From: Pimelobacter simplex
GTDB lineage: Bacteria > Actinomycetota > Actinomycetes > Propionibacteriales > Nocardioidaceae
Direction: 5' to 3'
DNA length: 64,000 nucleotides
Assembly: GCF_024662235.1 (NCBI RefSeq)
Contig: NZ_CP096276.1
Coordinates: 5,828,001-5,892,000, forward strand
Positions 1-64,000 of this stretch are shown here, piece by piece (within the stretch, counting starts at the first letter, position 1; each line of letters opens with the position of its first letter). Position numbers and translations under genes: made by a program. Below the pieces are notes generated by a model. The model was given only the letters and a program-made list of their open reading frames with translations, had not been told where the DNA came from and did no database searches.

Positions 1-77
1 TCGCGATCAACGTGATCGACCTCTTCCTGTCCATGGCGATCTGGGGCGCCTCGACCACCGTGCGACTGGCGGGGTGA
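1..77 (+). CDS. MlaE/YrbE-type ABC permease, C-terminal fragment
   Basis: Only the last 24 codons lie in the window, reading from base 3 to the TGA at 75-77. The visible end is hydrophobic (…LFLSMAIWGASTTVRLAG). In actinobacterial mce operons two YrbE/MlaE permease genes directly precede mceA, and this fragment ends 7 bases before the mceA start, so it is almost certainly the second permease (yrbEB). It would form the membrane channel of the Mce lipid importer. The identification rests mainly on position, since no diagnostic motif is visible. Confidence 0.7.
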   Translation, partial: AINVIDLFLSMAIWGASTTVRLAG

Positions 78-84
78 GGCGACG

Positions 85-1338
85 ATGAACCGCGTGCTCT
101 CCGCCCACCGCGTGCTCGGTGTCGTCTTCGTGTGCCTGCTGCTGGTCGGCGTCTGGCTGACCTACGCGACGTTCACCAAGAAGTTCACGAGCTATGACCG
201 GGTCACCCTCGAGACCACCAACATCGGCCTGCAGCTGCCGAACCGGGCCGACGTCAAGGTCCGCGGCGTGATCGTGGGCGAGGTGCTCGCCACCGAGGCC
301 GGCGACGCCGGCGGCGCCAAGATCACCCTCGGCCTCTACCGCGACAAGATCGGCGTGGTCCCGGCCAACGTGACCGGCTCGATCGTGCCCAAGACGCTCT
401 TCGGCGAGAAGTACGTCTCGCTCGTCATCCCCGACAGCGGCCCGTCGGGCACGATGCGCGCCGGCGCGACCATCGACCGCACGGTGGTCAGCACCGAGCT
501 CGAGGAGGTCCTCTCCGACCTCTACCCGCTGCTCCAGACGGTGCGCCCGGCCGACCTCAACATGACGCTGACCGCGCTCGCGACCGCGCTCGAGGGCCGC
601 GGCGAGCAGCTGGGCAAGAACCTCGAGGTGCTCGACTCCTACCTCAAGCGGCTCAACCCGCAGATCCCGGCGCTGCTCGAGGACCTCAAGCTCACCGCCG
701 ACGTCTCCGACACCTACGCCGACATCCTTCCCCAGGTGGCCCAGATCCTCGACGACACCGTGAAGACCACCGGCACCATCGAGGAGCGCGAGGCCTCGCT
801 GCGCGCGACCCTGCGCGACGTGCGGACCTTCTCCGACACCGCGCGCTCCTTCCTCGACGCCAACGCCGAGCGGCTCGAGGAGGCCGGGCGGCTGAGCACG
901 CCGATCCTGCGGGCACTGGCGCGCTACGCACCCGAGATCCCGTGCATGGCCAAGGCGATCACCACCGTCCAGGGCCGGCTCGCCCAGGCGTTCCGCGGCT
1001 ACGAGCTGCACATCGTGCTCGAGACGCTGCAGGACCAGCCGCGCAAGTACACCGCCAAGGACAAGCCGATCTTCGGTGACGACCGCGGCCCCGACTGCCT
1101 CGGCCTGCCCAACCCGGTGTGGAGCCAGGAGAACCCGCACGGCCCGCTGCCCAAGCTCAACGACGGCATCAACGGCAACACCGGCAAGGGCAACCTGCGT
1201 CCCGGCGCCGGCTACCAGGGCACCCCGGACGACGTGACCGCGCTGCGCGGCGCCCTCGACGCCGAGTACGACGGCGCGGGCTCCGACCTCAACGTCCTGC
1301 TGACCGGCCCGCTGCTCGCCCAGGGAGCCACGCGATGA
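85..1338 (+). CDS. mceA: Mce family protein, position A
   Basis: The 417-residue protein has one N-terminal membrane anchor (about residues 8-28) and then an MlaD/Mce domain (about 35-115) with the typical short segments VRGVIVGEV and KTLFGEKYVSL. A helical region follows (about 140-280) and then a polar tail. Mce proteins form a hexameric tunnel that carries lipids across the cell envelope to the YrbE permease. The ATG follows the permease stop by 7 bases, and the stop overlaps the next start (ATGA). It is the first of six similar genes, hence position A. The transported lipid (sterol, fatty acid or other) cannot be read from the sequence. Confidence 0.9.
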   Translation: MNRVLSAHRVLGVVFVCLLLVGVWLTYATFTKKFTSYDRVTLETTNIGLQLPNRADVKVRGVIVGEVLATEAGDAGGAKITLGLYRDKIGVVPANVTGSIVPKTLFGEKYVSLVIPDSGPSGTMRAGATIDRTVVSTELEEVLSDLYPLLQTVRPADLNMTLTALATALEGRGEQLGKNLEVLDSYLKRLNPQIPALLEDLKLTADVSDTYADILPQVAQILDDTVKTTGTIEEREASLRATLRDVRTFSDTARSFLDANAERLEEAGRLSTPILRALARYAPEIPCMAKAITTVQGRLAQAFRGYELHIVLETLQDQPRKYTAKDKPIFGDDRGPDCLGLPNPVWSQENPHGPLPKLNDGINGNTGKGNLRPGAGYQGTPDDVTALRGALDAEYDGAGSDLNVLLTGPLLAQGATR

Positions 1339-2396
1339 TCCGGGGCCTCGACAAGCAGACCAGCGGCGCGCTCGTCCGGCTGGTGATCTTCATGGTCACC
1401 ACGGCGCTCGCGACCGGCGTGCTGATCGTGACGATCGGCAACCTGTCCTTCGGCAGCACGAAGCAGTACTCCGCCGACTTCACCGACGCGACGGGCGTCA
1501 ACAAGGGCGACGACATCCGGATCGCCGGCGTCAAGGTCGGCTCCGTCGAAGGTGTCGAGGTCAAGGGCGCCCACCGGGCCCGGGTCACCTTCAAGGTCGA
1601 CGCCGACACGGTCCTCGACGGCGCGACCCACGCCCGGATCCGCTACCGGAACCTGATCGGCCAGCGCTACATCTCGCTGACCCAGGAGGGCACCGCCGGC
1701 GGCGGTCGCCTCGGCGAGGGCGACACGATCGCGATGGGCAACACCGAGGCCGCGCTCGACCTGACGGTGCTCTTCAACGGCTTCAAGCCGCTCTTCCAGG
1801 CGCTCTCGCCCGACGACATCAACAAGCTCTCCTACGAGATCGTCCAGGTCTTCCAGGGCGAGGGCGGCACCGTCCAGGGGCTGCTGTCGAGCACCGCGTC
1901 GGTCACCCAGACGCTGGCCGACCGCGACCAGGTGATCGGCGACCTGATCGAGAACCTCGACTACGTCCTGGGCCACGTCGCCGACCGCGACAAGCAGCTG
2001 ACCCGGCTCATCGACAGCTTCCGCTCGCTCGTGGGCGGCCTCAACGACGACCGCGAGGCGATCCTCTCCTCGCTCGACTCGATCTCGGACCTCTCGGTGC
2101 AGACCGCGGCCCTGGTGACCGACATCAAGGACCCGTTCGTCAAGGACATCAAGGAGCTGCGCAAGCTCGCCGGCAACCTCGACCGCAACCGCAAGGAGAT
2201 CGACCGCTCCCTGCAGGTGCTCCCGATCAAGCTCACCAAGATCGGCCGGACGGCGACCTACGGCTCCTGGTTCAACTTCTACCTGTGCCACTTCAAGGCC
2301 ACGATCACGCTGCCGGGCGCGAAGAAGCCGCTCCCGCCGGTCGCCTACAAGGTGGCCGCCGACCGGTGCTCGCTCCAGCGGGAGGTGGGTCAGTGA
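1335..2396 (+). CDS. mceB: Mce family protein, position B
   Basis: The 353-residue protein starts at the ATG that overlaps the mceA stop; the open frame runs further upstream but that part is out-of-frame mceA sequence. A membrane anchor spans about residues 14-38, followed by the MlaD/Mce domain with IRIAGVKVGSVEGV and YRNLIGQRYISL. A long helical part follows, with repeated DRDKQL and DRDQVI segments that suggest a coiled coil. The C-terminus carries Cys residues in the pattern FYLCHFK…DRCSL, typical of MceB proteins. The operon context and start-stop overlaps on both sides imply stoichiometric, coupled translation with the other Mce subunits. Confidence 0.9.
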   Translation: MIRGLDKQTSGALVRLVIFMVTTALATGVLIVTIGNLSFGSTKQYSADFTDATGVNKGDDIRIAGVKVGSVEGVEVKGAHRARVTFKVDADTVLDGATHARIRYRNLIGQRYISLTQEGTAGGGRLGEGDTIAMGNTEAALDLTVLFNGFKPLFQALSPDDINKLSYEIVQVFQGEGGTVQGLLSSTASVTQTLADRDQVIGDLIENLDYVLGHVADRDKQLTRLIDSFRSLVGGLNDDREAILSSLDSISDLSVQTAALVTDIKDPFVKDIKELRKLAGNLDRNRKEIDRSLQVLPIKLTKIGRTATYGSWFNFYLCHFKATITLPGAKKPLPPVAYKVAADRCSLQREVGQ

Positions 2397-3364
2397 CGAA
2401 GCCGTTCCGCGAGCGCAACCCCGTCATCATCGGCATGGTCAGCATCGCCGTGCTGGTGCTCGGCCTGGTCGCGGCGTTCCGCGCCCAGGACCTGCCGCTG
2501 ATCGGTGGCGGCGACACCTACTACGCCTCGTTCTCCGAGGCGGGCGGGCTCAAGGTCAAGGACGAGGTCCGCATCGCCGGCGTCCGCGTCGGCCAGGTGA
2601 CCTCGATGGACCTCGACGGCAACTCGGTCAAGGTCGGCTTCAAGATCAAGTCCGACGCCGCCTTCGGCGACGAGACCCGGGCCGACATCAAGGTCAAGAC
2701 GATCCTCGGCTCGATGTTCCTCGCGCTCGAGCCGGCCGGCAGCGGCCAGCTCGCCGAGGGCACCACGATCCCGGTCGAGCGGACCAGCTCGCCGTACGAC
2801 GTGGTCGACGCCTTCACCGGCCTCGCCGAGACCTCCGCCGACATCGACACCGACCAGCTCGCCGCGTCGCTGACGACGCTGGCCGACCTGACCCGCAACA
2901 CGCCCGAGGACTTCCGCAAGGCGCTCACCGGCCTGTCCGCGCTGGCCGACACCGTCGCCTCGCGCGACAAGGAGATCGGCTCGCTGCTGCAGAACCTGCA
3001 CCGGGTCTCGACCGTGCTCGACTCGCGCGACGAGGACATCGTCGCGCTGATGGGCGACGCCGACACGCTGTTCACCGCGCTGCTGCAGCGCAAGGAGCAG
3101 ATCCACCGGCTGCTGGTCTCGACCTCGACGCTGAGCACCAAGCTGACCGGCCTGATCCGGGACAGCCGCGCCGACCTCAAGCCGGCGCTCGACCACCTCG
3201 ACTCGGTGCTCCAGGTGATCAAGAAGAACGAGAACAACCTCGAGGACTCGATCGCGACGATGGCGCCCTTCTACCGGGTCTTCGCGAGCACGCTCGGCAG
3301 CGGCCCGTGGTTCGACACCTACATCTTCAACCTGCCGCCCGTCCCGGGGACGGTGGGCCAGTGA
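2393..3364 (+). CDS. mceC: Mce family protein, position C
   Basis: The GTG start overlaps the mceB stop (GTGA), giving a 323-residue protein. An N-terminal anchor at about residues 11-28 precedes the MlaD/Mce domain (VRIAGVRVGQVTSM, KTILGSMFLAL). A helical region rich in charged heptad-like stretches (SRDKEIGSLLQNL, SRDEDIVALMGDA) follows. The C-terminus ends in a conserved-looking LGSGPWFDTYIFNLPP segment. It is shorter than MceA, as is usual for MceC. I chose the GTG rather than the longer upstream frame because that upstream part has the composition of an out-of-frame read. Confidence 0.9.
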   Translation: MTKPFRERNPVIIGMVSIAVLVLGLVAAFRAQDLPLIGGGDTYYASFSEAGGLKVKDEVRIAGVRVGQVTSMDLDGNSVKVGFKIKSDAAFGDETRADIKVKTILGSMFLALEPAGSGQLAEGTTIPVERTSSPYDVVDAFTGLAETSADIDTDQLAASLTTLADLTRNTPEDFRKALTGLSALADTVASRDKEIGSLLQNLHRVSTVLDSRDEDIVALMGDADTLFTALLQRKEQIHRLLVSTSTLSTKLTGLIRDSRADLKPALDHLDSVLQVIKKNENNLEDSIATMAPFYRVFASTLGSGPWFDTYIFNLPPVPGTVGQ

Positions 3365-4497
3365 CCGGGCTGCGCCGCTGGCTCCCGCTGGCCGTCATCG
3401 GACTCCTCGTCGTCGCCGGCGTGGTGTGGATGTTCGGCGGCAAGGGCGACAGCAAGACCGTGACGGCGTACTTCCCGCGGGCCGTGTCGGTCTACGAGGG
3501 CAGCGACCTGCGGGTGCTCGGCGTCCGGGTCGGCCAGGTCGACGAGGTGACCCCCGCGGGCACCAAGGTCAAGGTCGTCATGTCCTACGACTCCGACGTC
3601 AAGGTGCCGGCCGACGCCGACGCGGTGATCGTCTCGCCGTCGGTCGTGGGGGACCGCTACATCCAGCTCTCGCCCGCCTTCGAGAAGGGGGACGAGGAGA
3701 TGGCCGACAACACGGTCATCGAGGTCGCCAAGACCGCCGTCCCGCTCGAGCTCGACCAGATCTACTCCAGCATCGACAAGCTGACGGTGGCCCTGGGGCC
3801 CAACGGCGCCAACAAGGACGGTGCGCTCACCGACCTGCTGGAGCAGACCGCCCGCAACTTCGGCGGCCAGGGCGCCAACTTCCACCAGACGATCAAGGAC
3901 TTCGGCCGGCTCAGCGAGACGCTCGACAACAACAAGGACGAGCTCTTCGAGTCGACCGCCCAGCTCGAGTCGTTCATCAAGACGCTGGCCGACAACGACA
4001 CGACCGTGCGCGACTTCAACAAGTCCCTCGGCAACGTCTCCAGCCTGCTCGCCGACGAGCGCCAGGAGCTGACCACCGCCCTGGGCAACCTCGGTACGGC
4101 GCTCGGCGAGGTCGCCACGTTCGTCAAGGACAACCGGGCCGTCCTCGGTCGCAACATCAAGGACGTCAACCGGGTCGCCAAGGTGCTGGTGCGCCAGCGC
4201 GCCGCGCTCGACGAGCTGCTCCAGGCCGGTCCGCTCGCGCTGACGAACCTGTACCACACGTACAACCCCAAGGACGGCACGCTCGACACCAACGCCAACC
4301 TGGGCAACATCCTCCACGAGCTGACCTCCAACCCGGGCGCCGTCGTGTGCGCCCTGGTCTCGGGCGTCGACAAGAAGGGCGACCTGTGCAAGCTGGTCGA
4401 CAAGCTGCTGCCCCGCGGTGCGCCGTTCGGGACCGGCTCGTGGTCCGGCAAGCAGTACGACCCGACCCTCAACGGCCTGGTGGAGGTGGACCGATGA
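3361..4497 (+). CDS. mceD: Mce family protein, position D
   Basis: The 378-residue protein starts at a GTG overlapping the mceC stop. The anchor lies at about residues 8-26, and the Mce domain contains DLRVLGVRVGQVDEV and PSVVGDRYIQL. The helical section (about 130-280) has repeated Asn/Asp-Lys-rich turns such as DNNKDELFES and DNRAVLGRN. Two Cys residues occur near the C-terminus (VVCALVSG and GDLCKLVDK). The stop overlaps the next ATG. Nothing suggests loss of function, and it sits in the D position by order. Confidence 0.9.
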   Translation: MTGLRRWLPLAVIGLLVVAGVVWMFGGKGDSKTVTAYFPRAVSVYEGSDLRVLGVRVGQVDEVTPAGTKVKVVMSYDSDVKVPADADAVIVSPSVVGDRYIQLSPAFEKGDEEMADNTVIEVAKTAVPLELDQIYSSIDKLTVALGPNGANKDGALTDLLEQTARNFGGQGANFHQTIKDFGRLSETLDNNKDELFESTAQLESFIKTLADNDTTVRDFNKSLGNVSSLLADERQELTTALGNLGTALGEVATFVKDNRAVLGRNIKDVNRVAKVLVRQRAALDELLQAGPLALTNLYHTYNPKDGTLDTNANLGNILHELTSNPGAVVCALVSGVDKKGDLCKLVDKLLPRGAPFGTGSWSGKQYDPTLNGLVEVDR

Positions 4498-5963
4498 CGA
4501 CCCGCCTGCGCGCGCGCCTGGGCCGCCGTACCCGTGCGGTCGCCGCTCTCGGCGCCGGCCTGCTGCTGCTCACCGGCTGCAACTTCGACGTCTACTCGCT
4601 GCCGCTGCCCGGTGGCGCCGACACCGGCAAGGACCCGATCCACGTCAAGGTCCGCTTCCCCGACGTCCTCGACCTGGTGCCGAAGTCCTCGGTCAAGGTC
4701 AACGACGTCGCGGTCGGCCAGGTGACCAAGGTGACCCTCGACGGCTACCAGGCCGTGGTCGAGCTCGAGCTCCGCAAGGACGTCGACCTGCCCGACAACG
4801 CGGTCGCCACGATCCGCCAGACCAGCCTGCTCGGCGAGAAGTTCGTCTCGCTGGCCACGCCGACGTCCGGCGCCAAGGGCCGGCTCTCCGACGGCGACCT
4901 GATCCCCGACGGCGGCCACAACCCCGAGGTCGAGGACGTGCTGAGCGCGCTGAGCCTGGTGCTCAACGGCGGCGGCGTCGCCCAGCTCAAGACGATCTCC
5001 TCCGAGCTCAACCTCGCCCTCGAGGGCCGCGAGGGCTCGGCCAAGTCCGTGCTCACCCAGGTCTCGTCGCTGATGGGCCAGCTCGACCAGCGCAAGCAGG
5101 ACATCGTGCGCGCGATCGAGTCGGTCAACCGGCTCGCGCTCACCGCGCGCAAGCACCAGAAGAGCATCGATGCGGCGCTCGACGAGCTGCCCAGCGCGCT
5201 CGACTCGCTCGACAGCCAGCGCGAGGACCTCGTCGCGATGCTCGACGGGCTGACCAAGCTCAGCGACGTCGGCGTCCGGGTCATCCAGACCACGCAGGCC
5301 ACGACGGTCGACTCGCTCCGCTCGCTCGACCCGGTGCTCACCCAGCTGGCCAAGGCCGGCGACGACTTCGTCAAGGGCTTCAGCACGTTCCTGACCTACC
5401 CGTTCATCGACGAGTCGGTCGGCCGCGACCCGCGGGTCGCCGAGAACCTGCACATGGGCGACTACGTCAACCTGTCGATCGACCTGCAGCTCGACTTCAA
5501 CAACCTCGCGCTGCCGGACATCCCGTGCATCCCGATCAACCTGCTGCCCGACAGTCCGCTCGACCAGCTGATCAACCTCAAGAACCTCTGCAACGGCGTC
5601 TTCCAGACGCTCCAGGGGTGCCTGCGGACGCCGGTCAACATCGATGCCTGCCGCCAGCTCCCGAAGTACCTCTTCGACAACGTCTGCGCGGCGGTCAAGC
5701 TGCTGTGCGGCCTGGTCGGCAACAAGCCGGGTGCCACCAGCGGGGACAAGGCCAGTGCCGGCACCGACCCGCTCAGCCAGCTGCTCAACAACGTGCTCAA
5801 GGGCGGCGGCCTCGGCCGGCCCGCTCCGGGCGGCAGCAGCGAGGCCGACGTGATGTGGGCCGACTTCGACGACGCCTACGACGCCAACCTGCTCCGGGCC
5901 TACGCCGGCCCGCTGGTGGCCGCGCCCGGTGGCGCCACGACGACCGGGGGGACCAGCCGATGA
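4494..5963 (+). CDS. mceE: Mce family lipoprotein, position E (LprK-like)
   Basis: The 489-residue protein starts at the ATG overlapping the mceD stop. Unlike its neighbours it has a lipoprotein signal: Arg-rich start, hydrophobic run and lipobox LLTGC with Cys29. This is the family hallmark of MceE (LprK in Mycobacterium). The Mce domain follows (VKVNDVAVGQVTKV, TSLLGEKFVSL). Its C-terminal part has six or more Cys residues in a Pro/Leu-rich stretch (about residues 340-420) that could form disulfides outside the membrane. It is longer than the other subunits, as usual for E members. Confidence 0.92.
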   Translation: MTTRLRARLGRRTRAVAALGAGLLLLTGCNFDVYSLPLPGGADTGKDPIHVKVRFPDVLDLVPKSSVKVNDVAVGQVTKVTLDGYQAVVELELRKDVDLPDNAVATIRQTSLLGEKFVSLATPTSGAKGRLSDGDLIPDGGHNPEVEDVLSALSLVLNGGGVAQLKTISSELNLALEGREGSAKSVLTQVSSLMGQLDQRKQDIVRAIESVNRLALTARKHQKSIDAALDELPSALDSLDSQREDLVAMLDGLTKLSDVGVRVIQTTQATTVDSLRSLDPVLTQLAKAGDDFVKGFSTFLTYPFIDESVGRDPRVAENLHMGDYVNLSIDLQLDFNNLALPDIPCIPINLLPDSPLDQLINLKNLCNGVFQTLQGCLRTPVNIDACRQLPKYLFDNVCAAVKLLCGLVGNKPGATSGDKASAGTDPLSQLLNNVLKGGGLGRPAPGGSSEADVMWADFDDAYDANLLRAYAGPLVAAPGGATTTGGTSR

Positions 5964-7246
5964 TCACCCGTCGTACCCGGATCCAGCTGATCGTCTTCGC
6001 GATCATCACGCTGCTCGGCGTCTCGTTCGTGGGCGCCCGCTACGCCAAGCTCGACCGGCTCGTGGTCGACCGCTCCTACACGGTCACCGCGCACTACCCA
6101 CAGTCCGGCGGCATCTTCACCGGTGCCGAGGTGACCTACCGCGGTGTCGGCATCGGCACGGTCGGCGACCTGGTCCTCACCGACAAGGGCGTCGACGTCC
6201 AGCTCGAGATCGAGAAGAAGTGGGACAAGATCCCGCGCGACAGCATCGCGCTGGTCGGCAACCGCTCCGCCGTCGGTGAGCAGTACGTCGAGCTGCAGCC
6301 CCAGACCGACAAGGGTCCCTACCTCGTCGACGGCTCCCAGCTCGACGACGTCGCCACGCCCATCGCCACCGAGAAGCTGCTCGGCGACCTCTCCGCGACG
6401 GTCGCCAGCGTCGACCGGGACTCGCTGCGGACCACGGTCGAGGAGCTCGGCAAGGCCTTCGGCGGCACCGGCCCCGACCTGCAGAAGATCATCGACACCG
6501 GCAACTCGTTCATCGAGACCGCCAACGACAACTTCGACATCACCTCGGCGCTGATCAAGGACAGCAACACCGTCCTCAACGGCCAGCTCGCGACCGAGTC
6601 CTCGCTGCGCACCTTCGCCAGCCAGCTCTCGCTCTTCAGCGGCGCCCTCGCCGGCGCCGATCCGCAGCTGCGCAAGGTGATCGACTCCGGCTCGGCCGCG
6701 GCCACCCAGCTGCGCACCTTCCTGGAGCAGAACGGCGTCGAGCTCAGCGAGCTGCTCGCCAACCTGGTCGCCACCGGCCGGGTCGTGGTCAAGCACATCC
6801 CCGCGATCAAGCAGATGCTCGTCGTCTACCCCTACGCCGTGGTCGGCGGCTTCGTCACCGTCGGCAAGAGCCCCAACGGCTTCTGGGACGCGCACTTCGG
6901 CCTGGTCCTCGCGCCCGACAGCACGCCCTGCTACGCGGGCTACCTCAAGAAGCGCAAGAGCCCCTCCGACCGCTTCGAGAACCCGCCGATGCCCAACGTC
7001 GGCTGCACCGAGCCGGCCTCCAAGAGCAACCCGCGCGGCACCCAGAACCTGCCGCGCGCCGTACCGGACGTCGACGGGACCTCCCCGGTCGTCGCCAGCT
7101 ACGACACGAAGTCGGGCCAGCTGAGCTGGGGTGCGCCCGCGTCGTCCGACACCCGCCGGGGTAGCGTGGCGCCGCCGTCGCTGGGAGAGGACTCGTGGAA
7201 GTGGCTGTACGTCCAACCGATGCTCGACTCGACCGCGACCCGGTGA
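5960..7246 (+). CDS. mceF: Mce family protein, position F
   Basis: The 428-residue protein starts at the ATG overlapping the mceE stop. A membrane anchor lies at about residues 7-25 and the Mce domain includes AEVTYRGVGIGTVGDL and GNRSAVGEQYVEL. The helical part (about 130-270) is followed by a C-terminal region with the YPYAVVGGFV segment and two Cys residues (TPCYAGY, NVGCTEP), common in MceF. Its last 52 bases are shared with the next gene in another frame, a longer overlap than elsewhere in this operon. Confidence 0.9.
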   Translation: MITRRTRIQLIVFAIITLLGVSFVGARYAKLDRLVVDRSYTVTAHYPQSGGIFTGAEVTYRGVGIGTVGDLVLTDKGVDVQLEIEKKWDKIPRDSIALVGNRSAVGEQYVELQPQTDKGPYLVDGSQLDDVATPIATEKLLGDLSATVASVDRDSLRTTVEELGKAFGGTGPDLQKIIDTGNSFIETANDNFDITSALIKDSNTVLNGQLATESSLRTFASQLSLFSGALAGADPQLRKVIDSGSAAATQLRTFLEQNGVELSELLANLVATGRVVVKHIPAIKQMLVVYPYAVVGGFVTVGKSPNGFWDAHFGLVLAPDSTPCYAGYLKKRKSPSDRFENPPMPNVGCTEPASKSNPRGTQNLPRAVPDVDGTSPVVASYDTKSGQLSWGAPASSDTRRGSVAPPSLGEDSWKWLYVQPMLDSTATR

Positions 7247-7941
7247 GGCCCGCCGCGCCCCGCGCCACGCTTCGCTGGATCGTCATGGCGGTCCTGCTCG
7301 GCGTCCTGGTCGCCTCCCTCGGCGTCACCGCCTGGGTGGTGGTCGACAAGGCCGACGGCGACCTCGGCTCCCTGCGCCACCCGCCCAAGGACGAGACCGC
7401 CCAGCGCGAGAAGGCGCTCGCCGCGGCCCGCACCTTCGTCCAGCGGTTCAACACCTACGGGCCCGGGCTGCTCGACAGCGCCGGCAAGATGCCCGACTAC
7501 GCCGCGGTCGGTGGGCTGATGACGGCCAAGTTCCGCACGGTCTTCGACAAGAACGTCGGCTATGCCGAGGAGACCGTCAAGCAGACCCAGATCGACCGGA
7601 CCGGTACGCCGTACGCGGTCGGGATCGCGTCGATCGACGCCGACTCCGCCCAGGTGCTCGTGGCCGGCGTCGTGGAGTTCTCCTACCCCGACCCCAAGAA
7701 GGCGGGGGAGCGGATCCCGTTCGAGCCGCTGCGCTTCCGCTACGAGGTCTCGCTGGTCAAGCAGGACGGCCGCTGGCTGGTCGACGACCTCGACGACGTC
7801 GACGACGAGCTGCCCTCGTTCGGTGAGGCCTCGATCCCGCAGGGTGGCGCGCCGAGCCCGGCGCCCTCGGGCGGGGCCGGCCCGTCCGGCACCCCGTCCG
7901 GCAGCCCGACCGGCAGCCCGACCGGAACGGCGGGTCAGTGA
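7195..7941 (+). CDS. Mce-associated membrane protein (Mas-like)
   Basis: The protein has 248 residues from the GTG at 7195, preceded by a GGAGAGG ribosome site inside the 3' end of mceF; a second GTG at 7201 is possible. It has a short cytoplasmic N-terminus, one membrane helix (about residues 25-48), and an extracellular domain of about 150 residues that looks like the NTF2-like fold usual for Mce-associated proteins (EKALAAARTFVQRF, PLRFRYEVSLVKQDGRWLVDD). The end is a Pro/Ser/Gly tail with GSPT repeats. Mas proteins are thought to stabilise or assist the Mce complex; that role here is inferred from position and architecture. Confidence 0.75.
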   Translation: MEVAVRPTDARLDRDPVRPAAPRATLRWIVMAVLLGVLVASLGVTAWVVVDKADGDLGSLRHPPKDETAQREKALAAARTFVQRFNTYGPGLLDSAGKMPDYAAVGGLMTAKFRTVFDKNVGYAEETVKQTQIDRTGTPYAVGIASIDADSAQVLVAGVVEFSYPDPKKAGERIPFEPLRFRYEVSLVKQDGRWLVDDLDDVDDELPSFGEASIPQGGAPSPAPSGGAGPSGTPSGSPTGSPTGTAGQ

Positions 7942-8792
7942 TGAGCACCAACCTCTACGACCTCCTCGACGTCGACGAGAGCGCGAGCGCCGACGAGATC
8001 CGCGCCGCGTGGAAGTCCGCGATCGCCGACCTCGACCCGACCGAGCGCCGGTTCCGGGCGTTCAACGACGCCGCCGGGGTGCTGCTCGACGCCGAGCGCC
8101 GCGCCGCCTACGACGCGGAGCTGGCCGCCGAGCGAGAGGCTGCCGAGCCCGAGGTCACCCCCGAGCCCGAGCCCACGGGCACCCCGGCGCCCGCGCCGGC
8201 GACCGCGGCCGCGGCCGACGAGCCCGAGGGCAAGCCCGCCGCGCAGCCCGGCGCCGGCCCCTCGACCACCGCCCTGATCGCCGTCGGTGTCGTGGCGCTG
8301 CTCGCCCTGGCCCTCGCGGTCGGCGTGCTCCTCATGCCCGGCGCCACCGGCGACGACACCGCCAAGGCGGTCTCCGAGCGCAACACCCGCGCCGAGCGCG
8401 CGGCGCTCTCGGCCGAGGGCGCCGCCGAGCAGATGGTCGCGCCGGTGCTGTCGTACAACTACAAGACGATGGCCGACGACCTCGAGCGCCACCGTGGCTA
8501 CATGACCACGACGCTGGCCGACAAGCAGGCCCGCGCCTGGCCCGAGATCACCAAGGAAGCCGAGTCCCAGCAGATCGTCGTCGAGGCCAAGGCCAGCGCG
8601 ACCGCCCTCACCCGGGTCGACCCGGCGGGGGACCGCGCCACGGTCGTGGTCTACGTCGACCAGTACGTCACCAAGGCCGGCGGCAAGCCCTTCGTGCTCC
8701 AGATGTGGGCGACGCTCTCGCTCAAGCGCGCCTCGGGCAGCGCCGAGCGCTGGCAGCTCGAGGACCTGTGCACCGACGCGTCCTGTGGGTGA
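7941..8792 (+). CDS. Mce-associated protein with degenerate J-like domain
   Basis: The 283-residue protein starts at ATG 7941 (a GTG at 7938 overlaps the previous stop and is also possible). Residues about 3-62 read like a DnaJ domain: LYDLLDVDESASADEIRAAW… and …RRFRAFNDAAGVLLDAERRAAYD, matching helices I-IV. The HPD tripeptide needed to stimulate DnaK is missing, and the loop reads ADLDPTER. A Pro/Glu/Ala linker, one membrane helix (about 110-132) and an extracellular Mas-type domain (about 150-283, ending RWQLEDLCTDASCG) follow. It is probably a second Mce-associated subunit that uses the J fold as a cytoplasmic docking module. Confidence 0.7.
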   Translation: MSTNLYDLLDVDESASADEIRAAWKSAIADLDPTERRFRAFNDAAGVLLDAERRAAYDAELAAEREAAEPEVTPEPEPTGTPAPAPATAAAADEPEGKPAAQPGAGPSTTALIAVGVVALLALALAVGVLLMPGATGDDTAKAVSERNTRAERAALSAEGAAEQMVAPVLSYNYKTMADDLERHRGYMTTTLADKQARAWPEITKEAESQQIVVEAKASATALTRVDPAGDRATVVVYVDQYVTKAGGKPFVLQMWATLSLKRASGSAERWQLEDLCTDASCG

Positions 8793-8807
8793 GCGGATCG
8801 CTGCCCC

Positions 8808-8820
8808 GCGGCGAGGCCGC
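8808..8820 (+). terminator. weak hairpin after the mce operon
   Basis: GCGGC, loop GAG, then GCCGC lies 16 bases after the last mce-associated stop. The stem is only 5 bp and no T-tract follows, so it is at best a weak terminator. Read-through into rpoB is possible. Confidence 0.25.
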
Positions 8821-8849
8821 TTGACCTTCGGAGGCGGGCGCAGCATGAT
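8821..8849 (+). promoter_or_regulatory. possible upstream rpoB promoter
   Basis: TTGACC at 8821-8826 and CATGAT at 8844-8849 are separated by 17 bases, a reasonable SigA-like match (5/6 and 4/6). It would give a leader of about 195 bases before rpoB. It is weaker evidence than the downstream site. Confidence 0.35.
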
Positions 8850-8918
8850 CGGCGGACCGGTTTCACCTGTGCACGACGGGACCGCTTCAACGGCTGTGTG
8901 AGGTTGCGCACCCGTACG

Positions 8919-8947
8919 TTGTCGAGCGCACCCCTTTGGTGTATCGT
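8919..8947 (+). promoter_or_regulatory. main rpoBC promoter candidate
   Basis: A -35 box TTGTCG at 8919-8924 and a -10 box TATCGT at 8942-8947 have an ideal 17-base spacer. This is the most AT-rich patch of the 258-base gap between the mce operon and rpoB. Transcription would begin near 8954, leaving a leader of about 97 bases with a GAAGGA ribosome site 8 bases before the TTG start. No riboswitch or L10-type leader structure is evident. Confidence 0.6.
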
Positions 8948-9050
8948 GGCTCCTTGCGCCTGCCCTCAGATGCGCTTCGGCCTGCCCGGTGGCCGATGAC
9001 GTGGTGGGCTTGGGCGCTCTCGAAGAGTCGAACCCGTCGAAGGACAACTC

Positions 9051-12533
<3,483 letters not shown>

Positions 12534-12540
12534 GTGCGGC

Positions 12541-12564
12541 GGCGGCGCGCCTCGGCGCGCCGCC
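12541..12564 (+). repeat. strong hairpin between rpoB and rpoC
   Basis: A perfect 10-bp GC-only stem (12541-12550 with 12555-12564) encloses a CTCG tetraloop, 7 bases after the rpoB stop. A C-run rather than a T-run follows, so it is not a classic terminator. It may pause polymerase, set processing, or protect the 3' end of rpoB mRNA. Confidence 0.6.
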
Positions 12565-12618
12565 CCCCTCAGTCCCCAGCCTCACCTTTCACAGAACTAA
12601 CGAAGGACAGCAGCCATC

Positions 12619-16497
<3,879 letters not shown>

Positions 16498-16506
16498 TCG
16501 AGTCAG

Positions 16507-16545
16507 CCGAAGGCCCTCCCGAGCACTGCTCGGGAGGGCCTTCGG
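16507..16545 (+). terminator. strong bidirectional terminator of rpoBC and the HIT gene
   Basis: This near-perfect palindrome (core 16509-16543, 17-bp arms around one central C) lies just after the rpoC stop and just before the stop of the opposite-strand HIT gene, so it can end both transcripts. The same 35 bp, in reverse complement, recurs at 17020-17054. Confidence 0.9.
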
Positions 16546-16560
16546 GCATTTCGGGGGGAC

Positions 16561-16989
16561 TCAGGCGAGCGCGGCGGCGAGCCGGCCGCCGACGGCGGCG
16601 ATCGCGGCGGCGTCCCCGCGCACCCCGGGCTGCCAGGGCAGGGTCAGTCGGTCGCGGGTCTTGTCGGCGTACCGGGGGACGACGTGGAGGTGGAAGTGGA
16701 AGACGGTCTGCCACGCGTCGGCGCCGCAGCAGTTGAGCAGGTTGACGCCGTCGGCGCCCAGCTCGGTGAGCACGGTCCGGGCGATGCGCTGGGCGGCCAG
16801 CGTGACGTCGCTGAGATCGGCCGGCTCGATCTCGGTCAGGTCGCGGCTGTGCCGCTTGGGGATCACCAAGAGGTGGCCCTCGGAAGCCGGCTGGATGTCC
16901 ATGAAGGCGAAGGTCGTGGCGTCCTCGGCGACCTTGACCGCCGGCACCTCGCCGGCCACGATGCCGCAGAACAGGCAGGGATCAGTCAT
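16561..16989 (-). CDS. HIT family nucleotide hydrolase
   Basis: The 142-residue protein has the histidine-triad motif HFHLH (His98, His100, His102), which binds and cleaves the alpha-phosphate of purine mononucleotide derivatives. The N-terminal CLFC pair (Cys5, Cys8) resembles the zinc-site start of HINT-type proteins. Length is typical. The exact substrate (AMP-lysine, Ap4A or similar) cannot be told. The gene stands alone, faces rpoC, and is enclosed by two copies of one terminator palindrome. No ribosome site is evident; a -10-like box lies six bases upstream of the ATG, so translation is probably leaderless. Confidence 0.92.
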   Translation of the reverse strand: MTDPCLFCGIVAGEVPAVKVAEDATTFAFMDIQPASEGHLLVIPKRHSRDLTEIEPADLSDVTLAAQRIARTVLTELGADGVNLLNCCGADAWQTVFHFHLHVVPRYADKTRDRLTLPWQPGVRGDAAAIAAVGGRLAAALA

Positions 16990-16995
16990 GGTCCG

Positions 16996-17001
16996 ACCCT
17001 A
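16996..17001 (-). promoter_or_regulatory. -10 box of a leaderless promoter for the HIT gene
   Basis: TAGGGT on the minus strand ends exactly six bases before the ATG at 16989. This spacing puts the transcript start at or beside the A of ATG. No Shine-Dalgarno sequence is present. The same arrangement recurs at several other genes in the window. Confidence 0.45.
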
Positions 17002-17019
17002 GGGCGTGGCCCCACGGCC

Positions 17020-17054
17020 GAAGGCCCTCCCGAGCAGTGCTCGGGAGGGCCTTC
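17020..17054 (-). terminator. terminator palindrome, mirror copy of the rpoC terminator
   Basis: The 35-bp palindrome has 17-bp arms and follows the stop of the secreted Ig-like gene by 50 bases in its reading direction. It equals the reverse complement of 16509-16543; only the central base differs when both are read on one strand. Confidence 0.85.
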
Positions 17055-17104
17055 CCCTTTCTCGAGGACGGGGCCCGGCCCCCCACAGGCCGGGACCCCT
17101 GGGG

Positions 17105-18592
17105 TCAGCGCCGTACGCGCTGAGCCGGGGAGACCGACACGGTGGCCGGTCGGTGGGCGGTGGTCGCGGTGACCCGGACGCTGATCCGGGCCTTCACGTC
17201 CTTGGCGCGCGGGCGGTACGCCGCCGCGGTCGCGCCCTTGATGACCTTGCCGTTGCGCAGCCACTGGTAGGCGTAGCGGTCCGCCCGGCCCGAGAGCGCC
17301 GGGGCGACGGCGCGCAGCTTCTTGCCGACCTTGGCCTTGCCGGCCAGACGGGCGGGGGCGCGGACGGTCCAGGCGTTGCCGGTGACGACCACGGAGGACG
17401 CGCCGCCGGCGAAGCGGCAGGGGACGGTCAGGTCGGCGAAGCCCGGACCGGTGTACCGCTGCACGCAGCTCACCCGCTTGCCGACGTGGGCGGAGGTCAG
17501 CGGGAGCACCGGACTGTCGGTCTCGACCTCCGTGCCGGCGATGGTCCACAGGTTGTCGCGGTCGTTCGGAGCCGGGGTGATCGCCGGCTCGGCCAGCCGG
17601 AGCAGGCCGCCCTCCCGGGCGGTGCCGGTGACCGTCGGGTTGCCGGTGACCAGGTAGGTACCCGTGACCACGGGGACGTCATTCGTCGCCTCGGCGGTGG
17701 TGGGGGCGTGCTCGGCGCGGCTGCCGACCACCGAGAGCCGGATCCGCTTGCCGAGGTCGGCGGGGGTGACGACGTAGGTCTGTCCGGCGACGGGAGCCCG
17801 GTCGCCGACCTTCCAGCGGTACTCGAGGTGGGTGGCGGCGGGGGTGAAGGTGCCGCCGGTCGCCGCAAGGGTGTCCCCGACCCGGACCGTGCCGGGGTTG
17901 CCCGAGATGCTCGGGCGGCCGTTGATCTTGAGCTGCGGCTCGGCGACGGTGTAGGTGAACTGGCGCTCGACCCAACGGCCGACCGCGTCGACGGCGGTCA
18001 CCGTGACGGCCTGGGGGCCGCGGTTCGCGGTCGGCACCGCCTCGCCGGAGTGGAACGGCTCGTCCCCGACCCGGCCGTAGCAGTCCGTGACGTGGGTCGG
18101 TACGTCGGCGCAGGTGAAGGTCAGCGCCGGAGCGTCGCCCTGGCGGATGACCCGCCCGTCGGTGGCCGGACCGGCGAACGCGACGGTCGGCTCGGTCAGG
18201 TCGATGCCGACGCCGAGGGTGCGCGTCGTGGTGTTGCCGGTGCCGTCGGTCGCCCGGATCTCGAACGTGGTGACACCCTGGTTCTTGATGACCCGCCGGA
18301 TGCCGGTCCAGTCGGTGGCGCCGGAGTCGGTGTGCGCGCCGGTGAGCGTGTACTCGATGTCGGCGATCCCCGAGTTGTCCGACGCGGTGACCCAGACCTC
18401 GACCTCGTGCGGGAACCAGCCGTCGGCGGTGCTCGCGGGCAGCTGGAAGTGGATCTGCGGCGGGGTGCGGTCGGGCCACTCGTCCGCGCCCGCACCCGGG
18501 GGCGGCTCGGCCTTGGCGGGCGCGGCGGTCCCGGCCGCGGCCGCCGCGGCGGCGGCCGCGATCAGCCCGGCCGCGATCGCGCGGCACCTCAC
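17105..18592 (-). CDS. secreted Ig-like repeat protein, function unknown
   Basis: The GTG at 18592 overlaps the stop of the upstream membrane-protein gene (GTGA) and gives 495 residues. A signal peptide is clear: a short basic start, a long Ala-rich core, and cleavage near PAKAEPPP. The mature part has an Ig/OmpL47-like domain (about 45-140; ADIEYTLTG, TFEIRATDGTGN), a second related domain (about 140-230), and three or four copies of a YRW/YQW-type repeat with the pattern VGDTL…YRWKVGD and VGKKLRA…YQWLRNG. Such repeats are common in actinobacterial surface proteins. No catalytic motif or anchor is visible. It is probably an exported binding or structural protein. Confidence 0.7.
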   Translation of the reverse strand: MRCRAIAAGLIAAAAAAAAAGTAAPAKAEPPPGAGADEWPDRTPPQIHFQLPASTADGWFPHEVEVWVTASDNSGIADIEYTLTGAHTDSGATDWTGIRRVIKNQGVTTFEIRATDGTGNTTTRTLGVGIDLTEPTVAFAGPATDGRVIRQGDAPALTFTCADVPTHVTDCYGRVGDEPFHSGEAVPTANRGPQAVTVTAVDAVGRWVERQFTYTVAEPQLKINGRPSISGNPGTVRVGDTLAATGGTFTPAATHLEYRWKVGDRAPVAGQTYVVTPADLGKRIRLSVVGSRAEHAPTTAEATNDVPVVTGTYLVTGNPTVTGTAREGGLLRLAEPAITPAPNDRDNLWTIAGTEVETDSPVLPLTSAHVGKRVSCVQRYTGPGFADLTVPCRFAGGASSVVVTGNAWTVRAPARLAGKAKVGKKLRAVAPALSGRADRYAYQWLRNGKVIKGATAAAYRPRAKDVKARISVRVTATTAHRPATVSVSPAQRVRR

Positions 18593-19305
18593 GGCCGGCT
18601 CGCGGTGATCGGGCTGCGGCCGACGGCGAGCCAGATCCCGGCCACGATGAGGGCCAGCATGATCAGGGCCGGGAGGCCGGGGACGCCGAGGGCGAGCACG
18701 GCGCCGAGCAGGGCGGTGGCGACGAGGCCGGCGCCGGCGCCGAGGCCGCGGGAGACGAGGCGCTCGCGGAAGGCCATCCAGGCCAGCGCGTACGCCGACG
18801 CGAGGAGCGGCACGAACGCGATGTAGGGGCTGAAGTCCGTCATCACGAAGTAGTTGTAGAGCCCCTCGGCGTCGTAGGTGTTCTCCTCCATCGCCTTCGG
18901 CAGGTAGTTGCCGAGCGCGCCGCGCCAGCCGTACGCCAGCGCGGTGATGCCGGCGGTCGCCAGCACGCCGTAGCCGACGACGGTGGCGCCCACGGAGCCG
19001 GGGAAGCGGCGCTCGACCCGGTGCCGCCAGACCGCCGCGGTGATCAGCAGGACGATCACCAGGATGTAGCCGACGGCACCGGAGATCCGGTAGGGCAGGT
19101 AGTCGACGCCGAGGACGTCCTCGGCGGTGACCGGGTAGTCGAAGTCGCTGCTGTTGTCGGGGCGACCCTCGAGGAAGAGCGCGACGATGCCGAGCAGGCC
19201 GCACAGCGAGATGAGCAGCGGCCAGGCGGTGAAGCCGCCGCCGGAGGGAGCGGGCTCGGAGCTCGGTGGCGCGAGCGGGGACGGGGAGAGAGGGGTCTCG
19301 TTCAT
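18589..19305 (-). CDS. integral membrane protein, function unknown
   Basis: The 238-residue protein has a Pro/Ser-rich N-terminus and five or six predicted membrane helices (about residues 25-45, 72-90, 105-125, 150-170, 182-230). A soluble loop between helices 1 and 2 contains a Tyr/Asp-rich stretch. I recognise no family. It is translationally coupled to the secreted Ig-like gene downstream, which suggests that the two act together at the cell surface. Confidence 0.7.
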   Translation of the reverse strand: MNETPLSPSPLAPPSSEPAPSGGGFTAWPLLISLCGLLGIVALFLEGRPDNSSDFDYPVTAEDVLGVDYLPYRISGAVGYILVIVLLITAAVWRHRVERRFPGSVGATVVGYGVLATAGITALAYGWRGALGNYLPKAMEENTYDAEGLYNYFVMTDFSPYIAFVPLLASAYALAWMAFRERLVSRGLGAGAGLVATALLGAVLALGVPGLPALIMLALIVAGIWLAVGRSPITASRP

Positions 19306-19339
19306 GGCACCGAGCCTCGGCTGCCCGGTGACCCAGGTG

Positions 19340-20056
19340 TCAGGTCAGCCCGTCACGACCTTCCGGGCCACCGGCCCGGGCCGTCTCGTCGGACTCCTCG
19401 TCGTCGGCGCCGAGCCCGGACTCCCGGGCGCGCACGATGAGCTGTCCCCGGTCGGGTACGTCGAGCTTGGCCAGCACGCCGTAGACGTAGTTGCGCACGG
19501 TCTTGGTGCTCAGCACGAGGCGGCGGGCGATGGTGGCGTTGTCGTACCCCCGGGCGACGAGGTCGACGACCTCGCGCTCGCGGTCGGTCAGCTCCGGGAA
19601 CGGTACGGCGCCCCGGGTGCGCGCCCCCGACAGGTACAGCGCACCGCGCTGGGCCAGCTGGGGCCCCAGCATGAAGTCGCCGTTGGCCACCGAGCGGACC
19701 GCCCGCTCCACCTCGGCGGGTGAGGCGCCCTTGAGCAGGAAGCCGCGCGCTCCCGCCCGGATCGAGGCGAAGAGCGAGTCGTCGTCGCCGAACATGGTGA
19801 TCACCAGGACCCCCAGCGTCGGGTCGCGACGGCACAGCTCGCGGGTGGTCTCGACGCCCGAGTCGTCCCCGAGGTCGAGGTCCATGAGGACCACGTGCGG
19901 GGCGTGGGCGTCGGCCAGGGTGAGCGCCTCGTCCCGGTCCGCGGCCTCGCCGACCACCTCGACGTCCGGCAGCGAGCGCAGCAGCGCGCTCATCCCGATC
20001 CGGAACACGGGATGGTCGTCGACGACCAGCACCCGGATCGGCTCGTCCCCGTTCAC
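19340..20056 (-). CDS. NarL/LuxR-type response regulator
   Basis: The GTG at 20056 overlaps the stop of the sensor-kinase gene (GTGA), giving 238 residues. The receiver domain (about 7-125) has the acidic pair DD (13-14), phosphoacceptor Asp59 in LMDLDL, and the Lys of LLKGAS. The C-terminal LuxR helix-turn-helix (about 160-220) begins LTDREREVVDLVARG and contains TKTVRNYVYGVLAKL. It is the partner of the kinase encoded just upstream. Targets are unknown. Confidence 0.92.
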   Translation of the reverse strand: MNGDEPIRVLVVDDHPVFRIGMSALLRSLPDVEVVGEAADRDEALTLADAHAPHVVLMDLDLGDDSGVETTRELCRRDPTLGVLVITMFGDDDSLFASIRAGARGFLLKGASPAEVERAVRSVANGDFMLGPQLAQRGALYLSGARTRGAVPFPELTDREREVVDLVARGYDNATIARRLVLSTKTVRNYVYGVLAKLDVPDRGQLIVRARESGLGADDEESDETARAGGPEGRDGLT

Positions 20057-22086
20057 GGCAGCAGCATGACCACCGAGGTCCCCCTTCCGTCGCCTCCGGC
20101 GACCTCGACGGTGCCGCCCAGCTCGGCGGCGCGTTCGCGCATGGAGGCCGTCCCGACACCCGGGACGGCCGTGTCGTCGATGCCTCGGCCGTCGTCGCGG
20201 ACCTCGAGCCGGACGCCGCCGTCGGGCGGCAGGTCCAGCCGGATCCGGCAGTGCCGGGCGCCCGCGTGCCGGGCGGCGTTGCGCACCGCCTCGGCCGCGA
20301 CCTGGTAGACGACGATCTGGTGGATGCCGTCGAGCCGGTCGGCGTGCGGGGCGTCGACGGCGACCGAGAAGCGGGACATCGAGTACCGGTCCGCGAGCAG
20401 GTCGAGCGCGGCCCCGAGCCGGCCCTCGTCGAGGACCGGGGGCAGCAGCACCCGCGCCATCTGCCGTACGTCGTCCGCGCGGCGGCTGAGCTCCTCGGCC
20501 AGGCGGCGCAGCAGCACGGTGTCGTCGGCGTTGAGCGAGGAGGTGGTGGGCACCGCGGCCAGCGCGAGCGCCGTCCCGGACAGGGCGGGACCGAGGCCGT
20601 CGTGCAGCTCGCGGCGCAGCAGCCGGCGCTCCTCGTGGCGCACCTCGACCACCCGGGCCCGGGCCTCCTCGACGGCCCGGTTGGCGTCGTCGAGCTGGGC
20701 CGCGACCGCGACCAGCCCGGAGATCTGGCGCAGCAGGCGCACGGTGCGCGGGTCGAGCCGCTCCCCGCGCGGCGGCACCACGGTCAAGGTGCCGACCTCG
20801 CGGCCGCGGGGGTGCAGCGGCAGCGCCAGGGCGCGCTCGGCGTCGTCGGGCTCGGGGCGGCCGGAGACCGCGACCGGGACGTCGTACAGGCGGACCTCGA
20901 TGCGGGCCAGGCGCAGCGCGCGGCGCAGCGCGTCGACCAGACCGGTCAGCTGGGGGCTGTCGGCGTCGCCCGCGTCGAGCGCCTGGGCGACCCGCTCCAG
21001 CAGCGCCGACGGGTCCGCGCCGGAGCCGAACACGAGCCGCTCCACCTGGCCCTGGAGCCAGTCCCGCAGCGGCAGCACGGCCAGCGCGAGCGCGGCCACC
21101 ACGACCAGGCCGGTCGACTCCGCACCCATCGGGGTGATCATGCCGAGCGCCCACACCGCGACGACGTACGCCGCGACGAGGGTGGTGGTGAGCAGGATGC
21201 CGACCAGCGTGCGCGAGATCGCCAGGTCCACCCGCCACGACGGCTGGCGCCGGATCAGCACGAGCACCGCGCCGACCAGCATCACCTCGGCCATCGTCAG
21301 CAGCGCCGTCCCCGCGGGGAACCACGGACCGTCGATGCTGACGCCGATCTCGAAGACCATGTAGGCGACCGCGACCGTCAGCAGCGAGAGCAGCAGCCAC
21401 GACAGCCCGCGGCGCTGCTCGGCGTCACCGGTGCGCAGCCGGTAGCCGATCCAGACGACGACGCCCAGGCCGAGCAGGAAGTAGCCGGGGATCAGGGCGC
21501 CGTCGACGTCGTACGCGAGGTCGGAGAGGGCGCCGCCGCCGGTGAGCGGGTGCGGCGGGGCGTCGCGGACCTGGACGAGCAGCCGGACCACCGTCGCCAC
21601 CACCACGACCACCCCGCCGCCGATCGCGAACCGGCGGGCCCAGCCGCGCGGGGGTCCGGGGGTGAGCAGGAAGGGCACGACGAGCAGCGAGACCAGGGTC
21701 GCCGTCGTCCAGCCGGTGAGGAGCAGGGGAGCGGCCCAGTCGGTACCGGGCAGCGGCGGGTGGGCGACGCCGACCACCGTCCACGCGATGCCGGCGGCGG
21801 TGACGGCGTACCCCCAGCCGACGACGAGGAACGCCCAGCCGACCGCGTGCCGGCTGCGCACCACGATCAGGGCGCCCAGCGGGGCGTAGAGCAGGCTCAT
21901 CACCACGTCGAGGGGAGCGAGCTCGCGGCGCACCTCGTACGACGGGTCCGCGACGTGCGCGGTCGCCAGCAGCGCGACGACGGTCGCGCCCGCCAGCAGC
22001 GCCTGCGCTACGGCGAGGACCACCGCGGCGCGCTCGGGCACCCCGAGGACACGTCCTCGGGGCGCGGAGGGTCGCGGCACCGGCAC
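20053..22086 (-). CDS. membrane sensor histidine kinase (HisKA_3 type)
   Basis: From the GTG at 22086 (a second at 22080) the protein has 677 residues; the open frame extends far upstream but only as antisense of the next gene. About eight or nine membrane helices occupy residues 15-310. A GAF-like region (about 330-460) follows. The dimerisation/phosphoacceptor segment ELHDGLGPALSG has its His near residue 494, and the ATPase domain ends with DDGRGIDD and an S/M-RERA box. This is the NarX/DesK-like class that pairs with LuxR-type regulators, in agreement with the coupled gene downstream. The stimulus is unknown. Confidence 0.88.
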   Translation of the reverse strand: MPVPRPSAPRGRVLGVPERAAVVLAVAQALLAGATVVALLATAHVADPSYEVRRELAPLDVVMSLLYAPLGALIVVRSRHAVGWAFLVVGWGYAVTAAGIAWTVVGVAHPPLPGTDWAAPLLLTGWTTATLVSLLVVPFLLTPGPPRGWARRFAIGGGVVVVVATVVRLLVQVRDAPPHPLTGGGALSDLAYDVDGALIPGYFLLGLGVVVWIGYRLRTGDAEQRRGLSWLLLSLLTVAVAYMVFEIGVSIDGPWFPAGTALLTMAEVMLVGAVLVLIRRQPSWRVDLAISRTLVGILLTTTLVAAYVVAVWALGMITPMGAESTGLVVVAALALAVLPLRDWLQGQVERLVFGSGADPSALLERVAQALDAGDADSPQLTGLVDALRRALRLARIEVRLYDVPVAVSGRPEPDDAERALALPLHPRGREVGTLTVVPPRGERLDPRTVRLLRQISGLVAVAAQLDDANRAVEEARARVVEVRHEERRLLRRELHDGLGPALSGTALALAAVPTTSSLNADDTVLLRRLAEELSRRADDVRQMARVLLPPVLDEGRLGAALDLLADRYSMSRFSVAVDAPHADRLDGIHQIVVYQVAAEAVRNAARHAGARHCRIRLDLPPDGGVRLEVRDDGRGIDDTAVPGVGTASMRERAAELGGTVEVAGGDGRGTSVVMLLP

Positions 22087-22188
22087 GGAGCCATCATCGC
22101 GGGTCCGACGGCCCGAGGGGACGGGTTCGGAGTCCTCGACATCCGGGCCGTCGCGGTCCCCGGGTGGGCGCCCTGACACAATCGGGGG

Positions 22189-23433
22189 ATGAGCGCGAGC
22201 ACCCCGCTGAGCACCGACGTCCTCGTCGTCGGCGCCGGCCCGGCCGGCTCCGCCGCGGCCGCCTGGGCCGCCCGCGCCGGGCTCGACGTGATCCTGGCCG
22301 ATGCGGCGGTCTTCCCGCGCGACAAGACCTGCGGCGACGGGCTCACCCCGCGCGCCATCGGCGAGCTCGAGCGCCTCGGCCTGCGCGACTGGGTACGCGC
22401 CCACACGGTCAGCCAGGGACTGCGTGCCCACGGCTTCGGCCAGACCCTGCACCTGCCCTGGCCCGGCGGCAACCTGCCCGACTGGGGCAGCGCGGTGGCC
22501 CGCACCGAGCTCGACGACCACCTGCGCACCACCGCCCTCAAGGCGGGCGCGACGGGGCTCGACGGCGCCCGCGCGGTCGACGTACGGATGGAGGGGGAGC
22601 GCGTCACCGGGGTCGTGCTCAAGGACGGGCGCGTCATCGCGTGCAAGCGGCTGGTCGTGGCCGACGGCGTACGGTCCCCGCTGGGCAAGGTCCTCGGCCG
22701 CGAGTGGCACCGCGACACCGTCTACGGCGTCGCCGGGCGCTCGTACGTCACCTCCACGCGCGCCGACGACCCGTGGATCAGCTCGCACCTCGAGCTGCGC
22801 GGCGAGCAGGACGAGATCCTCTCCGGCTACGGCTGGATCTTCCCCCTCGGCAAGGACAGCGGCGAGGTCAACCTCGGCGCCGGCACCCTCGCCACCGCGA
22901 AGCGCCCCGCCGACGTCGCGATCAAGCCCCTCATGAAGCTCTACGCCGACCGCCTGCGCGCCGAGTTCGGCCTCGGCGACGAGCTGCGCGCGCCGACGTC
23001 CGCCCTGCTCCCGATGGGCGGCGCCGTCTCCCACGTCGCCGGCCGCAACTGGGCCCTCATCGGCGACGCCGCCGCCTGCGTCAACCCGCTCAACGGCGAG
23101 GGCATCGACTACGGCCTCGAGACCGGCCGGGTCATCGCCGAGCTCCTCGCCACCGACCCCGACGCCGACCTCGGCGTGGTCTGGCCCCAGCTCCTGCGCG
23201 ACCACTACGGCGAGTCGTTCTCGATCGCCCGGCGCCTGGCCGGCCTGGTCACCGTGCCCCGGCTGCTGCCCGCGCTCGGGCCGGTCGGGATGCGCTCGGA
23301 CCTGCTGATGACGCTCGCGCTGCGGTGGATGGGCAACCTGGTCACCGACGAGGACCGGGACCGGGCCGCGCGGGTGTGGCGGTGGGCGGGGAAGCGTTCG
23401 TTGGCGAAGGACGCCCGGCCGCCGTTCTCCTGA
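22189..23433 (+). CDS. geranylgeranyl-reductase family FAD oxidoreductase
   Basis: The 414-residue flavoprotein begins with a Rossmann motif VVGAGPAGSAAA and has the family signatures CGDGLTPRA (about 45-53) and a second FAD motif, LIGDAAACVNPLNGEGI (about 290). Relatives reduce isoprenoid double bonds; in Mycobacterium the close relative MenJ saturates one isoprene unit of menaquinone. Menaquinone reduction is plausible in an actinobacterium but not proven by the sequence. The start ATG lacks a ribosome site and lies six bases after a weak -10-like CACAAT (22177-22182). Confidence 0.85.
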   Translation: MSASTPLSTDVLVVGAGPAGSAAAAWAARAGLDVILADAAVFPRDKTCGDGLTPRAIGELERLGLRDWVRAHTVSQGLRAHGFGQTLHLPWPGGNLPDWGSAVARTELDDHLRTTALKAGATGLDGARAVDVRMEGERVTGVVLKDGRVIACKRLVVADGVRSPLGKVLGREWHRDTVYGVAGRSYVTSTRADDPWISSHLELRGEQDEILSGYGWIFPLGKDSGEVNLGAGTLATAKRPADVAIKPLMKLYADRLRAEFGLGDELRAPTSALLPMGGAVSHVAGRNWALIGDAAACVNPLNGEGIDYGLETGRVIAELLATDPDADLGVVWPQLLRDHYGESFSIARRLAGLVTVPRLLPALGPVGMRSDLLMTLALRWMGNLVTDEDRDRAARVWRWAGKRSLAKDARPPFS

Positions 23434-23476
23434 TCCCCCCACCCCCTAGGGTGGAGGAGGACGACAGGAGACGGTG

Positions 23477-24361
23477 ATGGGGCAGCGGGTGCAGCGACTG
23501 GCGGCGTACGCCGTCATCATCCGCGGCGACCAGATCCTCCTCTCCCGCCTCTCCGAGCGCGTCACCCGCAAGGAGCTGTGGTCCCTGCCCGGCGGCGGCG
23601 TCGACCACGGCGAGGACCCGCGCGACGCGGTCGTGCGCGAGGTCTACGAGGAGACCGGGCTCGATGCCCAGATCGACGAGACCGCCCACGTCTACTCGCT
23701 CCACGTCGCCGACTCGTGGCGGCGCGGGCGGCGGGTCGATGCGCACTCGGTTCGGATCGTGTACGAGGGCTGGGTGGCGGCCGATGCGCCCGAGCCGCAC
23801 GTGACCGAGGTCGACGGGTCGACGGCGGAGGCGGCGTGGAAGCCGGTCGCGGAGGTGCTCGACGGGACGGTGCCGACGGTGAGCCTGGTGGCGGACGCGC
23901 TCGCGTCGTACCGGATCCGGCAGCGGCAGCGCACCGCCGCCTATGCGTACGTCGTCCGCGACGGCGCGATCCTGCTCACCCGCACCTCCGACCTCGCGCC
24001 CGACCCGGGCACCTGGCACCTGCCGGGCGGCGGCATCGACCACGGCGAGGCGCCGACCGACACCATCCGGCGCGAGCTGTGGGAGGAGTGCGGGCTGGAG
24101 GGTGAGGCGACCAGCCTGCTGACCGTGCTCGACCACCACTTCACCGGGACCGCGCCCAACGGCCGGGCCGAGGACTTCCACGCCATCGGCGTGATCTACC
24201 GCGCCGAGGTCGGGCCGGGCGAGCCCCGCGTCGTCGAGGAGGGCGGTACGACGGACGGCGTCGCCTGGGTGCCGCTCGCCGACATCGCGGCCGGCCGGCT
24301 CAAGGTCTACGGCTCGGTGCGCGCGGCCATCGAGACCGCCGGCGATACTGTCGCCGGGTGA
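23477..24361 (+). CDS. tandem NUDIX hydrolase (two complete domains)
   Basis: The ATG at 23477 follows an AGGAG box by 6 bases and gives 294 residues. Two NUDIX domains are joined head to tail: the first box lies at about residues 39-61 (GGGVDHGEDP…REVYEETGL), the second at about 180-203 (GGGIDHGEAP…RELWEECGL). Both keep the magnesium-binding REUXEE core, so both could be active. Such enzymes hydrolyse nucleoside diphosphates linked to other groups. The substrate is unknown. The internal duplication is old, because the two halves differ at most positions. The stop overlaps the next start (GTGA). Confidence 0.85.
   Translation: MGQRVQRLAAYAVIIRGDQILLSRLSERVTRKELWSLPGGGVDHGEDPRDAVVREVYEETGLDAQIDETAHVYSLHVADSWRRGRRVDAHSVRIVYEGWVAADAPEPHVTEVDGSTAEAAWKPVAEVLDGTVPTVSLVADALASYRIRQRQRTAAYAYVVRDGAILLTRTSDLAPDPGTWHLPGGGIDHGEAPTDTIRRELWEECGLEGEATSLLTVLDHHFTGTAPNGRAEDFHAIGVIYRAEVGPGEPRVVEEGGTTDGVAWVPLADIAAGRLKVYGSVRAAIETAGDTVAG
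24344..24349 (+). promoter_or_regulatory. possible -10 box before the transhydrogenase gene
   Basis: GATACT ends eight bases before the GTG at 24358, inside the end of the NUDIX gene. It could allow leaderless expression of the downstream gene in addition to coupled translation. Confidence 0.3.
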
Positions 24362-25644
24362 GCACCAGCACCGAGACCGTCTTCACCTACGCCGCGCCCG
24401 CGCTGAAGTTCGGGCGGGGCGCCGCCACCGAGATCGGGTACGACGTCCGGGGCTGGGGCGCCCGCCGGGTCCTGCTGGTCACCGATCCCGGGGTGGCCGC
24501 CGCCGGTCACCCGGAGCGGGTCGCCGAGGGCCTGCGCGCCCGGGACCTCGAGGTCGTCGTCTTCGACCGGACCCGGGTCGAGCCCACCGACGCCTCGCTC
24601 GAGGAGGCGGTGGCGTTCGCCCGGGCCGAGGGTCCGTTCGACGCGGTGGTGGCGGTGGGCGGCGGCTCGTCGATCGACACCGCCAAGGCGGTCGCGCTGC
24701 TGGTGACCAACCCCGGCGAGCTCATGGACTACGTCAACGCGCCCATCGGCAAGGCCCGGGCGCCCGAGCAGCCGGTGCTGCCGCTGGTGGCGGTCCCGAC
24801 CACGACGGGCACCGGTGCGGAGTCGACGACGATCTGCGTGATGGACGTCCTCGCGCTCAAGGTGAAGACGGGGATCAGCCATGCGGCGCTGCGCCCGCGC
24901 CTCGCCGTCGTCGACCCGAGCCTGAGCGCGACCCAGCCGCCGGGCGTCCTCGCCGCGGCCGGCATGGACATCCTGTGCCACGCGCTGGAGAGCTACACCG
25001 CCCGCTGGTACGGCGACTTCGCCGCCAAGCAGCCCGAGCAGCGAGTGCCCTACTGCGGCTCGAACCCGATCGCGGACCTGTGGTCGGAGCGGGCGCTGGG
25101 CCTGCTCGCGACGGCCTTCCGGGCCGCCGTACGGGATGCGCGCGAGGGGCGCGAGGACAGCGAGGCGGCCGAGCAGATGGCGCTCGCGGCGACCTTCGCC
25201 GGGCTCGGCTTCGGCAACGCCGGGGTGCACATCCCGCACGCCAACGCCTACCCGGTGGCGGGACGGGTCCAGGACTTCCGGCCGGCCGACTACCCGCAGG
25301 ACGAGGCGATGGTGCCGCACGGCATGGCGGTCGCGCTGACCGCGCCGGAGGCGTTCCGGTTCACCTTCGACGCCGCTCCTGAGCGGCACCTGCGGGCGGC
25401 GCGGCTGCTCGACCCGGCGGCGCCGGGCGCCGACGGGCCGGGTCTGCTGCCCGACGTGGTGGCGCGCCTGATGCGCGACATCGGCATCCCCAACGGCCTC
25501 GCCGAGGTCGGGTACGGCGCCGGTGACGTCGGCGCGCTGGTCGACGGCGCGCTCCAGCAGCAGCGTCTCCTCGCGACCGCGCCCAAGGAGGTGACCGGCG
25601 ACGACCTCGCGCTGATCATCGGCGCCTCGCTGGAGCACTGGTGA
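24358..25644 (+). CDS. hydroxyacid-oxoacid transhydrogenase (iron-type alcohol dehydrogenase family)
   Basis: The 428-residue protein matches the group III alcohol dehydrogenase fold: an N-terminal nucleotide-binding half with AVGGGSSIDTAKA and PTTTGTGAEST, and a helical C-terminal half with metal-ligand segments GMDILCHALES, NAGVHIPHANA and MVPHGMAVAL. The YCGSNPIADLW and QPPGVLAAAGMDILCHALES context is that of hydroxyacid-oxoacid transhydrogenase (ADHFE1), which couples oxidation of 4-hydroxybutyrate to reduction of 2-oxoglutarate. A general iron-dependent alcohol dehydrogenase is the alternative. It starts at a GTG overlapping the NUDIX stop. Confidence 0.82.
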   Translation: MSTSTETVFTYAAPALKFGRGAATEIGYDVRGWGARRVLLVTDPGVAAAGHPERVAEGLRARDLEVVVFDRTRVEPTDASLEEAVAFARAEGPFDAVVAVGGGSSIDTAKAVALLVTNPGELMDYVNAPIGKARAPEQPVLPLVAVPTTTGTGAESTTICVMDVLALKVKTGISHAALRPRLAVVDPSLSATQPPGVLAAAGMDILCHALESYTARWYGDFAAKQPEQRVPYCGSNPIADLWSERALGLLATAFRAAVRDAREGREDSEAAEQMALAATFAGLGFGNAGVHIPHANAYPVAGRVQDFRPADYPQDEAMVPHGMAVALTAPEAFRFTFDAAPERHLRAARLLDPAAPGADGPGLLPDVVARLMRDIGIPNGLAEVGYGAGDVGALVDGALQQQRLLATAPKEVTGDDLALIIGASLEHW

Positions 25645-25651
25645 CACCGAC

Positions 25652-25657
25652 TACCAT
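25652..25657 (+). promoter_or_regulatory. -10 box of a leaderless promoter for the 28-residue peptide
   Basis: TACCAT lies in the 19-base gap after the transhydrogenase stop and ends six bases before the GTG at 25664. No ribosome site is present, so the mRNA probably begins at the start codon. Confidence 0.45.
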
Positions 25658-25663
25658 CGTCGG

Positions 25664-25750
25664 GTGAATCCTCGCCACCGTCGTCTGATCATCCCGGCCG
25701 CGCTGGTGGCGCTGCTCCTGATCGTCGTCGTCGCCGCGCTGGTGCGATGA
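25664..25750 (+). CDS. 28-residue single-span membrane peptide
   Basis: The frame runs GTG to TGA and encodes MNPRHRRLIIPAAL followed by a Leu/Val/Ile run and a final Arg: a basic N-terminus, one membrane helix (about residues 9-27) and no soluble domain. Its TGA overlaps the ATG of the methyltransferase gene (ATGA), so its translation is coupled to that gene. Support comes from the start-stop overlap, the positive-inside charge pattern and a well-placed -10 box. Its role is unknown; it may be a regulatory membrane peptide or simply a translational leader. Confidence 0.55.
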   Translation: MNPRHRRLIIPAALVALLLIVVVAALVR

Positions 25751-26949
25751 GCACCCTGACGCTGGACGAGGGGCTCGCGCAGGTCCGCTCGGACCTCCTG
25801 GCCGACGACCGGCTGGTGCGGGCGGTGGCCTCGGGCCGCCGGCGTACCGCGACGCCGCCGTGGCGCCGGGGCGAGCTGCGCTGGGTCGACCTCAAGGCCG
25901 GGCGCCACCTCCAGGTCGTCCGGTACGACGCCACGCAGGCCCACACCGCCAACCACGCCCGCGGCGGCCCGGCCGAGGAGGCCGTCGACGCGCTGCTCGC
26001 CGAGCCGTTCGGCAACTGGACCGTCGAGACGCCCGAGCGCCGGCTCAGCCTGCGGATCACCAAGAAGGGCGCCGCCGCCGTGCACACGACGGCCCGCGCC
26101 GCCGACGAGCAGGCTCCCGACCGCAGCCACGACCGGGCCAAGGACCGGCTGCTGCCCGAGGACGACCCGCTGCTCGCCGTCCTCGGCCTCTCCGACGCCC
26201 AGGGCCGGATCAAGCCCACGCGGCGCGCGAAGTACCGCCAGGTCGAGGACTTCCTGCGCATCCTCGACCACACCGTCGCCTACGCGATCGCCAAGGGCCA
26301 GCTCCGCAAGCCCACCGCCGACGACCCGCTGCGCGTGGTCGACCTCGGCTGCGGCAACGGCTACCTCACGTTCGCCGCCCAGCGCTTCCTCAGCGAGCGG
26401 CGCGGGCTGCCGGTGCGGCTGACCGGCGTCGACGTCAAGGAGCAGTCGCGCGACCACAACAACGCGGTCGCGCGCGAGCTCGGCATCGAGGCGACCTTCG
26501 TGGCCGGCACCATCGGCGAGGCCGCGCTGCCCGAGCCGCCCGACGTCGTCCTCGCTCTCCACGCCTGCGACACCGCCACCGACGACGCCCTGGCCCGCGC
26601 GGTGGCCTGGACGGCGCCGCTCGTGCTCGCCGCCCCCTGCTGCCACCACGACATCGCGGCCCAGCTGCGCGCGGCGCCGGCCCCGGCGCCGTACGGGTCG
26701 CTGGTGCGCGACGGCATCCTGCGCGAGCGGTTCGCGGACACGCTGACCGACGCGCTGCGCGCGTTGCTCCTGCGGCGCGAGGGGTACCGGGTCGACGTGA
26801 TCGAGTTCGTCGACAGCCAGCACACCCCGCGCAACACCCTGCTCCGCGCGGTCCGGACCGGAACCGCCGCCGACACCCGTGAGTACGACGACCTCGTCGC
26901 CGCGTGGGGTGTGCACCCGCGGCTCGGGGAGCTGCTGGCCGGGCGGTGA
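25747..26949 (+). CDS. SAM-dependent methyltransferase (METTL25/RRNAD1-like)
   Basis: The 400-residue protein has an N-terminal domain of about 190 residues (with WVDLKAGRHLQVVRYD) and a C-terminal class I methyltransferase domain. Motif I is VVDLGCGNGYLTF (about 197-209), and the later HACDTATDDAL and PCCHHDI segments are typical of the Methyltransf_32 group. Members of that group act on RNA or proteins, but no substrate is established for bacterial versions. It starts at the ATG overlapping the peptide stop, and its own stop overlaps the next GTG. Confidence 0.8.
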   Translation: MSTLTLDEGLAQVRSDLLADDRLVRAVASGRRRTATPPWRRGELRWVDLKAGRHLQVVRYDATQAHTANHARGGPAEEAVDALLAEPFGNWTVETPERRLSLRITKKGAAAVHTTARAADEQAPDRSHDRAKDRLLPEDDPLLAVLGLSDAQGRIKPTRRAKYRQVEDFLRILDHTVAYAIAKGQLRKPTADDPLRVVDLGCGNGYLTFAAQRFLSERRGLPVRLTGVDVKEQSRDHNNAVARELGIEATFVAGTIGEAALPEPPDVVLALHACDTATDDALARAVAWTAPLVLAAPCCHHDIAAQLRAAPAPAPYGSLVRDGILRERFADTLTDALRALLLRREGYRVDVIEFVDSQHTPRNTLLRAVRTGTAADTREYDDLVAAWGVHPRLGELLAGR

Positions 26950-27899
26950 GCCGCGTGGAGAAGCTCCTCTTCCTGCTGCTGCCGGTGCCCTTCGCGGTCG
27001 GCCTGCTCAGCCCCGGCGCCGCGGTCGAACCGGTGCCGGGCACGCCCGTCGTCGCCTTCCAGGACCCCGCGATCGACGAGTCCAGCGGCCTGGTCGCCGG
27101 CGAGGGCGTGGTCGTGACGGTCAACGACTCCGGCGACAGCAACCGGATCTTCACCGTCGACCTGACCACCGGCAAGACCGTCGGCGTCACCCACTGGCAG
27201 GGCGAGGCCCGCGACATCGAGGCGCTGGCACCGGCCGGCCCGGACGAGGTGTGGGTCGGGGACATCGGCGACAACACCGCCACCCGCGACCACGTGACCG
27301 TGTCCCGGGTGCCCTACGGCCGGGGTGAGCGGACCGTGACCGCGCCGACGTACGAGCTGGTCTACCCGGACGGTGCCCACGACGCCGAGACCCTGCTGAG
27401 CGACCCGGCGACCGGACGGCTCTACGTCGTGGTCAAGGAGTTCATCGGCCGCCTCTACGCCGCCCCCGCGAAGCTCGACCCCGACGGCCCCAACCGCCTC
27501 GAGCCGGTCAAGGAGGTGCTCGGCATCGCGACCGACGGCGCCTTCTTCCCCGACGGTGAGCACGTCGTGCTGCGCAACTACGGCCAGGCGGTCGTCTACA
27601 CGTGGCCGGAGCTGGAGCGGGTCGGCCGCTTCGACCTGCCCGCCCAGAAGCAGGGCGAGGGGATCGCGGTCGCCGCCGACGGACAGGTGCTGTTGAGCTC
27701 GGAGGGCGTGGGCGCCGAGGTGCTGCGCGTCGACCTGCCGTTCGAGGCGGCGGCGCCCGGGGAGCCTGTGGGAACCGACGGCCCGGCGACCGACAGGGCC
27801 CCCGAGGCCCAGGCCGTGTGGTGGCCGTGGGCGGCGCTCGGTGGTGGGCTGGTCGTCGTGCTGGGGACGTTCGTGGCGCTGGCACGCCGGCGAGGCTGA
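26946..27899 (+). CDS. exported beta-propeller-like protein with C-terminal membrane anchor
   Basis: From the overlapping GTG the protein has 317 residues. A signal peptide (about 1-26) precedes a domain with repeated GEGVVVTVNDSGD, DEVWVGDIGDN and GRLYVVVKEF-type strands, suggesting a beta propeller facing outside. A membrane helix (about 290-312) and an RRRG stop-transfer end it. Orientation would be extracellular with a short cytoplasmic tail. I see no catalytic motif. Coupling with the methyltransferase upstream may only reflect compact gene packing. Confidence 0.68.
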   Translation: MSRVEKLLFLLLPVPFAVGLLSPGAAVEPVPGTPVVAFQDPAIDESSGLVAGEGVVVTVNDSGDSNRIFTVDLTTGKTVGVTHWQGEARDIEALAPAGPDEVWVGDIGDNTATRDHVTVSRVPYGRGERTVTAPTYELVYPDGAHDAETLLSDPATGRLYVVVKEFIGRLYAAPAKLDPDGPNRLEPVKEVLGIATDGAFFPDGEHVVLRNYGQAVVYTWPELERVGRFDLPAQKQGEGIAVAADGQVLLSSEGVGAEVLRVDLPFEAAAPGEPVGTDGPATDRAPEAQAVWWPWAALGGGLVVVLGTFVALARRRG

Positions 27900-27900
27900 C

Positions 27901-28854
27901 GTGCCCCGCCTGCGCCGTACGTCGCCCGAGGAACCGGGCTGGACCCGGCGCCGGGCCGGGCGCGGTTTCGTCTACGTCGACGCCGAGGGTGACCGGCTCC
28001 CGGACGCGGACGTCCAGCGCTGCCGAGACCTGGTGATCCCGCCGGCCTGGACCGACGTCTGGATCTGTCCGGCCGACAACGGGCACCTCCAGGCCGTCGG
28101 CACCGACGACGCCGGCCGCCGCCAGTACCTCTACCACCCGGCCTGGGTGGCCCGCCGGTCCGCGGAGAAGCACGAACGCGTCGTCACGCTGGGCCGGCGC
28201 CTGCCGCGGATCCGGGAACGCGTGGCGGCCGACCTGGCCGAGGACGACCTGGGGCCGACGGCGACCTGTGCGCTGGCGGTCCGGCTGATCGACCTGGGCT
28301 GCTTCCGGATCGGCAACGACGTCTACGCGGCCGAGAACGGCTCGTTCGGGCTGACCACGCTCGAGCGCGACCACGTCCGGCGCCGCGGCGAGACGCTCGT
28401 CTTCGCGTTCACCGGCAAGTCCGGCATCGAGCACCACGTCGAGATCGACGACGAGGTCGCGGTCGCCGCGCTCGACCGGCGGCGCCGGCGCAGGCGCACG
28501 GACCGACGGCTGCTCGACGTGGGCGCGGAGGACGTCAACGCCTATGTGCGCGAGGTCAGCGGCCTCGACGTGACGGCCAAGGACTTCCGGACCTGGCACG
28601 CGACCGTGCTGGCCGCAGCCGCGCTCGCCGAGGCGCCCGGTCCCGACGCGAGCCGCACCGCCCGCAAGCGGGCGGTGGCCGGGGCGATGCGCGAGGTCGC
28701 CGACTTCCTGGGCAACACCCCGGCGCTGGCGCGGTCGTCGTACGTGGACCCGCGGGTGGTGGACGCCTATGACGAGGGGCGCACGATCCGGGCCGCCGTA
28801 CGGCGCGGGGGTGACGTGGAGCGCGCCACCCTCCGGCTGCTGGCGGGTCGCTGA
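27901..28854 (+). CDS. DNA topoisomerase IB, poxvirus-like
   Basis: The GTG lies one base after the previous stop and gives 317 residues, close to the usual size of bacterial type IB enzymes. Catalytic residues are present in order: Arg137 in CFRIGNDVY, Lys173 in FTGKSG, the FRTWHAT segment with His233, and nucleophile Tyr281 in ARSSYVDPRV. It relaxes supercoils by nicking one strand and forming a 3'-phosphotyrosine link. These enzymes are accessory in bacteria. Nothing seems missing. Confidence 0.93.
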   Translation: MPRLRRTSPEEPGWTRRRAGRGFVYVDAEGDRLPDADVQRCRDLVIPPAWTDVWICPADNGHLQAVGTDDAGRRQYLYHPAWVARRSAEKHERVVTLGRRLPRIRERVAADLAEDDLGPTATCALAVRLIDLGCFRIGNDVYAAENGSFGLTTLERDHVRRRGETLVFAFTGKSGIEHHVEIDDEVAVAALDRRRRRRRTDRRLLDVGAEDVNAYVREVSGLDVTAKDFRTWHATVLAAAALAEAPGPDASRTARKRAVAGAMREVADFLGNTPALARSSYVDPRVVDAYDEGRTIRAAVRRGGDVERATLRLLAGR

Positions 28855-28882
28855 TGTCGGCGGCCGGTGGCACGATCGGCGC

Positions 28883-29188
28883 GTGACCGAGCACGAGTTC
28901 ACCGCTGCGCTGTGGCGCTGGCAGGCCCGCGACGAGGAGACGAGCGGGGCCTGGTTCTTCGTCAGCCTGCCGTTCGACGTCGCCGACGCGATCGAGGACG
29001 AGACCGGGCCGCGCAAGGGGTTCGGCAGCGTGCGGGTCGAGGTCAGCGTCGGGGGGAGCACCTGGCGTACGTCGGTGTTCCCGAGCGCGGAGGAGAAGAC
29101 CTTCGTGCTGCCGGTCAAGAAGGCCGTGCGCGTCGCGGAGGGACTGGCCGAGGGCGCGTCCTGCCGGGTGCGGGTCCGGACGGTGTGA
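28883..29188 (+). CDS. DUF1905 domain protein
   Basis: This 101-residue protein begins at GTG 28883, without a ribosome site but six bases after a -10-like CACGAT (28871-28876). The sequence (LWRWQARDEETSGAWFFVSLP, PRKGFGSVRVEVSVGGSTWRTSVFPS) is characteristic of DUF1905, a small beta-barrel fold of unknown function found alone or fused to YdeI-like domains. A longer upstream reading is unlikely because it runs back into the topoisomerase gene. Confidence 0.8.
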   Translation: MTEHEFTAALWRWQARDEETSGAWFFVSLPFDVADAIEDETGPRKGFGSVRVEVSVGGSTWRTSVFPSAEEKTFVLPVKKAVRVAEGLAEGASCRVRVRTV

Positions 29189-29195
29189 GCGTGTC

Positions 29196-29849
29196 CTAGC
29201 CGTTGGTGATCGTGTTGAACGCCAGCACGATGATGAGCGCGTTGAGGAAGAAGCTCAGCACCGAGTGCACGGTGACCAGCCAGCGGGTCCGGGTCGAGAG
29301 GACGTCCACGTCGGACGCGGCGAACGTGGTGCCGATGGTGAACGCGAAGTACACGTGGTCGACCAGCGTCGGGTGCGGCGTACCCGGGAAGTCGAGGACC
29401 TGCCCGGGGCGGGCCTCCTGGGACCGGGCGGCGTAGAGCTGGGCGAAGCCCCAGTGCAGGAGCACCCATGCCAGCAGCATCGCCCAGACGCCGGGGAGGC
29501 GGACGAACGAGCCGACGTAGCGGTCGTCGCGGAAGCCCACGATGATCATCGCGGCGACCACCCCGATCACCACCGGTACGACGGTCAGCACGAAGGTGAG
29601 CACGCCGCGCAGGCCGTGGGGGTGGTGCAGCTCCTCGGCCGGTACGGGGGCGGCGGGGTCGCGGCGGGCGTAGAGGGCGAGCGAGACGATCGCGAGCGCG
29701 ACGTACGCCGAACCGACGCCGCACCAGATCCACAGCAGGGTCAGCGATTCGTCGAACAGCGCGGCCACGCCCAGGAGCGACAGCAGCAGCTGGACGCCCC
29801 AGCCGAGGGCGGAGACCGAGTCCGGGTCGAGCCGGCGAGGGCGTGCCAT
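29196..29849 (-). CDS. DUF1345 integral membrane protein
   Basis: The 217-residue protein has five or six membrane helices (about 16-33, 38-58, 82-105, 118-138, 160-180 and 192-214). The segments HPTLVDHVYFAFTIGTTFAASDVDV and RWLVTVHSVLSFFLNALIIVLAFN match the DUF1345 family. The TIGTTFAASDV loop recalls the selectivity-filter region of potassium channels, which has been noted for this family, but ion transport is only a guess. The gene converges with the DUF1905 gene, only 7 bases apart. Confidence 0.82.
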   Translation of the reverse strand: MARPRRLDPDSVSALGWGVQLLLSLLGVAALFDESLTLLWIWCGVGSAYVALAIVSLALYARRDPAAPVPAEELHHPHGLRGVLTFVLTVVPVVIGVVAAMIIVGFRDDRYVGSFVRLPGVWAMLLAWVLLHWGFAQLYAARSQEARPGQVLDFPGTPHPTLVDHVYFAFTIGTTFAASDVDVLSTRTRWLVTVHSVLSFFLNALIIVLAFNTITNG

Positions 29850-29884
29850 GGCCCCAGTCTCGCGGACCTGGCAGGCTCGAGGCC

Positions 29885-30376
29885 ATGCGGATCGAGGTCG
29901 TCGAGGGAGACATCACCCAGCAGGACGTCGACGCGGTGGTCAACGCCGCCAACCGGGCGATGCGCGGTGGCGCCGGGGTCGACGGGGCGATCCACCGGGT
30001 CGGTGGGCCCGAGGTGCTGGAGGACTGCCGCCGCCGGTTCCCGGACGGTCTGGCGACCGGGGACGCGGGCTGGACGACGGCCGGCCGGATGAGCGCGCGC
30101 TGGGTGATCCACGTGGTCGGCCCCGACCGCACCGCCGGCGAGACCGACCGCACCCTGCTGACCTCGTGCTACCGCCGGGCGCTGGAGGTCGCCGACGAGC
30201 TCGGGGCCCGGTCGATCGCGTTCCCGCTCATCAGCGCGGGCGCCTACGGCTGGCCCAAGGAGGACGCCGTCGACGCCGCCCTGGAGACGCTGCGGGCGAC
30301 GCCCACGCAGGTCGAGGTGGCCCGGATCGTGGCGTTCGGCGGGCCGGCGTACGAGCTGGTCGTGGGGCGCCTCTGA
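29885..30376 (+). CDS. macro-domain ADP-ribose hydrolase
   Basis: The 163-residue protein is a complete single macro domain: MRIEVVEGDIT, DAVVNAANRAMRGGAGVDGAIHR, ARWVIHVVGP and SIAFPLISAGAYGWPKEDA. The asparagine-rich loop and the G-A-G-V-D-G segment form the ADP-ribose site and catalytic centre of O-acetyl-ADP-ribose deacetylases and MacroD-like mono-ADP-ribosyl hydrolases. The first ATG gives exactly the usual domain start. A double hairpin with a T-rich end follows. Confidence 0.93.
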   Translation: MRIEVVEGDITQQDVDAVVNAANRAMRGGAGVDGAIHRVGGPEVLEDCRRRFPDGLATGDAGWTTAGRMSARWVIHVVGPDRTAGETDRTLLTSCYRRALEVADELGARSIAFPLISAGAYGWPKEDAVDAALETLRATPTQVEVARIVAFGGPAYELVVGRL

Positions 30377-30410
30377 CGGGGTCGCCCCGTCGGGACCCGG
30401 TCCCTATTTT
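30375..30410 (+). terminator. double-hairpin terminator after the macro-domain gene
   Basis: Two stems lie back to back: GACGGGG/CCCCGTC (30375-30381 and 30385-30391) and GGGAC/GTCCC (30392-30396 and 30400-30404). They are followed by TATTTT at 30405-30410, one of the few T-runs in this GC-rich window. The first stem overlaps the stop codon. Confidence 0.7.
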
Positions 30411-30490
30411 GGGGATGCGGTCGTCACCCGCTCGGCGGAAGGTCGTTGGTCAGGCACATCACCACCGACCCCGTCCGAGAGGAGCCGATC

Positions 30491-30747
30491 ATGCCGCTGG
30501 AGCTCACCACCGCGGTCCTGCTGGCCGCCTTCGCGCTGCTGTGCGCAGGCTGGCTGCTCCGCTCCCGCCCGGTCCGTCCCGCCGCCGGCCCGGCCGTCGA
30601 CGAGTGGCGCGACGCCGCCCTGCGGCACTTCTCCGAGCACCGCGACCTGCAGCGCACGGTCGCCACGGCGCTGAGCACCCCCGGCGCCGTCACCGGCACG
30701 AGCCGGCGCGACCTGATGGTCGCGCTCGGGGCGCCGCAGGTGGACGT

Positions 30748-30757
<10 letters not shown>
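30491..30757 (+). CDS. small membrane-anchored protein, function unknown
   Basis: The 88-residue protein starts at an ATG with a good GAGGAG site 6 bases upstream. One membrane helix (about residues 5-22) is followed by a basic/Pro-rich stretch and a soluble helical tail (DEWRDAALRHFSEHRDLQ). No family is recognised. Its last 10 bases overlap the end of the convergent methyltransferase gene. Confidence 0.6.
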
Positions 30758-32537
<1,780 letters not shown>

Positions 32538-32572
32538 TCATCGCAGAGTGCGGGAGGGACAGGCTGACGACG

Positions 32573-32599
32573 CTGTCAGAGATGGCTCTAGTCTGACAG
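32573..32599. promoter_or_regulatory. inverted repeat between serC and the acetyltransferase gene
   Basis: CTGTCAGA (32573-32580) and TCTGACAG (32592-32599) are perfect inverted copies 11 bases apart, centred in the 109-base divergent gap. A TAGTCT box within it could be the -10 of the + strand gene. It looks like an operator acting on both genes. The cognate regulator is unknown. Confidence 0.45.
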
Positions 32600-32634
32600 G
32601 CCCGTCACACCCGCTCGAAATCGCTAGGCCCGCC

Positions 32635-33117
32635 ATGAACACGCTCTTCGACCTGCGCCCGGTCGGCTACCTCCACGCCGACGCCGTGGCGCTCGTCGCC
32701 CGCGTCCAGCAGGAGTACGTCGAGCGCTACGGCTCACCCGACGAGAGCCCCGTCGACCCGACCCTGTTCGACCCTCCCGAGGGCCTCTTCCTCGTCGGGT
32801 ACGACGGCCCCGACCCGGTCGCGACGGGCGCCTGGCGCCGCTCGCCGGTGCGGGTCCTCGGCGGCACCAGCGCGGTCGAGGTGAAGCGGATGTTCGTCGT
32901 GCCCGAGCGCCGCGGCCGGGGCCTGGCCCGCCAGGTCCTCGCCGCGCTCGAGGACCGGGCGGTCCAGGCCGGGCACGACCTGGTGGTGCTGGAGACCGGG
33001 CTGCTCCAGCCCGAGGCGATCGCGCTCTACCGCAGCGAGGGCTATGCGGAGATCCCCGGCTTCGGCTTCTACAAGGACGCGCCGCTCTCGCGCTGCTTCG
33101 GCAAGCGCGTCGGCTGA
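32635..33117 (+). CDS. GNAT family N-acetyltransferase
   Basis: The 160-residue protein has the GNAT acetyl-CoA-binding signature: VKRMFVVPERRGRGLARQVLAALE, where RRGRGLA is the Q/R-x-x-G-x-G/A loop, followed by LVLETGLLQPEAIALYRSEGY. It would transfer acetyl from acetyl-CoA to an amine; the substrate is unknown. It is divergent from serC across a gap with an inverted repeat. Confidence 0.88.
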   Translation: MNTLFDLRPVGYLHADAVALVARVQQEYVERYGSPDESPVDPTLFDPPEGLFLVGYDGPDPVATGAWRRSPVRVLGGTSAVEVKRMFVVPERRGRGLARQVLAALEDRAVQAGHDLVVLETGLLQPEAIALYRSEGYAEIPGFGFYKDAPLSRCFGKRVG

Positions 33118-33132
33118 ACCCGGACGCCGGCT

Positions 33133-33156
33133 CGCCGGCTCGCCCCCTCGCCGGCG
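33133..33156. terminator. GC hairpin between convergent genes
   Basis: CGCCGGC (33133-33139) pairs with GCCGGCG (33150-33156) across a 10-base loop, between the end of the acetyltransferase gene and the end of the ABC permease gene. No T-run is present. It may act as a weak bidirectional terminator. Confidence 0.35.
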
Positions 33157-33159
33157 GGC

Positions 33160-34020
33160 TCAGGCGACGTCGCGGCGCCGGACCAGCACGATGCTGGCGA
33201 CCACGGCGAGCACGAGGTAGATCCCGACGGTCAGCGCCGCCCGGCCGCCGGGCACGGTGTCGAGGACGCCCGGCGTACCGTCCCCGGCGCCGACCCCGAC
33301 GATCGAGCCGATGAGCGACCCGGCGGAGGTCCCGGGCAGCACCTCGGTGAGGTTCTCGACCCAGCCGAGGAGCTGGCCGACGCCGCGCAGGAGGTTCTCC
33401 ACCACCAGCGCCCAGACCAGGCCGAGGCCGACCGAGAGGGCCGGGCCGCGGGCGAGCGTCCCGAGCAGGAAGCCCAGCAGCGCCCACATCTCCAGCACCA
33501 GGAAGCCGGCGCCGAAGGCCTCGGCGACCGAGCCGAACGACGGCATCACGATGTCCTGGCTCTCGCTGGCGGTGATGACCAGCGAGATGCCGAGGTCGAG
33601 GCCGAGGGTGACGACGAGGGTGGCGAGCACGACGGCGGTCAGTGCGGTGACCGAGCCCAGCAGCGCGGGGGTACGCCGCACGCCCTGGGCGAACAGCGTC
33701 TTCCAGGTGCCCCAGCCGTAGCCGTTGCCGGCCACCAGCGCGCCGAGCACCATCATCAGCGCGCCGCCGAACATGGGCATGCCCTGGAGGAAGACGTTCG
33801 GCACGGCGTCCGGCAGCATCCGGGCGAGCTGCTCGGCCTGGGTGGTGCCCTCGTCGGCGAAGCTCGCGTCGCCGCTCGTGTAGGACAGGTAGGTGAACAG
33901 GTAGCCGAACATGATGCTCAGCACCAGCCAGGCGCCCAGCGTGATCCACACGGCGGGCCAGGCCCGCAGCCGCATCAGCTCGGCGCGCGTGCTGCGCGTG
34001 GTGGCGGTCAGGGTGCTCAT
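33160..34020 (-). CDS. ABC-2 type transporter permease
   Basis: The 286-residue protein has six predicted membrane helices (about 24-46, 80-103, 115-140, 165-185, 195-215, 262-280) and an extracellular stretch after the first one, as in ABC-2 permeases. Its start overlaps the stop of the ATPase gene (ATGA), so the two form one transporter. Together with the divergent two-component system it probably exports or senses an envelope-active compound. The substrate is unknown. Confidence 0.85.
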   Translation of the reverse strand: MSTLTATTRSTRAELMRLRAWPAVWITLGAWLVLSIMFGYLFTYLSYTSGDASFADEGTTQAEQLARMLPDAVPNVFLQGMPMFGGALMMVLGALVAGNGYGWGTWKTLFAQGVRRTPALLGSVTALTAVVLATLVVTLGLDLGISLVITASESQDIVMPSFGSVAEAFGAGFLVLEMWALLGFLLGTLARGPALSVGLGLVWALVVENLLRGVGQLLGWVENLTEVLPGTSAGSLIGSIVGVGAGDGTPGVLDTVPGGRAALTVGIYLVLAVVASIVLVRRRDVA

Positions 34021-34913
34021 GCCGATACCTCCTGGTGGGGCTGGTGGGTGGCAGTCATCTCGAAGAAGACCTCCTCGAGGCTGCGCTCGGCAGCCGTGAT
34101 CTCGTGGACGTCGGCGCCCGCGGCGACGAGCGCGCGGGTGACGTCGGGGGCGCGATCGGCGGGGAGCGACAGCAGCAGCGCGCCGTCGGTCTCCCGGCGT
34201 ACGCCGTCGTCGCCGGCCAGGCGCATCGCGACCGCGAGCGCCTCCGGCTCGGGGGTGGCGCGCACGCGCAGCGAGACCCCGCCGCGCAGCTCGGCCACGG
34301 TGGACTCGCGCAGCAGCCGGCCGTCGTTGATGACGCCGACCCGGTGGCAGATCTCCTGCACCTCGGCGAGGAGGTGGCTCGACAGCAGCACGGTGCGGCC
34401 CTCGCGGGCAAGGTCGACGACCAGGGCGCGCATGTCCGCCATCCCGGCCGGGTCGAGGCCGTTGGTGGGCTCGTCGAGGATGATCAGCTCGGGGTCGCCC
34501 ATCAGCGCCGCCGCGACGCCGAGGCGCTGCTTCATGCCGAGCGAGTAGCCCTTGAACTTGTCGTCGCCGCGCCCGGCGAGGTCGACCCGGCCGAGCACCC
34601 GCTCGACCTCGGCGTCGCTCAGGCCGCGGTGCCGGGCGAGCACGCGCAGGTTGGCGCGGCCCGACAGGTAGGGGTGGAAGCCCGGTCCCTCGATGAGCGC
34701 GCCGACCGAGGGGTCGGCGTACGCGGTGCCGGAGGTGGGGCGGATCAGGCCGAGCAGCATCCGCAGCGTGGTCGTCTTGCCCGCCCCGTTGGGGCCGAGG
34801 AAGCCGTAGACCTCACCACGGCGCACGGTCATGGTCACCTTGTCGACGGCGACGCGGTCGCCGTAGACCTTCGTGAGGTTCTCGGTGGTGGCCACCGGTG
34901 CGTTGGGGTTCAT
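34017..34913 (-). CDS. ABC transporter ATP-binding protein (ABC-2 exporter)
   Basis: The 298-residue ATPase has Walker A GPNGAGKTT, a signature reading YSLGMKQRL (the SLGMKQR form typical of ABC-2 drug and lantibiotic exporters) and Walker B LIILDEPTNGLDP. A C-terminal extension (about 215-298) resembles the DrrA/BcrA type regulatory domain. The ATG follows a GGTGGAG site. The 16-bp palindrome at 34971-34986 lies 58 bases upstream and is a likely binding site for the neighbouring response regulator. Confidence 0.93.
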   Translation of the reverse strand: MNPNAPVATTENLTKVYGDRVAVDKVTMTVRRGEVYGFLGPNGAGKTTTLRMLLGLIRPTSGTAYADPSVGALIEGPGFHPYLSGRANLRVLARHRGLSDAEVERVLGRVDLAGRGDDKFKGYSLGMKQRLGVAAALMGDPELIILDEPTNGLDPAGMADMRALVVDLAREGRTVLLSSHLLAEVQEICHRVGVINDGRLLRESTVAELRGGVSLRVRATPEPEALAVAMRLAGDDGVRRETDGALLLSLPADRAPDVTRALVAAGADVHEITAAERSLEEVFFEMTATHQPHQEVSA

Positions 34914-34970
34914 GGCTCCACCGTCGCGGCTCGCGGGCGCCGGCGCGTCCGCTCGGCGGAGGCCCGGGGA

Positions 34971-34986
34971 TACGCAGTTCTGCGTA
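34971..34986. promoter_or_regulatory. palindromic operator between ABC genes and two-component system
   Basis: TACGCAG, spacer TT, CTGCGTA forms a perfect 16-bp palindrome in the 130-base divergent gap. Its size and position suit a dimeric NarL-type regulator such as the one encoded at 36159-36809. It is close enough to both promoters to control the transporter and the kinase operon. Confidence 0.55.
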
Positions 34987-35031
34987 CGCCGCGGGCGCCT
35001 GTCGTCGTACGCGCGGGCCGGCGGGGCGCTC

Positions 35032-35037
35032 TAGCCT
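35032..35037 (+). promoter_or_regulatory. -10 box of a leaderless promoter for the kinase operon
   Basis: TAGCCT ends six bases before the ATG at 35044 and no ribosome site is present. This is one of the clearest examples of the recurrent leaderless arrangement in this window. Confidence 0.5.
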
Positions 35038-35043
35038 CGGCTC

Positions 35044-36162
35044 ATGACCCATCCGAGCGTGGCGGAGCTGACTCGTGCCCACCGTGCGTGGTGGCCGTGG
35101 GCGGTGCTCGTCATCGTGTTCCTCGGCACGGCGGCCTCCAACGCCGCGAACGACCGGCACCCCGTCGTGCTGGCGGTGCTCCTCGTCGTCGCGGCGACGG
35201 TGCCGGCCGTGCTGCCGCCGCTGCCGCCCCGGACGGCGGGGCTTGCGCTGGCGGCGTCGGGGGCGCTGTGCGGGATCTACTTCGCCCTGGGCTTCGCCGA
35301 CGGCCCGGTCTTCCTGGCCCTGCCGACGGTGACCTTCCTGGCCGGGGCGACAGTGCCCCTCGCGGGCTGGCTGCCGGGTGCGCTCGGCGGCGTGACGCTG
35401 ATGGCCGCCGGCCTGGCCGCGCGCTGGGAGTGGCACGCCGACGAGCCGCACAAGAGCCTGTGGCAGGCGATCGGCATGGCGGGCGTGGTCCTGGCCGCCG
35501 GCGCGGTCGCGACCGCGACGCGCAACCGGTTCGAGGCGCGCGCCGAGCGGGTCGAGCGGACCGCGACCGAGGAGCGGCTGCGGATGGCGCAGGACCTGCA
35601 CGACGGTGTCGGCCACGGGCTGGCCGTGATCGCCATGCAGGCCGGGGTCGCGCTCCACGTGCTCGGGCGCGACGAGGCCAAGGTGCGGGCCAGCCTGGAG
35701 GCGATCCGGGCGGCCAGCAAGGAGTCGCTCGACGCGCTGCGCGCCGAGCTCGCCGTCATCGCGGGCGAGCCCGCGCCGCGGCGTCCCGCGCCGGGTGTCG
35801 ACGACATCGAGGCGCTCGTCGAGCGGGTCCGGGCCGCGGGCCTCCGGGTCGAGGTGACCGGGGCGCCGGGGTCGCTCACGCGCGAGGCCGGCGAGGCGGC
35901 GTACGCCGTGGTGCAGGAGGCGCTCACCAACGTGCTGCGCCACGCCTCGGCCGGCACCGCGTGGATCGCGTGGTCCTCGGTCGGCGGCAACGCCGTGCTG
36001 ACCGTGCGCGACGACGGGCGCGGCGGCGACGTGCAGGATGAGGGCATGGGCATCAGCGGGATGCGCGCGCGGGTGGCCGCCGCGGGCGGCACGCTGCGGG
36101 TCGGCCCGCGGCCCCACGGCGGGTTCGCCGTCGTGGTCGAGGTCCCGGAGCAGCCGCGGTGA
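35044..36162 (+). CDS. sensor histidine kinase (HisKA_3 type)
   Basis: The 372-residue kinase has four or five N-terminal membrane helices (about 15-165), then a dimerisation domain with MAQDLHDGVGHGL (phosphoacceptor His186) and an ATPase domain (VVQEALTNVLRHA, DDGRGGD, GISGMRARVAAAGG). It overlaps the response-regulator gene (GTGA). This DesK/LiaS-like architecture next to an ABC-2 exporter is typical of systems that sense membrane or cell-wall stress; the signal itself is unknown. Confidence 0.9.
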   Translation: MTHPSVAELTRAHRAWWPWAVLVIVFLGTAASNAANDRHPVVLAVLLVVAATVPAVLPPLPPRTAGLALAASGALCGIYFALGFADGPVFLALPTVTFLAGATVPLAGWLPGALGGVTLMAAGLAARWEWHADEPHKSLWQAIGMAGVVLAAGAVATATRNRFEARAERVERTATEERLRMAQDLHDGVGHGLAVIAMQAGVALHVLGRDEAKVRASLEAIRAASKESLDALRAELAVIAGEPAPRRPAPGVDDIEALVERVRAAGLRVEVTGAPGSLTREAGEAAYAVVQEALTNVLRHASAGTAWIAWSSVGGNAVLTVRDDGRGGDVQDEGMGISGMRARVAAAGGTLRVGPRPHGGFAVVVEVPEQPR

Positions 36163-36809
36163 TCCGGGTCGCCCTGGTCGACGACCAGCCGCTGGTCCGG
36201 ATGGGCCTGGCCGCCCTCGTGGACGCCGAGCCCGACCTCACGCTCGCGGGCGAGGCGGCCGACGGGCGCGAGGGGCTGGCGCTGCTGCGCCGTACCCGGC
36301 CCGACGTGGTGCTCTGCGACGTCCGGATGCCCACGATGGACGGCCTCGAGCTGCTCGCCGCCGTCGCCCTCGACCCGGACCTCGCCGAGGTGAGGGTGGT
36401 GATGCTGACGACCTTCGAGCTCGACGAGTACGTCTTCGAGGCGCTGCGCAACGGCGCCAGCGGCTTCCTGCTCAAGGACGCCGAGCCGACCGCGATCCTC
36501 GACGCCGTCCGCGTGGTCGCCGACGGCGGCTCGCTGCTCGCGCCCTCGGTGACCCGCACGGTCATCGAGCACTTCGGCGCCCGGCGTCCCACCCAGACCC
36601 ACCCGCGGCTGGGCGACCTGACCGAGCGCGAGCGCGAGATCCTCGGCTGGGTCGCGACCGGCATGTCCAACGCCGAGATCGCCGCCGCGCTCGTGGTCAG
36701 CCCCGACACCGTGCGCACCCACGTCAGCCGGGCGATGGTCAAGCTCGCCGCCCGCGACCGCGCTCAGCTGGTGGTGTTCGCGATCGAGTCGGGGCTACGG
36801 CGCGGCTAG
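36159..36809 (+). CDS. NarL/LuxR-type response regulator
   Basis: The 216-residue protein has a receiver domain with phosphoacceptor Asp54 (LCDVRMP) and LLKDAEP, and a LuxR DNA-binding domain (LTEREREILGWVATGMSNAEIA, SPDTVRTHVSRAMVKL). It starts at a GTG overlapping the kinase stop. Its last codons lie inside the first copy of a 23-bp direct repeat that recurs at 38137-38159; in the second copy the same frame also ends after Gly, with TGA instead of TAG. The gene therefore remained intact when the adjacent island arrived. Confidence 0.93.
   Translation: MIRVALVDDQPLVRMGLAALVDAEPDLTLAGEAADGREGLALLRRTRPDVVLCDVRMPTMDGLELLAAVALDPDLAEVRVVMLTTFELDEYVFEALRNGASGFLLKDAEPTAILDAVRVVADGGSLLAPSVTRTVIEHFGARRPTQTHPRLGDLTEREREILGWVATGMSNAEIAAALVVSPDTVRTHVSRAMVKLAARDRAQLVVFAIESGLRRG
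36785..36807. repeat. 23-bp direct repeat, left copy
   Basis: The 23 bp are identical to 38137-38159 and differ on both flanks. This copy holds the end of the response-regulator gene on one strand and the stop codon plus last codons (AAP) of the lipoprotein gene on the other. The two copies exactly frame the lipoprotein-metalloprotease island. Confidence 0.85.
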
Positions 36810-37511
36810 GTCGGCGCGGAGGTCGCCAAGGGTGCGGTGAGATCGCCACGCGCCCATGAGGTCGTCGTGACCGCCGACCAGCACCCCGCAGTTGTCGACG
36901 AGGACGCCGTCGGGCCGCCCGTCGTAGAGGCGCGTGCCCTCGGGGAGCGTCGGCGGCGGGCTGTCGTACTCGGCGGTCGCGTCGTTGACGAACAGCAGCA
37001 TCCGGGTTCCTGCCGGGAGTGCGCTGCGGAACCGTTCGAGGTCGAACGACGGCTCTCCCGACTCGACGCTGATCGAGCCTTGGGGGATCGGCATGCGCAG
37101 CAGGTCGTCGGGAACGGCTGCTGGGTGACGGCCGCCGATGCGCTCGGTGATCGAGAGCTCGGCGATCAGGTACGGGACGCGGTCGCCGTCGTCACGCTGC
37201 TCGAAGCCGTCGACGATGCGGACCAGGGTGGCGACGACCACCAGGTCGGACTCGGCCAGAGCCTGAGCGGGGGTGCGCGGCTCGTAGTCGTAGGCGCCGC
37301 CGGCCCGCAGGGCGCCGACATCGACGGGACGGCAGTCGGCGGTGGGCGAGGGAGGCGGGGTGGCCGGTGCGGCGGAGACCTCGGCCGAGTCTCGCTGGTC
37401 GGCGGCTCGGTCGCTCTCGGTGCCGCAGCCGGTCAGCGCGAGTGCCGCCGTGACGGCGGTGGTGGCGGCCACGACCGTGAGTCCGGCACGAGAGGCGTGG
37501 AGTGGGGACAC
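36795..37511 (-). CDS. lipoprotein, function unknown
   Basis: The GTG at 37511 gives 238 residues with a lipoprotein signal ending LALTGC (Cys29). After a Ser/Pro/Ala linker the mature domain contains PAQALAESDLVVVATLVRI and later RMLLFVNDA, a pattern of a compact beta-rich domain seen in actinobacterial hypothetical lipoproteins. It starts one base after the metalloprotease stop, so the two genes were one operon. Its TAG stop lies in the left 23-bp repeat. Sampled lines of this island have 63-72% GC, lower than most of the flanks, which suggests later acquisition. Confidence 0.72.
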   Translation of the reverse strand: MSPLHASRAGLTVVAATTAVTAALALTGCGTESDRAADQRDSAEVSAAPATPPPSPTADCRPVDVGALRAGGAYDYEPRTPAQALAESDLVVVATLVRIVDGFEQRDDGDRVPYLIAELSITERIGGRHPAAVPDDLLRMPIPQGSISVESGEPSFDLERFRSALPAGTRMLLFVNDATAEYDSPPPTLPEGTRLYDGRPDGVLVDNCGVLVGGHDDLMGAWRSHRTLGDLRADLAAP

Positions 37512-37512
37512 G

Positions 37513-38036
37513 TCAGAACCAATCGTCGATGTGCCCGCGGTGGTGGGCGGTCCAGGTGCGGGTCCAAGCATCGGTGATCGTGCCGGTCCATCCGAGGCGC
37601 TGGCAGCTCTCGTGGGGTGCGTTGAAGTGGTTCAGGCCGAGCGTGTGCCCGAGCTCGTGGCAAGCCGTCTTGCGGTACTGGCGGTGGCGATCGCACAGTC
37701 CGTTGTCGAAACGGCGCCGGCTCTCTGCCGCTGACCGTGACGGTTGCCCACGCCAGACGACGTCGGTCTGACCTGCGGTCGAGCTGGTGTCGCACGGGAC
37801 CATCTCGAAGGTGGCGGCATCAGTCGACGCGGCGAGGTAGTCCATCGCTGCGATCATCCGGGTCCTGAGCGCCGCGACCGGGGGTTCGGCGTCGTGGAAG
37901 CAGAAGGTGTGCGCCCCTCGGTCCGGGTTGAATTCCCCGTACTCCCCGCCCCAGTCGGTGGGCCAACCGTCGCCAGCGTGCCGGCGAGCGCCCGGGCGAG
38001 AGGCCGGGGCCGGTGTCGTGCCGGATCGGCTGCCAT
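37513..38036 (-). pseudogene. secreted zinc metalloprotease, 5' frameshift
   Basis: The catalytic half is intact: HELGHTLGLNH is a full metzincin-type HExxHxxGxxH zinc motif, preceded by FEMVPCDT and followed by ESCQRLGW. The first in-frame ATG is at 37857, but convincing coding (WGGEYGEFNPDRGAHTFCFHDAE) continues upstream to about 38000 without any start codon. The ATG at 38036 has a GAAGGG box six bases away and could begin a signal peptide (RPLARALAGTLA), but it is in a different frame. A 1- or 2-base indel between about 37960 and 38020 would join them. If this is not a sequencing error, only an unexported form from 37857 (114 residues) can be made. Confidence 0.6.
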
Positions 38037-38136
38037 GTGCATCCCTTCGGTCAGCGGGGTGCCAGGACGGTAGGCCGGCGCCGGGCCGCCGACCACGGTT
38101 CGACGGGTTCCGTGCGCAAATCGGCGATCGGCGGCC

Positions 38137-38159
38137 CGAGTCGGGGCTACGGCGCGGCT
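38137..38159. repeat. 23-bp direct repeat, right copy
   Basis: This copy is identical to 36785-36807. It holds the stop and last codons (AAP) of the pyridoxamine-oxidase-like gene. In the response-regulator frame it also reads to a stop (TGA at 38158-38160), as expected if the two host genes once overlapped here. Confidence 0.85.
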
Positions 38160-38827
38160 GAGCGGACGTCGGCCGGCACGTCCAGGCCCGGCAGGTTGTC
38201 CTCGGCCGGCACCGCCGACCCGAGCACCCGGGTCAGCGGGATGTGCCCGCCCCACACGCCGTCCGCGATGTCGTCCGGCTCGTCCACGGGGCCGCCGGCG
38301 CGGACCTTCATCGACGCCTCGTGCAGCGGTACGGCGAGCACCGCGGTCGCCGCGAGCTCCTTGCGCGTGCTGGGGCGCAGGGTCGCCGCGCGCCCGGGGA
38401 TCATGTGGTCGACGATGAGGTCGAGCGCGTGCAGCCGCTCGTCGGGGTCCTCGACCACGCGGGCCGTGCCGATCACCACCGCGGAGCGGTAGTTCATCGA
38501 GTGGTGGAACGAGGAGCGGCCGGCGACCAGGCCGTCGAGCTCGGTGACCGTCACGCAGACCGTGGCGCCGCCCGACCTCCGCAGCCAGCCCGCCGCGACC
38601 GAGCCGTGGACGTAGAGCGTGCCGCCCTCGTCGGGCCCCTCGGGGTCGACGGCGTAGGCCGTCGGCAGCACCAGCGTGTGGTCGCCCACGGTGACGCCGA
38701 GGTGGGCGACGTAGGCGTCGTCGAGGAAGGCGAGCAGCGCGGCGCGGTCGTCGATCGCGCGGTTGCGGCCGCGGTTGATGCGCGTGCGGTCGGTGGGCTC
38801 CATCGGGAGGGTCGGCGCCGTGGTCAT
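38147..38827 (-). CDS. pyridoxamine 5'-phosphate oxidase-like flavin protein
   Basis: The 226-residue protein has the split-barrel fold of the PNPOx family (NimA/HugZ-like): INRGRNRAIDDRAALLAFLDDAYVAHLGV, YRSAVVIGTARVVED, HALDLIVDHMIPGR and TAVLAVPLHEASMKVRAGGP. Members bind FMN, F420 or heme; the cofactor and reaction cannot be assigned. It is divergent from a MocR regulator gene, with AGTGGCC-type repeats between them. Its 3' end lies in the right 23-bp repeat. Confidence 0.85.
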   Translation of the reverse strand: MTTAPTLPMEPTDRTRINRGRNRAIDDRAALLAFLDDAYVAHLGVTVGDHTLVLPTAYAVDPEGPDEGGTLYVHGSVAAGWLRRSGGATVCVTVTELDGLVAGRSSFHHSMNYRSAVVIGTARVVEDPDERLHALDLIVDHMIPGRAATLRPSTRKELAATAVLAVPLHEASMKVRAGGPVDEPDDIADGVWGGHIPLTRVLGSAVPAEDNLPGLDVPADVRSAAP

Positions 38828-38845
38828 GGGACTATCGTGGGCGAC

Positions 38846-38895
38846 GAGTGGCCTGCAGGCACGGGCCACTTCCCGCCCACATCGACAGGCCACTC
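38846..38895. promoter_or_regulatory. MocR-type operator, three AGTGGCC half sites
   Basis: GAGTGGCCTG (38846-38855) and CAGGCCACTC (38886-38895) are a perfect 10-bp inverted pair, and a third half site, GGCCACT, lies at 38864-38870. They fill the 69-base gap between the oxidase-like gene and the MocR gene. MocR/PdxR proteins commonly bind such mixed repeats, and the known PdxR motif also contains AGTGG, so autoregulation and control of the divergent gene are likely. Confidence 0.6.
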
Positions 38896-38896
38896 C

Positions 38897-40240
38897 ATGC
38901 TGCCGCTCCGTCTCGACCGCGCCGACCCGCGTCCGCTCGGCACCCAGCTCGCCGACCAGGTCCGCCACCTCGTGCTCGACGGTGCGCTCGTCGGCGGCGA
39001 CCGGATGCCGGCCACCCGCCGGCTCGCGGCGGACCTGGCGGTCTCCCGGTCGGTCGTCGAGCAGGCCTTCGACCAGCTGCTGGCCGAGGGCTGGCTCGAG
39101 GCCCGCCACGGCGCCGGGACCTGGGTCGCGGACGGCACGGCCGGGCGTCCCGCGGCGCCGCCGCGCCGTCGTCCGGCCACCCGGGAGCGGGACCTGGTCA
39201 TGCTCGACGCCGGCACGCCGTGGATCGACCCGCGGCACGAGGCGGTCTGGCGCCGGGCCTGGCGCGAGGTCTCGGTCGCCACCCCGCCGCGCGGGTACGA
39301 CGACGCGCGCGGCCTGCCCGAGCTGCGTGCACTGCTCGCCGAGCGGCTCGGCCGCACCCGCGGGGTGGTCGTCGACGCCGACCTGGTGCGGATCACCGGC
39401 GGCACGGGCGCCGGGCTGCGCAACCTCCTGGCGGTGCTGCCCTCCGGTCCGGTCGCGGTCGAGGACCCGGGCTACCGCGCGGGTGTCGCGACCGTGCTGG
39501 AGTCGGGCAGGTCCGTGCGCGACCTGCCCGCGCTCGACCCGGTCACCGACCTGAACGGGTGCGTCGCGGCCTACGTGACACCCGCCCACCAGCACCCGCT
39601 GGGCCGGGTGATGCCGGCCGCCGACCGGCTCACCCTCCTCGCCACCGCACGGCGCGACGGCACGCTCGTCGTCGAGGACGACTACGACTCCGAGTTCCGC
39701 TACGACGTCGCGCCGGTGCCCGCGCTCGCCTCGCTCGACCGGGAGCAGGTCGCCTACCTGGGCACCGCGTCCAAGGCGATCCTGCCGTCGCTGCGGCTCG
39801 GCTGGTCGGTCGTGCCCGACCGCCTCCTCGACCCGTACGACGCCCACCGCGCCGTCACCCACGACGTCCCGCCCTGGCCGGTCCAGCGGGCGCTGGTGAC
39901 CCTGCTGCGCGACGGCTACGTCGACGCGGTGGTCCGCTCGGCGCGCCGGGTCTATGCGGAGCGGGCGCCGCGCGTGGTGGCCGCGCTGTCGCCGTACGCC
40001 GAGCTGGCGGGGCCGATCGCCGGCATGTACAGCAGCTGGCTGCTCCCGCACCCCGCCGCGGTCCGGGCGCGGGACGCCGCCGAGGAGGCCGGGTTCCGGG
40101 TCAACCTGCTGCGTGACTACTGCCGCTCGGCCACGCTCAGCGGGCTGCTCGTCGGGTTCGGCGGCCCGACCGACGCCGAGCTCGACGAGGCGCTGGCGGT
40201 GCTGGCCGGAGCGCTCAGCTCGCCGGCCGGCCGATCTTGA
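38897..40240 (+). CDS. MocR/PdxR-type regulator (GntR domain fused to aminotransferase)
   Basis: The 447-residue protein has a winged helix of GntR type at residues about 8-75 (LADQVRHLVLDGALVGGDRMPATRRLAADLAVSRSVVEQAF) and a fold-type I aminotransferase domain from about 100 to the end. The PLP-binding Lys (about residue 292) lies in GTASKAILPSLRLGW. MocR proteins use PLP or its amine adducts as effectors rather than as a catalytic cofactor. The adjacent vitamin-B6-related oxidase fold suggests a B6-linked role. The 3' end overlaps the convergent transporter gene by 26 bases. Confidence 0.92.
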   Translation: MLPLRLDRADPRPLGTQLADQVRHLVLDGALVGGDRMPATRRLAADLAVSRSVVEQAFDQLLAEGWLEARHGAGTWVADGTAGRPAAPPRRRPATRERDLVMLDAGTPWIDPRHEAVWRRAWREVSVATPPRGYDDARGLPELRALLAERLGRTRGVVVDADLVRITGGTGAGLRNLLAVLPSGPVAVEDPGYRAGVATVLESGRSVRDLPALDPVTDLNGCVAAYVTPAHQHPLGRVMPAADRLTLLATARRDGTLVVEDDYDSEFRYDVAPVPALASLDREQVAYLGTASKAILPSLRLGWSVVPDRLLDPYDAHRAVTHDVPPWPVQRALVTLLRDGYVDAVVRSARRVYAERAPRVVAALSPYAELAGPIAGMYSSWLLPHPAAVRARDAAEEAGFRVNLLRDYCRSATLSGLLVGFGGPTDAELDEALAVLAGALSSPAGRS

Positions 40241-41441
40241 CCGGTCGCCCGGCGAGGTAGCCGGCACTGGCCTGCACGAGGCCGAGGCCGACGAGCAGTG
40301 CGCACGGCAGCGCCCAGCCGCCCGAGCTGTGGTGCAGGATCCCGACGAGCAGCGGGCCACCGGCAGCGAGCAGGTAGCCGATGCTCTGGGCCATCGTCGA
40401 CAGCGACGCGGTGTCGGCGGTCGAGGTGGTCCGCATCGCGAAGAACGACAGGGTCACCGGGAAGACCGCGCCGCCGGCACCGAGCAGCACCGCCCAGACC
40501 CAGGCGCCGTCGTGCGGGGCGACCCAGAGCCCGGCCCAGCCGGCCACGGTCAGCAGGGTGAGCAGCAGGACCAGGTGGCCCTGGTGGCGCAGCCGGCCGG
40601 CGACGCTCGGGGCGAGGAAGAAGAACGGGACGCCGACGGCGATGCTCAGCGCCAGCAGCAGGCCGGCCTTGGCGTCGCTGAACCCGGCGTCGGCGTACAG
40701 GCTCGGGAGCCAGCTCATCATCACGTAGGCGTAGAGCGACTGCGTGCCGAAGAGGATCGTCACGGCCCACGCCGTCGGGTTGCGCCACAGGGCGGCACCG
40801 CGCACGGTCGAGCGGGCCGGATCGCGCCGGCGGCAGTACGGCGCCCACGCGATCGCCGCGGTGACGGCGACCAGCGCCCAGACGCCGAGGCCGACGCGCC
40901 AGCTGCCCGCGGCGTCCGCGATCGGCACCGTGGTCGCGGCGCCGACGGCCGAGCCGAGCGAGAGGATCGCCGTGTAGGCGCCCGTCATCACGCCGACCCG
41001 GTCGGGGAAGTGCTCCTTGACGATGGCGGGGATGAGCACGTTGGCGAGCGCGATGCCGGCGGTCGCGACGGCGGTGCCGGCCAGCAGCGCGGGGGTGCCG
41101 TCGAGCACCCGGAGCACCAGGCCCAGGGTGAGCAGGACGAGCGCGCCCTCGAGCCCGCGGTCGACGCCGATCCAGCGGGTGACGACCATCGCCGTCGCGC
41201 CGACGAGCGCGAAGCAGAGCACCGGCAGCGAGGTGAGCACGCCCAGGGTGGCGCCGGAGACGCCGGCGTCGTTGAGCTGGTCCAGGAGCGCCCCGAGGCT
41301 GGTGATCGCCAGCCGCAGGTTGAACGCCACGAGCAGGACGGCGACGATGAGACCGATGCCCGCGCGCCCCCGTACCGTTGCCGCGCCCGGGGCCGAGGGG
41401 GAGGCTGCGGACGACGACGAGGCGTGGGTGGCGGCGGACAT
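40215..41441 (-). CDS. MFS transporter, CynX/NimT type
   Basis: The 408-residue protein has 12 predicted membrane helices and an Ala/Ser-rich N-terminus. The first helix region, LLVAFNLRLAITSLGALLD, and later TGAYTAILSLGSAVGAATTVPIADA are typical of the CynX/NimT (cyanate/nitroimidazole transport-like) group. The substrate is unknown. The ATG lies six bases after TAGAAT, the best -10 match among the leaderless genes. The divergent GntR-family gene is probably its regulator. Confidence 0.88.
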   Translation of the reverse strand: MSAATHASSSSAASPSAPGAATVRGRAGIGLIVAVLLVAFNLRLAITSLGALLDQLNDAGVSGATLGVLTSLPVLCFALVGATAMVVTRWIGVDRGLEGALVLLTLGLVLRVLDGTPALLAGTAVATAGIALANVLIPAIVKEHFPDRVGVMTGAYTAILSLGSAVGAATTVPIADAAGSWRVGLGVWALVAVTAAIAWAPYCRRRDPARSTVRGAALWRNPTAWAVTILFGTQSLYAYVMMSWLPSLYADAGFSDAKAGLLLALSIAVGVPFFFLAPSVAGRLRHQGHLVLLLTLLTVAGWAGLWVAPHDGAWVWAVLLGAGGAVFPVTLSFFAMRTTSTADTASLSTMAQSIGYLLAAGGPLLVGILHHSSGGWALPCALLVGLGLVQASAGYLAGRPVKIGRPAS

Positions 41442-41447
41442 GCGGCT

Positions 41448-41453
41448 ATTCTA
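41448..41453 (-). promoter_or_regulatory. -10 box of a leaderless promoter for the MFS gene
   Basis: TAGAAT (minus strand) ends six bases before the ATG at 41441. This box matches the consensus at 5 of 6 positions and no ribosome site is present. Confidence 0.55.
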
Positions 41454-41460
41454 GCCAGAC

Positions 41461-41476
41461 ATCGGATGATCGGATG
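41461..41476. promoter_or_regulatory. tandem 8-bp repeat, candidate GntR/FCD operator
   Basis: ATCGGATG occurs twice in direct tandem in the 46-base divergent gap, between the MFS promoter and the ribosome site (AAGGAAG) of the GntR-family gene. Its position suits autoregulation and control of the transporter. Confidence 0.4.
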
Positions 41477-41487
41477 AAAGGAAGTCC

Positions 41488-42147
41488 ATGCCGCTGAGCC
41501 CGGCTACCCCGGCCTCCCTCGTGGACCAGGCCATCGACGGCATGCGCACGCTGCTCGCGAGCGGCGAGTGGACCGTCGGTACGCGCATCCCGCCCGAGCC
41601 CGCGCTCGCCGCCGCGCTGGGGGTCAGCCGCAACACCGTCCGCGAGGCGGTCAAGGCGCTCGCGCACCTCGGGATCCTGCACGTGCGGCGCGGCGACGGC
41701 ACCTACGTGGCCGCGACGACCGAGATGCAGGCACTCATGCGCCGCCAGGTCGACCGGGTCGACCTCGAGCACCTGCTGGAGGTGCGCCACGCGATCGAGG
41801 TGCGGGCCGCGGCGCTGGCGGCCGAGCGCCGTACGGCCGAGGACCTGGCGGTCCTCGAGGCGGTCATGGAGCGGCGCCATGCCGCCCTCGAGAGCGGTGA
41901 CGGCGAGGCGTTCATCACCGCGGACGTCGACTTCCACGTCGCCGTCGTCGCGGCGGCGCACAACCCGCTGCTCGCCGAGCTGTACGACGGCCTGGTCGAG
42001 ACCCTGCGCGCCAGCATCGACGAGCCCGGCTCGGCCACCGACGTCCTGGCCGCCGAGCACGACGCGGTGCTCGACGCCGTCCGGGCCGGCGACCCGGTCG
42101 CGGCGGCCGCCGCCGGGGCCGAGCTGCTCGACCACGTCGCGCGCTGA
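41488..42147 (+). CDS. FadR/GntR family regulator (FCD domain)
   Basis: The 219-residue protein has a GntR winged helix (about 10-75: GMRTLLASGEWTVGTRIPPEPALAAALGVSRNTVREAVKAL) and a helical FCD effector domain (about 85-215) with metal-ligand-like residues DVDFHVAVVAAAHNPLLAEL. FCD regulators usually sense small carboxylic acids. It is divergent from the MFS transporter gene, the probable target. The ATG follows an AAGGAAG site. Confidence 0.9.
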   Translation: MPLSPATPASLVDQAIDGMRTLLASGEWTVGTRIPPEPALAAALGVSRNTVREAVKALAHLGILHVRRGDGTYVAATTEMQALMRRQVDRVDLEHLLEVRHAIEVRAAALAAERRTAEDLAVLEAVMERRHAALESGDGEAFITADVDFHVAVVAAAHNPLLAELYDGLVETLRASIDEPGSATDVLAAEHDAVLDAVRAGDPVAAAAAGAELLDHVAR

Positions 42148-42167
42148 CCCGGCCCGATCCGGGCCCG

Positions 42168-43100
42168 TCAGTGGCGCGGCCGGCCGGCGAGCTGGCCGCC
42201 GAGGATCGCGGCGAGCGCCAGGGCGAACCCGGCCAGCTGCAGCGGCCGCAGCGCCTCCCCGACCACGAGCCAGCCGAGGCCGGCGGCGACGACGGGGGAG
42301 AGCAGGCCGAGCAGGGCCGTCGAGGCGACCGGCAGCACGCCGACCCCGCGGAACCACAGCAGGTACGCCGCCAGCCCGCCCACCACGCCCAGCCACAGGT
42401 AGCCGCCTGCCGCCGGGACGTCGATCGCCGGGGGTGCCCCCTCGACCAGGAAGGTCATCGGCAGCAGCACCAGTCCGCCCGCGGTGAGCAGCCAGCTCAC
42501 CAGCACCGGTGAGCTGACCCCCTCGGGCCGGCCCCAGCGCCGGGTGAGCACCACGCCCGCGGCCATCGACAGCGCCCCACCGGCGCCGGCGAGCAGGCCG
42601 ACCGGGTCGAGGGTCGCGTTCGGGCCGAGCACGACGAGCGCGACCCCGGCCACGCCGGTCAGCGCCCAGCCGACCTTGGCCGTCGTGGGCCGCTCGCCCA
42701 GCAGCGGCAGGGCGAGCGCGATGACGAGCAGCGGCTGGATCGCGCCGACCGTCGCCGCCACCCCGCCGGGCAGCCGCTCGGCGGCCATGAACAGCAGCGG
42801 GAAGAAGAACCCGATGTTGAGCGCGCCCAGCACCAGCACCCGCCACCACCACACGCCCTGCGGCAGCCGCCGGAAGATCACGAGCAGCAGGAGTCCGGCC
42901 GGCAATGCCCGCAGGAGCCCCGCGAACAGCGGGTGCCCGGGCGGCAGCAGCTCGGTCGTGACGAGGTACGTCGTGCCCCACACGGCCGGGGCGAGCGCGG
43001 TGAGGGCGGTCAGCCCGGCGGTGCCGCCGGTGCGGCTGCCGGTGCTGGGGTTGCCGCCGGTCGGGGCGGCGGTCCGGGTGGGGAGGACGGTGCTGGTCAT
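42168..43100 (-). CDS. EamA/DMT family transporter
   Basis: The ATG at 43100 gives 310 residues; a longer frame to 43169 would add a segment crossing the regulator's operator. Ten membrane helices and two EamA repeats are visible (first repeat APAVWGTTYLVTTELLPPGHPLFAGLLRALPAGLLLL…, second with VLVSWLLTAGGLVLLP and STALLGLLSPVVAAGLGWLVVGEAL). DMT proteins are mostly metabolite or amino-acid exporters. It is divergent from a LysR gene, its likely regulator. Confidence 0.9.
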   Translation of the reverse strand: MTSTVLPTRTAAPTGGNPSTGSRTGGTAGLTALTALAPAVWGTTYLVTTELLPPGHPLFAGLLRALPAGLLLLVIFRRLPQGVWWWRVLVLGALNIGFFFPLLFMAAERLPGGVAATVGAIQPLLVIALALPLLGERPTTAKVGWALTGVAGVALVVLGPNATLDPVGLLAGAGGALSMAAGVVLTRRWGRPEGVSSPVLVSWLLTAGGLVLLPMTFLVEGAPPAIDVPAAGGYLWLGVVGGLAAYLLWFRGVGVLPVASTALLGLLSPVVAAGLGWLVVGEALRPLQLAGFALALAAILGGQLAGRPRH

Positions 43101-43157
43101 GCATCCAGGTTCCTGCGGTCTGATCAATGAGTCCAACACATGCTTTTCATCGGATCG

Positions 43158-43172
43158 ATCGTGCATCACGAT
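43158..43172. promoter_or_regulatory. LysR-type operator, perfect 15-bp palindrome
   Basis: ATCGTG, spacer CAT, CACGAT forms a perfect inverted repeat that contains the LysR consensus T-N11-A (T43159 to A43171). It is 7 bases upstream of the LysR start and in the divergent gap with the EamA gene. This is the standard arrangement for LysR autoregulation and target activation. Confidence 0.65.
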
Positions 43173-43179
43173 TGATCCT

Positions 43180-44052
43180 GTGGAGCTCCAGCAGATGCGC
43201 TACGTCCTCGCCGTCGCCGAGCACGGCTCGTTCACCCGCGCGGCGGAGAGCTGCTTCGTCGTGCAGTCCGCGCTCAGCCACCAGGTCGCCCGGCTGGAGC
43301 AGGAGCTCGGGGTCCGGCTGTTCCACCGCACCAGCCGCCAGGTGCGGCTCAGCCCGGCCGGTGCCGCCTTCCTCCCGATCGCGCGGCAGTGCCTCGACGC
43401 GGCCGACCGCGCGGCGGCCGAGGCGGCGGCCGCGGAAGGCGAGATCCGCGGCCCGCTGGCGATCGGGGTGATCCCGACGGTGGCCGCGGTCGACGTACCG
43501 GAGGCGTTGCGGGCGTTCCGCGCGCAGCACCCCCAGGTGCAGGTCCGGCTCACCAGCGGCAACAGCGACGCCTTCGTGCGCCAGGTCGCCGACGGCGAGC
43601 TGGACCTGGCGTTCCTCGGGCTGCCCGACGACTTCGCGTTCTCCGGAGTCTCCGCGCGCCTGATCGCCCGCGACCACCACCGCGCCGTGGTCGCTCCGGA
43701 GCACCCGCTGGCCGGACGTCGCCGGCTGACGCTGGAGCGCCTGGCCGGCGAGACGTTCGTCGACTTCCCGGCCGGGACGACGGGACGCCGCCAGGCCGAC
43801 CTCGCGTTCGCCGCGGCGGGGCTCACCCGCGAGGTGGCCTACGAGGTCACCGACATGCTCCTGATGAGCCGCATCCTCGGGGCCGGGCTCGGGGTCGCGC
43901 TGCTCGCGTCGACCTTCGCCGAGCAGCTGCCCGGCCTGGTCACGATCCCGGTCACCCGCGCCCCGGTCCGTACCGAGCACGTGATCTGGAGCGGGTTCGG
44001 CCCGGCACCGGCCGCGGCCGCGTTCCTGGCCCAGATCGGCATGGCGGCCTGA
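43180..44052 (+). CDS. LysR family transcriptional regulator
   Basis: The GTG at 43180 gives 290 residues and the usual family start, VELQQMRYVLAVAEHGSFTRAAESC. The winged helix spans about 1-60 (SALSHQVARLEQELGVRLFHRTSR) and a periplasmic-binding-like effector domain follows (about 90-290). The reading frame continues upstream but crosses the operator and the opposite gene. Effector unknown; it probably controls the EamA exporter gene. Confidence 0.93.
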   Translation: MELQQMRYVLAVAEHGSFTRAAESCFVVQSALSHQVARLEQELGVRLFHRTSRQVRLSPAGAAFLPIARQCLDAADRAAAEAAAAEGEIRGPLAIGVIPTVAAVDVPEALRAFRAQHPQVQVRLTSGNSDAFVRQVADGELDLAFLGLPDDFAFSGVSARLIARDHHRAVVAPEHPLAGRRRLTLERLAGETFVDFPAGTTGRRQADLAFAAAGLTREVAYEVTDMLLMSRILGAGLGVALLASTFAEQLPGLVTIPVTRAPVRTEHVIWSGFGPAPAAAAFLAQIGMAA

Positions 44053-44074
44053 CCGACCGGACGCGTCTGGGCGG

Positions 44075-44656
44075 TCAGTCGGGCCAGACGCCCGAGGTGC
44101 CCCGCCGGTGGGAGTCGACGAGGTGGGTGTCGACGATGCCGACCGCCTCCATCAGCGCGTACATCGTGGTCGGTCCCACGAACACGAACCCGCGCCGGCG
44201 CAGCTCCTTGGACAGCGCGAGCGACTCGGCCGAGGTGGTCGGGATGTCGGCGAACACCCGCGGCCGTGGGGTGTCGGCGGGCCGGAACGACCACACCAGC
44301 GCGGCCAGCCCGCCGTCGTCGCGCAGGTCGATCGTCGCGCGTGCGTTGGTGACCGCGGCCTGGATCTTGCGGAGGTTGCGCACGATGCCGGCGTCGGCCA
44401 TGAGGCGCGCGACGTCCGCGTCGTCGTACCCGGCGACGACCTCGGGGTCGAAGCCGTCGAACGCGGCCCGGAAGGCCGGCCGCTTGCGCAGGATCGTCGC
44501 CCACGACAGACCGGCCTGGAACGCCTCGAGCGTGATCCGCTCGTAGAGCCCCTGCTCGTCGGTGACGGGCAGGCCCCACTCGGTGTCGTAGTAGTCGCGC
44601 AGCAGCGGGTCGTGGGCGGCCCAGGCCGGACGAGCCAGCCCGTCGTCGCCGACCAC
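44075..44656 (-). CDS. tag: DNA-3-methyladenine glycosylase I, zinc site lost
   Basis: The GTG at 44656 (preceded by AGGGG) gives 193 residues, typical of Tag. The fold is well preserved: DTEWGLPVTDEQGLYERITLEAFQAGLSW, VARLMADAGIVRNLRKIQAAVTNA, WSFRP, LSKELRRRGFVFVGPTTMYALMEAVG. The zinc ligands of E. coli Tag (Cys4, His17, Cys179) are replaced by Arg/Pro, Tyr (RDYYDTEWG) and Ser (HLVDSHRRG) respectively, with only the C-terminal His kept. It should excise 3-methyladenine from alkylated DNA, stabilised without zinc. It starts 21 bases after the citrate synthase stop. Confidence 0.85.
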   Translation of the reverse strand: MVGDDGLARPAWAAHDPLLRDYYDTEWGLPVTDEQGLYERITLEAFQAGLSWATILRKRPAFRAAFDGFDPEVVAGYDDADVARLMADAGIVRNLRKIQAAVTNARATIDLRDDGGLAALVWSFRPADTPRPRVFADIPTTSAESLALSKELRRRGFVFVGPTTMYALMEAVGIVDTHLVDSHRRGTSGVWPD

Positions 44657-44676
44657 GACCCCTGCCACGGCGTCGA

Positions 44677-45780
44677 TCAGAGCGCCCAGTCGGCGTTCCA
44701 GCCCTCGATGGCGCTGGCCGGACGCGCGGCCGGGCCGGTGTAGACGGCCGAGGGACGGATCAGGCGCCCGGTCGTCTTCTGCTCGAGGATGTGCGCGGAC
44801 CAACCGCCCGTGCGGGCGCAGGTGAACATCGAGGTGAACATGTGCGGCGGCACCTCGGCGAAGTCGAGGACGATGGCCGCCCAGAACTCGACGTTGGTCT
44901 CGAGCACGCGGTCGGGACGGCGCTCGCGGAGCTCGGCCAGCGCGGCCTGCTCCAGCGCCTCGGCGATCGCGTAGCGCGGGGCGCCCAGCTCCTTGGCGGT
45001 CCGGCGCAGCACGCGGGCGCGCGGGTCCTCGGCCCGGTAGACGCGGTGGCCGAAGCCCATCAGCCGCTCGCCGGAGTCGAGCAGGTTCTTGACGTAGGCG
45101 CGCGCGTCGCCGGTCTTCTCGACCTCCTCGATCATGTGCAGCACCCGCGACGGCGCGCCGCCGTGGAGCGGGCCGCTCATCGCGCCGATCGCGCCGGAGA
45201 AGGCCGCCGCGACGTCCGCGCCGGTCGAGGTGATGACGCGGGCGGTGAACGTCGAGGCGTTCATGCCGTGCTCGGCCGCGGAGGACCAGTAGGCGTCGAT
45301 CGCGTGGGCGTGCTTGGGGTCGGCCTCGCCGCGCCAGCGGATGAGGAACTTCTCGGCGAGCGTCTTGCCCTCGTCGACGAGCCGCTGGGGGACGACGGGG
45401 AGGTGCAGGTCGCGGGCCGACTGGCCGGCGTACGAGAGGACCATGACGGCGACCCGGGCGAGGTCCGCACGGGCCTGCTCGTCGCTGATGTCGTAGGTCT
45501 GGCCGAAGCCGAAGGCCGGCGCGAGCATCGCGATCGCGGCTTGGACGTCGACACGGACGTCGCCGGTGTGCACCGGCAGGCTGAACGCCTCGGCCGGCGG
45601 CAGGCCGGGCGTGAAGGCGCCGTCGATCAGCAGCCCCCAGACGTTCTCGAAGGGGACCCGGCCGACCAGGTCCTCGATGTCGACACCGCGGTAGCGCAGC
45701 GCCGAGCCTTCCTTGTCCGGCTCCGCGATCTGGGTCTCGAAGGCGATGACGCCTTCCAGTCCGTGGTGTACCTCAGGCAT
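44677..45780 (-). CDS. citrate synthase (2-type, CitA-like)
   Basis: The ATG at 45780 follows a perfect GAAGGAG site by 7 bases and gives 367 residues. Catalytic segments include GPLHGGAPSRV (substrate-binding His), MGFGHRVYR (second His and Arg) and a VEFWAA segment near the third catalytic residue. Length and HHGLEGVIAFETQIAEPDKEGSALRYRGVDIEDL match the short actinobacterial type (CitA or methylcitrate synthase-like) rather than the longer primary GltA. It condenses oxaloacetate with acetyl- or propionyl-CoA; which one is not clear. Confidence 0.9.
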   Translation of the reverse strand: MPEVHHGLEGVIAFETQIAEPDKEGSALRYRGVDIEDLVGRVPFENVWGLLIDGAFTPGLPPAEAFSLPVHTGDVRVDVQAAIAMLAPAFGFGQTYDISDEQARADLARVAVMVLSYAGQSARDLHLPVVPQRLVDEGKTLAEKFLIRWRGEADPKHAHAIDAYWSSAAEHGMNASTFTARVITSTGADVAAAFSGAIGAMSGPLHGGAPSRVLHMIEEVEKTGDARAYVKNLLDSGERLMGFGHRVYRAEDPRARVLRRTAKELGAPRYAIAEALEQAALAELRERRPDRVLETNVEFWAAIVLDFAEVPPHMFTSMFTCARTGGWSAHILEQKTTGRLIRPSAVYTGPAARPASAIEGWNADWAL

Positions 45781-45874
45781 CGGCGAACTCCTTCGTTGCG
45801 ACGGGGCGAGCCGTCCGGATGCCGGGCGACCCGCAGGCCACCCGGCATTCTGCCCCACCTCCCGTCCGGCGCCC

Positions 45875-45880
45875 TACGCT
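45875..45880 (+). promoter_or_regulatory. -10 box of a leaderless promoter for pdxH
   Basis: TACGCT ends six bases before the ATG at 45887. There is no ribosome site in the short gap, and the divergent citrate synthase gene uses a normal ribosome site instead. Confidence 0.5.
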
Positions 45881-45886
45881 GGCCCC

Positions 45887-46570
45887 ATGCCCGCCGAAGC
45901 CGACGCGCGTGAAGACCTGGCCACCCTCCGCAAGGAGTACGGCGACCGCGGGCTCGCCGAGGCCGAATTGCCCGACGACCCGTGGCCCCTGTGGCAGCGC
46001 TGGTTCGACGACGTCGCGGCCGCCGGGGTGCACGAGCCCAACGCCATGGTCGTGGCCACCGTCGACCCCGACGGGATGCCGTCGTCGCGGATGGTGCTGC
46101 TCAAGGGCGTGCGCAGCGCGGGCGACGGCGAGGGCTTCCGGTTCTTCACCAACACCGCCTCCCGCAAGGGCACGGCGCTCGCCCACGAGCCCCGCTGCGC
46201 CCTGCTGTTCCCCTGGCACCCGCTCGAGCGGCAGGTGCGGGTCGAGGGCACGGCGGAGGCGCTGTCGGAGGCCGACGTGGCGGCGTACTTCTCCTCGCGG
46301 CCGCGGGGCTCCCAGCTCGGCGCCTGGGCCTCGCCCCAGTCCGAGGTGGTCGCCGGCCGCGGCGACCTGGAGGACTCCTACCGCGCCGCCGAGGACCGGT
46401 TCACCGGCCCGGACGGGCCGCTGCCCGTCCCGGTCCCGCCCACCTGGGGCGGGTATGTCGTCCGGCCGGCGTCGTTCGAGTTCTGGCAGGGCCGGCCGGG
46501 GCGGCTGCACGACCGGATCCGCTACACGCGCCAGGGTGCCGGCTGGTCGAGGGTGCGGCTCGCCCCCTGA
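45887..46570 (+). CDS. pdxH: pyridoxine/pyridoxamine 5'-phosphate oxidase
   Basis: The 227-residue protein is a full-length PdxH: N-terminal LRKEYGDRGLAEAELPDDPWPLWQRWFDDV, FMN- and substrate-site stretches SSRMVLLKGV, FFTNTASRKGTAL, SSRPRGSQLGAWASPQSEVV and the C-terminal WGGYVVRPASFEFWQGRPGRLHDRI. It makes pyridoxal phosphate from PNP or PMP with FMN and oxygen. Its end overlaps the convergent gene by 49 bases. Confidence 0.95.
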   Translation: MPAEADAREDLATLRKEYGDRGLAEAELPDDPWPLWQRWFDDVAAAGVHEPNAMVVATVDPDGMPSSRMVLLKGVRSAGDGEGFRFFTNTASRKGTALAHEPRCALLFPWHPLERQVRVEGTAEALSEADVAAYFSSRPRGSQLGAWASPQSEVVAGRGDLEDSYRAAEDRFTGPDGPLPVPVPPTWGGYVVRPASFEFWQGRPGRLHDRIRYTRQGAGWSRVRLAP

Positions 46571-47538
46571 GGGGCGCCGTCGCGCGGCTTGTCCTCGCTG
46601 CGGCTGGCGGCGTAGATCGCGCCCAGCACGACCAGGACCAGGATCACCGCCACGATCACCAGCGTCTGGCGCCGGTCCTCGGGCGAGGTGTGGTTGACCG
46701 GGTGCCGCCGCCGGCCCTTGCGGCCGCTGCGGCGGCGGCGCTCCCGGCCGTCCTCGAGCCCGGGGAGCGGACCGGCGCCCTCGAGCGGGGAGAAGTGCGG
46801 GACCGCGTAGGTCGGCGCGACGATATTGCGGAACTCGTCCTGGATCGGCCGGGCCTGGGCGTCGACGTGGCGGGCCGGCTCGGGGTCGGGCTCGGGTTCG
46901 ACCGGCTCCGGCTCGGGCTCGACCGGCTCGGGCTCGACCGGGGCGGGTTCGGGTTCGGGCTCGGGGACGAGGGCGACCGGCGGCGCCACGACGACGGGAT
47001 CGTCGCGCAGGTCCGGCAGCGGATCGGTGAGCGGATCGAAGCGCGGCACGTCCCGGCTCGGCAGCAGCAGCGAGCGGAACTCCTCGGGCGCCGGCTTCGT
47101 CACCACGGCGACCACCTCCGGCTCCGGCTCCGGTTCTGGTTCCGCCTCGGGTTCCGGCTCGGGTTCCGGCGGGGCGAGCACGACGTGCGGCCGCCCGTGG
47201 CTGGGCCACTGGTCGGCGCCGATCATCTCCAGCACCACCAGGAGCGCCTGGGGCGTCGGGCGGCGGTGGTCCGGTCCGACGATGGCGCGAACGAGCACCT
47301 CGGAGGCGAACGGCGGGAAGCCGGGGTCCAGGTCCGCGGGGGCGGCGGGCTCCGGCGTACCGGGCTCGACGCCGGTGAGCGCGTGGTAGGCGAGCTGGGC
47401 CAGCGCGGCCACGTCGGTCTCGTCCACGCGGCAGAGCAGGGGGATCGCCTGCTCGGCCGGTACGGCGTCCGGCGCGGCCGCGGCGATCAGCGCCGAGAGC
47501 AGGGCGCGCTCGTCTTCAGGGGGGAGCCCCAGGGTCAT
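46522..47538 (-). CDS. membrane protein with kinase C-lobe-like N-terminus and Glu-Pro repeats
   Basis: The 338-residue protein starts at an ATG overlapping the UGT-gene stop. Residues about 40-115 (DVAALAQLAYHALTG, ASEVLVRAIVGPDHRRPTPQALL) resemble helices F-H of a Ser/Thr protein-kinase C-lobe, but the ATP-binding N-lobe and catalytic loop are absent. A long Glu-Pro repeat linker (about 120-225), a conserved-looking PFSPLE-type stretch, an Arg-rich patch and one membrane helix (about 290-310) follow. It cannot phosphorylate. It may be a protein-interaction or scaffold protein. The C-terminus overlaps pdxH in antisense. Confidence 0.65.
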   Translation of the reverse strand: MTLGLPPEDERALLSALIAAAAPDAVPAEQAIPLLCRVDETDVAALAQLAYHALTGVEPGTPEPAAPADLDPGFPPFASEVLVRAIVGPDHRRPTPQALLVVLEMIGADQWPSHGRPHVVLAPPEPEPEPEAEPEPEPEPEVVAVVTKPAPEEFRSLLLPSRDVPRFDPLTDPLPDLRDDPVVVAPPVALVPEPEPEPAPVEPEPVEPEPEPVEPEPDPEPARHVDAQARPIQDEFRNIVAPTYAVPHFSPLEGAGPLPGLEDGRERRRRSGRKGRRRHPVNHTSPEDRRQTLVIVAVILVLVVLGAIYAASRSEDKPRDGAPQGASRTLDQPAPWRV

Positions 47539-48815
47539 GGGGCGAATCCTGCCGCCGGATCAGCGGCCGTGGGGCCGATTTCGGCCAACCGGGCCCGGAC
47601 CTCGGCGGCGATCGCGTCCACGGCGGGGGTCCGGGCGAGGCCGGCGGCGACCTCCTCCGCCGCCCGCCGGTACGACGGCACGGCGAGCACCTCGCGGATC
47701 GCGGCGGCGAGCGTGGTGGTCACCGCGACGGCCACGCCCGCCTCCGTCAGCCGGACGGCGTGGTCGAACTGGTCGTAGTCCACCGGCACCACCACCGCGG
47801 GCAGACCGGCCGCGAGCGTGTGCCCCAGCACCCCGGCGCCGCCGTGGTGCACGACGGCGGCGAAGCGGGGCAGGTCGCGGGCGTAGTCGACGTACCGGTG
47901 CACCTGCACGCGGGCCCCGGGAGCCGACGGCGGCACCGGGTCGCCCCCGAGGCTCACGTGCACGTCGACGTCCGGCAGCGCGGCCGCCGCCTCGGCCGCG
48001 GAGACCAGCAGCGACGCCTTGTGCCAGGGCAGGTGCGTCCCGGCCGTCACGAGGACGGCGGGCCGTCCCGGCGCCAGGTCCGGAGCGGGTACGGCGGTGG
48101 GCGGGGTGTGGAGCACCGGTCCGACGTACCGCACGGCCGCCGGGAGCGACCGCGGGAACTCGATCGCCTCGGGGGTGAGCGCGAAGATCCGCTCGGGGGA
48201 GTAGATCGCCTCCGAGCCGTCCGGCCGGTGCAGCCGCGGCACCCCCACCTCCGCCAGCCGTACGCCGGCCAGCCGTGGCGCGAGCCCCTTGAACCCGCGC
48301 ACCACGGCCCGTCCGAGCGCGTCACGCGAGCGGCCGGCCAGGCCGACCCCCGGGCGCCACCCGCCCAGGTAGGACGGCGGCCCGCTGCGGCCCTCGATCG
48401 CGCACGGCGACGGGTGCGTCGTCCACCACGGCACGCCGATCTCGTCGGCGGCGCTGCCGACCGCGCCCATGGTGAAGTCCGCGAGCACCAGGTCCGGCCG
48501 GCGCGCGGCCCACACGTCCAGCAGCTCGGTGCGGAACTCCCGCTGCAGGCCCACCGCCGCCCGCAGCTGCCGGGCGAGCCGGCGCGGGTTGCTGCCCACC
48601 CGGTAGGGCGGGTTCACGACCGTCTCGAGGACCTCGTCGGCGCCGTCGAGCAGCGCCAGGCCCGGTACGCCGGTCGCGGTGATCGCCGGGAGCGCGCCGG
48701 CCGTGCTGATCACCCGGACCTCGACGCCGGGCTCACGGGCGAGACGCGCCGCGATGCCCAGGATCGGGTGCAGGTGGCCGGCCATCGGCGGAGCAACGAG
48801 GTCGACGAGGCTCAT
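47535..48815 (-). CDS. UGT-type (GT1) glycosyltransferase
   Basis: The 426-residue protein has the two-domain GT-B layout of macrolide/glycolipid UGTs. The N-terminus reads LVAPPMAGHLHPILGIAARL, where the His in AGHLHP is the likely base. The C-terminal nucleotide-sugar motif is RFAAVVHHGGAGVLGHTLAAGLPAVVVPVDYDQFDHAVRL, the classic HGG…D-Q donor loop. It would add a sugar from an activated nucleotide to a hydrophobic acceptor, and as the last biosynthetic gene of the operon may glycosylate its product. Start overlaps the preceding gene's stop (ATGA). Confidence 0.88.
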   Translation of the reverse strand: MSLVDLVAPPMAGHLHPILGIAARLAREPGVEVRVISTAGALPAITATGVPGLALLDGADEVLETVVNPPYRVGSNPRRLARQLRAAVGLQREFRTELLDVWAARRPDLVLADFTMGAVGSAADEIGVPWWTTHPSPCAIEGRSGPPSYLGGWRPGVGLAGRSRDALGRAVVRGFKGLAPRLAGVRLAEVGVPRLHRPDGSEAIYSPERIFALTPEAIEFPRSLPAAVRYVGPVLHTPPTAVPAPDLAPGRPAVLVTAGTHLPWHKASLLVSAAEAAAALPDVDVHVSLGGDPVPPSAPGARVQVHRYVDYARDLPRFAAVVHHGGAGVLGHTLAAGLPAVVVPVDYDQFDHAVRLTEAGVAVAVTTTLAAAIREVLAVPSYRRAAEEVAAGLARTPAVDAIAAEVRARLAEIGPTAADPAAGFAP

Positions 48816-49369
48816 GACGCGGCCTCCAGCTCGGCCAGCAGCGTGCGGCAGAGCGCGGTGAGCTCGGGTGCGGCGAGGTAGTCGAGGTGTCCCGCGTCCA
48901 CGGTGACCTCGTGCGGCCACCACCGGGCGAGGTGGTCGCTGCGGCTGCCGACCCGGATCACCCGGCACGACGGCGGCCGGGTGGCGACGGCGCCGTACGC
49001 GACGACGACGAGCCGGTCGAGCACCGGTGCCGGCAGATCGAGCCGGCCGAGCAGGTCGAGACCGATCGACCCGGCCAGGACCAGCGTCCGGTCGGCGGCG
49101 AGCAGCTGCCGGGTGACCGACGGACGCACCCGGGCCGCCCACGGCCGGCGGAGCAGCCGGATCCGCCAGAACAGGACCAGGTGCCGCAGGCTCCCGAGCC
49201 ACAGCGGCACCGGCCGGTACGGCGCGAGCCCCGTGGCGTAGGGGAAGTTGAGCCGGACCTTCGCCTCGTCCGCGATCGGCAGCGCGTCCAGGAAGGCGCT
49301 CTGCACGGGGGAGAGCGCGCACGAGCGCGGGTCGCTCTGCCCGGTCAGGTGCAGCACCTGGAGGCGCAT
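48812..49369 (-). CDS. small possible alpha/beta-hydrolase-like protein in glycolipid operon
   Basis: The ATG at 49369 overlaps the GT2 stop, giving 185 residues. The sequence has alternating strand-like segments (LQVLHLTG, TLVLAGSIGLDLLGRL, RLVVVAYGAVA, CRVIRVGSRSDHLARWWP, VTVDAGHLDYLAAPEL). GSIGL and the late GHLDY suggest a nucleophile elbow and catalytic His of an alpha/beta hydrolase, but the fit is loose and no clear acid residue stands out. I do not recognise a named family. Its place among the other genes implies a role in making or releasing the lipid product. Confidence 0.5.
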   Translation of the reverse strand: MRLQVLHLTGQSDPRSCALSPVQSAFLDALPIADEAKVRLNFPYATGLAPYRPVPLWLGSLRHLVLFWRIRLLRRPWAARVRPSVTRQLLAADRTLVLAGSIGLDLLGRLDLPAPVLDRLVVVAYGAVATRPPSCRVIRVGSRSDHLARWWPHEVTVDAGHLDYLAAPELTALCRTLLAELEAAS

Positions 49370-50523
49370 CAGCGGTCGTCCGGCCCGGGCACGGGCACCG
49401 GCACCGGCGAGAAGTCGTCGTCGGAGCGCACCCGGTAGGTGCGGGTCCGCCACCGGATCGTGCGCTGCACCGCGCCGTGCCCCAGGTGGGCGGGCTGCAC
49501 GAGCTCGGAGACCAGCGACAGCGCGGGGGCGTGGAGCGGACGCCCGTAGATCCGCCGTTGCAGGCCCCGCAGCAGCAGGGCGCGCCCACCCAGGACGGCG
49601 ACCACCGACAGCACCCGGCGCGACCGGGCCGAGCCGACCAGGACGAACCACAGCAGGTTCGGGTGCACGCCGTGGAGCACGCTGATCGCGCCGACCGTGG
49701 CGGGCGGCTGGCGGCGCAGCAGCAGGTTGGCGAAGAGCATCCAGCGGTGCATCAGGCGCACGTAGGGGGCGGGACCGTCGACGGTCGTGGTGATCCACTG
49801 GGGGGACGCGGTCTGGCAGATCGTCCCGCCGCTGCCGAGCACCGCCCCGGCGACCGCGAGGTCGTCGGTCAGGTTGCGCAGGATCGGCGTGAATCCCCCG
49901 AGGGCGCGCAGGTCCGCGACCCGCATCGCCCAGCACATGCCGTTGATCGTCACCGGTGCCATCGGCAGGTAGGTCAGCGCCGCGTTGTTGTCGACGAACT
50001 GCTCGACCAGCCGGGCCCACACCGTCCCCCCAGGCAGGTACGCCGGGAGGCCGGTCGCGAGCGTCGCCCGGTCCAGGCCGCCCAGCAGGGCGCCGAGGCT
50101 GGTCCGCGGCAGCCGCGTGTCGTCGTCCAGGACGAGGAAGATCTCGTCGTCCGCGCAGTCGTCGAGCGCGGGCTGGAGCTTGGCGAGCTTGGGGTTGATC
50201 CCGTCGGGTGCGGGCGGGCAGACCCGTACGGTCAGCCGGGGCGCGGGGCCGATCCGCGCGACCACGCGCTGTGCCTCGGGATCGTCCTCGTCGACCAGCC
50301 AGACGAAGCGCGCGCCGGCCAGCGACAGCAGGTTGTCGCGCAGCGCGTCCTCGAGCCCGGGATCGCCCGACAGGATGGGCTGCACGACGACCACCCGGGC
50401 GATCGCGTCGGCGGCCGGCTCGACCGCGGGCGGCGCCTGCCGGGCGGCGTGCAGGGCGGCGGCGGACTTGCCGGCCTGGAGGGCGAGGTAGCCGACCGCG
50501 GCCCGTCGTACCCAGCGGCTCAC
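49369..50523 (-). CDS. GT2 family glycosyltransferase (ceramide-glucosyltransferase/HpnI-like)
   Basis: The GTG at 50523 overlaps the epimerase stop and gives 384 residues. A GT-A domain is seen: FVWLVDEDDPEAQ, catalytic DDD motif at 133-135 (LVLDDDTRL), NGMCWAMRV, NLTDDLAVAGAV and a Q-W / R-x-x-x-R-W segment (SPQWITTT, RLMHRWMLF). These features place it near the ceramide glucosyltransferase/HpnI group, which transfers a sugar to a lipid at the membrane. An N-terminal amphipathic segment and two C-terminal hydrophobic helices (about 290-330) fit membrane association. Confidence 0.85.
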   Translation of the reverse strand: MSRWVRRAAVGYLALQAGKSAAALHAARQAPPAVEPAADAIARVVVVQPILSGDPGLEDALRDNLLSLAGARFVWLVDEDDPEAQRVVARIGPAPRLTVRVCPPAPDGINPKLAKLQPALDDCADDEIFLVLDDDTRLPRTSLGALLGGLDRATLATGLPAYLPGGTVWARLVEQFVDNNAALTYLPMAPVTINGMCWAMRVADLRALGGFTPILRNLTDDLAVAGAVLGSGGTICQTASPQWITTTVDGPAPYVRLMHRWMLFANLLLRRQPPATVGAISVLHGVHPNLLWFVLVGSARSRRVLSVVAVLGGRALLLRGLQRRIYGRPLHAPALSLVSELVQPAHLGHGAVQRTIRWRTRTYRVRSDDDFSPVPVPVPGPDDR

Positions 50524-51482
50524 AGGCGCTCCTTCTGCCAGGACACGAACTCGTCGACGCCTTGGGCGACGGAGATCCGTGGCGCGCCGAGGTCGCGCAG
50601 CATCTTGTCGGGCACGAACGTCTTGGACCAGCTCAGCACCCCCACGCCGTAGGGGGTGATCGGCGGTTCGCCGGGCAGGCGCAGGAGCCGCCAGGTCCGC
50701 TCCAGCACGGTCGCCGCGCGCATCGCGGTGGTCAGGCTGACCTCGCGGGTCGGGGGCTGCAGGCCCAGCCGCTCGATCACCTCGAGCAGCATCGTCTGGA
50801 TCTCGACCGGCTCGGCGTTGGTCAGGTGGTAGACGCCGCCGAGGTCGGGGCGCGCGGCGAGCCGGAGCAGGTAGTCCGCGAGGTTGTCGACGTAGATCAG
50901 GTCGCCCACCGCAGGTTCGGAGCGTCCGGTCAGCCGGGGGACCCGGCCGGCCTTGGCGGCCGCGATGATCCGGGGGAAGAGCACCGTGTCGCCGGGTCCG
51001 AACACCGCGCGCGGCCGCGCGATCACCCAGGAACCCCCGTAGGTACGGACGATCCGCTCCGAGTCGGCCTTCGTGCGCGCGTAGTCGTTGGCGAAGTCGC
51101 CGGGCAGTGGGCTCTCCTCGGTCAGGTCGAGCTGGTCGCCGTCGCGGTAGAGCACCGAGGACGACGACACGTGCACCAGCCGCGGGCTCCCCAGCAGTGC
51201 GCACCAGTCGACCACGGTCTGGGTCGCGATCACGTTGTCGCTGTCGTAGTCCGCCCGCTTCGCGTAGGGGGTGGCCCGGGCCGCGCAGTGGATCACCGCG
51301 TCGGGCTGCCACGGCAGCGCCGGCAGGTCCTCGGGGCCGACCCGGCCGAGGTCGGCGCTCAGGTAGCCGTCCTGGTCGAGGCGGCGCCGGCCCAGGCCGA
51401 CCACCTCGTGGCCCGCGGCCCGCGCCAGCTCGACGGTCCGGCCGCCGACGAAGCCCGAGGCTCCGGTCACGAGGATTCTCAT
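50520..51482 (-). CDS. NAD(P)-dependent epimerase/3-beta-HSD-like reductase (OleD-like)
   Basis: The 320-residue protein is an extended short-chain dehydrogenase: Rossmann motif VTGASGFVGG (residues 5-14), VSSSSVLY with the catalytic Ser/Thr region, and YARTK as the YxxxK pair. RPRAVFGPGD and IYVDNLADYLLRL are usual. It resembles OleD, which reduces a 2-alkyl-3-keto acid in olefin synthesis, and also sterol/sugar epimerases. The ketosynthase and ligase genes nearby favour a reductase of a beta-keto intermediate. Start overlaps the previous stop (ATGA), and so does its end. Confidence 0.82.
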   Translation of the reverse strand: MRILVTGASGFVGGRTVELARAAGHEVVGLGRRRLDQDGYLSADLGRVGPEDLPALPWQPDAVIHCAARATPYAKRADYDSDNVIATQTVVDWCALLGSPRLVHVSSSSVLYRDGDQLDLTEESPLPGDFANDYARTKADSERIVRTYGGSWVIARPRAVFGPGDTVLFPRIIAAAKAGRVPRLTGRSEPAVGDLIYVDNLADYLLRLAARPDLGGVYHLTNAEPVEIQTMLLEVIERLGLQPPTREVSLTTAMRAATVLERTWRLLRLPGEPPITPYGVGVLSWSKTFVPDKMLRDLGAPRISVAQGVDEFVSWQKERL

Positions 51483-52741
51483 GTCACCTTCCTGATGCGT
51501 CGTCGCTTCTGCGTGGGCGCCTCGTCCGGCCACCCCATCGGGACGACCTCGGGCGCCCGCGCGCCGAGCCGCTCGGCGAGACGCCCGGCCTCGGCCGCGA
51601 CCCGGGTGACGGCGTCCGGGCCGCCGAGCATTGTCGCGAGCCGCCACTGGGCGCCGTGCTGCTCGATGCGGTAGTCGCCGAGGTCTCCGGCCAGTGCCAC
51701 CGCGTGGCGCAGCGCGTCCGGGTAGACGGGCACGTCTCCGGGCGGCAGCGTCAGCACGTCGTCCGCGCGGCCCAGGACGGCGGCGATGCTGCGTCCCGGC
51801 CGACCGCACGGGCAGGGGCCCGGCGCGGCCAGGAGGACGTCGTCGAGGCGGTGGCGCACGACGTACTGGGTGGTGCGGGTGAAGTCGGTGATGACCGGGT
51901 GGAAGCGCTGGTGGTCGATCCACTCCGGCTCGACGTGCAGGTGCGCCTCGTTGAGGTGCAGCCGTCCGGCCGGGCAGCTCACTGCGAGCAGACCCTCGGT
52001 GGCTTGGTAGATCTGCTCAACCGGGCGCCTCCAGACGGCGGCGATCACCGCGGCGTCGTCGGGCTCGAGGGTCTCGGCGACCGACACCACCTGGAGCGGG
52101 CGCAGGCCGCGGGGCGCGGCCTCGGCGATCCGGCGCAGGACGGCGGCAGGCGCCACCAGGACGTCGGTGCCGGCCAGCCGCGGCAGGTGCGTCTCGAGCG
52201 GGACGGTGAGGTCGTGCCAGGAGAACGCGACCCGGCTGCTGTCGAGCGTCTCGTACAGATTGCTGTTGGCCCGCAGGAAGAGTGCGACCCGCAGCGGGCG
52301 GCGCAGCATCGTCCGCAATGACGCGGGCGACATCAGCTGACCCATCAGGATGCCCGCCCACAGGCGGCTCTCCGCCTCGGAGACGAGGAAGACGCCGCGG
52401 GTTCCGGACGTCCCGGACGACAGCCCGACGGTCACCCCGCCGGGCAGCGTGTGGGCGAAGTCGCGGGAGCGCTCGGCCGACTCGGCCACCGCGAGCGCGC
52501 GGTCGAGGGTGATCCCGTGCCGGTTGAACGACGCGAAGTCGGCGAGCACCGTGCGCTTGTCGACGACCGGCAGGTCCGCGAGCGACGCACCCGCGAAACC
52601 CGCGTAGAACGGGGCTTTCGTCAGCTCGTGGCGCAGGAAGTGGTCGAGTGCGCGGGCGCGCCGGCGGTCGAACCCACCCCGGGGGAGCCAGCGCTCGCGG
52701 GCGAACGCCGCCGCGACGACCCGCGCGTCAGAGTCCGGCAT
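51479..52741 (-). CDS. adenylate-forming ligase (F390 synthetase/PaaK-like)
   Basis: The 420-residue protein carries the AMP-forming P-loop VGLSSGTSGTRG (about 106-116), a YQATEG motif (A5-type) and a C-terminal stretch CPCGRPGRSIAAVLGRADDVLTLPPGDVPVYPDAL, which matches the CoF-synthetase/PaaK-like branch. It is shorter than typical acyl-CoA ligases. It would activate a carboxylate as acyl-AMP. In the ole pathway the OleC ligase makes a beta-lactone from a beta-hydroxy acid; a similar task here is a guess based on neighbours. The ATG lies 10 bases beyond the hydrolase stop. Confidence 0.78.
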   Translation of the reverse strand: MPDSDARVVAAAFARERWLPRGGFDRRRARALDHFLRHELTKAPFYAGFAGASLADLPVVDKRTVLADFASFNRHGITLDRALAVAESAERSRDFAHTLPGGVTVGLSSGTSGTRGVFLVSEAESRLWAGILMGQLMSPASLRTMLRRPLRVALFLRANSNLYETLDSSRVAFSWHDLTVPLETHLPRLAGTDVLVAPAAVLRRIAEAAPRGLRPLQVVSVAETLEPDDAAVIAAVWRRPVEQIYQATEGLLAVSCPAGRLHLNEAHLHVEPEWIDHQRFHPVITDFTRTTQYVVRHRLDDVLLAAPGPCPCGRPGRSIAAVLGRADDVLTLPPGDVPVYPDALRHAVALAGDLGDYRIEQHGAQWRLATMLGGPDAVTRVAAEAGRLAERLGARAPEVVPMGWPDEAPTQKRRRIRKVT

Positions 52742-53570
52742 GCCAGGCGTCGAAGCCCGCGGTGCAGTGGGCGGGGAGCAGGAGCAGGTCGGGGTGCGCG
52801 CGGTGCAGCGCATGGAGGTGGCCGAGCGTGCCCATCGCGGCGGTCCAGTCGTCGAAGGCGATCCCGGCCAGGCGGGACGGCGGCGCGAGGTCGGTGATCG
52901 ACTTCGTGAACCACGCGGCGTCGCCGGCGAGCAGCACCTGGCGCCCGTCGGTCGCGGTGAGCACCAGACCGAGGTGACCGGGCATGTGGCCGGGCAGGGC
53001 GACCAGCAGGAGGCTGCCGTCGCCGAGCAGGTCGCCGCCCGGAAGGTCCTCGGCAGCGAGGAGCCGGTCGCTCAGGCCGTCGGGCAGCATCGCGGGCAGC
53101 AGGCCGTGCCGGATCGCGTTGATCCCCTTGAGACCGGTGATCTGGGCGCTGCCGGCGCCTCCGGCGACGATCCGGGCGTTGGGGTAGTCGCGCAGGCCCG
53201 CGACGTGGTCGCCGTGGAAGTGCGAGACCACGACGCGTCGTACGTCGAGCGGGTCGATGCCGAGCCCGCGGAGCTGGGCCGGCAGGTGCTGGTCGTCGGG
53301 CAGCGTGACCGGGAGCAGCTCGCGGTAGAGCCGAGCGGGGAGTCGCTGGGTCGCGGTGAAGAAGTGGTCGGCGTACCCGGTGTCGAAGAGGGTCCAGCCG
53401 TGCTCGGGGTGCCCGATCGCCGCGGCGTACGACGGGAACTCGATGGGGCGCATCGGCGCGCCCTTGCGGGCCAGGCCCTCGATCTGGACGCAGTGGCCCA
53501 CGCGCAGCCAGTGGAGCGTGACCCGGGGCTGGTCGGTGGGCAGCCCGGCGGGGAGGTCGGTCAGTAGCAC
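52728..53570 (-). CDS. metallo-beta-lactamase-fold hydrolase
   Basis: The 280-residue protein has the metal-binding SHFHGDH motif (His117, His119, Asp121, His122), followed by the later ligands in LPGHMPGHLGL, LLAGDAAWF and LLPAHCTAGF. The fold serves thioesterases, lactonases and RNases. FDTGYADHF and the small size favour a lactonase or thioesterase. In this operon it may release or open an acyl intermediate, taking the place of OleB. The GTG start overlaps the ketosynthase stop by 10 bases. Confidence 0.88.
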   Translation of the reverse strand: MLLTDLPAGLPTDQPRVTLHWLRVGHCVQIEGLARKGAPMRPIEFPSYAAAIGHPEHGWTLFDTGYADHFFTATQRLPARLYRELLPVTLPDDQHLPAQLRGLGIDPLDVRRVVVSHFHGDHVAGLRDYPNARIVAGGAGSAQITGLKGINAIRHGLLPAMLPDGLSDRLLAAEDLPGGDLLGDGSLLLVALPGHMPGHLGLVLTATDGRQVLLAGDAAWFTKSITDLAPPSRLAGIAFDDWTAAMGTLGHLHALHRAHPDLLLLPAHCTAGFDAWHAGL

Positions 53571-54559
53571 AGCACGATCCCGCCCAGGCTGAGGCCGGCG
53601 CCGGTCCCGAGCAGCAGCGCCCGGTCCCCCCGGCGCAGCCGGCCGCTCTCGATCGCGGCGTGCAGCGCGGACGGCAGCGAGGCACCGACCTGGTTGCCGT
53701 GGTCGGCGTAGATGTCGACGAGGCGATCACCCTCGACGCCGAAGCGGCTGCGCACCCAGTCGAGCGCGTGGTGGCTCGCCTGGTGCGGGACGACGACGGA
53801 CAGGTCGTCCATCGTGGTCCCGGCCTCGGCGAGCAGCCCGTCCACGAAGGGCGGCAGGTGCTTGATCGCCAGCCGGAAGACGGCGCCGCCCTCCATCCGG
53901 AAGCGTGCCCAGTCGGCGTAGTCGCCGTCGACCCGGTCGGGCGCGAAGCGGGAGCCACCGCCCTTGATCTCGCAGGTGTGGGCGCCCTCGCTGTGGGTGG
54001 CCAGACCGGCCGCCAGGACGGCGGACCCGGTCGTCCCGGCGTGGCCGACCACCACGGCGGCGGCGCCGTCGCCGAAGATCCCGGAGGCACCGAGGTCGGA
54101 CCAGTCCAGGCCGACGGAGGCGAGGTCGCTGGAGACGATGAGGATCCGCTCGTGGCGGCCCGCGTCGACCAGCGTCGCGGCCAGGTCGAGCGCGACCAGG
54201 AAGCTCAGGCAGCTCGCGTTGACGTCCCACGCGGGCACGGGGCGCGCCGGGGTGAGCTCCTCGTGCAGCAGCGCGGCATTGCAGGGCAGCGGCTGGTCGG
54301 GCGTCGCGCTCGCGCCGAGGATCACGTCGACGTCGTCGAGGGTCAGTCCCGCGTCGGCGAGCGCCTTGCGCGCGGCCCGGGCGCCCAGCGCTGCGGCGCT
54401 GCCACGCTCGACGTGGCGCACTCGTACGCCGGTCCGCTCCTCGACCGTGCCGGCGGCCAGGCCCAGCCGCTCGTCGAGCTCCGCGCTCGTCAGCACCTCG
54501 TCCGGCAGTACCGCGGCGGTGCCGAGGATCCGCAGCGCGCGCGACCCGAGATCTGGCAC
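53561..54559 (-). CDS. ketoacyl synthase III-like condensing enzyme (OleA/FabH-like)
   Basis: The 332-residue protein has an intact FabH-type triad: Cys117 in NASCLSF, His259 in VPHQASHHAL and Asn289 in DHGNQVGAS. GIFGDGAAAVVVG and LLLGTGAGLSLGGIVL complete the thiolase fold. Length fits both FabH and OleA; OleA joins two acyl-CoAs head to head. The downstream genes support OleA-like chemistry, but priming of a special fatty acid chain is possible. The GTG follows GAAGGAGG by 5 bases, and a TATCCT -10 box lies at 54587-54592, so this gene starts the operon. Confidence 0.87.
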   Translation of the reverse strand: MPDLGSRALRILGTAAVLPDEVLTSAELDERLGLAAGTVEERTGVRVRHVERGSAAALGARAARKALADAGLTLDDVDVILGASATPDQPLPCNAALLHEELTPARPVPAWDVNASCLSFLVALDLAATLVDAGRHERILIVSSDLASVGLDWSDLGASGIFGDGAAAVVVGHAGTTGSAVLAAGLATHSEGAHTCEIKGGGSRFAPDRVDGDYADWARFRMEGGAVFRLAIKHLPPFVDGLLAEAGTTMDDLSVVVPHQASHHALDWVRSRFGVEGDRLVDIYADHGNQVGASLPSALHAAIESGRLRRGDRALLLGTGAGLSLGGIVLCY

Positions 54560-54586
54560 GGGAGCCTCCTTCGTCGTGGTCCGACG

Positions 54587-54592
54587 AGGATA
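54587..54592 (-). promoter_or_regulatory. -10 box for the glycolipid operon
   Basis: TATCCT (minus strand) lies 28 bases upstream of the ketosynthase GTG, in the short gap after the patatin gene. Transcription would start near 54580 with a normal leader and ribosome site. No clear -35 box is seen. Confidence 0.45.
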
Positions 54593-54602
54593 GACGGGCC
54601 GC

Positions 54603-55553
54603 TCAGCGTCCGGCGGTGTCGAGGGCGGCCGCGGTCAGCGTCCGGCCGAGGTCGACGAGCTCCTCGGCGCGGTGGAAGTCGAGCGTGCGGGCGGCGCCGA
54701 GGGGGACCGTGACCAGCACGTCCGGGGGCAGCGCCGCCAGGCGGTAGCGGGTGATCAGGCTCTGCATCGCGTCGAAGGAGAGGGCGACCACCTCCGACGT
54801 ACGGACGTCGGGGCGGGCGGGGGACTCGGCCGGGGACTCGGCGGGCGCCTCCGGGCTGCCGATCGGGACGACGTCCGCGAGCTGGTCGGGCTCGGCGCCG
54901 AGGTCGCCGCGGCGGAACCGGCGGCGGAGCTCGGTGGCCCACTCGGTCGCCCACTCCGCCGTACGGACGGAGAAGCCGCGGGCCGGCGAGGACGGCTCGT
55001 GCGGCTCGCGGGGGCCTTGGAGCGAGACGGCGACGGTGAAGTCGGCAGCCGAGGCGGCGGTCGGGTCGAGGGGGAGCGGGTTGAGCAGCCCGCCGTCGAC
55101 GAGCACCCGCCCGTCGACCACGGCCGGCGTGAACAGGCCGGGGATCGCGATGGACGCCCGGATCGCCGGGATGAGCGGTCCGCGCTGGAACCACACCTCG
55201 CGGCGCGCGGCGAGGTCGGTCGCGACCGCGGTGAACGGGATCGCCAGGTCCTCGATGAGCAGGTCGCCGACGATCTCGTCGAGCGCCGACATCAGCCGCT
55301 CGGCGGTCGCCGCGCCGCCGCCGGACCAGGTCGGGTCGGCGAGGCGGACCACGCGGCGCTGGGTGAGCGTCGAGGCCCACGTCGCGAACTCCTCGTCCTT
55401 GCCGGCCGCGACGAGGCCGCCGACGAGCGCGCCCATCGACGTACCGGAGACGGCGACGATCTCGTGGCCGCGCTCGCGCAGCTCCTGGACCGCGCCGAGA
55501 TGGGCATAGCCACGGGCGCCGCCCGAGCCGAGGACCAGTGCGACGCGTGCCAT
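54603..55553 (-). CDS. patatin-like phospholipase (RssA type)
   Basis: The 316-residue protein has the oxyanion loop LGSGGARG (8-15), nucleophile Ser39 in GTSMG, and the DGG dyad motif (VLVDGGLLNPL, about residue 157). It would hydrolyse acyl esters in lipids; bacterial RssA-like proteins are poorly defined. The ATG at 55553 precedes the conserved core directly; upstream starts (55562) would add only a few residues. A tandem WATEWATE and PAESPAESPA duplication in the C-terminal half is a local repeat. It is just upstream of the glycolipid operon but has its own end. Confidence 0.9.
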   Translation of the reverse strand: MARVALVLGSGGARGYAHLGAVQELRERGHEIVAVSGTSMGALVGGLVAAGKDEEFATWASTLTQRRVVRLADPTWSGGGAATAERLMSALDEIVGDLLIEDLAIPFTAVATDLAARREVWFQRGPLIPAIRASIAIPGLFTPAVVDGRVLVDGGLLNPLPLDPTAASAADFTVAVSLQGPREPHEPSSPARGFSVRTAEWATEWATELRRRFRRGDLGAEPDQLADVVPIGSPEAPAESPAESPARPDVRTSEVVALSFDAMQSLITRYRLAALPPDVLVTVPLGAARTLDFHRAEELVDLGRTLTAAALDTAGR

Positions 55554-55614
55554 GCAGCCCATTCTCCGCACAGGGGGTGACATAGCCCAGGCGCGGCGGT
55601 GTCGTTGTGCTCAC

Positions 55615-57351
55615 ATGGGACGGCTGCGCGCGCTCACCTGGGTCTCCACGCTCGTCGGGTGTCTGGTGGTCGGAGGTGCGGCGGTGCCCTCGTCGGCGGC
55701 GCCCCCGTCGGCGGCACCTGCCCCGGGCGTGGTCACGGTCGACCAGCGGTTCACCGCCTCCGACGGCGTGTCCCTGCAGACGACGCTCACCAGTACCGGG
55801 CCGGTGACGGCCAAGCCGACGGTGGTCGAGTTCTCCCCCTACGGCGACGGGAGCGCGACGCTCCAGGTCGGGCCCGACTACAACTACCTCCTCGTCCAGA
55901 TCCGCGGCACCGGCGACAGCGACGGCGCGTTCGACGCCCTGGGCCCGACGAGCCAGCGCGACGTCGTCGAGGTGCTGCAGTGGGCGTGCACGCAGCCGTT
56001 CAGCGACGGGCGGCTCGCGCTCAACGGGTTCTCGGCGAGCGCGATCGTGCTCTACAACTCCTGGCACCAGGAGCTGCCCTGCGTGAAGGCGGCGATCCTC
56101 AAGTCCGGCACGCACGAGCTCTACCGCGACCTGCTCGTGCCCGGCGGCATCCTCAACCTCGTCCCCGGAGCGGGCGTCATCGCCATGATCGGCGCGCCCG
56201 CGCTGCTCCAGGGCGCCGACCGCCTGCAGCGCTCGCCCGGCTCGGTCCCCGACGTGCTCGGCGGCCTGTTCTCGAGCGGGTTCGGCGTCCTGCTGCACCC
56301 GACGCTCGACCAGTGGTGGCGCGAGCGCGGCTGGCGCGGGGACGCCAACGACATCCCGGTGCTGATGATCAACGGCTTCTACGACGTCGAGTCGCGCGGC
56401 GCCTTCCAGGCCTACCAGGCGCTGCGTGCCGACGGTGCCCACCTGGTGATGGAGGGCGGCCACGACGGCGTCCCCGTCGGCAGCGACGGCGGCCGGGGCG
56501 AGGCCGCCGCCTGGCTCGACCACTACGTGCGCGGCGTCGACAACGGGATCGAGAGCACGCCGCGGGTGAGCCTGCTGCTGGCGAAGGGCTCGCGCGCGTC
56601 GTACCTGGCGGGGGAGCACGTGCGCCGCGAGGCCGCCGACTGGCCCGTCCCCGGCACGCAGTGGACGACGCTGGCGCTCGCGCCGGGCCGCTCACTCGTC
56701 ACCGGGACCCCCGCGGCGACCGGGCTGGCGTCGTACCTGACGGTGCCTTCGCTGCCCACCGCGTCCGACGTACCCAATGCGGCGATCATCGAGGCCGGCG
56801 GCGCCAGCGCCCTCACCGGCGCCCTCCCGCTCCTCGCCGACAGCCGGCTCGCGGCGCTCGACGGCCTGACCGGGGTGAGCTTCACGACCAAGGCGCTCGG
56901 CGCCGACGTCGACCTCGCCGGACCCGTCGCGCTCGACCTCTCCCTCGCGACGACCACCCCCGGCACCGGCATCTGGGCGGTGCTCTCCGACGTCGCCCCC
57001 GACGGCTCGTCCCACCCACTCACCGTCGGCCGGCTCTCGACCAGCTATCCCGCGATCGACCCGGCCAAGTCGCTCGTCGTCGACGGCGAGGTCGTCCAGC
57101 CGTACGGCGACTACACCCACCCCGCGCCCGCCCGCACCGGTCAGTTCCGGCGCTACCAGGTGGAGCTGTGGCCGGTCGGCAACCGGTTCCGCGCGGGGCA
57201 CCGGATCCGGATCCAGCTCGTCGGCTCCTCGGTCGCCTCGCTGCTCGCGCTGCCGGGGCTGCACACCGTGCGGCTCGGGGGCGCGGAGGGCGCGGTGCTG
57301 CGGGTGCCGGTGCTGCCCGGGAGCGACCTGGGTGCGGCGCTGGCGCCCTGA
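55615..57351 (+). CDS. secreted CocE/NonD family hydrolase
   Basis: The ATG at 55615 gives 578 residues with a signal peptide (GRLRALTWVSTLVGCLVVGG…SSA). An alpha/beta-hydrolase domain follows with nucleophile Ser140 in NGFSASAIVL, the acid in NGFYDVES and the His in EGGHDG. The C-terminal half is the jelly-roll X-Pro dipeptidyl-peptidase C-terminal domain (VALDLSLATT, RYQVELWPVGNRFRAGHRIRIQLVGSS). Such enzymes cleave peptides, cephalosporins or cocaine-type esters; this one acts outside the cell. The upstream frame extension to 55552 is unlikely because it precedes the signal peptide. Confidence 0.88.
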   Translation: MGRLRALTWVSTLVGCLVVGGAAVPSSAAPPSAAPAPGVVTVDQRFTASDGVSLQTTLTSTGPVTAKPTVVEFSPYGDGSATLQVGPDYNYLLVQIRGTGDSDGAFDALGPTSQRDVVEVLQWACTQPFSDGRLALNGFSASAIVLYNSWHQELPCVKAAILKSGTHELYRDLLVPGGILNLVPGAGVIAMIGAPALLQGADRLQRSPGSVPDVLGGLFSSGFGVLLHPTLDQWWRERGWRGDANDIPVLMINGFYDVESRGAFQAYQALRADGAHLVMEGGHDGVPVGSDGGRGEAAAWLDHYVRGVDNGIESTPRVSLLLAKGSRASYLAGEHVRREAADWPVPGTQWTTLALAPGRSLVTGTPAATGLASYLTVPSLPTASDVPNAAIIEAGGASALTGALPLLADSRLAALDGLTGVSFTTKALGADVDLAGPVALDLSLATTTPGTGIWAVLSDVAPDGSSHPLTVGRLSTSYPAIDPAKSLVVDGEVVQPYGDYTHPAPARTGQFRRYQVELWPVGNRFRAGHRIRIQLVGSSVASLLALPGLHTVRLGGAEGAVLRVPVLPGSDLGAALAP

Positions 57352-57369
57352 GGCCGCCCTCACCGGCCC

Positions 57370-57906
57370 TCACCGGCGCTCGATCCGGAACTTCACCGAG
57401 TCGACCTTCGGCGGCACCCGGAACGCCGCACGCGGCAGCGACCCGGTCACGGCGAGCCGGTAGCGCCGCCCGTGCCGGGCGGACGGCGGTCGCTCGACGA
57501 GCCGCCGCGCGGCCCCGCCCTGCAGTACCAGGTCCGCCCGCACCAGCCGGTCGCTGCCGAGCAGCAGCCGGACCAGCGCGGTCGTCGCGGCGTACGGCGG
57601 GTTGGCGACGACCCGGAACGGCTGCTGGGGGAGGCGCAGCTCGCGCAGGTCGCACCGGACGACGCGGAGCCCGCGGTCGCCGTACCGGGTGCGGAGGGCG
57701 GTGGCCCGCCCCTCGTGCAGCTCGACCGCGATCACCCGCGCCCCGCTCGCCAGCAGCGGACCGGTCAGCGCGCCGTCCCCGGCGCCGATGTCGAGCACCA
57801 GCTCGCCCGGCCCCACCTCCGCGGCCGCGACCAACCGCCGCGCGGCCTCAGGCCGAAGCGGATGCCACCCCCACGCCCGCCGCGACCCCTGCCCGGACCC
57901 GGCCAC
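57370..57906 (-). CDS. short Erm-like rRNA adenine N6-methyltransferase
   Basis: The 178-residue protein has the KsgA/Erm domain: HPLRPEAARRLV, motif I VLDIGAGDGALT (38-48), ELHEGRA, and the adenine-binding NPPY (102-105). After that it ends in RAAFRVPPKVDSVKFRIERR, shared by Erm proteins. The usual Erm length is about 250; here the C-terminal helical domain is missing. Erm(37) of Mycobacterium tuberculosis (179 residues) is similarly short and gives intrinsic macrolide resistance by methylating 23S rRNA near A2058. A similar role is plausible, but not proven. It starts at GTG and is divergent from the TetR gene across the repeat block. Confidence 0.8.
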   Translation of the reverse strand: MAGSGQGSRRAWGWHPLRPEAARRLVAAAEVGPGELVLDIGAGDGALTGPLLASGARVIAVELHEGRATALRTRYGDRGLRVVRCDLRELRLPQQPFRVVANPPYAATTALVRLLLGSDRLVRADLVLQGGAARRLVERPPSARHGRRYRLAVTGSLPRAAFRVPPKVDSVKFRIERR

Positions 57907-57981
57907 GACGCACCATCACGAAGAAGCTGTTCATGATCCGCGACCCTAGGCACCCCGCACCCACCCCGCACCCCCTTTTCC

Positions 57982-58180
57982 CCGAGGGCGCAGGGTTCCC
58001 CCGCCGAAGTAGCAAGGTTCCGCCCTCGAAGTAGCAGGGTTTCTCCGCCGAAGTCGCAGGCTTCCGGCGGCCAGGTCGCAGGTTTCTGGGGGCGACATCG
58101 CGGCGCGCCCTCGGGGGCGGAAACCTGCTACTTCGAGGGCGGAACCTTGCTACTTCGGCGGCTGGAACCTGCGCCCTCGG
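57982..58180. repeat. intergenic palindromic block of about 22-bp units
   Basis: The 303-base gap between the Erm-like and TetR genes holds about eight units of a 21-23 bp motif with core GAAGTAGCAGG. Five units run forward (57982-58090) and three run backward (58118-58180). The outermost parts are also related in inverted form. The centre is a perfect 38-bp inverted repeat: 58001-58038 against 58124-58161, 85 bases apart. In RNA this could make a very long stem. There is no gene in it. It could be a mobile extragenic repeat, a multiple binding array, or a structured RNA. Confidence 0.85.
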
Positions 58181-58206
58181 CGGGGTGGGGTGAGGAAAAT
58201 GGGTTG

Positions 58207-58224
58207 TGAGTGAGTGCTCACTCA
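58207..58224. promoter_or_regulatory. TetR-family operator
   Basis: TGAGTGAG, spacer TG, CTCACTCA is an 18-bp near-perfect palindrome directly before the TetR ATG at 58228 (and over the possible GTG at 58210). Size and place are typical of a TetR autoregulatory operator that also controls the downstream ABC exporter. Confidence 0.75.
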
Positions 58225-58227
58225 TTC

Positions 58228-58854
58228 ATGCTGGCCGACATGCCACCCCGCGCTGCGCCCTTGTCGCCCGAGGAGCGCCGGGAGGCGCTCATGGCGGCGA
58301 CGCTGCCGCTGCTCTACGACCACGGCCGGGGTGTCACGACTCGGCTGATCGCGGAGGCGGCGGGGGTGGCGGAGGGGACGATCTTCCGGGTGTTCGCGTC
58401 CAAGGACGAGCTCATCGACGCGACGGTCCGCAAGGCGTTCGAACCGGGGCAGATGCAGCGGGACCTGGCCGAGATCCCGGACGACGCCACGCTGCACGAG
58501 CGGGCGCTCGCGCTGGTGCGGATCATGCAGCGGCGGTTCGCGAAGTCGTTCCTGCTCCTCCAGCGGCTGGGCATGAACGGGCCGCCGGAGCCGCCGGACC
58601 AGAAGGGGGAGTGGCTGCGCCGGGTGCAGCAGACGACCGACGCGATGGTCGAGCTGATCAGCCCGTTCCAGGCCGAGCTCGCCCAGCCGGCCGCGCTCGT
58701 CGTCCGCAGCCTGCGGCTGCTGACGTTCTCGGGCACCCACCCCAAGTTCACCGGCGGTGACCTGCTCACCGCCGACCAGATCGTCGACCTGGTCCTGTAC
58801 GGCGCCGTACGCCGGACGCCCGCCTCCGCCGAGGCTCTCGAGGAGACCCACTGA
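58228..58854 (+). CDS. TetR family repressor
   Basis: From ATG 58228 the protein has 208 residues (GTG 58210 or ATG 58240 are alternatives; the operator placement favours a start after it). The N-terminal helix-turn-helix is RREALMAATLPLLYDHGRGVTTRLIAEAAGVAEGTIFRVFASKDELIDATV. A helical ligand domain follows. Its TGA overlaps the ATG of the first ABC exporter gene (TGATG), so it most likely represses its own operon and responds to an exported compound. Confidence 0.9.
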   Translation: MLADMPPRAAPLSPEERREALMAATLPLLYDHGRGVTTRLIAEAAGVAEGTIFRVFASKDELIDATVRKAFEPGQMQRDLAEIPDDATLHERALALVRIMQRRFAKSFLLLQRLGMNGPPEPPDQKGEWLRRVQQTTDAMVELISPFQAELAQPAALVVRSLRLLTFSGTHPKFTGGDLLTADQIVDLVLYGAVRRTPASAEALEETH

Positions 58855-60593
58855 TGCTGACCCGACTCCTGCGCACGTACCTCCAGCCCTACCGCGGCTG
58901 GCTGACCGCGATCGTGCTGCTGCAGTTCACCTCGACGGTGGCGATGCTCTACCTGCCGAGCCTCAACGCCGACATCATCGACAAGGGCGTCGCCCGCGGC
59001 GACACCGGCTACATCATCGAGATCGGCGCGATCATGCTGGGTGTCGCGCTCGTCCAGGCCGCCTGCTCGATGAGCTCGGCATGGTTCGGCGGGCAGGCGG
59101 CGATGGCGTTCGGTCGCGATCTGCGCAAGGCCGTGTTCGGCCGGATCGGGCGGTTCTCGGCGCGCGAGGTCTCCGACTTCGGCGCCCCGTCGCTCATCAC
59201 CCGCGCGACGAACGACGTCCAGCAGGTGCAGATGCTGGCGATGATGACCTGCCTCATGGCGGTCACGATCCCGATCATGATGGTCGGCGGCGTGATCATG
59301 GCGATGCGCGAGGACTTCGGTCTCTCGTGGCTCGTCGTGGCCGTCGTACCGGTGCTCTTCGTGTGCATCGGCCTCGTCGTGTCCCGCATGGTGCCGGCGT
59401 TCCGCCAGGTCCAGGAGCGCCTGGACGACGTCAACCGGGTCCTGCGCGAGCAGATCACCGGCATCCGCGTGGTGCGCGCGTTCGTCCGCGAGCCGCACGA
59501 GACCCGCCGGTTCGACAAGGCGAACGACGACCTGACCGCCGTCTCCCTGCGCGCGGGCCGCTGGATGGCGCTGATGTTCCCGCTCGTCATGGCCGTCTCG
59601 AACGTCGCCAGCGTCGGCGTGATCTGGTTCGGCGGCCACCGCGTCGAGGCCGACCAGATGGACGTCGGCGCGCTGACCGCGTTCCTCGCCTACCTCATGC
59701 AGATCCTGATGTCGGTGATGATGGGCACCTTCATGCTGATGATGGTGCCGCGCGCCGCCGTCAGCGCCGACCGGATCACGGCGGTCCTCGACACCGAGAC
59801 GAGCGTCGTCCCGGCGGCGCACCCGGTCACCGAGGTCGCCCTGTCCGGCCACCTCGACCTCGAGGGCGTCGGCCTGACCTACCCGGGCGCCGAGGCGCCG
59901 GTGCTGCGCGACGTCAGCTTCACGGCCCGCCCGGGGCAGACGGTCGCGGTGATCGGCTCGACCGGCGCCGGCAAGACGACGCTGGTGAACCTCGTCCCGC
60001 GGCTGCTCGACGCGACCGCGGGCACGGTCCGCGTCGACGGTGTCGACGTCCGCGAGCTCGACCCCGAGCTGCTGTGGTCCAAGATCGGCCTGGTCCCGCA
60101 GCGCGCGTTCCTGTTCACCGGGACGGTCGCCTCGAACCTGCGCTACGGCAATCCCGACGCCACCGACGAGGAGCTCTGGGCCGCGCTCGAGATCGCCCAA
60201 GCGGCCGACTTCGTCCGGGCCATGCCCGAGCAGCTCGACACCCCCGTCGCCCAAGGCGGTACGACGGTCTCCGGGGGCCAGCGCCAACGCCTGGCCATCG
60301 CCCGCGCCCTCGTACGACGACCCGAGATCTTCCTCTTCGACGACGCCTTCTCGGCGCTCGACGTCGCCACCGACGCCCGCCTCCGCGCGGCGTTGCGGCC
60401 GGTGACGGTCGAGTCGACGGTCGTCATCGTCGCCCAGCGGATCGCGACGATCCGCGACGCCGACCAGATCCTCGTCCTCGAGGACGGCGAGGTGGTCGGC
60501 CAGGGCACCCACGAGGAGCTGCTCGAGTACAACCCGACGTACCAGGAGATCGCGGCCTCACAGGGCATCAAGGGAGAGGAGGTCCCGGCATGA
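58854..60593 (+). CDS. heterodimeric ABC exporter, subunit 1 (degenerate Walker B)
   Basis: The 579-residue half-transporter has six membrane helices (about 15-300) and one ATPase domain. Walker A is GSTGAGKTT (about 367-375) and the signature VSGGQRQRL is normal. Walker B reads IFLFDDAFSALD, where the catalytic Glu is replaced by Asp. This pattern is known in exporters such as TM287/288 and BmrCD, where one ATP site is inactive. The partner gene overlaps the stop (ATGA). Multidrug or lipid export under TetR control is likely. Confidence 0.93.
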   Translation: MLTRLLRTYLQPYRGWLTAIVLLQFTSTVAMLYLPSLNADIIDKGVARGDTGYIIEIGAIMLGVALVQAACSMSSAWFGGQAAMAFGRDLRKAVFGRIGRFSAREVSDFGAPSLITRATNDVQQVQMLAMMTCLMAVTIPIMMVGGVIMAMREDFGLSWLVVAVVPVLFVCIGLVVSRMVPAFRQVQERLDDVNRVLREQITGIRVVRAFVREPHETRRFDKANDDLTAVSLRAGRWMALMFPLVMAVSNVASVGVIWFGGHRVEADQMDVGALTAFLAYLMQILMSVMMGTFMLMMVPRAAVSADRITAVLDTETSVVPAAHPVTEVALSGHLDLEGVGLTYPGAEAPVLRDVSFTARPGQTVAVIGSTGAGKTTLVNLVPRLLDATAGTVRVDGVDVRELDPELLWSKIGLVPQRAFLFTGTVASNLRYGNPDATDEELWAALEIAQAADFVRAMPEQLDTPVAQGGTTVSGGQRQRLAIARALVRRPEIFLFDDAFSALDVATDARLRAALRPVTVESTVVIVAQRIATIRDADQILVLEDGEVVGQGTHEELLEYNPTYQEIAASQGIKGEEVPA

Positions 60594-62563
60594 GCGAGTC
60601 CAAGAACGGCACCATGAAGCAGACCGAGCGGATCGTCCAGTCCGGCGGCCCCGGCCGCGGCCCGATGGGCGGCATGGTCGGCCAGAAGGCGGACGACTTC
60701 GGCACCTCGGCCAAGCGGTTGCTGGCGCTGCTGCGCCCCGCGCGCGGCAAGGCGGTCGCCGTCCTGCTGCTGGGCCTGGGCAGCGTCGCATCCGTCGTGG
60801 TCGGCCCGTACCTGCTGGGCAAGGCCACCGACGCCGTGTTCACCGGCCTGATCGGGCGCAAGCTCGAGGGCCACACCCAGGCGGACGCCGTCGCGCAGGC
60901 CGAGGCCAGCGGCAACAGCGGGTACGCCGACTTCCTGCGCGGCCTCAAGGACGTCGTGCCCGGGCAGGGGATCGACTTCGACAAGGTCGGCCACCTGCTC
61001 CTCATCACCCTCCTCGTGTACGTCGGCGGCCAGGTGCTCGGTTGGCTCCAGGGCTACCTCGTCAACGACGTCGTCCAGGCCACCGTGCGGCAGATGCGCA
61101 CCGACGTCGAGGAGAAGGTCCACCGGCTCCCGCTGGCGTACTTCGACAAGCAGCCGCGCGGCGAGCTGCTCAGCCGGGTCACCAACGACATCGACAACGT
61201 CGCGCAGAACCTCCAGCAGACGATGAGCCAGCTCCTCACGTCGCTGCTCATGGTGATCGGCGTGCTCGGGATGATGTTCTGGGTCTCGCCGCTGCTCGCG
61301 CTGATCGCGCTCGTGTCGGTGCCGCTGGCGATGTTCACCACCGGCCGGATCATGAAGCGCTCGCAGAGCCAGTTCATCAACCAGTGGCGCCAGACCGGCC
61401 GGCTCAACGCACAGGTCGAGGAGTCCATCTCCGGGCACGCGCTGGTGACGGTCTTCGGCCGGCGCAAGGCGGTCGAGGCGGAGTTCGACGCGGCCAACGA
61501 GGAGCTCTACCAGTCGTCGTTCCGCGCGCAGTTCATCAGCGGCCTGGTGATGCCGATGATGATGCTCATCGGCAACCTCAACTACGTCGTCATCGCGGTC
61601 GTCGGCGGCCTGCGCGTCGCCTCCGGATCGCTGACGCTCGGCGAGGTGCAGGCGTTCATCCAGTACTCACGGATGTTCACGCAGCCGATCACCCAGATCG
61701 CGTCGATGGCCAACCTGCTCCAGTCCGGCGTCGCCTCGGCCGAGCGCGTCTTCGAGCTGCTCGACGCCGAGGAGGAGGTCGACCCCTCCGCCCTGTCCGA
61801 CGAGCCGACCCGCTCCGGTACGACGCGCGGCGAGGTCGCCTTCGAGCACGTCGACTTCTCCTACGACCCCGACGAGCCGCTCATCGAGGACCTCTCGCTG
61901 GTCGCCCACCCGGGCCAGATGGTCGCCATCGTCGGCCCCACCGGCGCCGGCAAGACCACGCTGGTCAACCTGATCATGCGGTTCTACGAGCTCGACGGCG
62001 GCCGGATCACCCTCGACGGGGTGGACGTGACGCAGATGTCGCGGGCCGAGCTGCGCAGCCGGATCGGCATGGTGCTCCAGGACACCTGGATCTTCGAGGG
62101 GACCATCCGCGACAACATCGCGTACGGCCGGCCGGACGCGACCGACGAGGAGATCCGCGAGGCCGCGCGGGCGACGTACGTCGACCGGTTCGTGCACTCG
62201 CTGCCCGAGGGCTACGACACCAAGGTCGACGACGAGGGCTCGAACCTGTCGGCCGGCGAGCGCCAGCTCATCACCATCGCCCGGGCCTTCCTGGCCCAGC
62301 CGGCGCTGCTGATCCTCGACGAGGCCACCTCGTCGGTGGACACGCGCACGGAGCTGCTGCTGCAGCAGGCGATGGCGGCGCTGCGCACCGACCGGACGTC
62401 GTTCGTGATCGCGCACCGGCTCTCCACGATCCGCGACGCGGACCTGATCCTGGTCATGGAGCACGGGCGGATCGTGGAGCAGGGCTCGCACGCCGAGCTG
62501 CTGGAGCGCGACGGTGCGTTCGCCCGGCTGCACGCGGCGCAGTTCGCGGCGGCGGCGGTGTGA
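60590..62563 (+). CDS. heterodimeric ABC exporter, subunit 2 (canonical Walker B)
   Basis: The 657-residue partner has a longer N-terminus (GGPGRGPMGGM linker), six membrane helices (about 50-370) with an extra extracellular loop of about 50 residues after helix 1, and an ATPase domain. Walker A is GPTGAGKTT (about 449-457) and Walker B is LLILDEATSSVD, with an intact Glu. Its signature reads LSAGERQLI instead of LSGGQ. So the degenerate ATP site of the pair combines this signature with the subunit 1 Walker B, as expected for an asymmetric dimer. Confidence 0.93.
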   Translation: MSESKNGTMKQTERIVQSGGPGRGPMGGMVGQKADDFGTSAKRLLALLRPARGKAVAVLLLGLGSVASVVVGPYLLGKATDAVFTGLIGRKLEGHTQADAVAQAEASGNSGYADFLRGLKDVVPGQGIDFDKVGHLLLITLLVYVGGQVLGWLQGYLVNDVVQATVRQMRTDVEEKVHRLPLAYFDKQPRGELLSRVTNDIDNVAQNLQQTMSQLLTSLLMVIGVLGMMFWVSPLLALIALVSVPLAMFTTGRIMKRSQSQFINQWRQTGRLNAQVEESISGHALVTVFGRRKAVEAEFDAANEELYQSSFRAQFISGLVMPMMMLIGNLNYVVIAVVGGLRVASGSLTLGEVQAFIQYSRMFTQPITQIASMANLLQSGVASAERVFELLDAEEEVDPSALSDEPTRSGTTRGEVAFEHVDFSYDPDEPLIEDLSLVAHPGQMVAIVGPTGAGKTTLVNLIMRFYELDGGRITLDGVDVTQMSRAELRSRIGMVLQDTWIFEGTIRDNIAYGRPDATDEEIREAARATYVDRFVHSLPEGYDTKVDDEGSNLSAGERQLITIARAFLAQPALLILDEATSSVDTRTELLLQQAMAALRTDRTSFVIAHRLSTIRDADLILVMEHGRIVEQGSHAELLERDGAFARLHAAQFAAAAV

Positions 62564-62619
62564 GGCGCCCAGAGGAGGGGCTCGGTGGCAGCGCGGTGCG
62601 GAGCTTCGCGCACGTCTGA

Positions 62620-63300
62620 TCAGCGCCGCAGCACCCGCCGGGCCAGCACGTTGCCGCCGAGCTGGATGACCGTGACCATCGCGACCAGGACGACGATCGC
62701 CGACCACGTGATGACCTGGTCGAACTGCCGGAACCCGAAGCGCTGCGCGAACGACCCGAGGCCGCCGCCTGCGACGACACCGGCGATCGCGGTCATGTCG
62801 ACGATCGCCACGAACGCGAACGTGAAGCCGAGGATCATCGGCCCCAGGGCCTCCGGCAGGACGACGGTCAGCGCGATCCGGAGCCGGCTCGCGCCCATCG
62901 CGCGGGCCGCCTCGATCACGCCGGGGCTGACGGTGACCAGGTTCTGCTCGACGATCCGGCTGACGCCGAAGATCGCCGCGATCGTGATCGCGAACGTCGC
63001 GGCCCAGATCCCGATGCCGGTGCCGACCACCTGCCGCGCCACGGGCTGCAGGGCGGCGACGAAGATGACGAACGGGATCGGCCGGAAGAAGTTCACGGCC
63101 ACGTTGAGCACCACGAACACGAGACGGTTGGCGTACAGCCCGCCCTTGCGGGTGACGAAGAGGCCGAGTCCGAGGCCCAGGCCGAGCAGGCCGCCCAGCA
63201 CGAGCGCGGTGGTGGCCATGACGAGGGTCTCGCCGGCGGCCTGCCAGAACTCGGGCTGGAGGTCGCCGAGGCGGGTGTCGATGCCGAGGACGGCGGTCAT
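62620..63300 (-). CDS. metI: methionine ABC transporter permease
   Basis: The ATG at 63300 overlaps the metN stop by one base and gives 226 residues. Five membrane helices and the permease coupling loop EAARAMGASRLRIALTVVLPEALGPMI are present. NFFRPIPFVIFVAALQPVARQVVGTGIG is characteristic of MetI. Together with MetN it forms the D-/L-methionine importer; the binding protein MetQ is not seen in the window. The gene converges with the exporter gene 56 bases away. Confidence 0.93.
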   Translation of the reverse strand: MTAVLGIDTRLGDLQPEFWQAAGETLVMATTALVLGGLLGLGLGLGLFVTRKGGLYANRLVFVVLNVAVNFFRPIPFVIFVAALQPVARQVVGTGIGIWAATFAITIAAIFGVSRIVEQNLVTVSPGVIEAARAMGASRLRIALTVVLPEALGPMILGFTFAFVAIVDMTAIAGVVAGGGLGSFAQRFGFRQFDQVITWSAIVVLVAMVTVIQLGGNVLARRVLRR

Positions 63301-64000
63301 CACGCCACCTCCGTCCACGGTACGGCGGGCGCGAGCTCGGCCAGCGCGGCGTCGACCGCCGCGTCGGCGCCGGTGAGTGCGACCGTCAGGTTGCCGAAGC
63401 TGGTGCCCTGGATCTCCTCGATGCCGCCGTGCACCAGCTCGAAGCCGACGTCGTGGCGCAGGAAGGTCGCGAACGCCTCGGACGGGCGGCCGGCGGTGTC
63501 GCGGAACGCGAGCCGTACGAAGCGGCCCGGGTGGCGCTCGCGGAGCGCGGCGACGACGTCCGGGTCGGGCACGTCCTCGACGACGGTGCGCACGAAGCGC
63601 CGGGTGACGTCGTGCCGGGGCTGGGTGAACACCTCGACGACGGGGCCCTGCTCGACGACCTTGCCGGACTCCATCACCGCGACGCGGTGGGCGATGCGGC
63701 GGACGACGTCCATCTCGTGGGTGATGAGCAGGATGGTCACGCCGAGCTCGCGGTTGACCCGCTCGAGCAGGTCGAGCACGTCGCGCGTGGTGTCCGGGTC
63801 GAGCGCGCTGGTGGCCTCGTCGGCCAGCAGCAGCGGGGGATTGGTGGCCAGGGCCCGCGCGATGCCCACGCGCTGCTTCTGGCCGCCGGAGAGGTCGCCG
63901 ACCCGGGCGTGGGCCTTGTCGGCAAGACCGACGAAGTGCAGCAGCTCGGAGATCCGCGCCTGCTGCTCGTCCCGCCCCATCCCGGCGACGGCGAGGGGGA
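63300..64000 (-). CDS. metN: methionine ABC transporter ATP-binding protein, N-terminus outside window
   Basis: About 233 residues are visible; the Walker A part lies beyond base 64000. The signature DLSGGQKQRVGIARAL, Walker B LLLADEATSALD and switch His (LLITHEMDVV) are complete. The C-terminal 75 residues form a NIL domain (VRLAFRDTAGRPSEAF, ELVHGGIEEIQGTSFGNLTVAL), which binds methionine and inhibits transport when methionine is plentiful. This domain, plus the coupled metI, identifies the gene as metN. The frame reads on without a start to the window edge. Confidence 0.95.
   Translation of the reverse strand, partial: PLAVAGMGRDEQQARISELLHFVGLADKAHARVGDLSGGQKQRVGIARALATNPPLLLADEATSALDPDTTRDVLDLLERVNRELGVTILLITHEMDVVRRIAHRVAVMESGKVVEQGPVVEVFTQPRHDVTRRFVRTVVEDVPDPDVVAALRERHPGRFVRLAFRDTAGRPSEAFATFLRHDVGFELVHGGIEEIQGTSFGNLTVALTGADAAVDAALAELAPAVPWTEVA

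Follow-up and report, generated by a model that had tools for sequence, protein, structure and literature searches.

RAYTs are Y1 HUH transposases that act on hairpin REPs. Each known homing gene has one recognition site, into which it inserts, and the EDxHD/Vsr-like homing endonucleases include I-Bth0305I. Tn7-type ends carry 22-bp TnsB sites, and in Neisseria, minimal mobile elements and DUS-type inverted repeats occur between convergent genes. According to PMC7319586, AbiEi of S. agalactiae and Rv2827c of M. tuberculosis are autoregulators that bind 23-bp inverted repeats.

We analyzed 64,000 nucleotides of Pimelobacter simplex DNA, hereafter the window, in which an intergenic gap holds a block of inverted tandem repeats. 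This block is probably an inverted pair of tandem 22-bp arrays that stands alone, without a nuclease, and whose relatives flank mobile AbiEi-Vsr-like nuclease genes. Like REPIN-RAYT, the system has inverted repeats flanking a nuclease-type gene, many dispersed extragenic inverted pairs, and a species-specific repeat sequence; unlike REPIN-RAYT, its enzyme is AbiEi-like and Vsr-like rather than Y1 HUH, and its repeats are tandem 22-bp units. Given the different enzyme it is not a REPIN-RAYT system, and it may work like both REPIN-RAYT and homing genes. Unlike in homing genes of the I-Bth0305I type, arrays accompany the gene and also stand alone at many places. Compared with the AbiEi antitoxins, a nuclease domain is fused and the sites are arrays scattered over the genome; the Rmsd to the AbiEi structure 6y8q is 8.2, hence the domain placement differs. 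Like Tn7-type ends, the inverted ends of the elements carry several sites of roughly 22 bp. Intergenic repeats where other genes can be swapped in recall the Neisseria minimal mobile elements and DUS, from which the system differs by its tandem arrays and cognate nuclease, with no uptake role known. The partnership of nuclease and repeat array is apparently undescribed: a search of the open-access full-text literature found no description of it.

The window block and the dispersed array family

The block (57983-58179) is built of eight 22-bp units whose spacing is exactly 22. Five run forward and three in reverse, which bears out the unit counts given by a sequence-only reading of the window. 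It sits in a divergent gap, with an RrnaAD-type gene on the - strand and a TetR/ABC-exporter operon on the + strand. The features are as follows.

55552-57351, + strand: neighboring S15 peptidase gene (Pfam)
57370-57906, - strand: neighboring RrnaAD-family (Erm/KsgA-type) gene, outside the array family (Pfam)
57983-58092, + strand: five forward 22-bp units (57983-58004, 58005-58026, 58027-58048, 58049-58070, 58071-58092)
58001-58038, + strand: left arm of the perfect 38-bp inverted repeat
58093-58113, no strand: 21-bp centre separating both arms of the block
58114-58179, - strand: three reversed 22-bp units (58114-58135, 58136-58157, 58158-58179)
58124-58161, - strand: right arm of the perfect 38-bp inverted repeat
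58228-58854, + strand (longer ORF from 58210): neighboring TetR gene (TetR_N) of the exporter operon (Pfam)

The segment 58124-58161 is the exact reverse complement of 58001-58038, which bears out the perfect inverted repeat of that reading, and the larger 76-nt arms (57982-58057 and 58105-58180) match at 66 positions. The weakest, degenerate units are the first (outermost) and fifth forward ones and the outermost reverse one. The 11-mer GAAGTAGCAGG, with at most one mismatch, has six matches in the window, five of them inside the block; since 100 shuffles gave a mean of 0.28 and never six, the repeats are not due to chance. Pfam agrees with the Erm-like gene and TetR-exporter operon named earlier, placing RrnaAD on the - strand and, on the other side of the block, TetR_N and an ABC exporter gene on the + strand. 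The folding check proposed with the earlier reading gave z = -12 for the block as RNA.

Two smaller features lie nearby. A 28-codon ORF at 57848-57934 (- strand) begins MNSFFVMVRRGRVRAG. It shares sequence with the first part of the Erm-like gene, read in a different frame, and could be a leader peptide; the R-x-R motif is a macrolide arrest signal. Immediately before the TetR start, the perfect palindrome TGAGTGAGTGCTCACTCA (58207-58224), nearly constant across several relatives, is a probable TetR operator.

The block is not unique to this locus, nor is an array missing from the same site in a sister species, the double outcome that the sequence-only reading had named as speaking against mobile repeats. 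As a query against its own genome the block found eleven other loci at E 1e-5 or better, and a framework pattern spanning one and a half units matched at 96 places, against four for the reversed pattern; an operator present at one locus alone was rejected on these counts. A profile built on the same genome gave 35 arrays of at least two units in the fetched stretches, and 34 once retrained. The unit consensus reads CGARGT, five mixed bases, GGTT and a more variable tail, and the block scores with this profile (tandem CGARGT-N5-GGTT at 22-bp spacing, in inverted pairs); its membership of a dispersed family is close to certain. The window genome has two main unit types, A (that of the window block) and B (mostly GCTGG tails), and several A-type arrays include neighboring units of a third type, C, with tails CCGGCGGG. 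A first BLAST list hinted that arrays were confined to one half of the chromosome; the hint disappeared once B-type arrays were counted.

In what follows, G000 is the window genome, other G numbers (G0xx, G1xx, G2xx) are the compared genomes of the genus, and L numbers are loci. The framework is present in 13 of the 215 genus genomes, a count that uses a single unit framework and therefore misses other unit types; the reversed control matched once in each of two other genomes. Among 84,980 species genomes, a three-unit pattern found 53 stretches, all in Nocardioides or Pimelobacter. Rfam returned no family at gathering score for the block, the best being microRNA families at half of theirs or less. 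Behind several A-type arrays (L280, L287, L295, L297 and L278/L290 in G000, L391 in G086) comes another repeat, which contains a long palindrome (GTCAAGGAC ... GTCCTTGAC), along with a flank common to these arrays; the whole forms a larger composite repeat.

The AbiEi-Vsr-like nuclease and its arrays

The best candidate for a protein that recognizes the arrays has two halves, the one AbiEi-like and DNA-binding, the other a Vsr/I-Bth0305I-like endonuclease. With Foldseek alone only AbiEi fell below E 0.001 (I-Bth0305I 0.075, Vsr 0.085), and the I-Bth0305I and Vsr matches were strengthened only through VIA-align. Active-site-like residues are invariant; together with the fold they predict a catalytic domain of homing-endonuclease type. 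A sequence-profile search of the PDB matched no chain. Homologs at E 1e-15 or better occur in 121 of 394 genomes of the class; a search of phage records at 1e-5 found nothing, and among plasmid records there was one partial match at 1e-10, on an 11.85-Mb Nonomuraea record.

Arrays and nuclease occur together. With a cut of at least 53% identity, chosen once the list was known, close homologs are found in 16 of the 215 genus genomes: in 11 of the 13 array genomes (all except G034 and G179) versus 5 of the 202 others (Fisher 3.7e-13). This test, like all others here, is uncorrected for the relatedness of the species. A flank test run without a unit model detected a tandem array on at least one side at 48 of 62 nuclease loci, with period 22 at 38 loci; in the genus count with class-level loci added, arrays stand beside the nuclease at 53 of 63 loci, and at none of eight remote homologs. 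Periods at the genus flanks are mostly 21 or 22, some 31 or 32, and several of the ten genus loci scored as array-less show weaker periods of 21 or 22. As controls, 13 of 484 gene sides in 200-kb stretches (true arrays included) and 0 of 106 shuffled flanks were positive. TetR loci gave arrays on 9 of 60 sides, seven with period 22, as expected for a site with arrays in several species.

Where both sides carry arrays of the same period, the unit is shared in inverted orientation at 22 of 22 loci, with a mean inverted similarity of 0.80 against 0.50 for direct comparison and 0.50 between loci; this comparison excludes L444-L449, six loci that repeat genes already counted. Unit similarity grows with protein identity (31 period-22 loci, Spearman 0.29, Mantel p 0.001); below about 55% identity it does not differ from chance. 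Single flanks also show periods off two or three helical turns (17, 19, 23, 26, 33, 35, 37 and 39), the period-39 flank being a coding repeat by its look. Outside the genus, arrays flank the nuclease in other genera with quite different unit sequences: array-like flanks occur at 9 of the 15 best homologs versus 6 of 35 lower-scoring ones, one of these six resembling a coding repeat, so that the link fades among the latter. Four nuclease flanks in other families, L473 and L484 (family f41), L463 (f31) and L470 (f29), have a common GTGATCATGCA core at periods of 22, 32, 33 and 35.

When the solo arrays of each genome were matched to all nuclease flanks, the genome's own nuclease ranked first for G056, G100, G051, G092 and G086-B and second for G033 and G086-AC; it ranked fifth for G145 and fell outside the best five for G094, G116, G212 and G000-AC. 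The test included no nuclease of G034. The window units were closest to G056, followed by G116 and G086-AC. At the level of the family, the arrays are well supported as the DNA partner of AbiEi-Vsr proteins; for the window block itself the evidence is indirect. Its A-type units agree with no nuclease flank at more than 16 to 19 of 22 positions, the best flanks being in other species, and no nuclease that fits them was found; their cognate may have been lost or escaped detection. The B-unit nuclease is present in G086 and was not found in the window genome, which has two homolog matches, the close one flanked by C-type units.

Orthologous units have changed in concert. Seven orthologous pairs of B-type arrays in the window genome and G086 give 22 unit pairs, and position 18 differs in all 22, B units having T there in 71% of cases in the window genome and G in 97% in G086. 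The B label fixes TTGC at positions 14-17, and identity at those positions is therefore by construction. At variable positions the orthologous units keep their locus identity (0.636 versus 0.542 shuffled, p 0.0004). Whole-unit copying between loci, which would erase this identity, is ruled out as the sole cause of the concerted change, leaving an apparent position-by-position selection. These patterns point to a trans-acting protein that would read the array unit.

Placement, probable mobility and possible cargo

By our own gene calls, convergent gene pairs enclose 19 of the 35 multi-unit arrays, the remainder being divergent, tandem, unresolved or miscalled; the purpose-made gene caller sometimes chooses antisense ORFs, so that these context counts, like the gene contents between facing arrays, carry errors. 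In many arrays the first unit lies less than 30 nt after a stop codon. Six G092 arrays consist of three or four units, 2-4 nt, and then three reversed units, and unit heads point outward in nearly all inspected two-direction arrays, L394 being an exception. In a 200-kb stretch of the window genome 26 of 169 gaps are convergent; this stretch and its G086 ortholog, which were chosen for containing known arrays and are not independent, have arrays in 7 of 57 convergent gaps versus 1 of 288 others (p 1.7e-5). The tie to Erm-like and TetR promoters suggested by the sequence-only reading is not general, as other arrays follow stop codons; at the window's own site, G092 and G094 carry an array directly after the S15 peptidase stop codon, with no Erm-like gene.

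The arrays at the window's site differ among species. In G086 the unit is identical at 22 of 22 positions to the flank of that genome's nuclease L328, at 20 of 22 to the flank of L327, the window genome's own nuclease at about C1:3791340-3792311, and at no more than 16 to other loci. In G092 and G094 (L143 and L140), 21-bp-spaced units (CGACTTGGGGTTTG...) replace the 22-bp block and match the flank of the same genome's second nuclease at 17 and 18 of 21 positions, respectively, against a median of 13 of 21 across the 62 loci; L410 of G054 ties at 17 for the G092 unit, and the G092 flank gives 19 for the G094 unit. Across four genomes, the window's site thus seems to hold solo arrays of three kinds. 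Arrays are mostly at the same place in the window genome and G086; since orthologous arrays mostly stay put between these sister species, movement of solo arrays is not frequent.

Shared flanking genes sort the 62 nuclease loci into no more than 39 sites, an upper estimate because a locus could be joined to others only if it had two usable flanking genes. At one site, where an amidase gene faces a solute-binding-protein gene, six genomes have the order array-nuclease-array. The element begins 2-14 nt past the amidase stop codon, ahead of a hairpin, and in G100 a unit overlaps the stop. Three relatives (G168, G002 and G035) have the same two genes and the hairpin, with array and nuclease absent; G168 and G002 have no array at all, and G035, perhaps a vacated site, retains a pair of short fragments that resemble units. 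In the window genome and G042 the amidase has a different neighbor and no array. No target-site duplication was established for the array/nuclease elements.

Other genes are also found between arrays. A RidA-family gene (PF01042) stands inside a G086 array (L320, G086:C2:326947-327466) whose ortholog in the window genome is solo, and in G092 and G056 facing arrays enclose ordinary genes. Inspection of nine spaces enclosed by facing arrays showed TetR, sulfurtransferase, LysR/LysE, MFS and other genes, and neither a transposase, the DDE transposase TnsB included, nor Tn7-type target selection genes. In the gap that holds a solo array in the window genome (L275, G000:C1:2111963), G056 has a remote Vsr-like gene (L339, G056:C1:4902476) between two copies of a terminator-like hairpin.

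Competing explanations and significance

How might such arrays work? We propose that the AbiEi-like part would bind one unit per two helical turns (three in some relatives) and that the nuclease part would cut the array itself or DNA next to it. A second copy flanked by arrays would then serve as the repair template and bring the nuclease gene, or another gene between arrays, into the cut site. Solo arrays, the window block among them, would be sites still vacant or since vacated, and would be tolerated owing to their position between genes. Both cutting at the arrays and the spread of genes by repair are inferred. One point against this proposal is that, with dozens of solo arrays in its own genome as targets, the nuclease would do harm unless its cutting were restricted. 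The sequence-only reading had offered mobile repeats, binding sites of one regulator, or a structured RNA: the first two both gain support and seem to be one and the same thing, scattered arrays with relatives on the flanks of a mobile nuclease gene; the RNA option fares poorly.

The main rival is regulation or insulation by a bound protein. The AbiEi-like protein would then be mainly a regulator and the solo arrays regulatory or insulating sites at the borders of transcription units, with no cutting. The autoregulation of AbiEi and Rv2827c described in PMC7319586, the adjacency of arrays to the nuclease's own gene and the position-specific co-change of units all fit this explanation; most arrays, however, lie behind stop codons and not at promoters, invariant nuclease residues would be superfluous in a pure regulator, and different sites and cargo suggest mobility. 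We regard it as unlikely, yet as deserving more weight than a bidirectional terminator or polymerase roadblock between convergent genes. The enrichment in convergent gaps, and the fact that an incoming polymerase meets unit heads, speak for the latter, which is nevertheless improbable: a separate hairpin terminator precedes the array at one locus, the amidase-site terminator persists beside the element, the window block lies in a divergent gap, and at most about one in eight convergent gaps has an array, even in a stretch picked for arrays.

Two further explanations have very little probability. Copies that are dispersed, extragenic and species-specific would suit a MITE-like repeat that owes its spread to a RAYT-like enzyme or an unrelated transposase, the nuclease merely happening to sit in the arrays; but array sequence tracks nuclease sequence, arrays stand beside the nuclease even in genera with quite different units, and the genes inspected between arrays include no transposase. 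Slightly less probable still is a structured RNA, a long hairpin working in 3' regions. The strong fold of the block is in its favor; against it are the single-direction arrays, which exist and would form no hairpin, the failure of Rfam to return a family at gathering score, and the weak or absent matching of the arms at variable positions. In the window genome this matching is modestly beyond chance for outermost units (0.64 versus 0.53, p 0.001; innermost p 0.07), a value possibly raised by sets that mix A and B units; in G086 it is borderline (p 0.05 to 0.06), and the six arrays of G092 show none.

We return to the nuclease-linked inverted array pair as our preferred account of the block. 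A broader version of it, to which we give a shade less than an even chance, is that of an undescribed actinobacterial class of mobile nuclease elements whose ends are their own tandem binding sites, mostly phased at two or three turns. Solo arrays would be landing pads that exchange nuclease and passenger genes among gene 3' ends, each nuclease would keep its array sequence genome-wide, and the window block would be one such pad. With these arrays, a common and uncharacterized actinobacterial AbiEi-Vsr-like family gains a visible DNA partner, and its function becomes directly testable. The system would be a counterpart of REPIN-RAYT with an unrelated enzyme, and would offer a natural series of protein/site pairs with shifting specificity; its arrays are a possible route for the entry of genes into convergent gaps.
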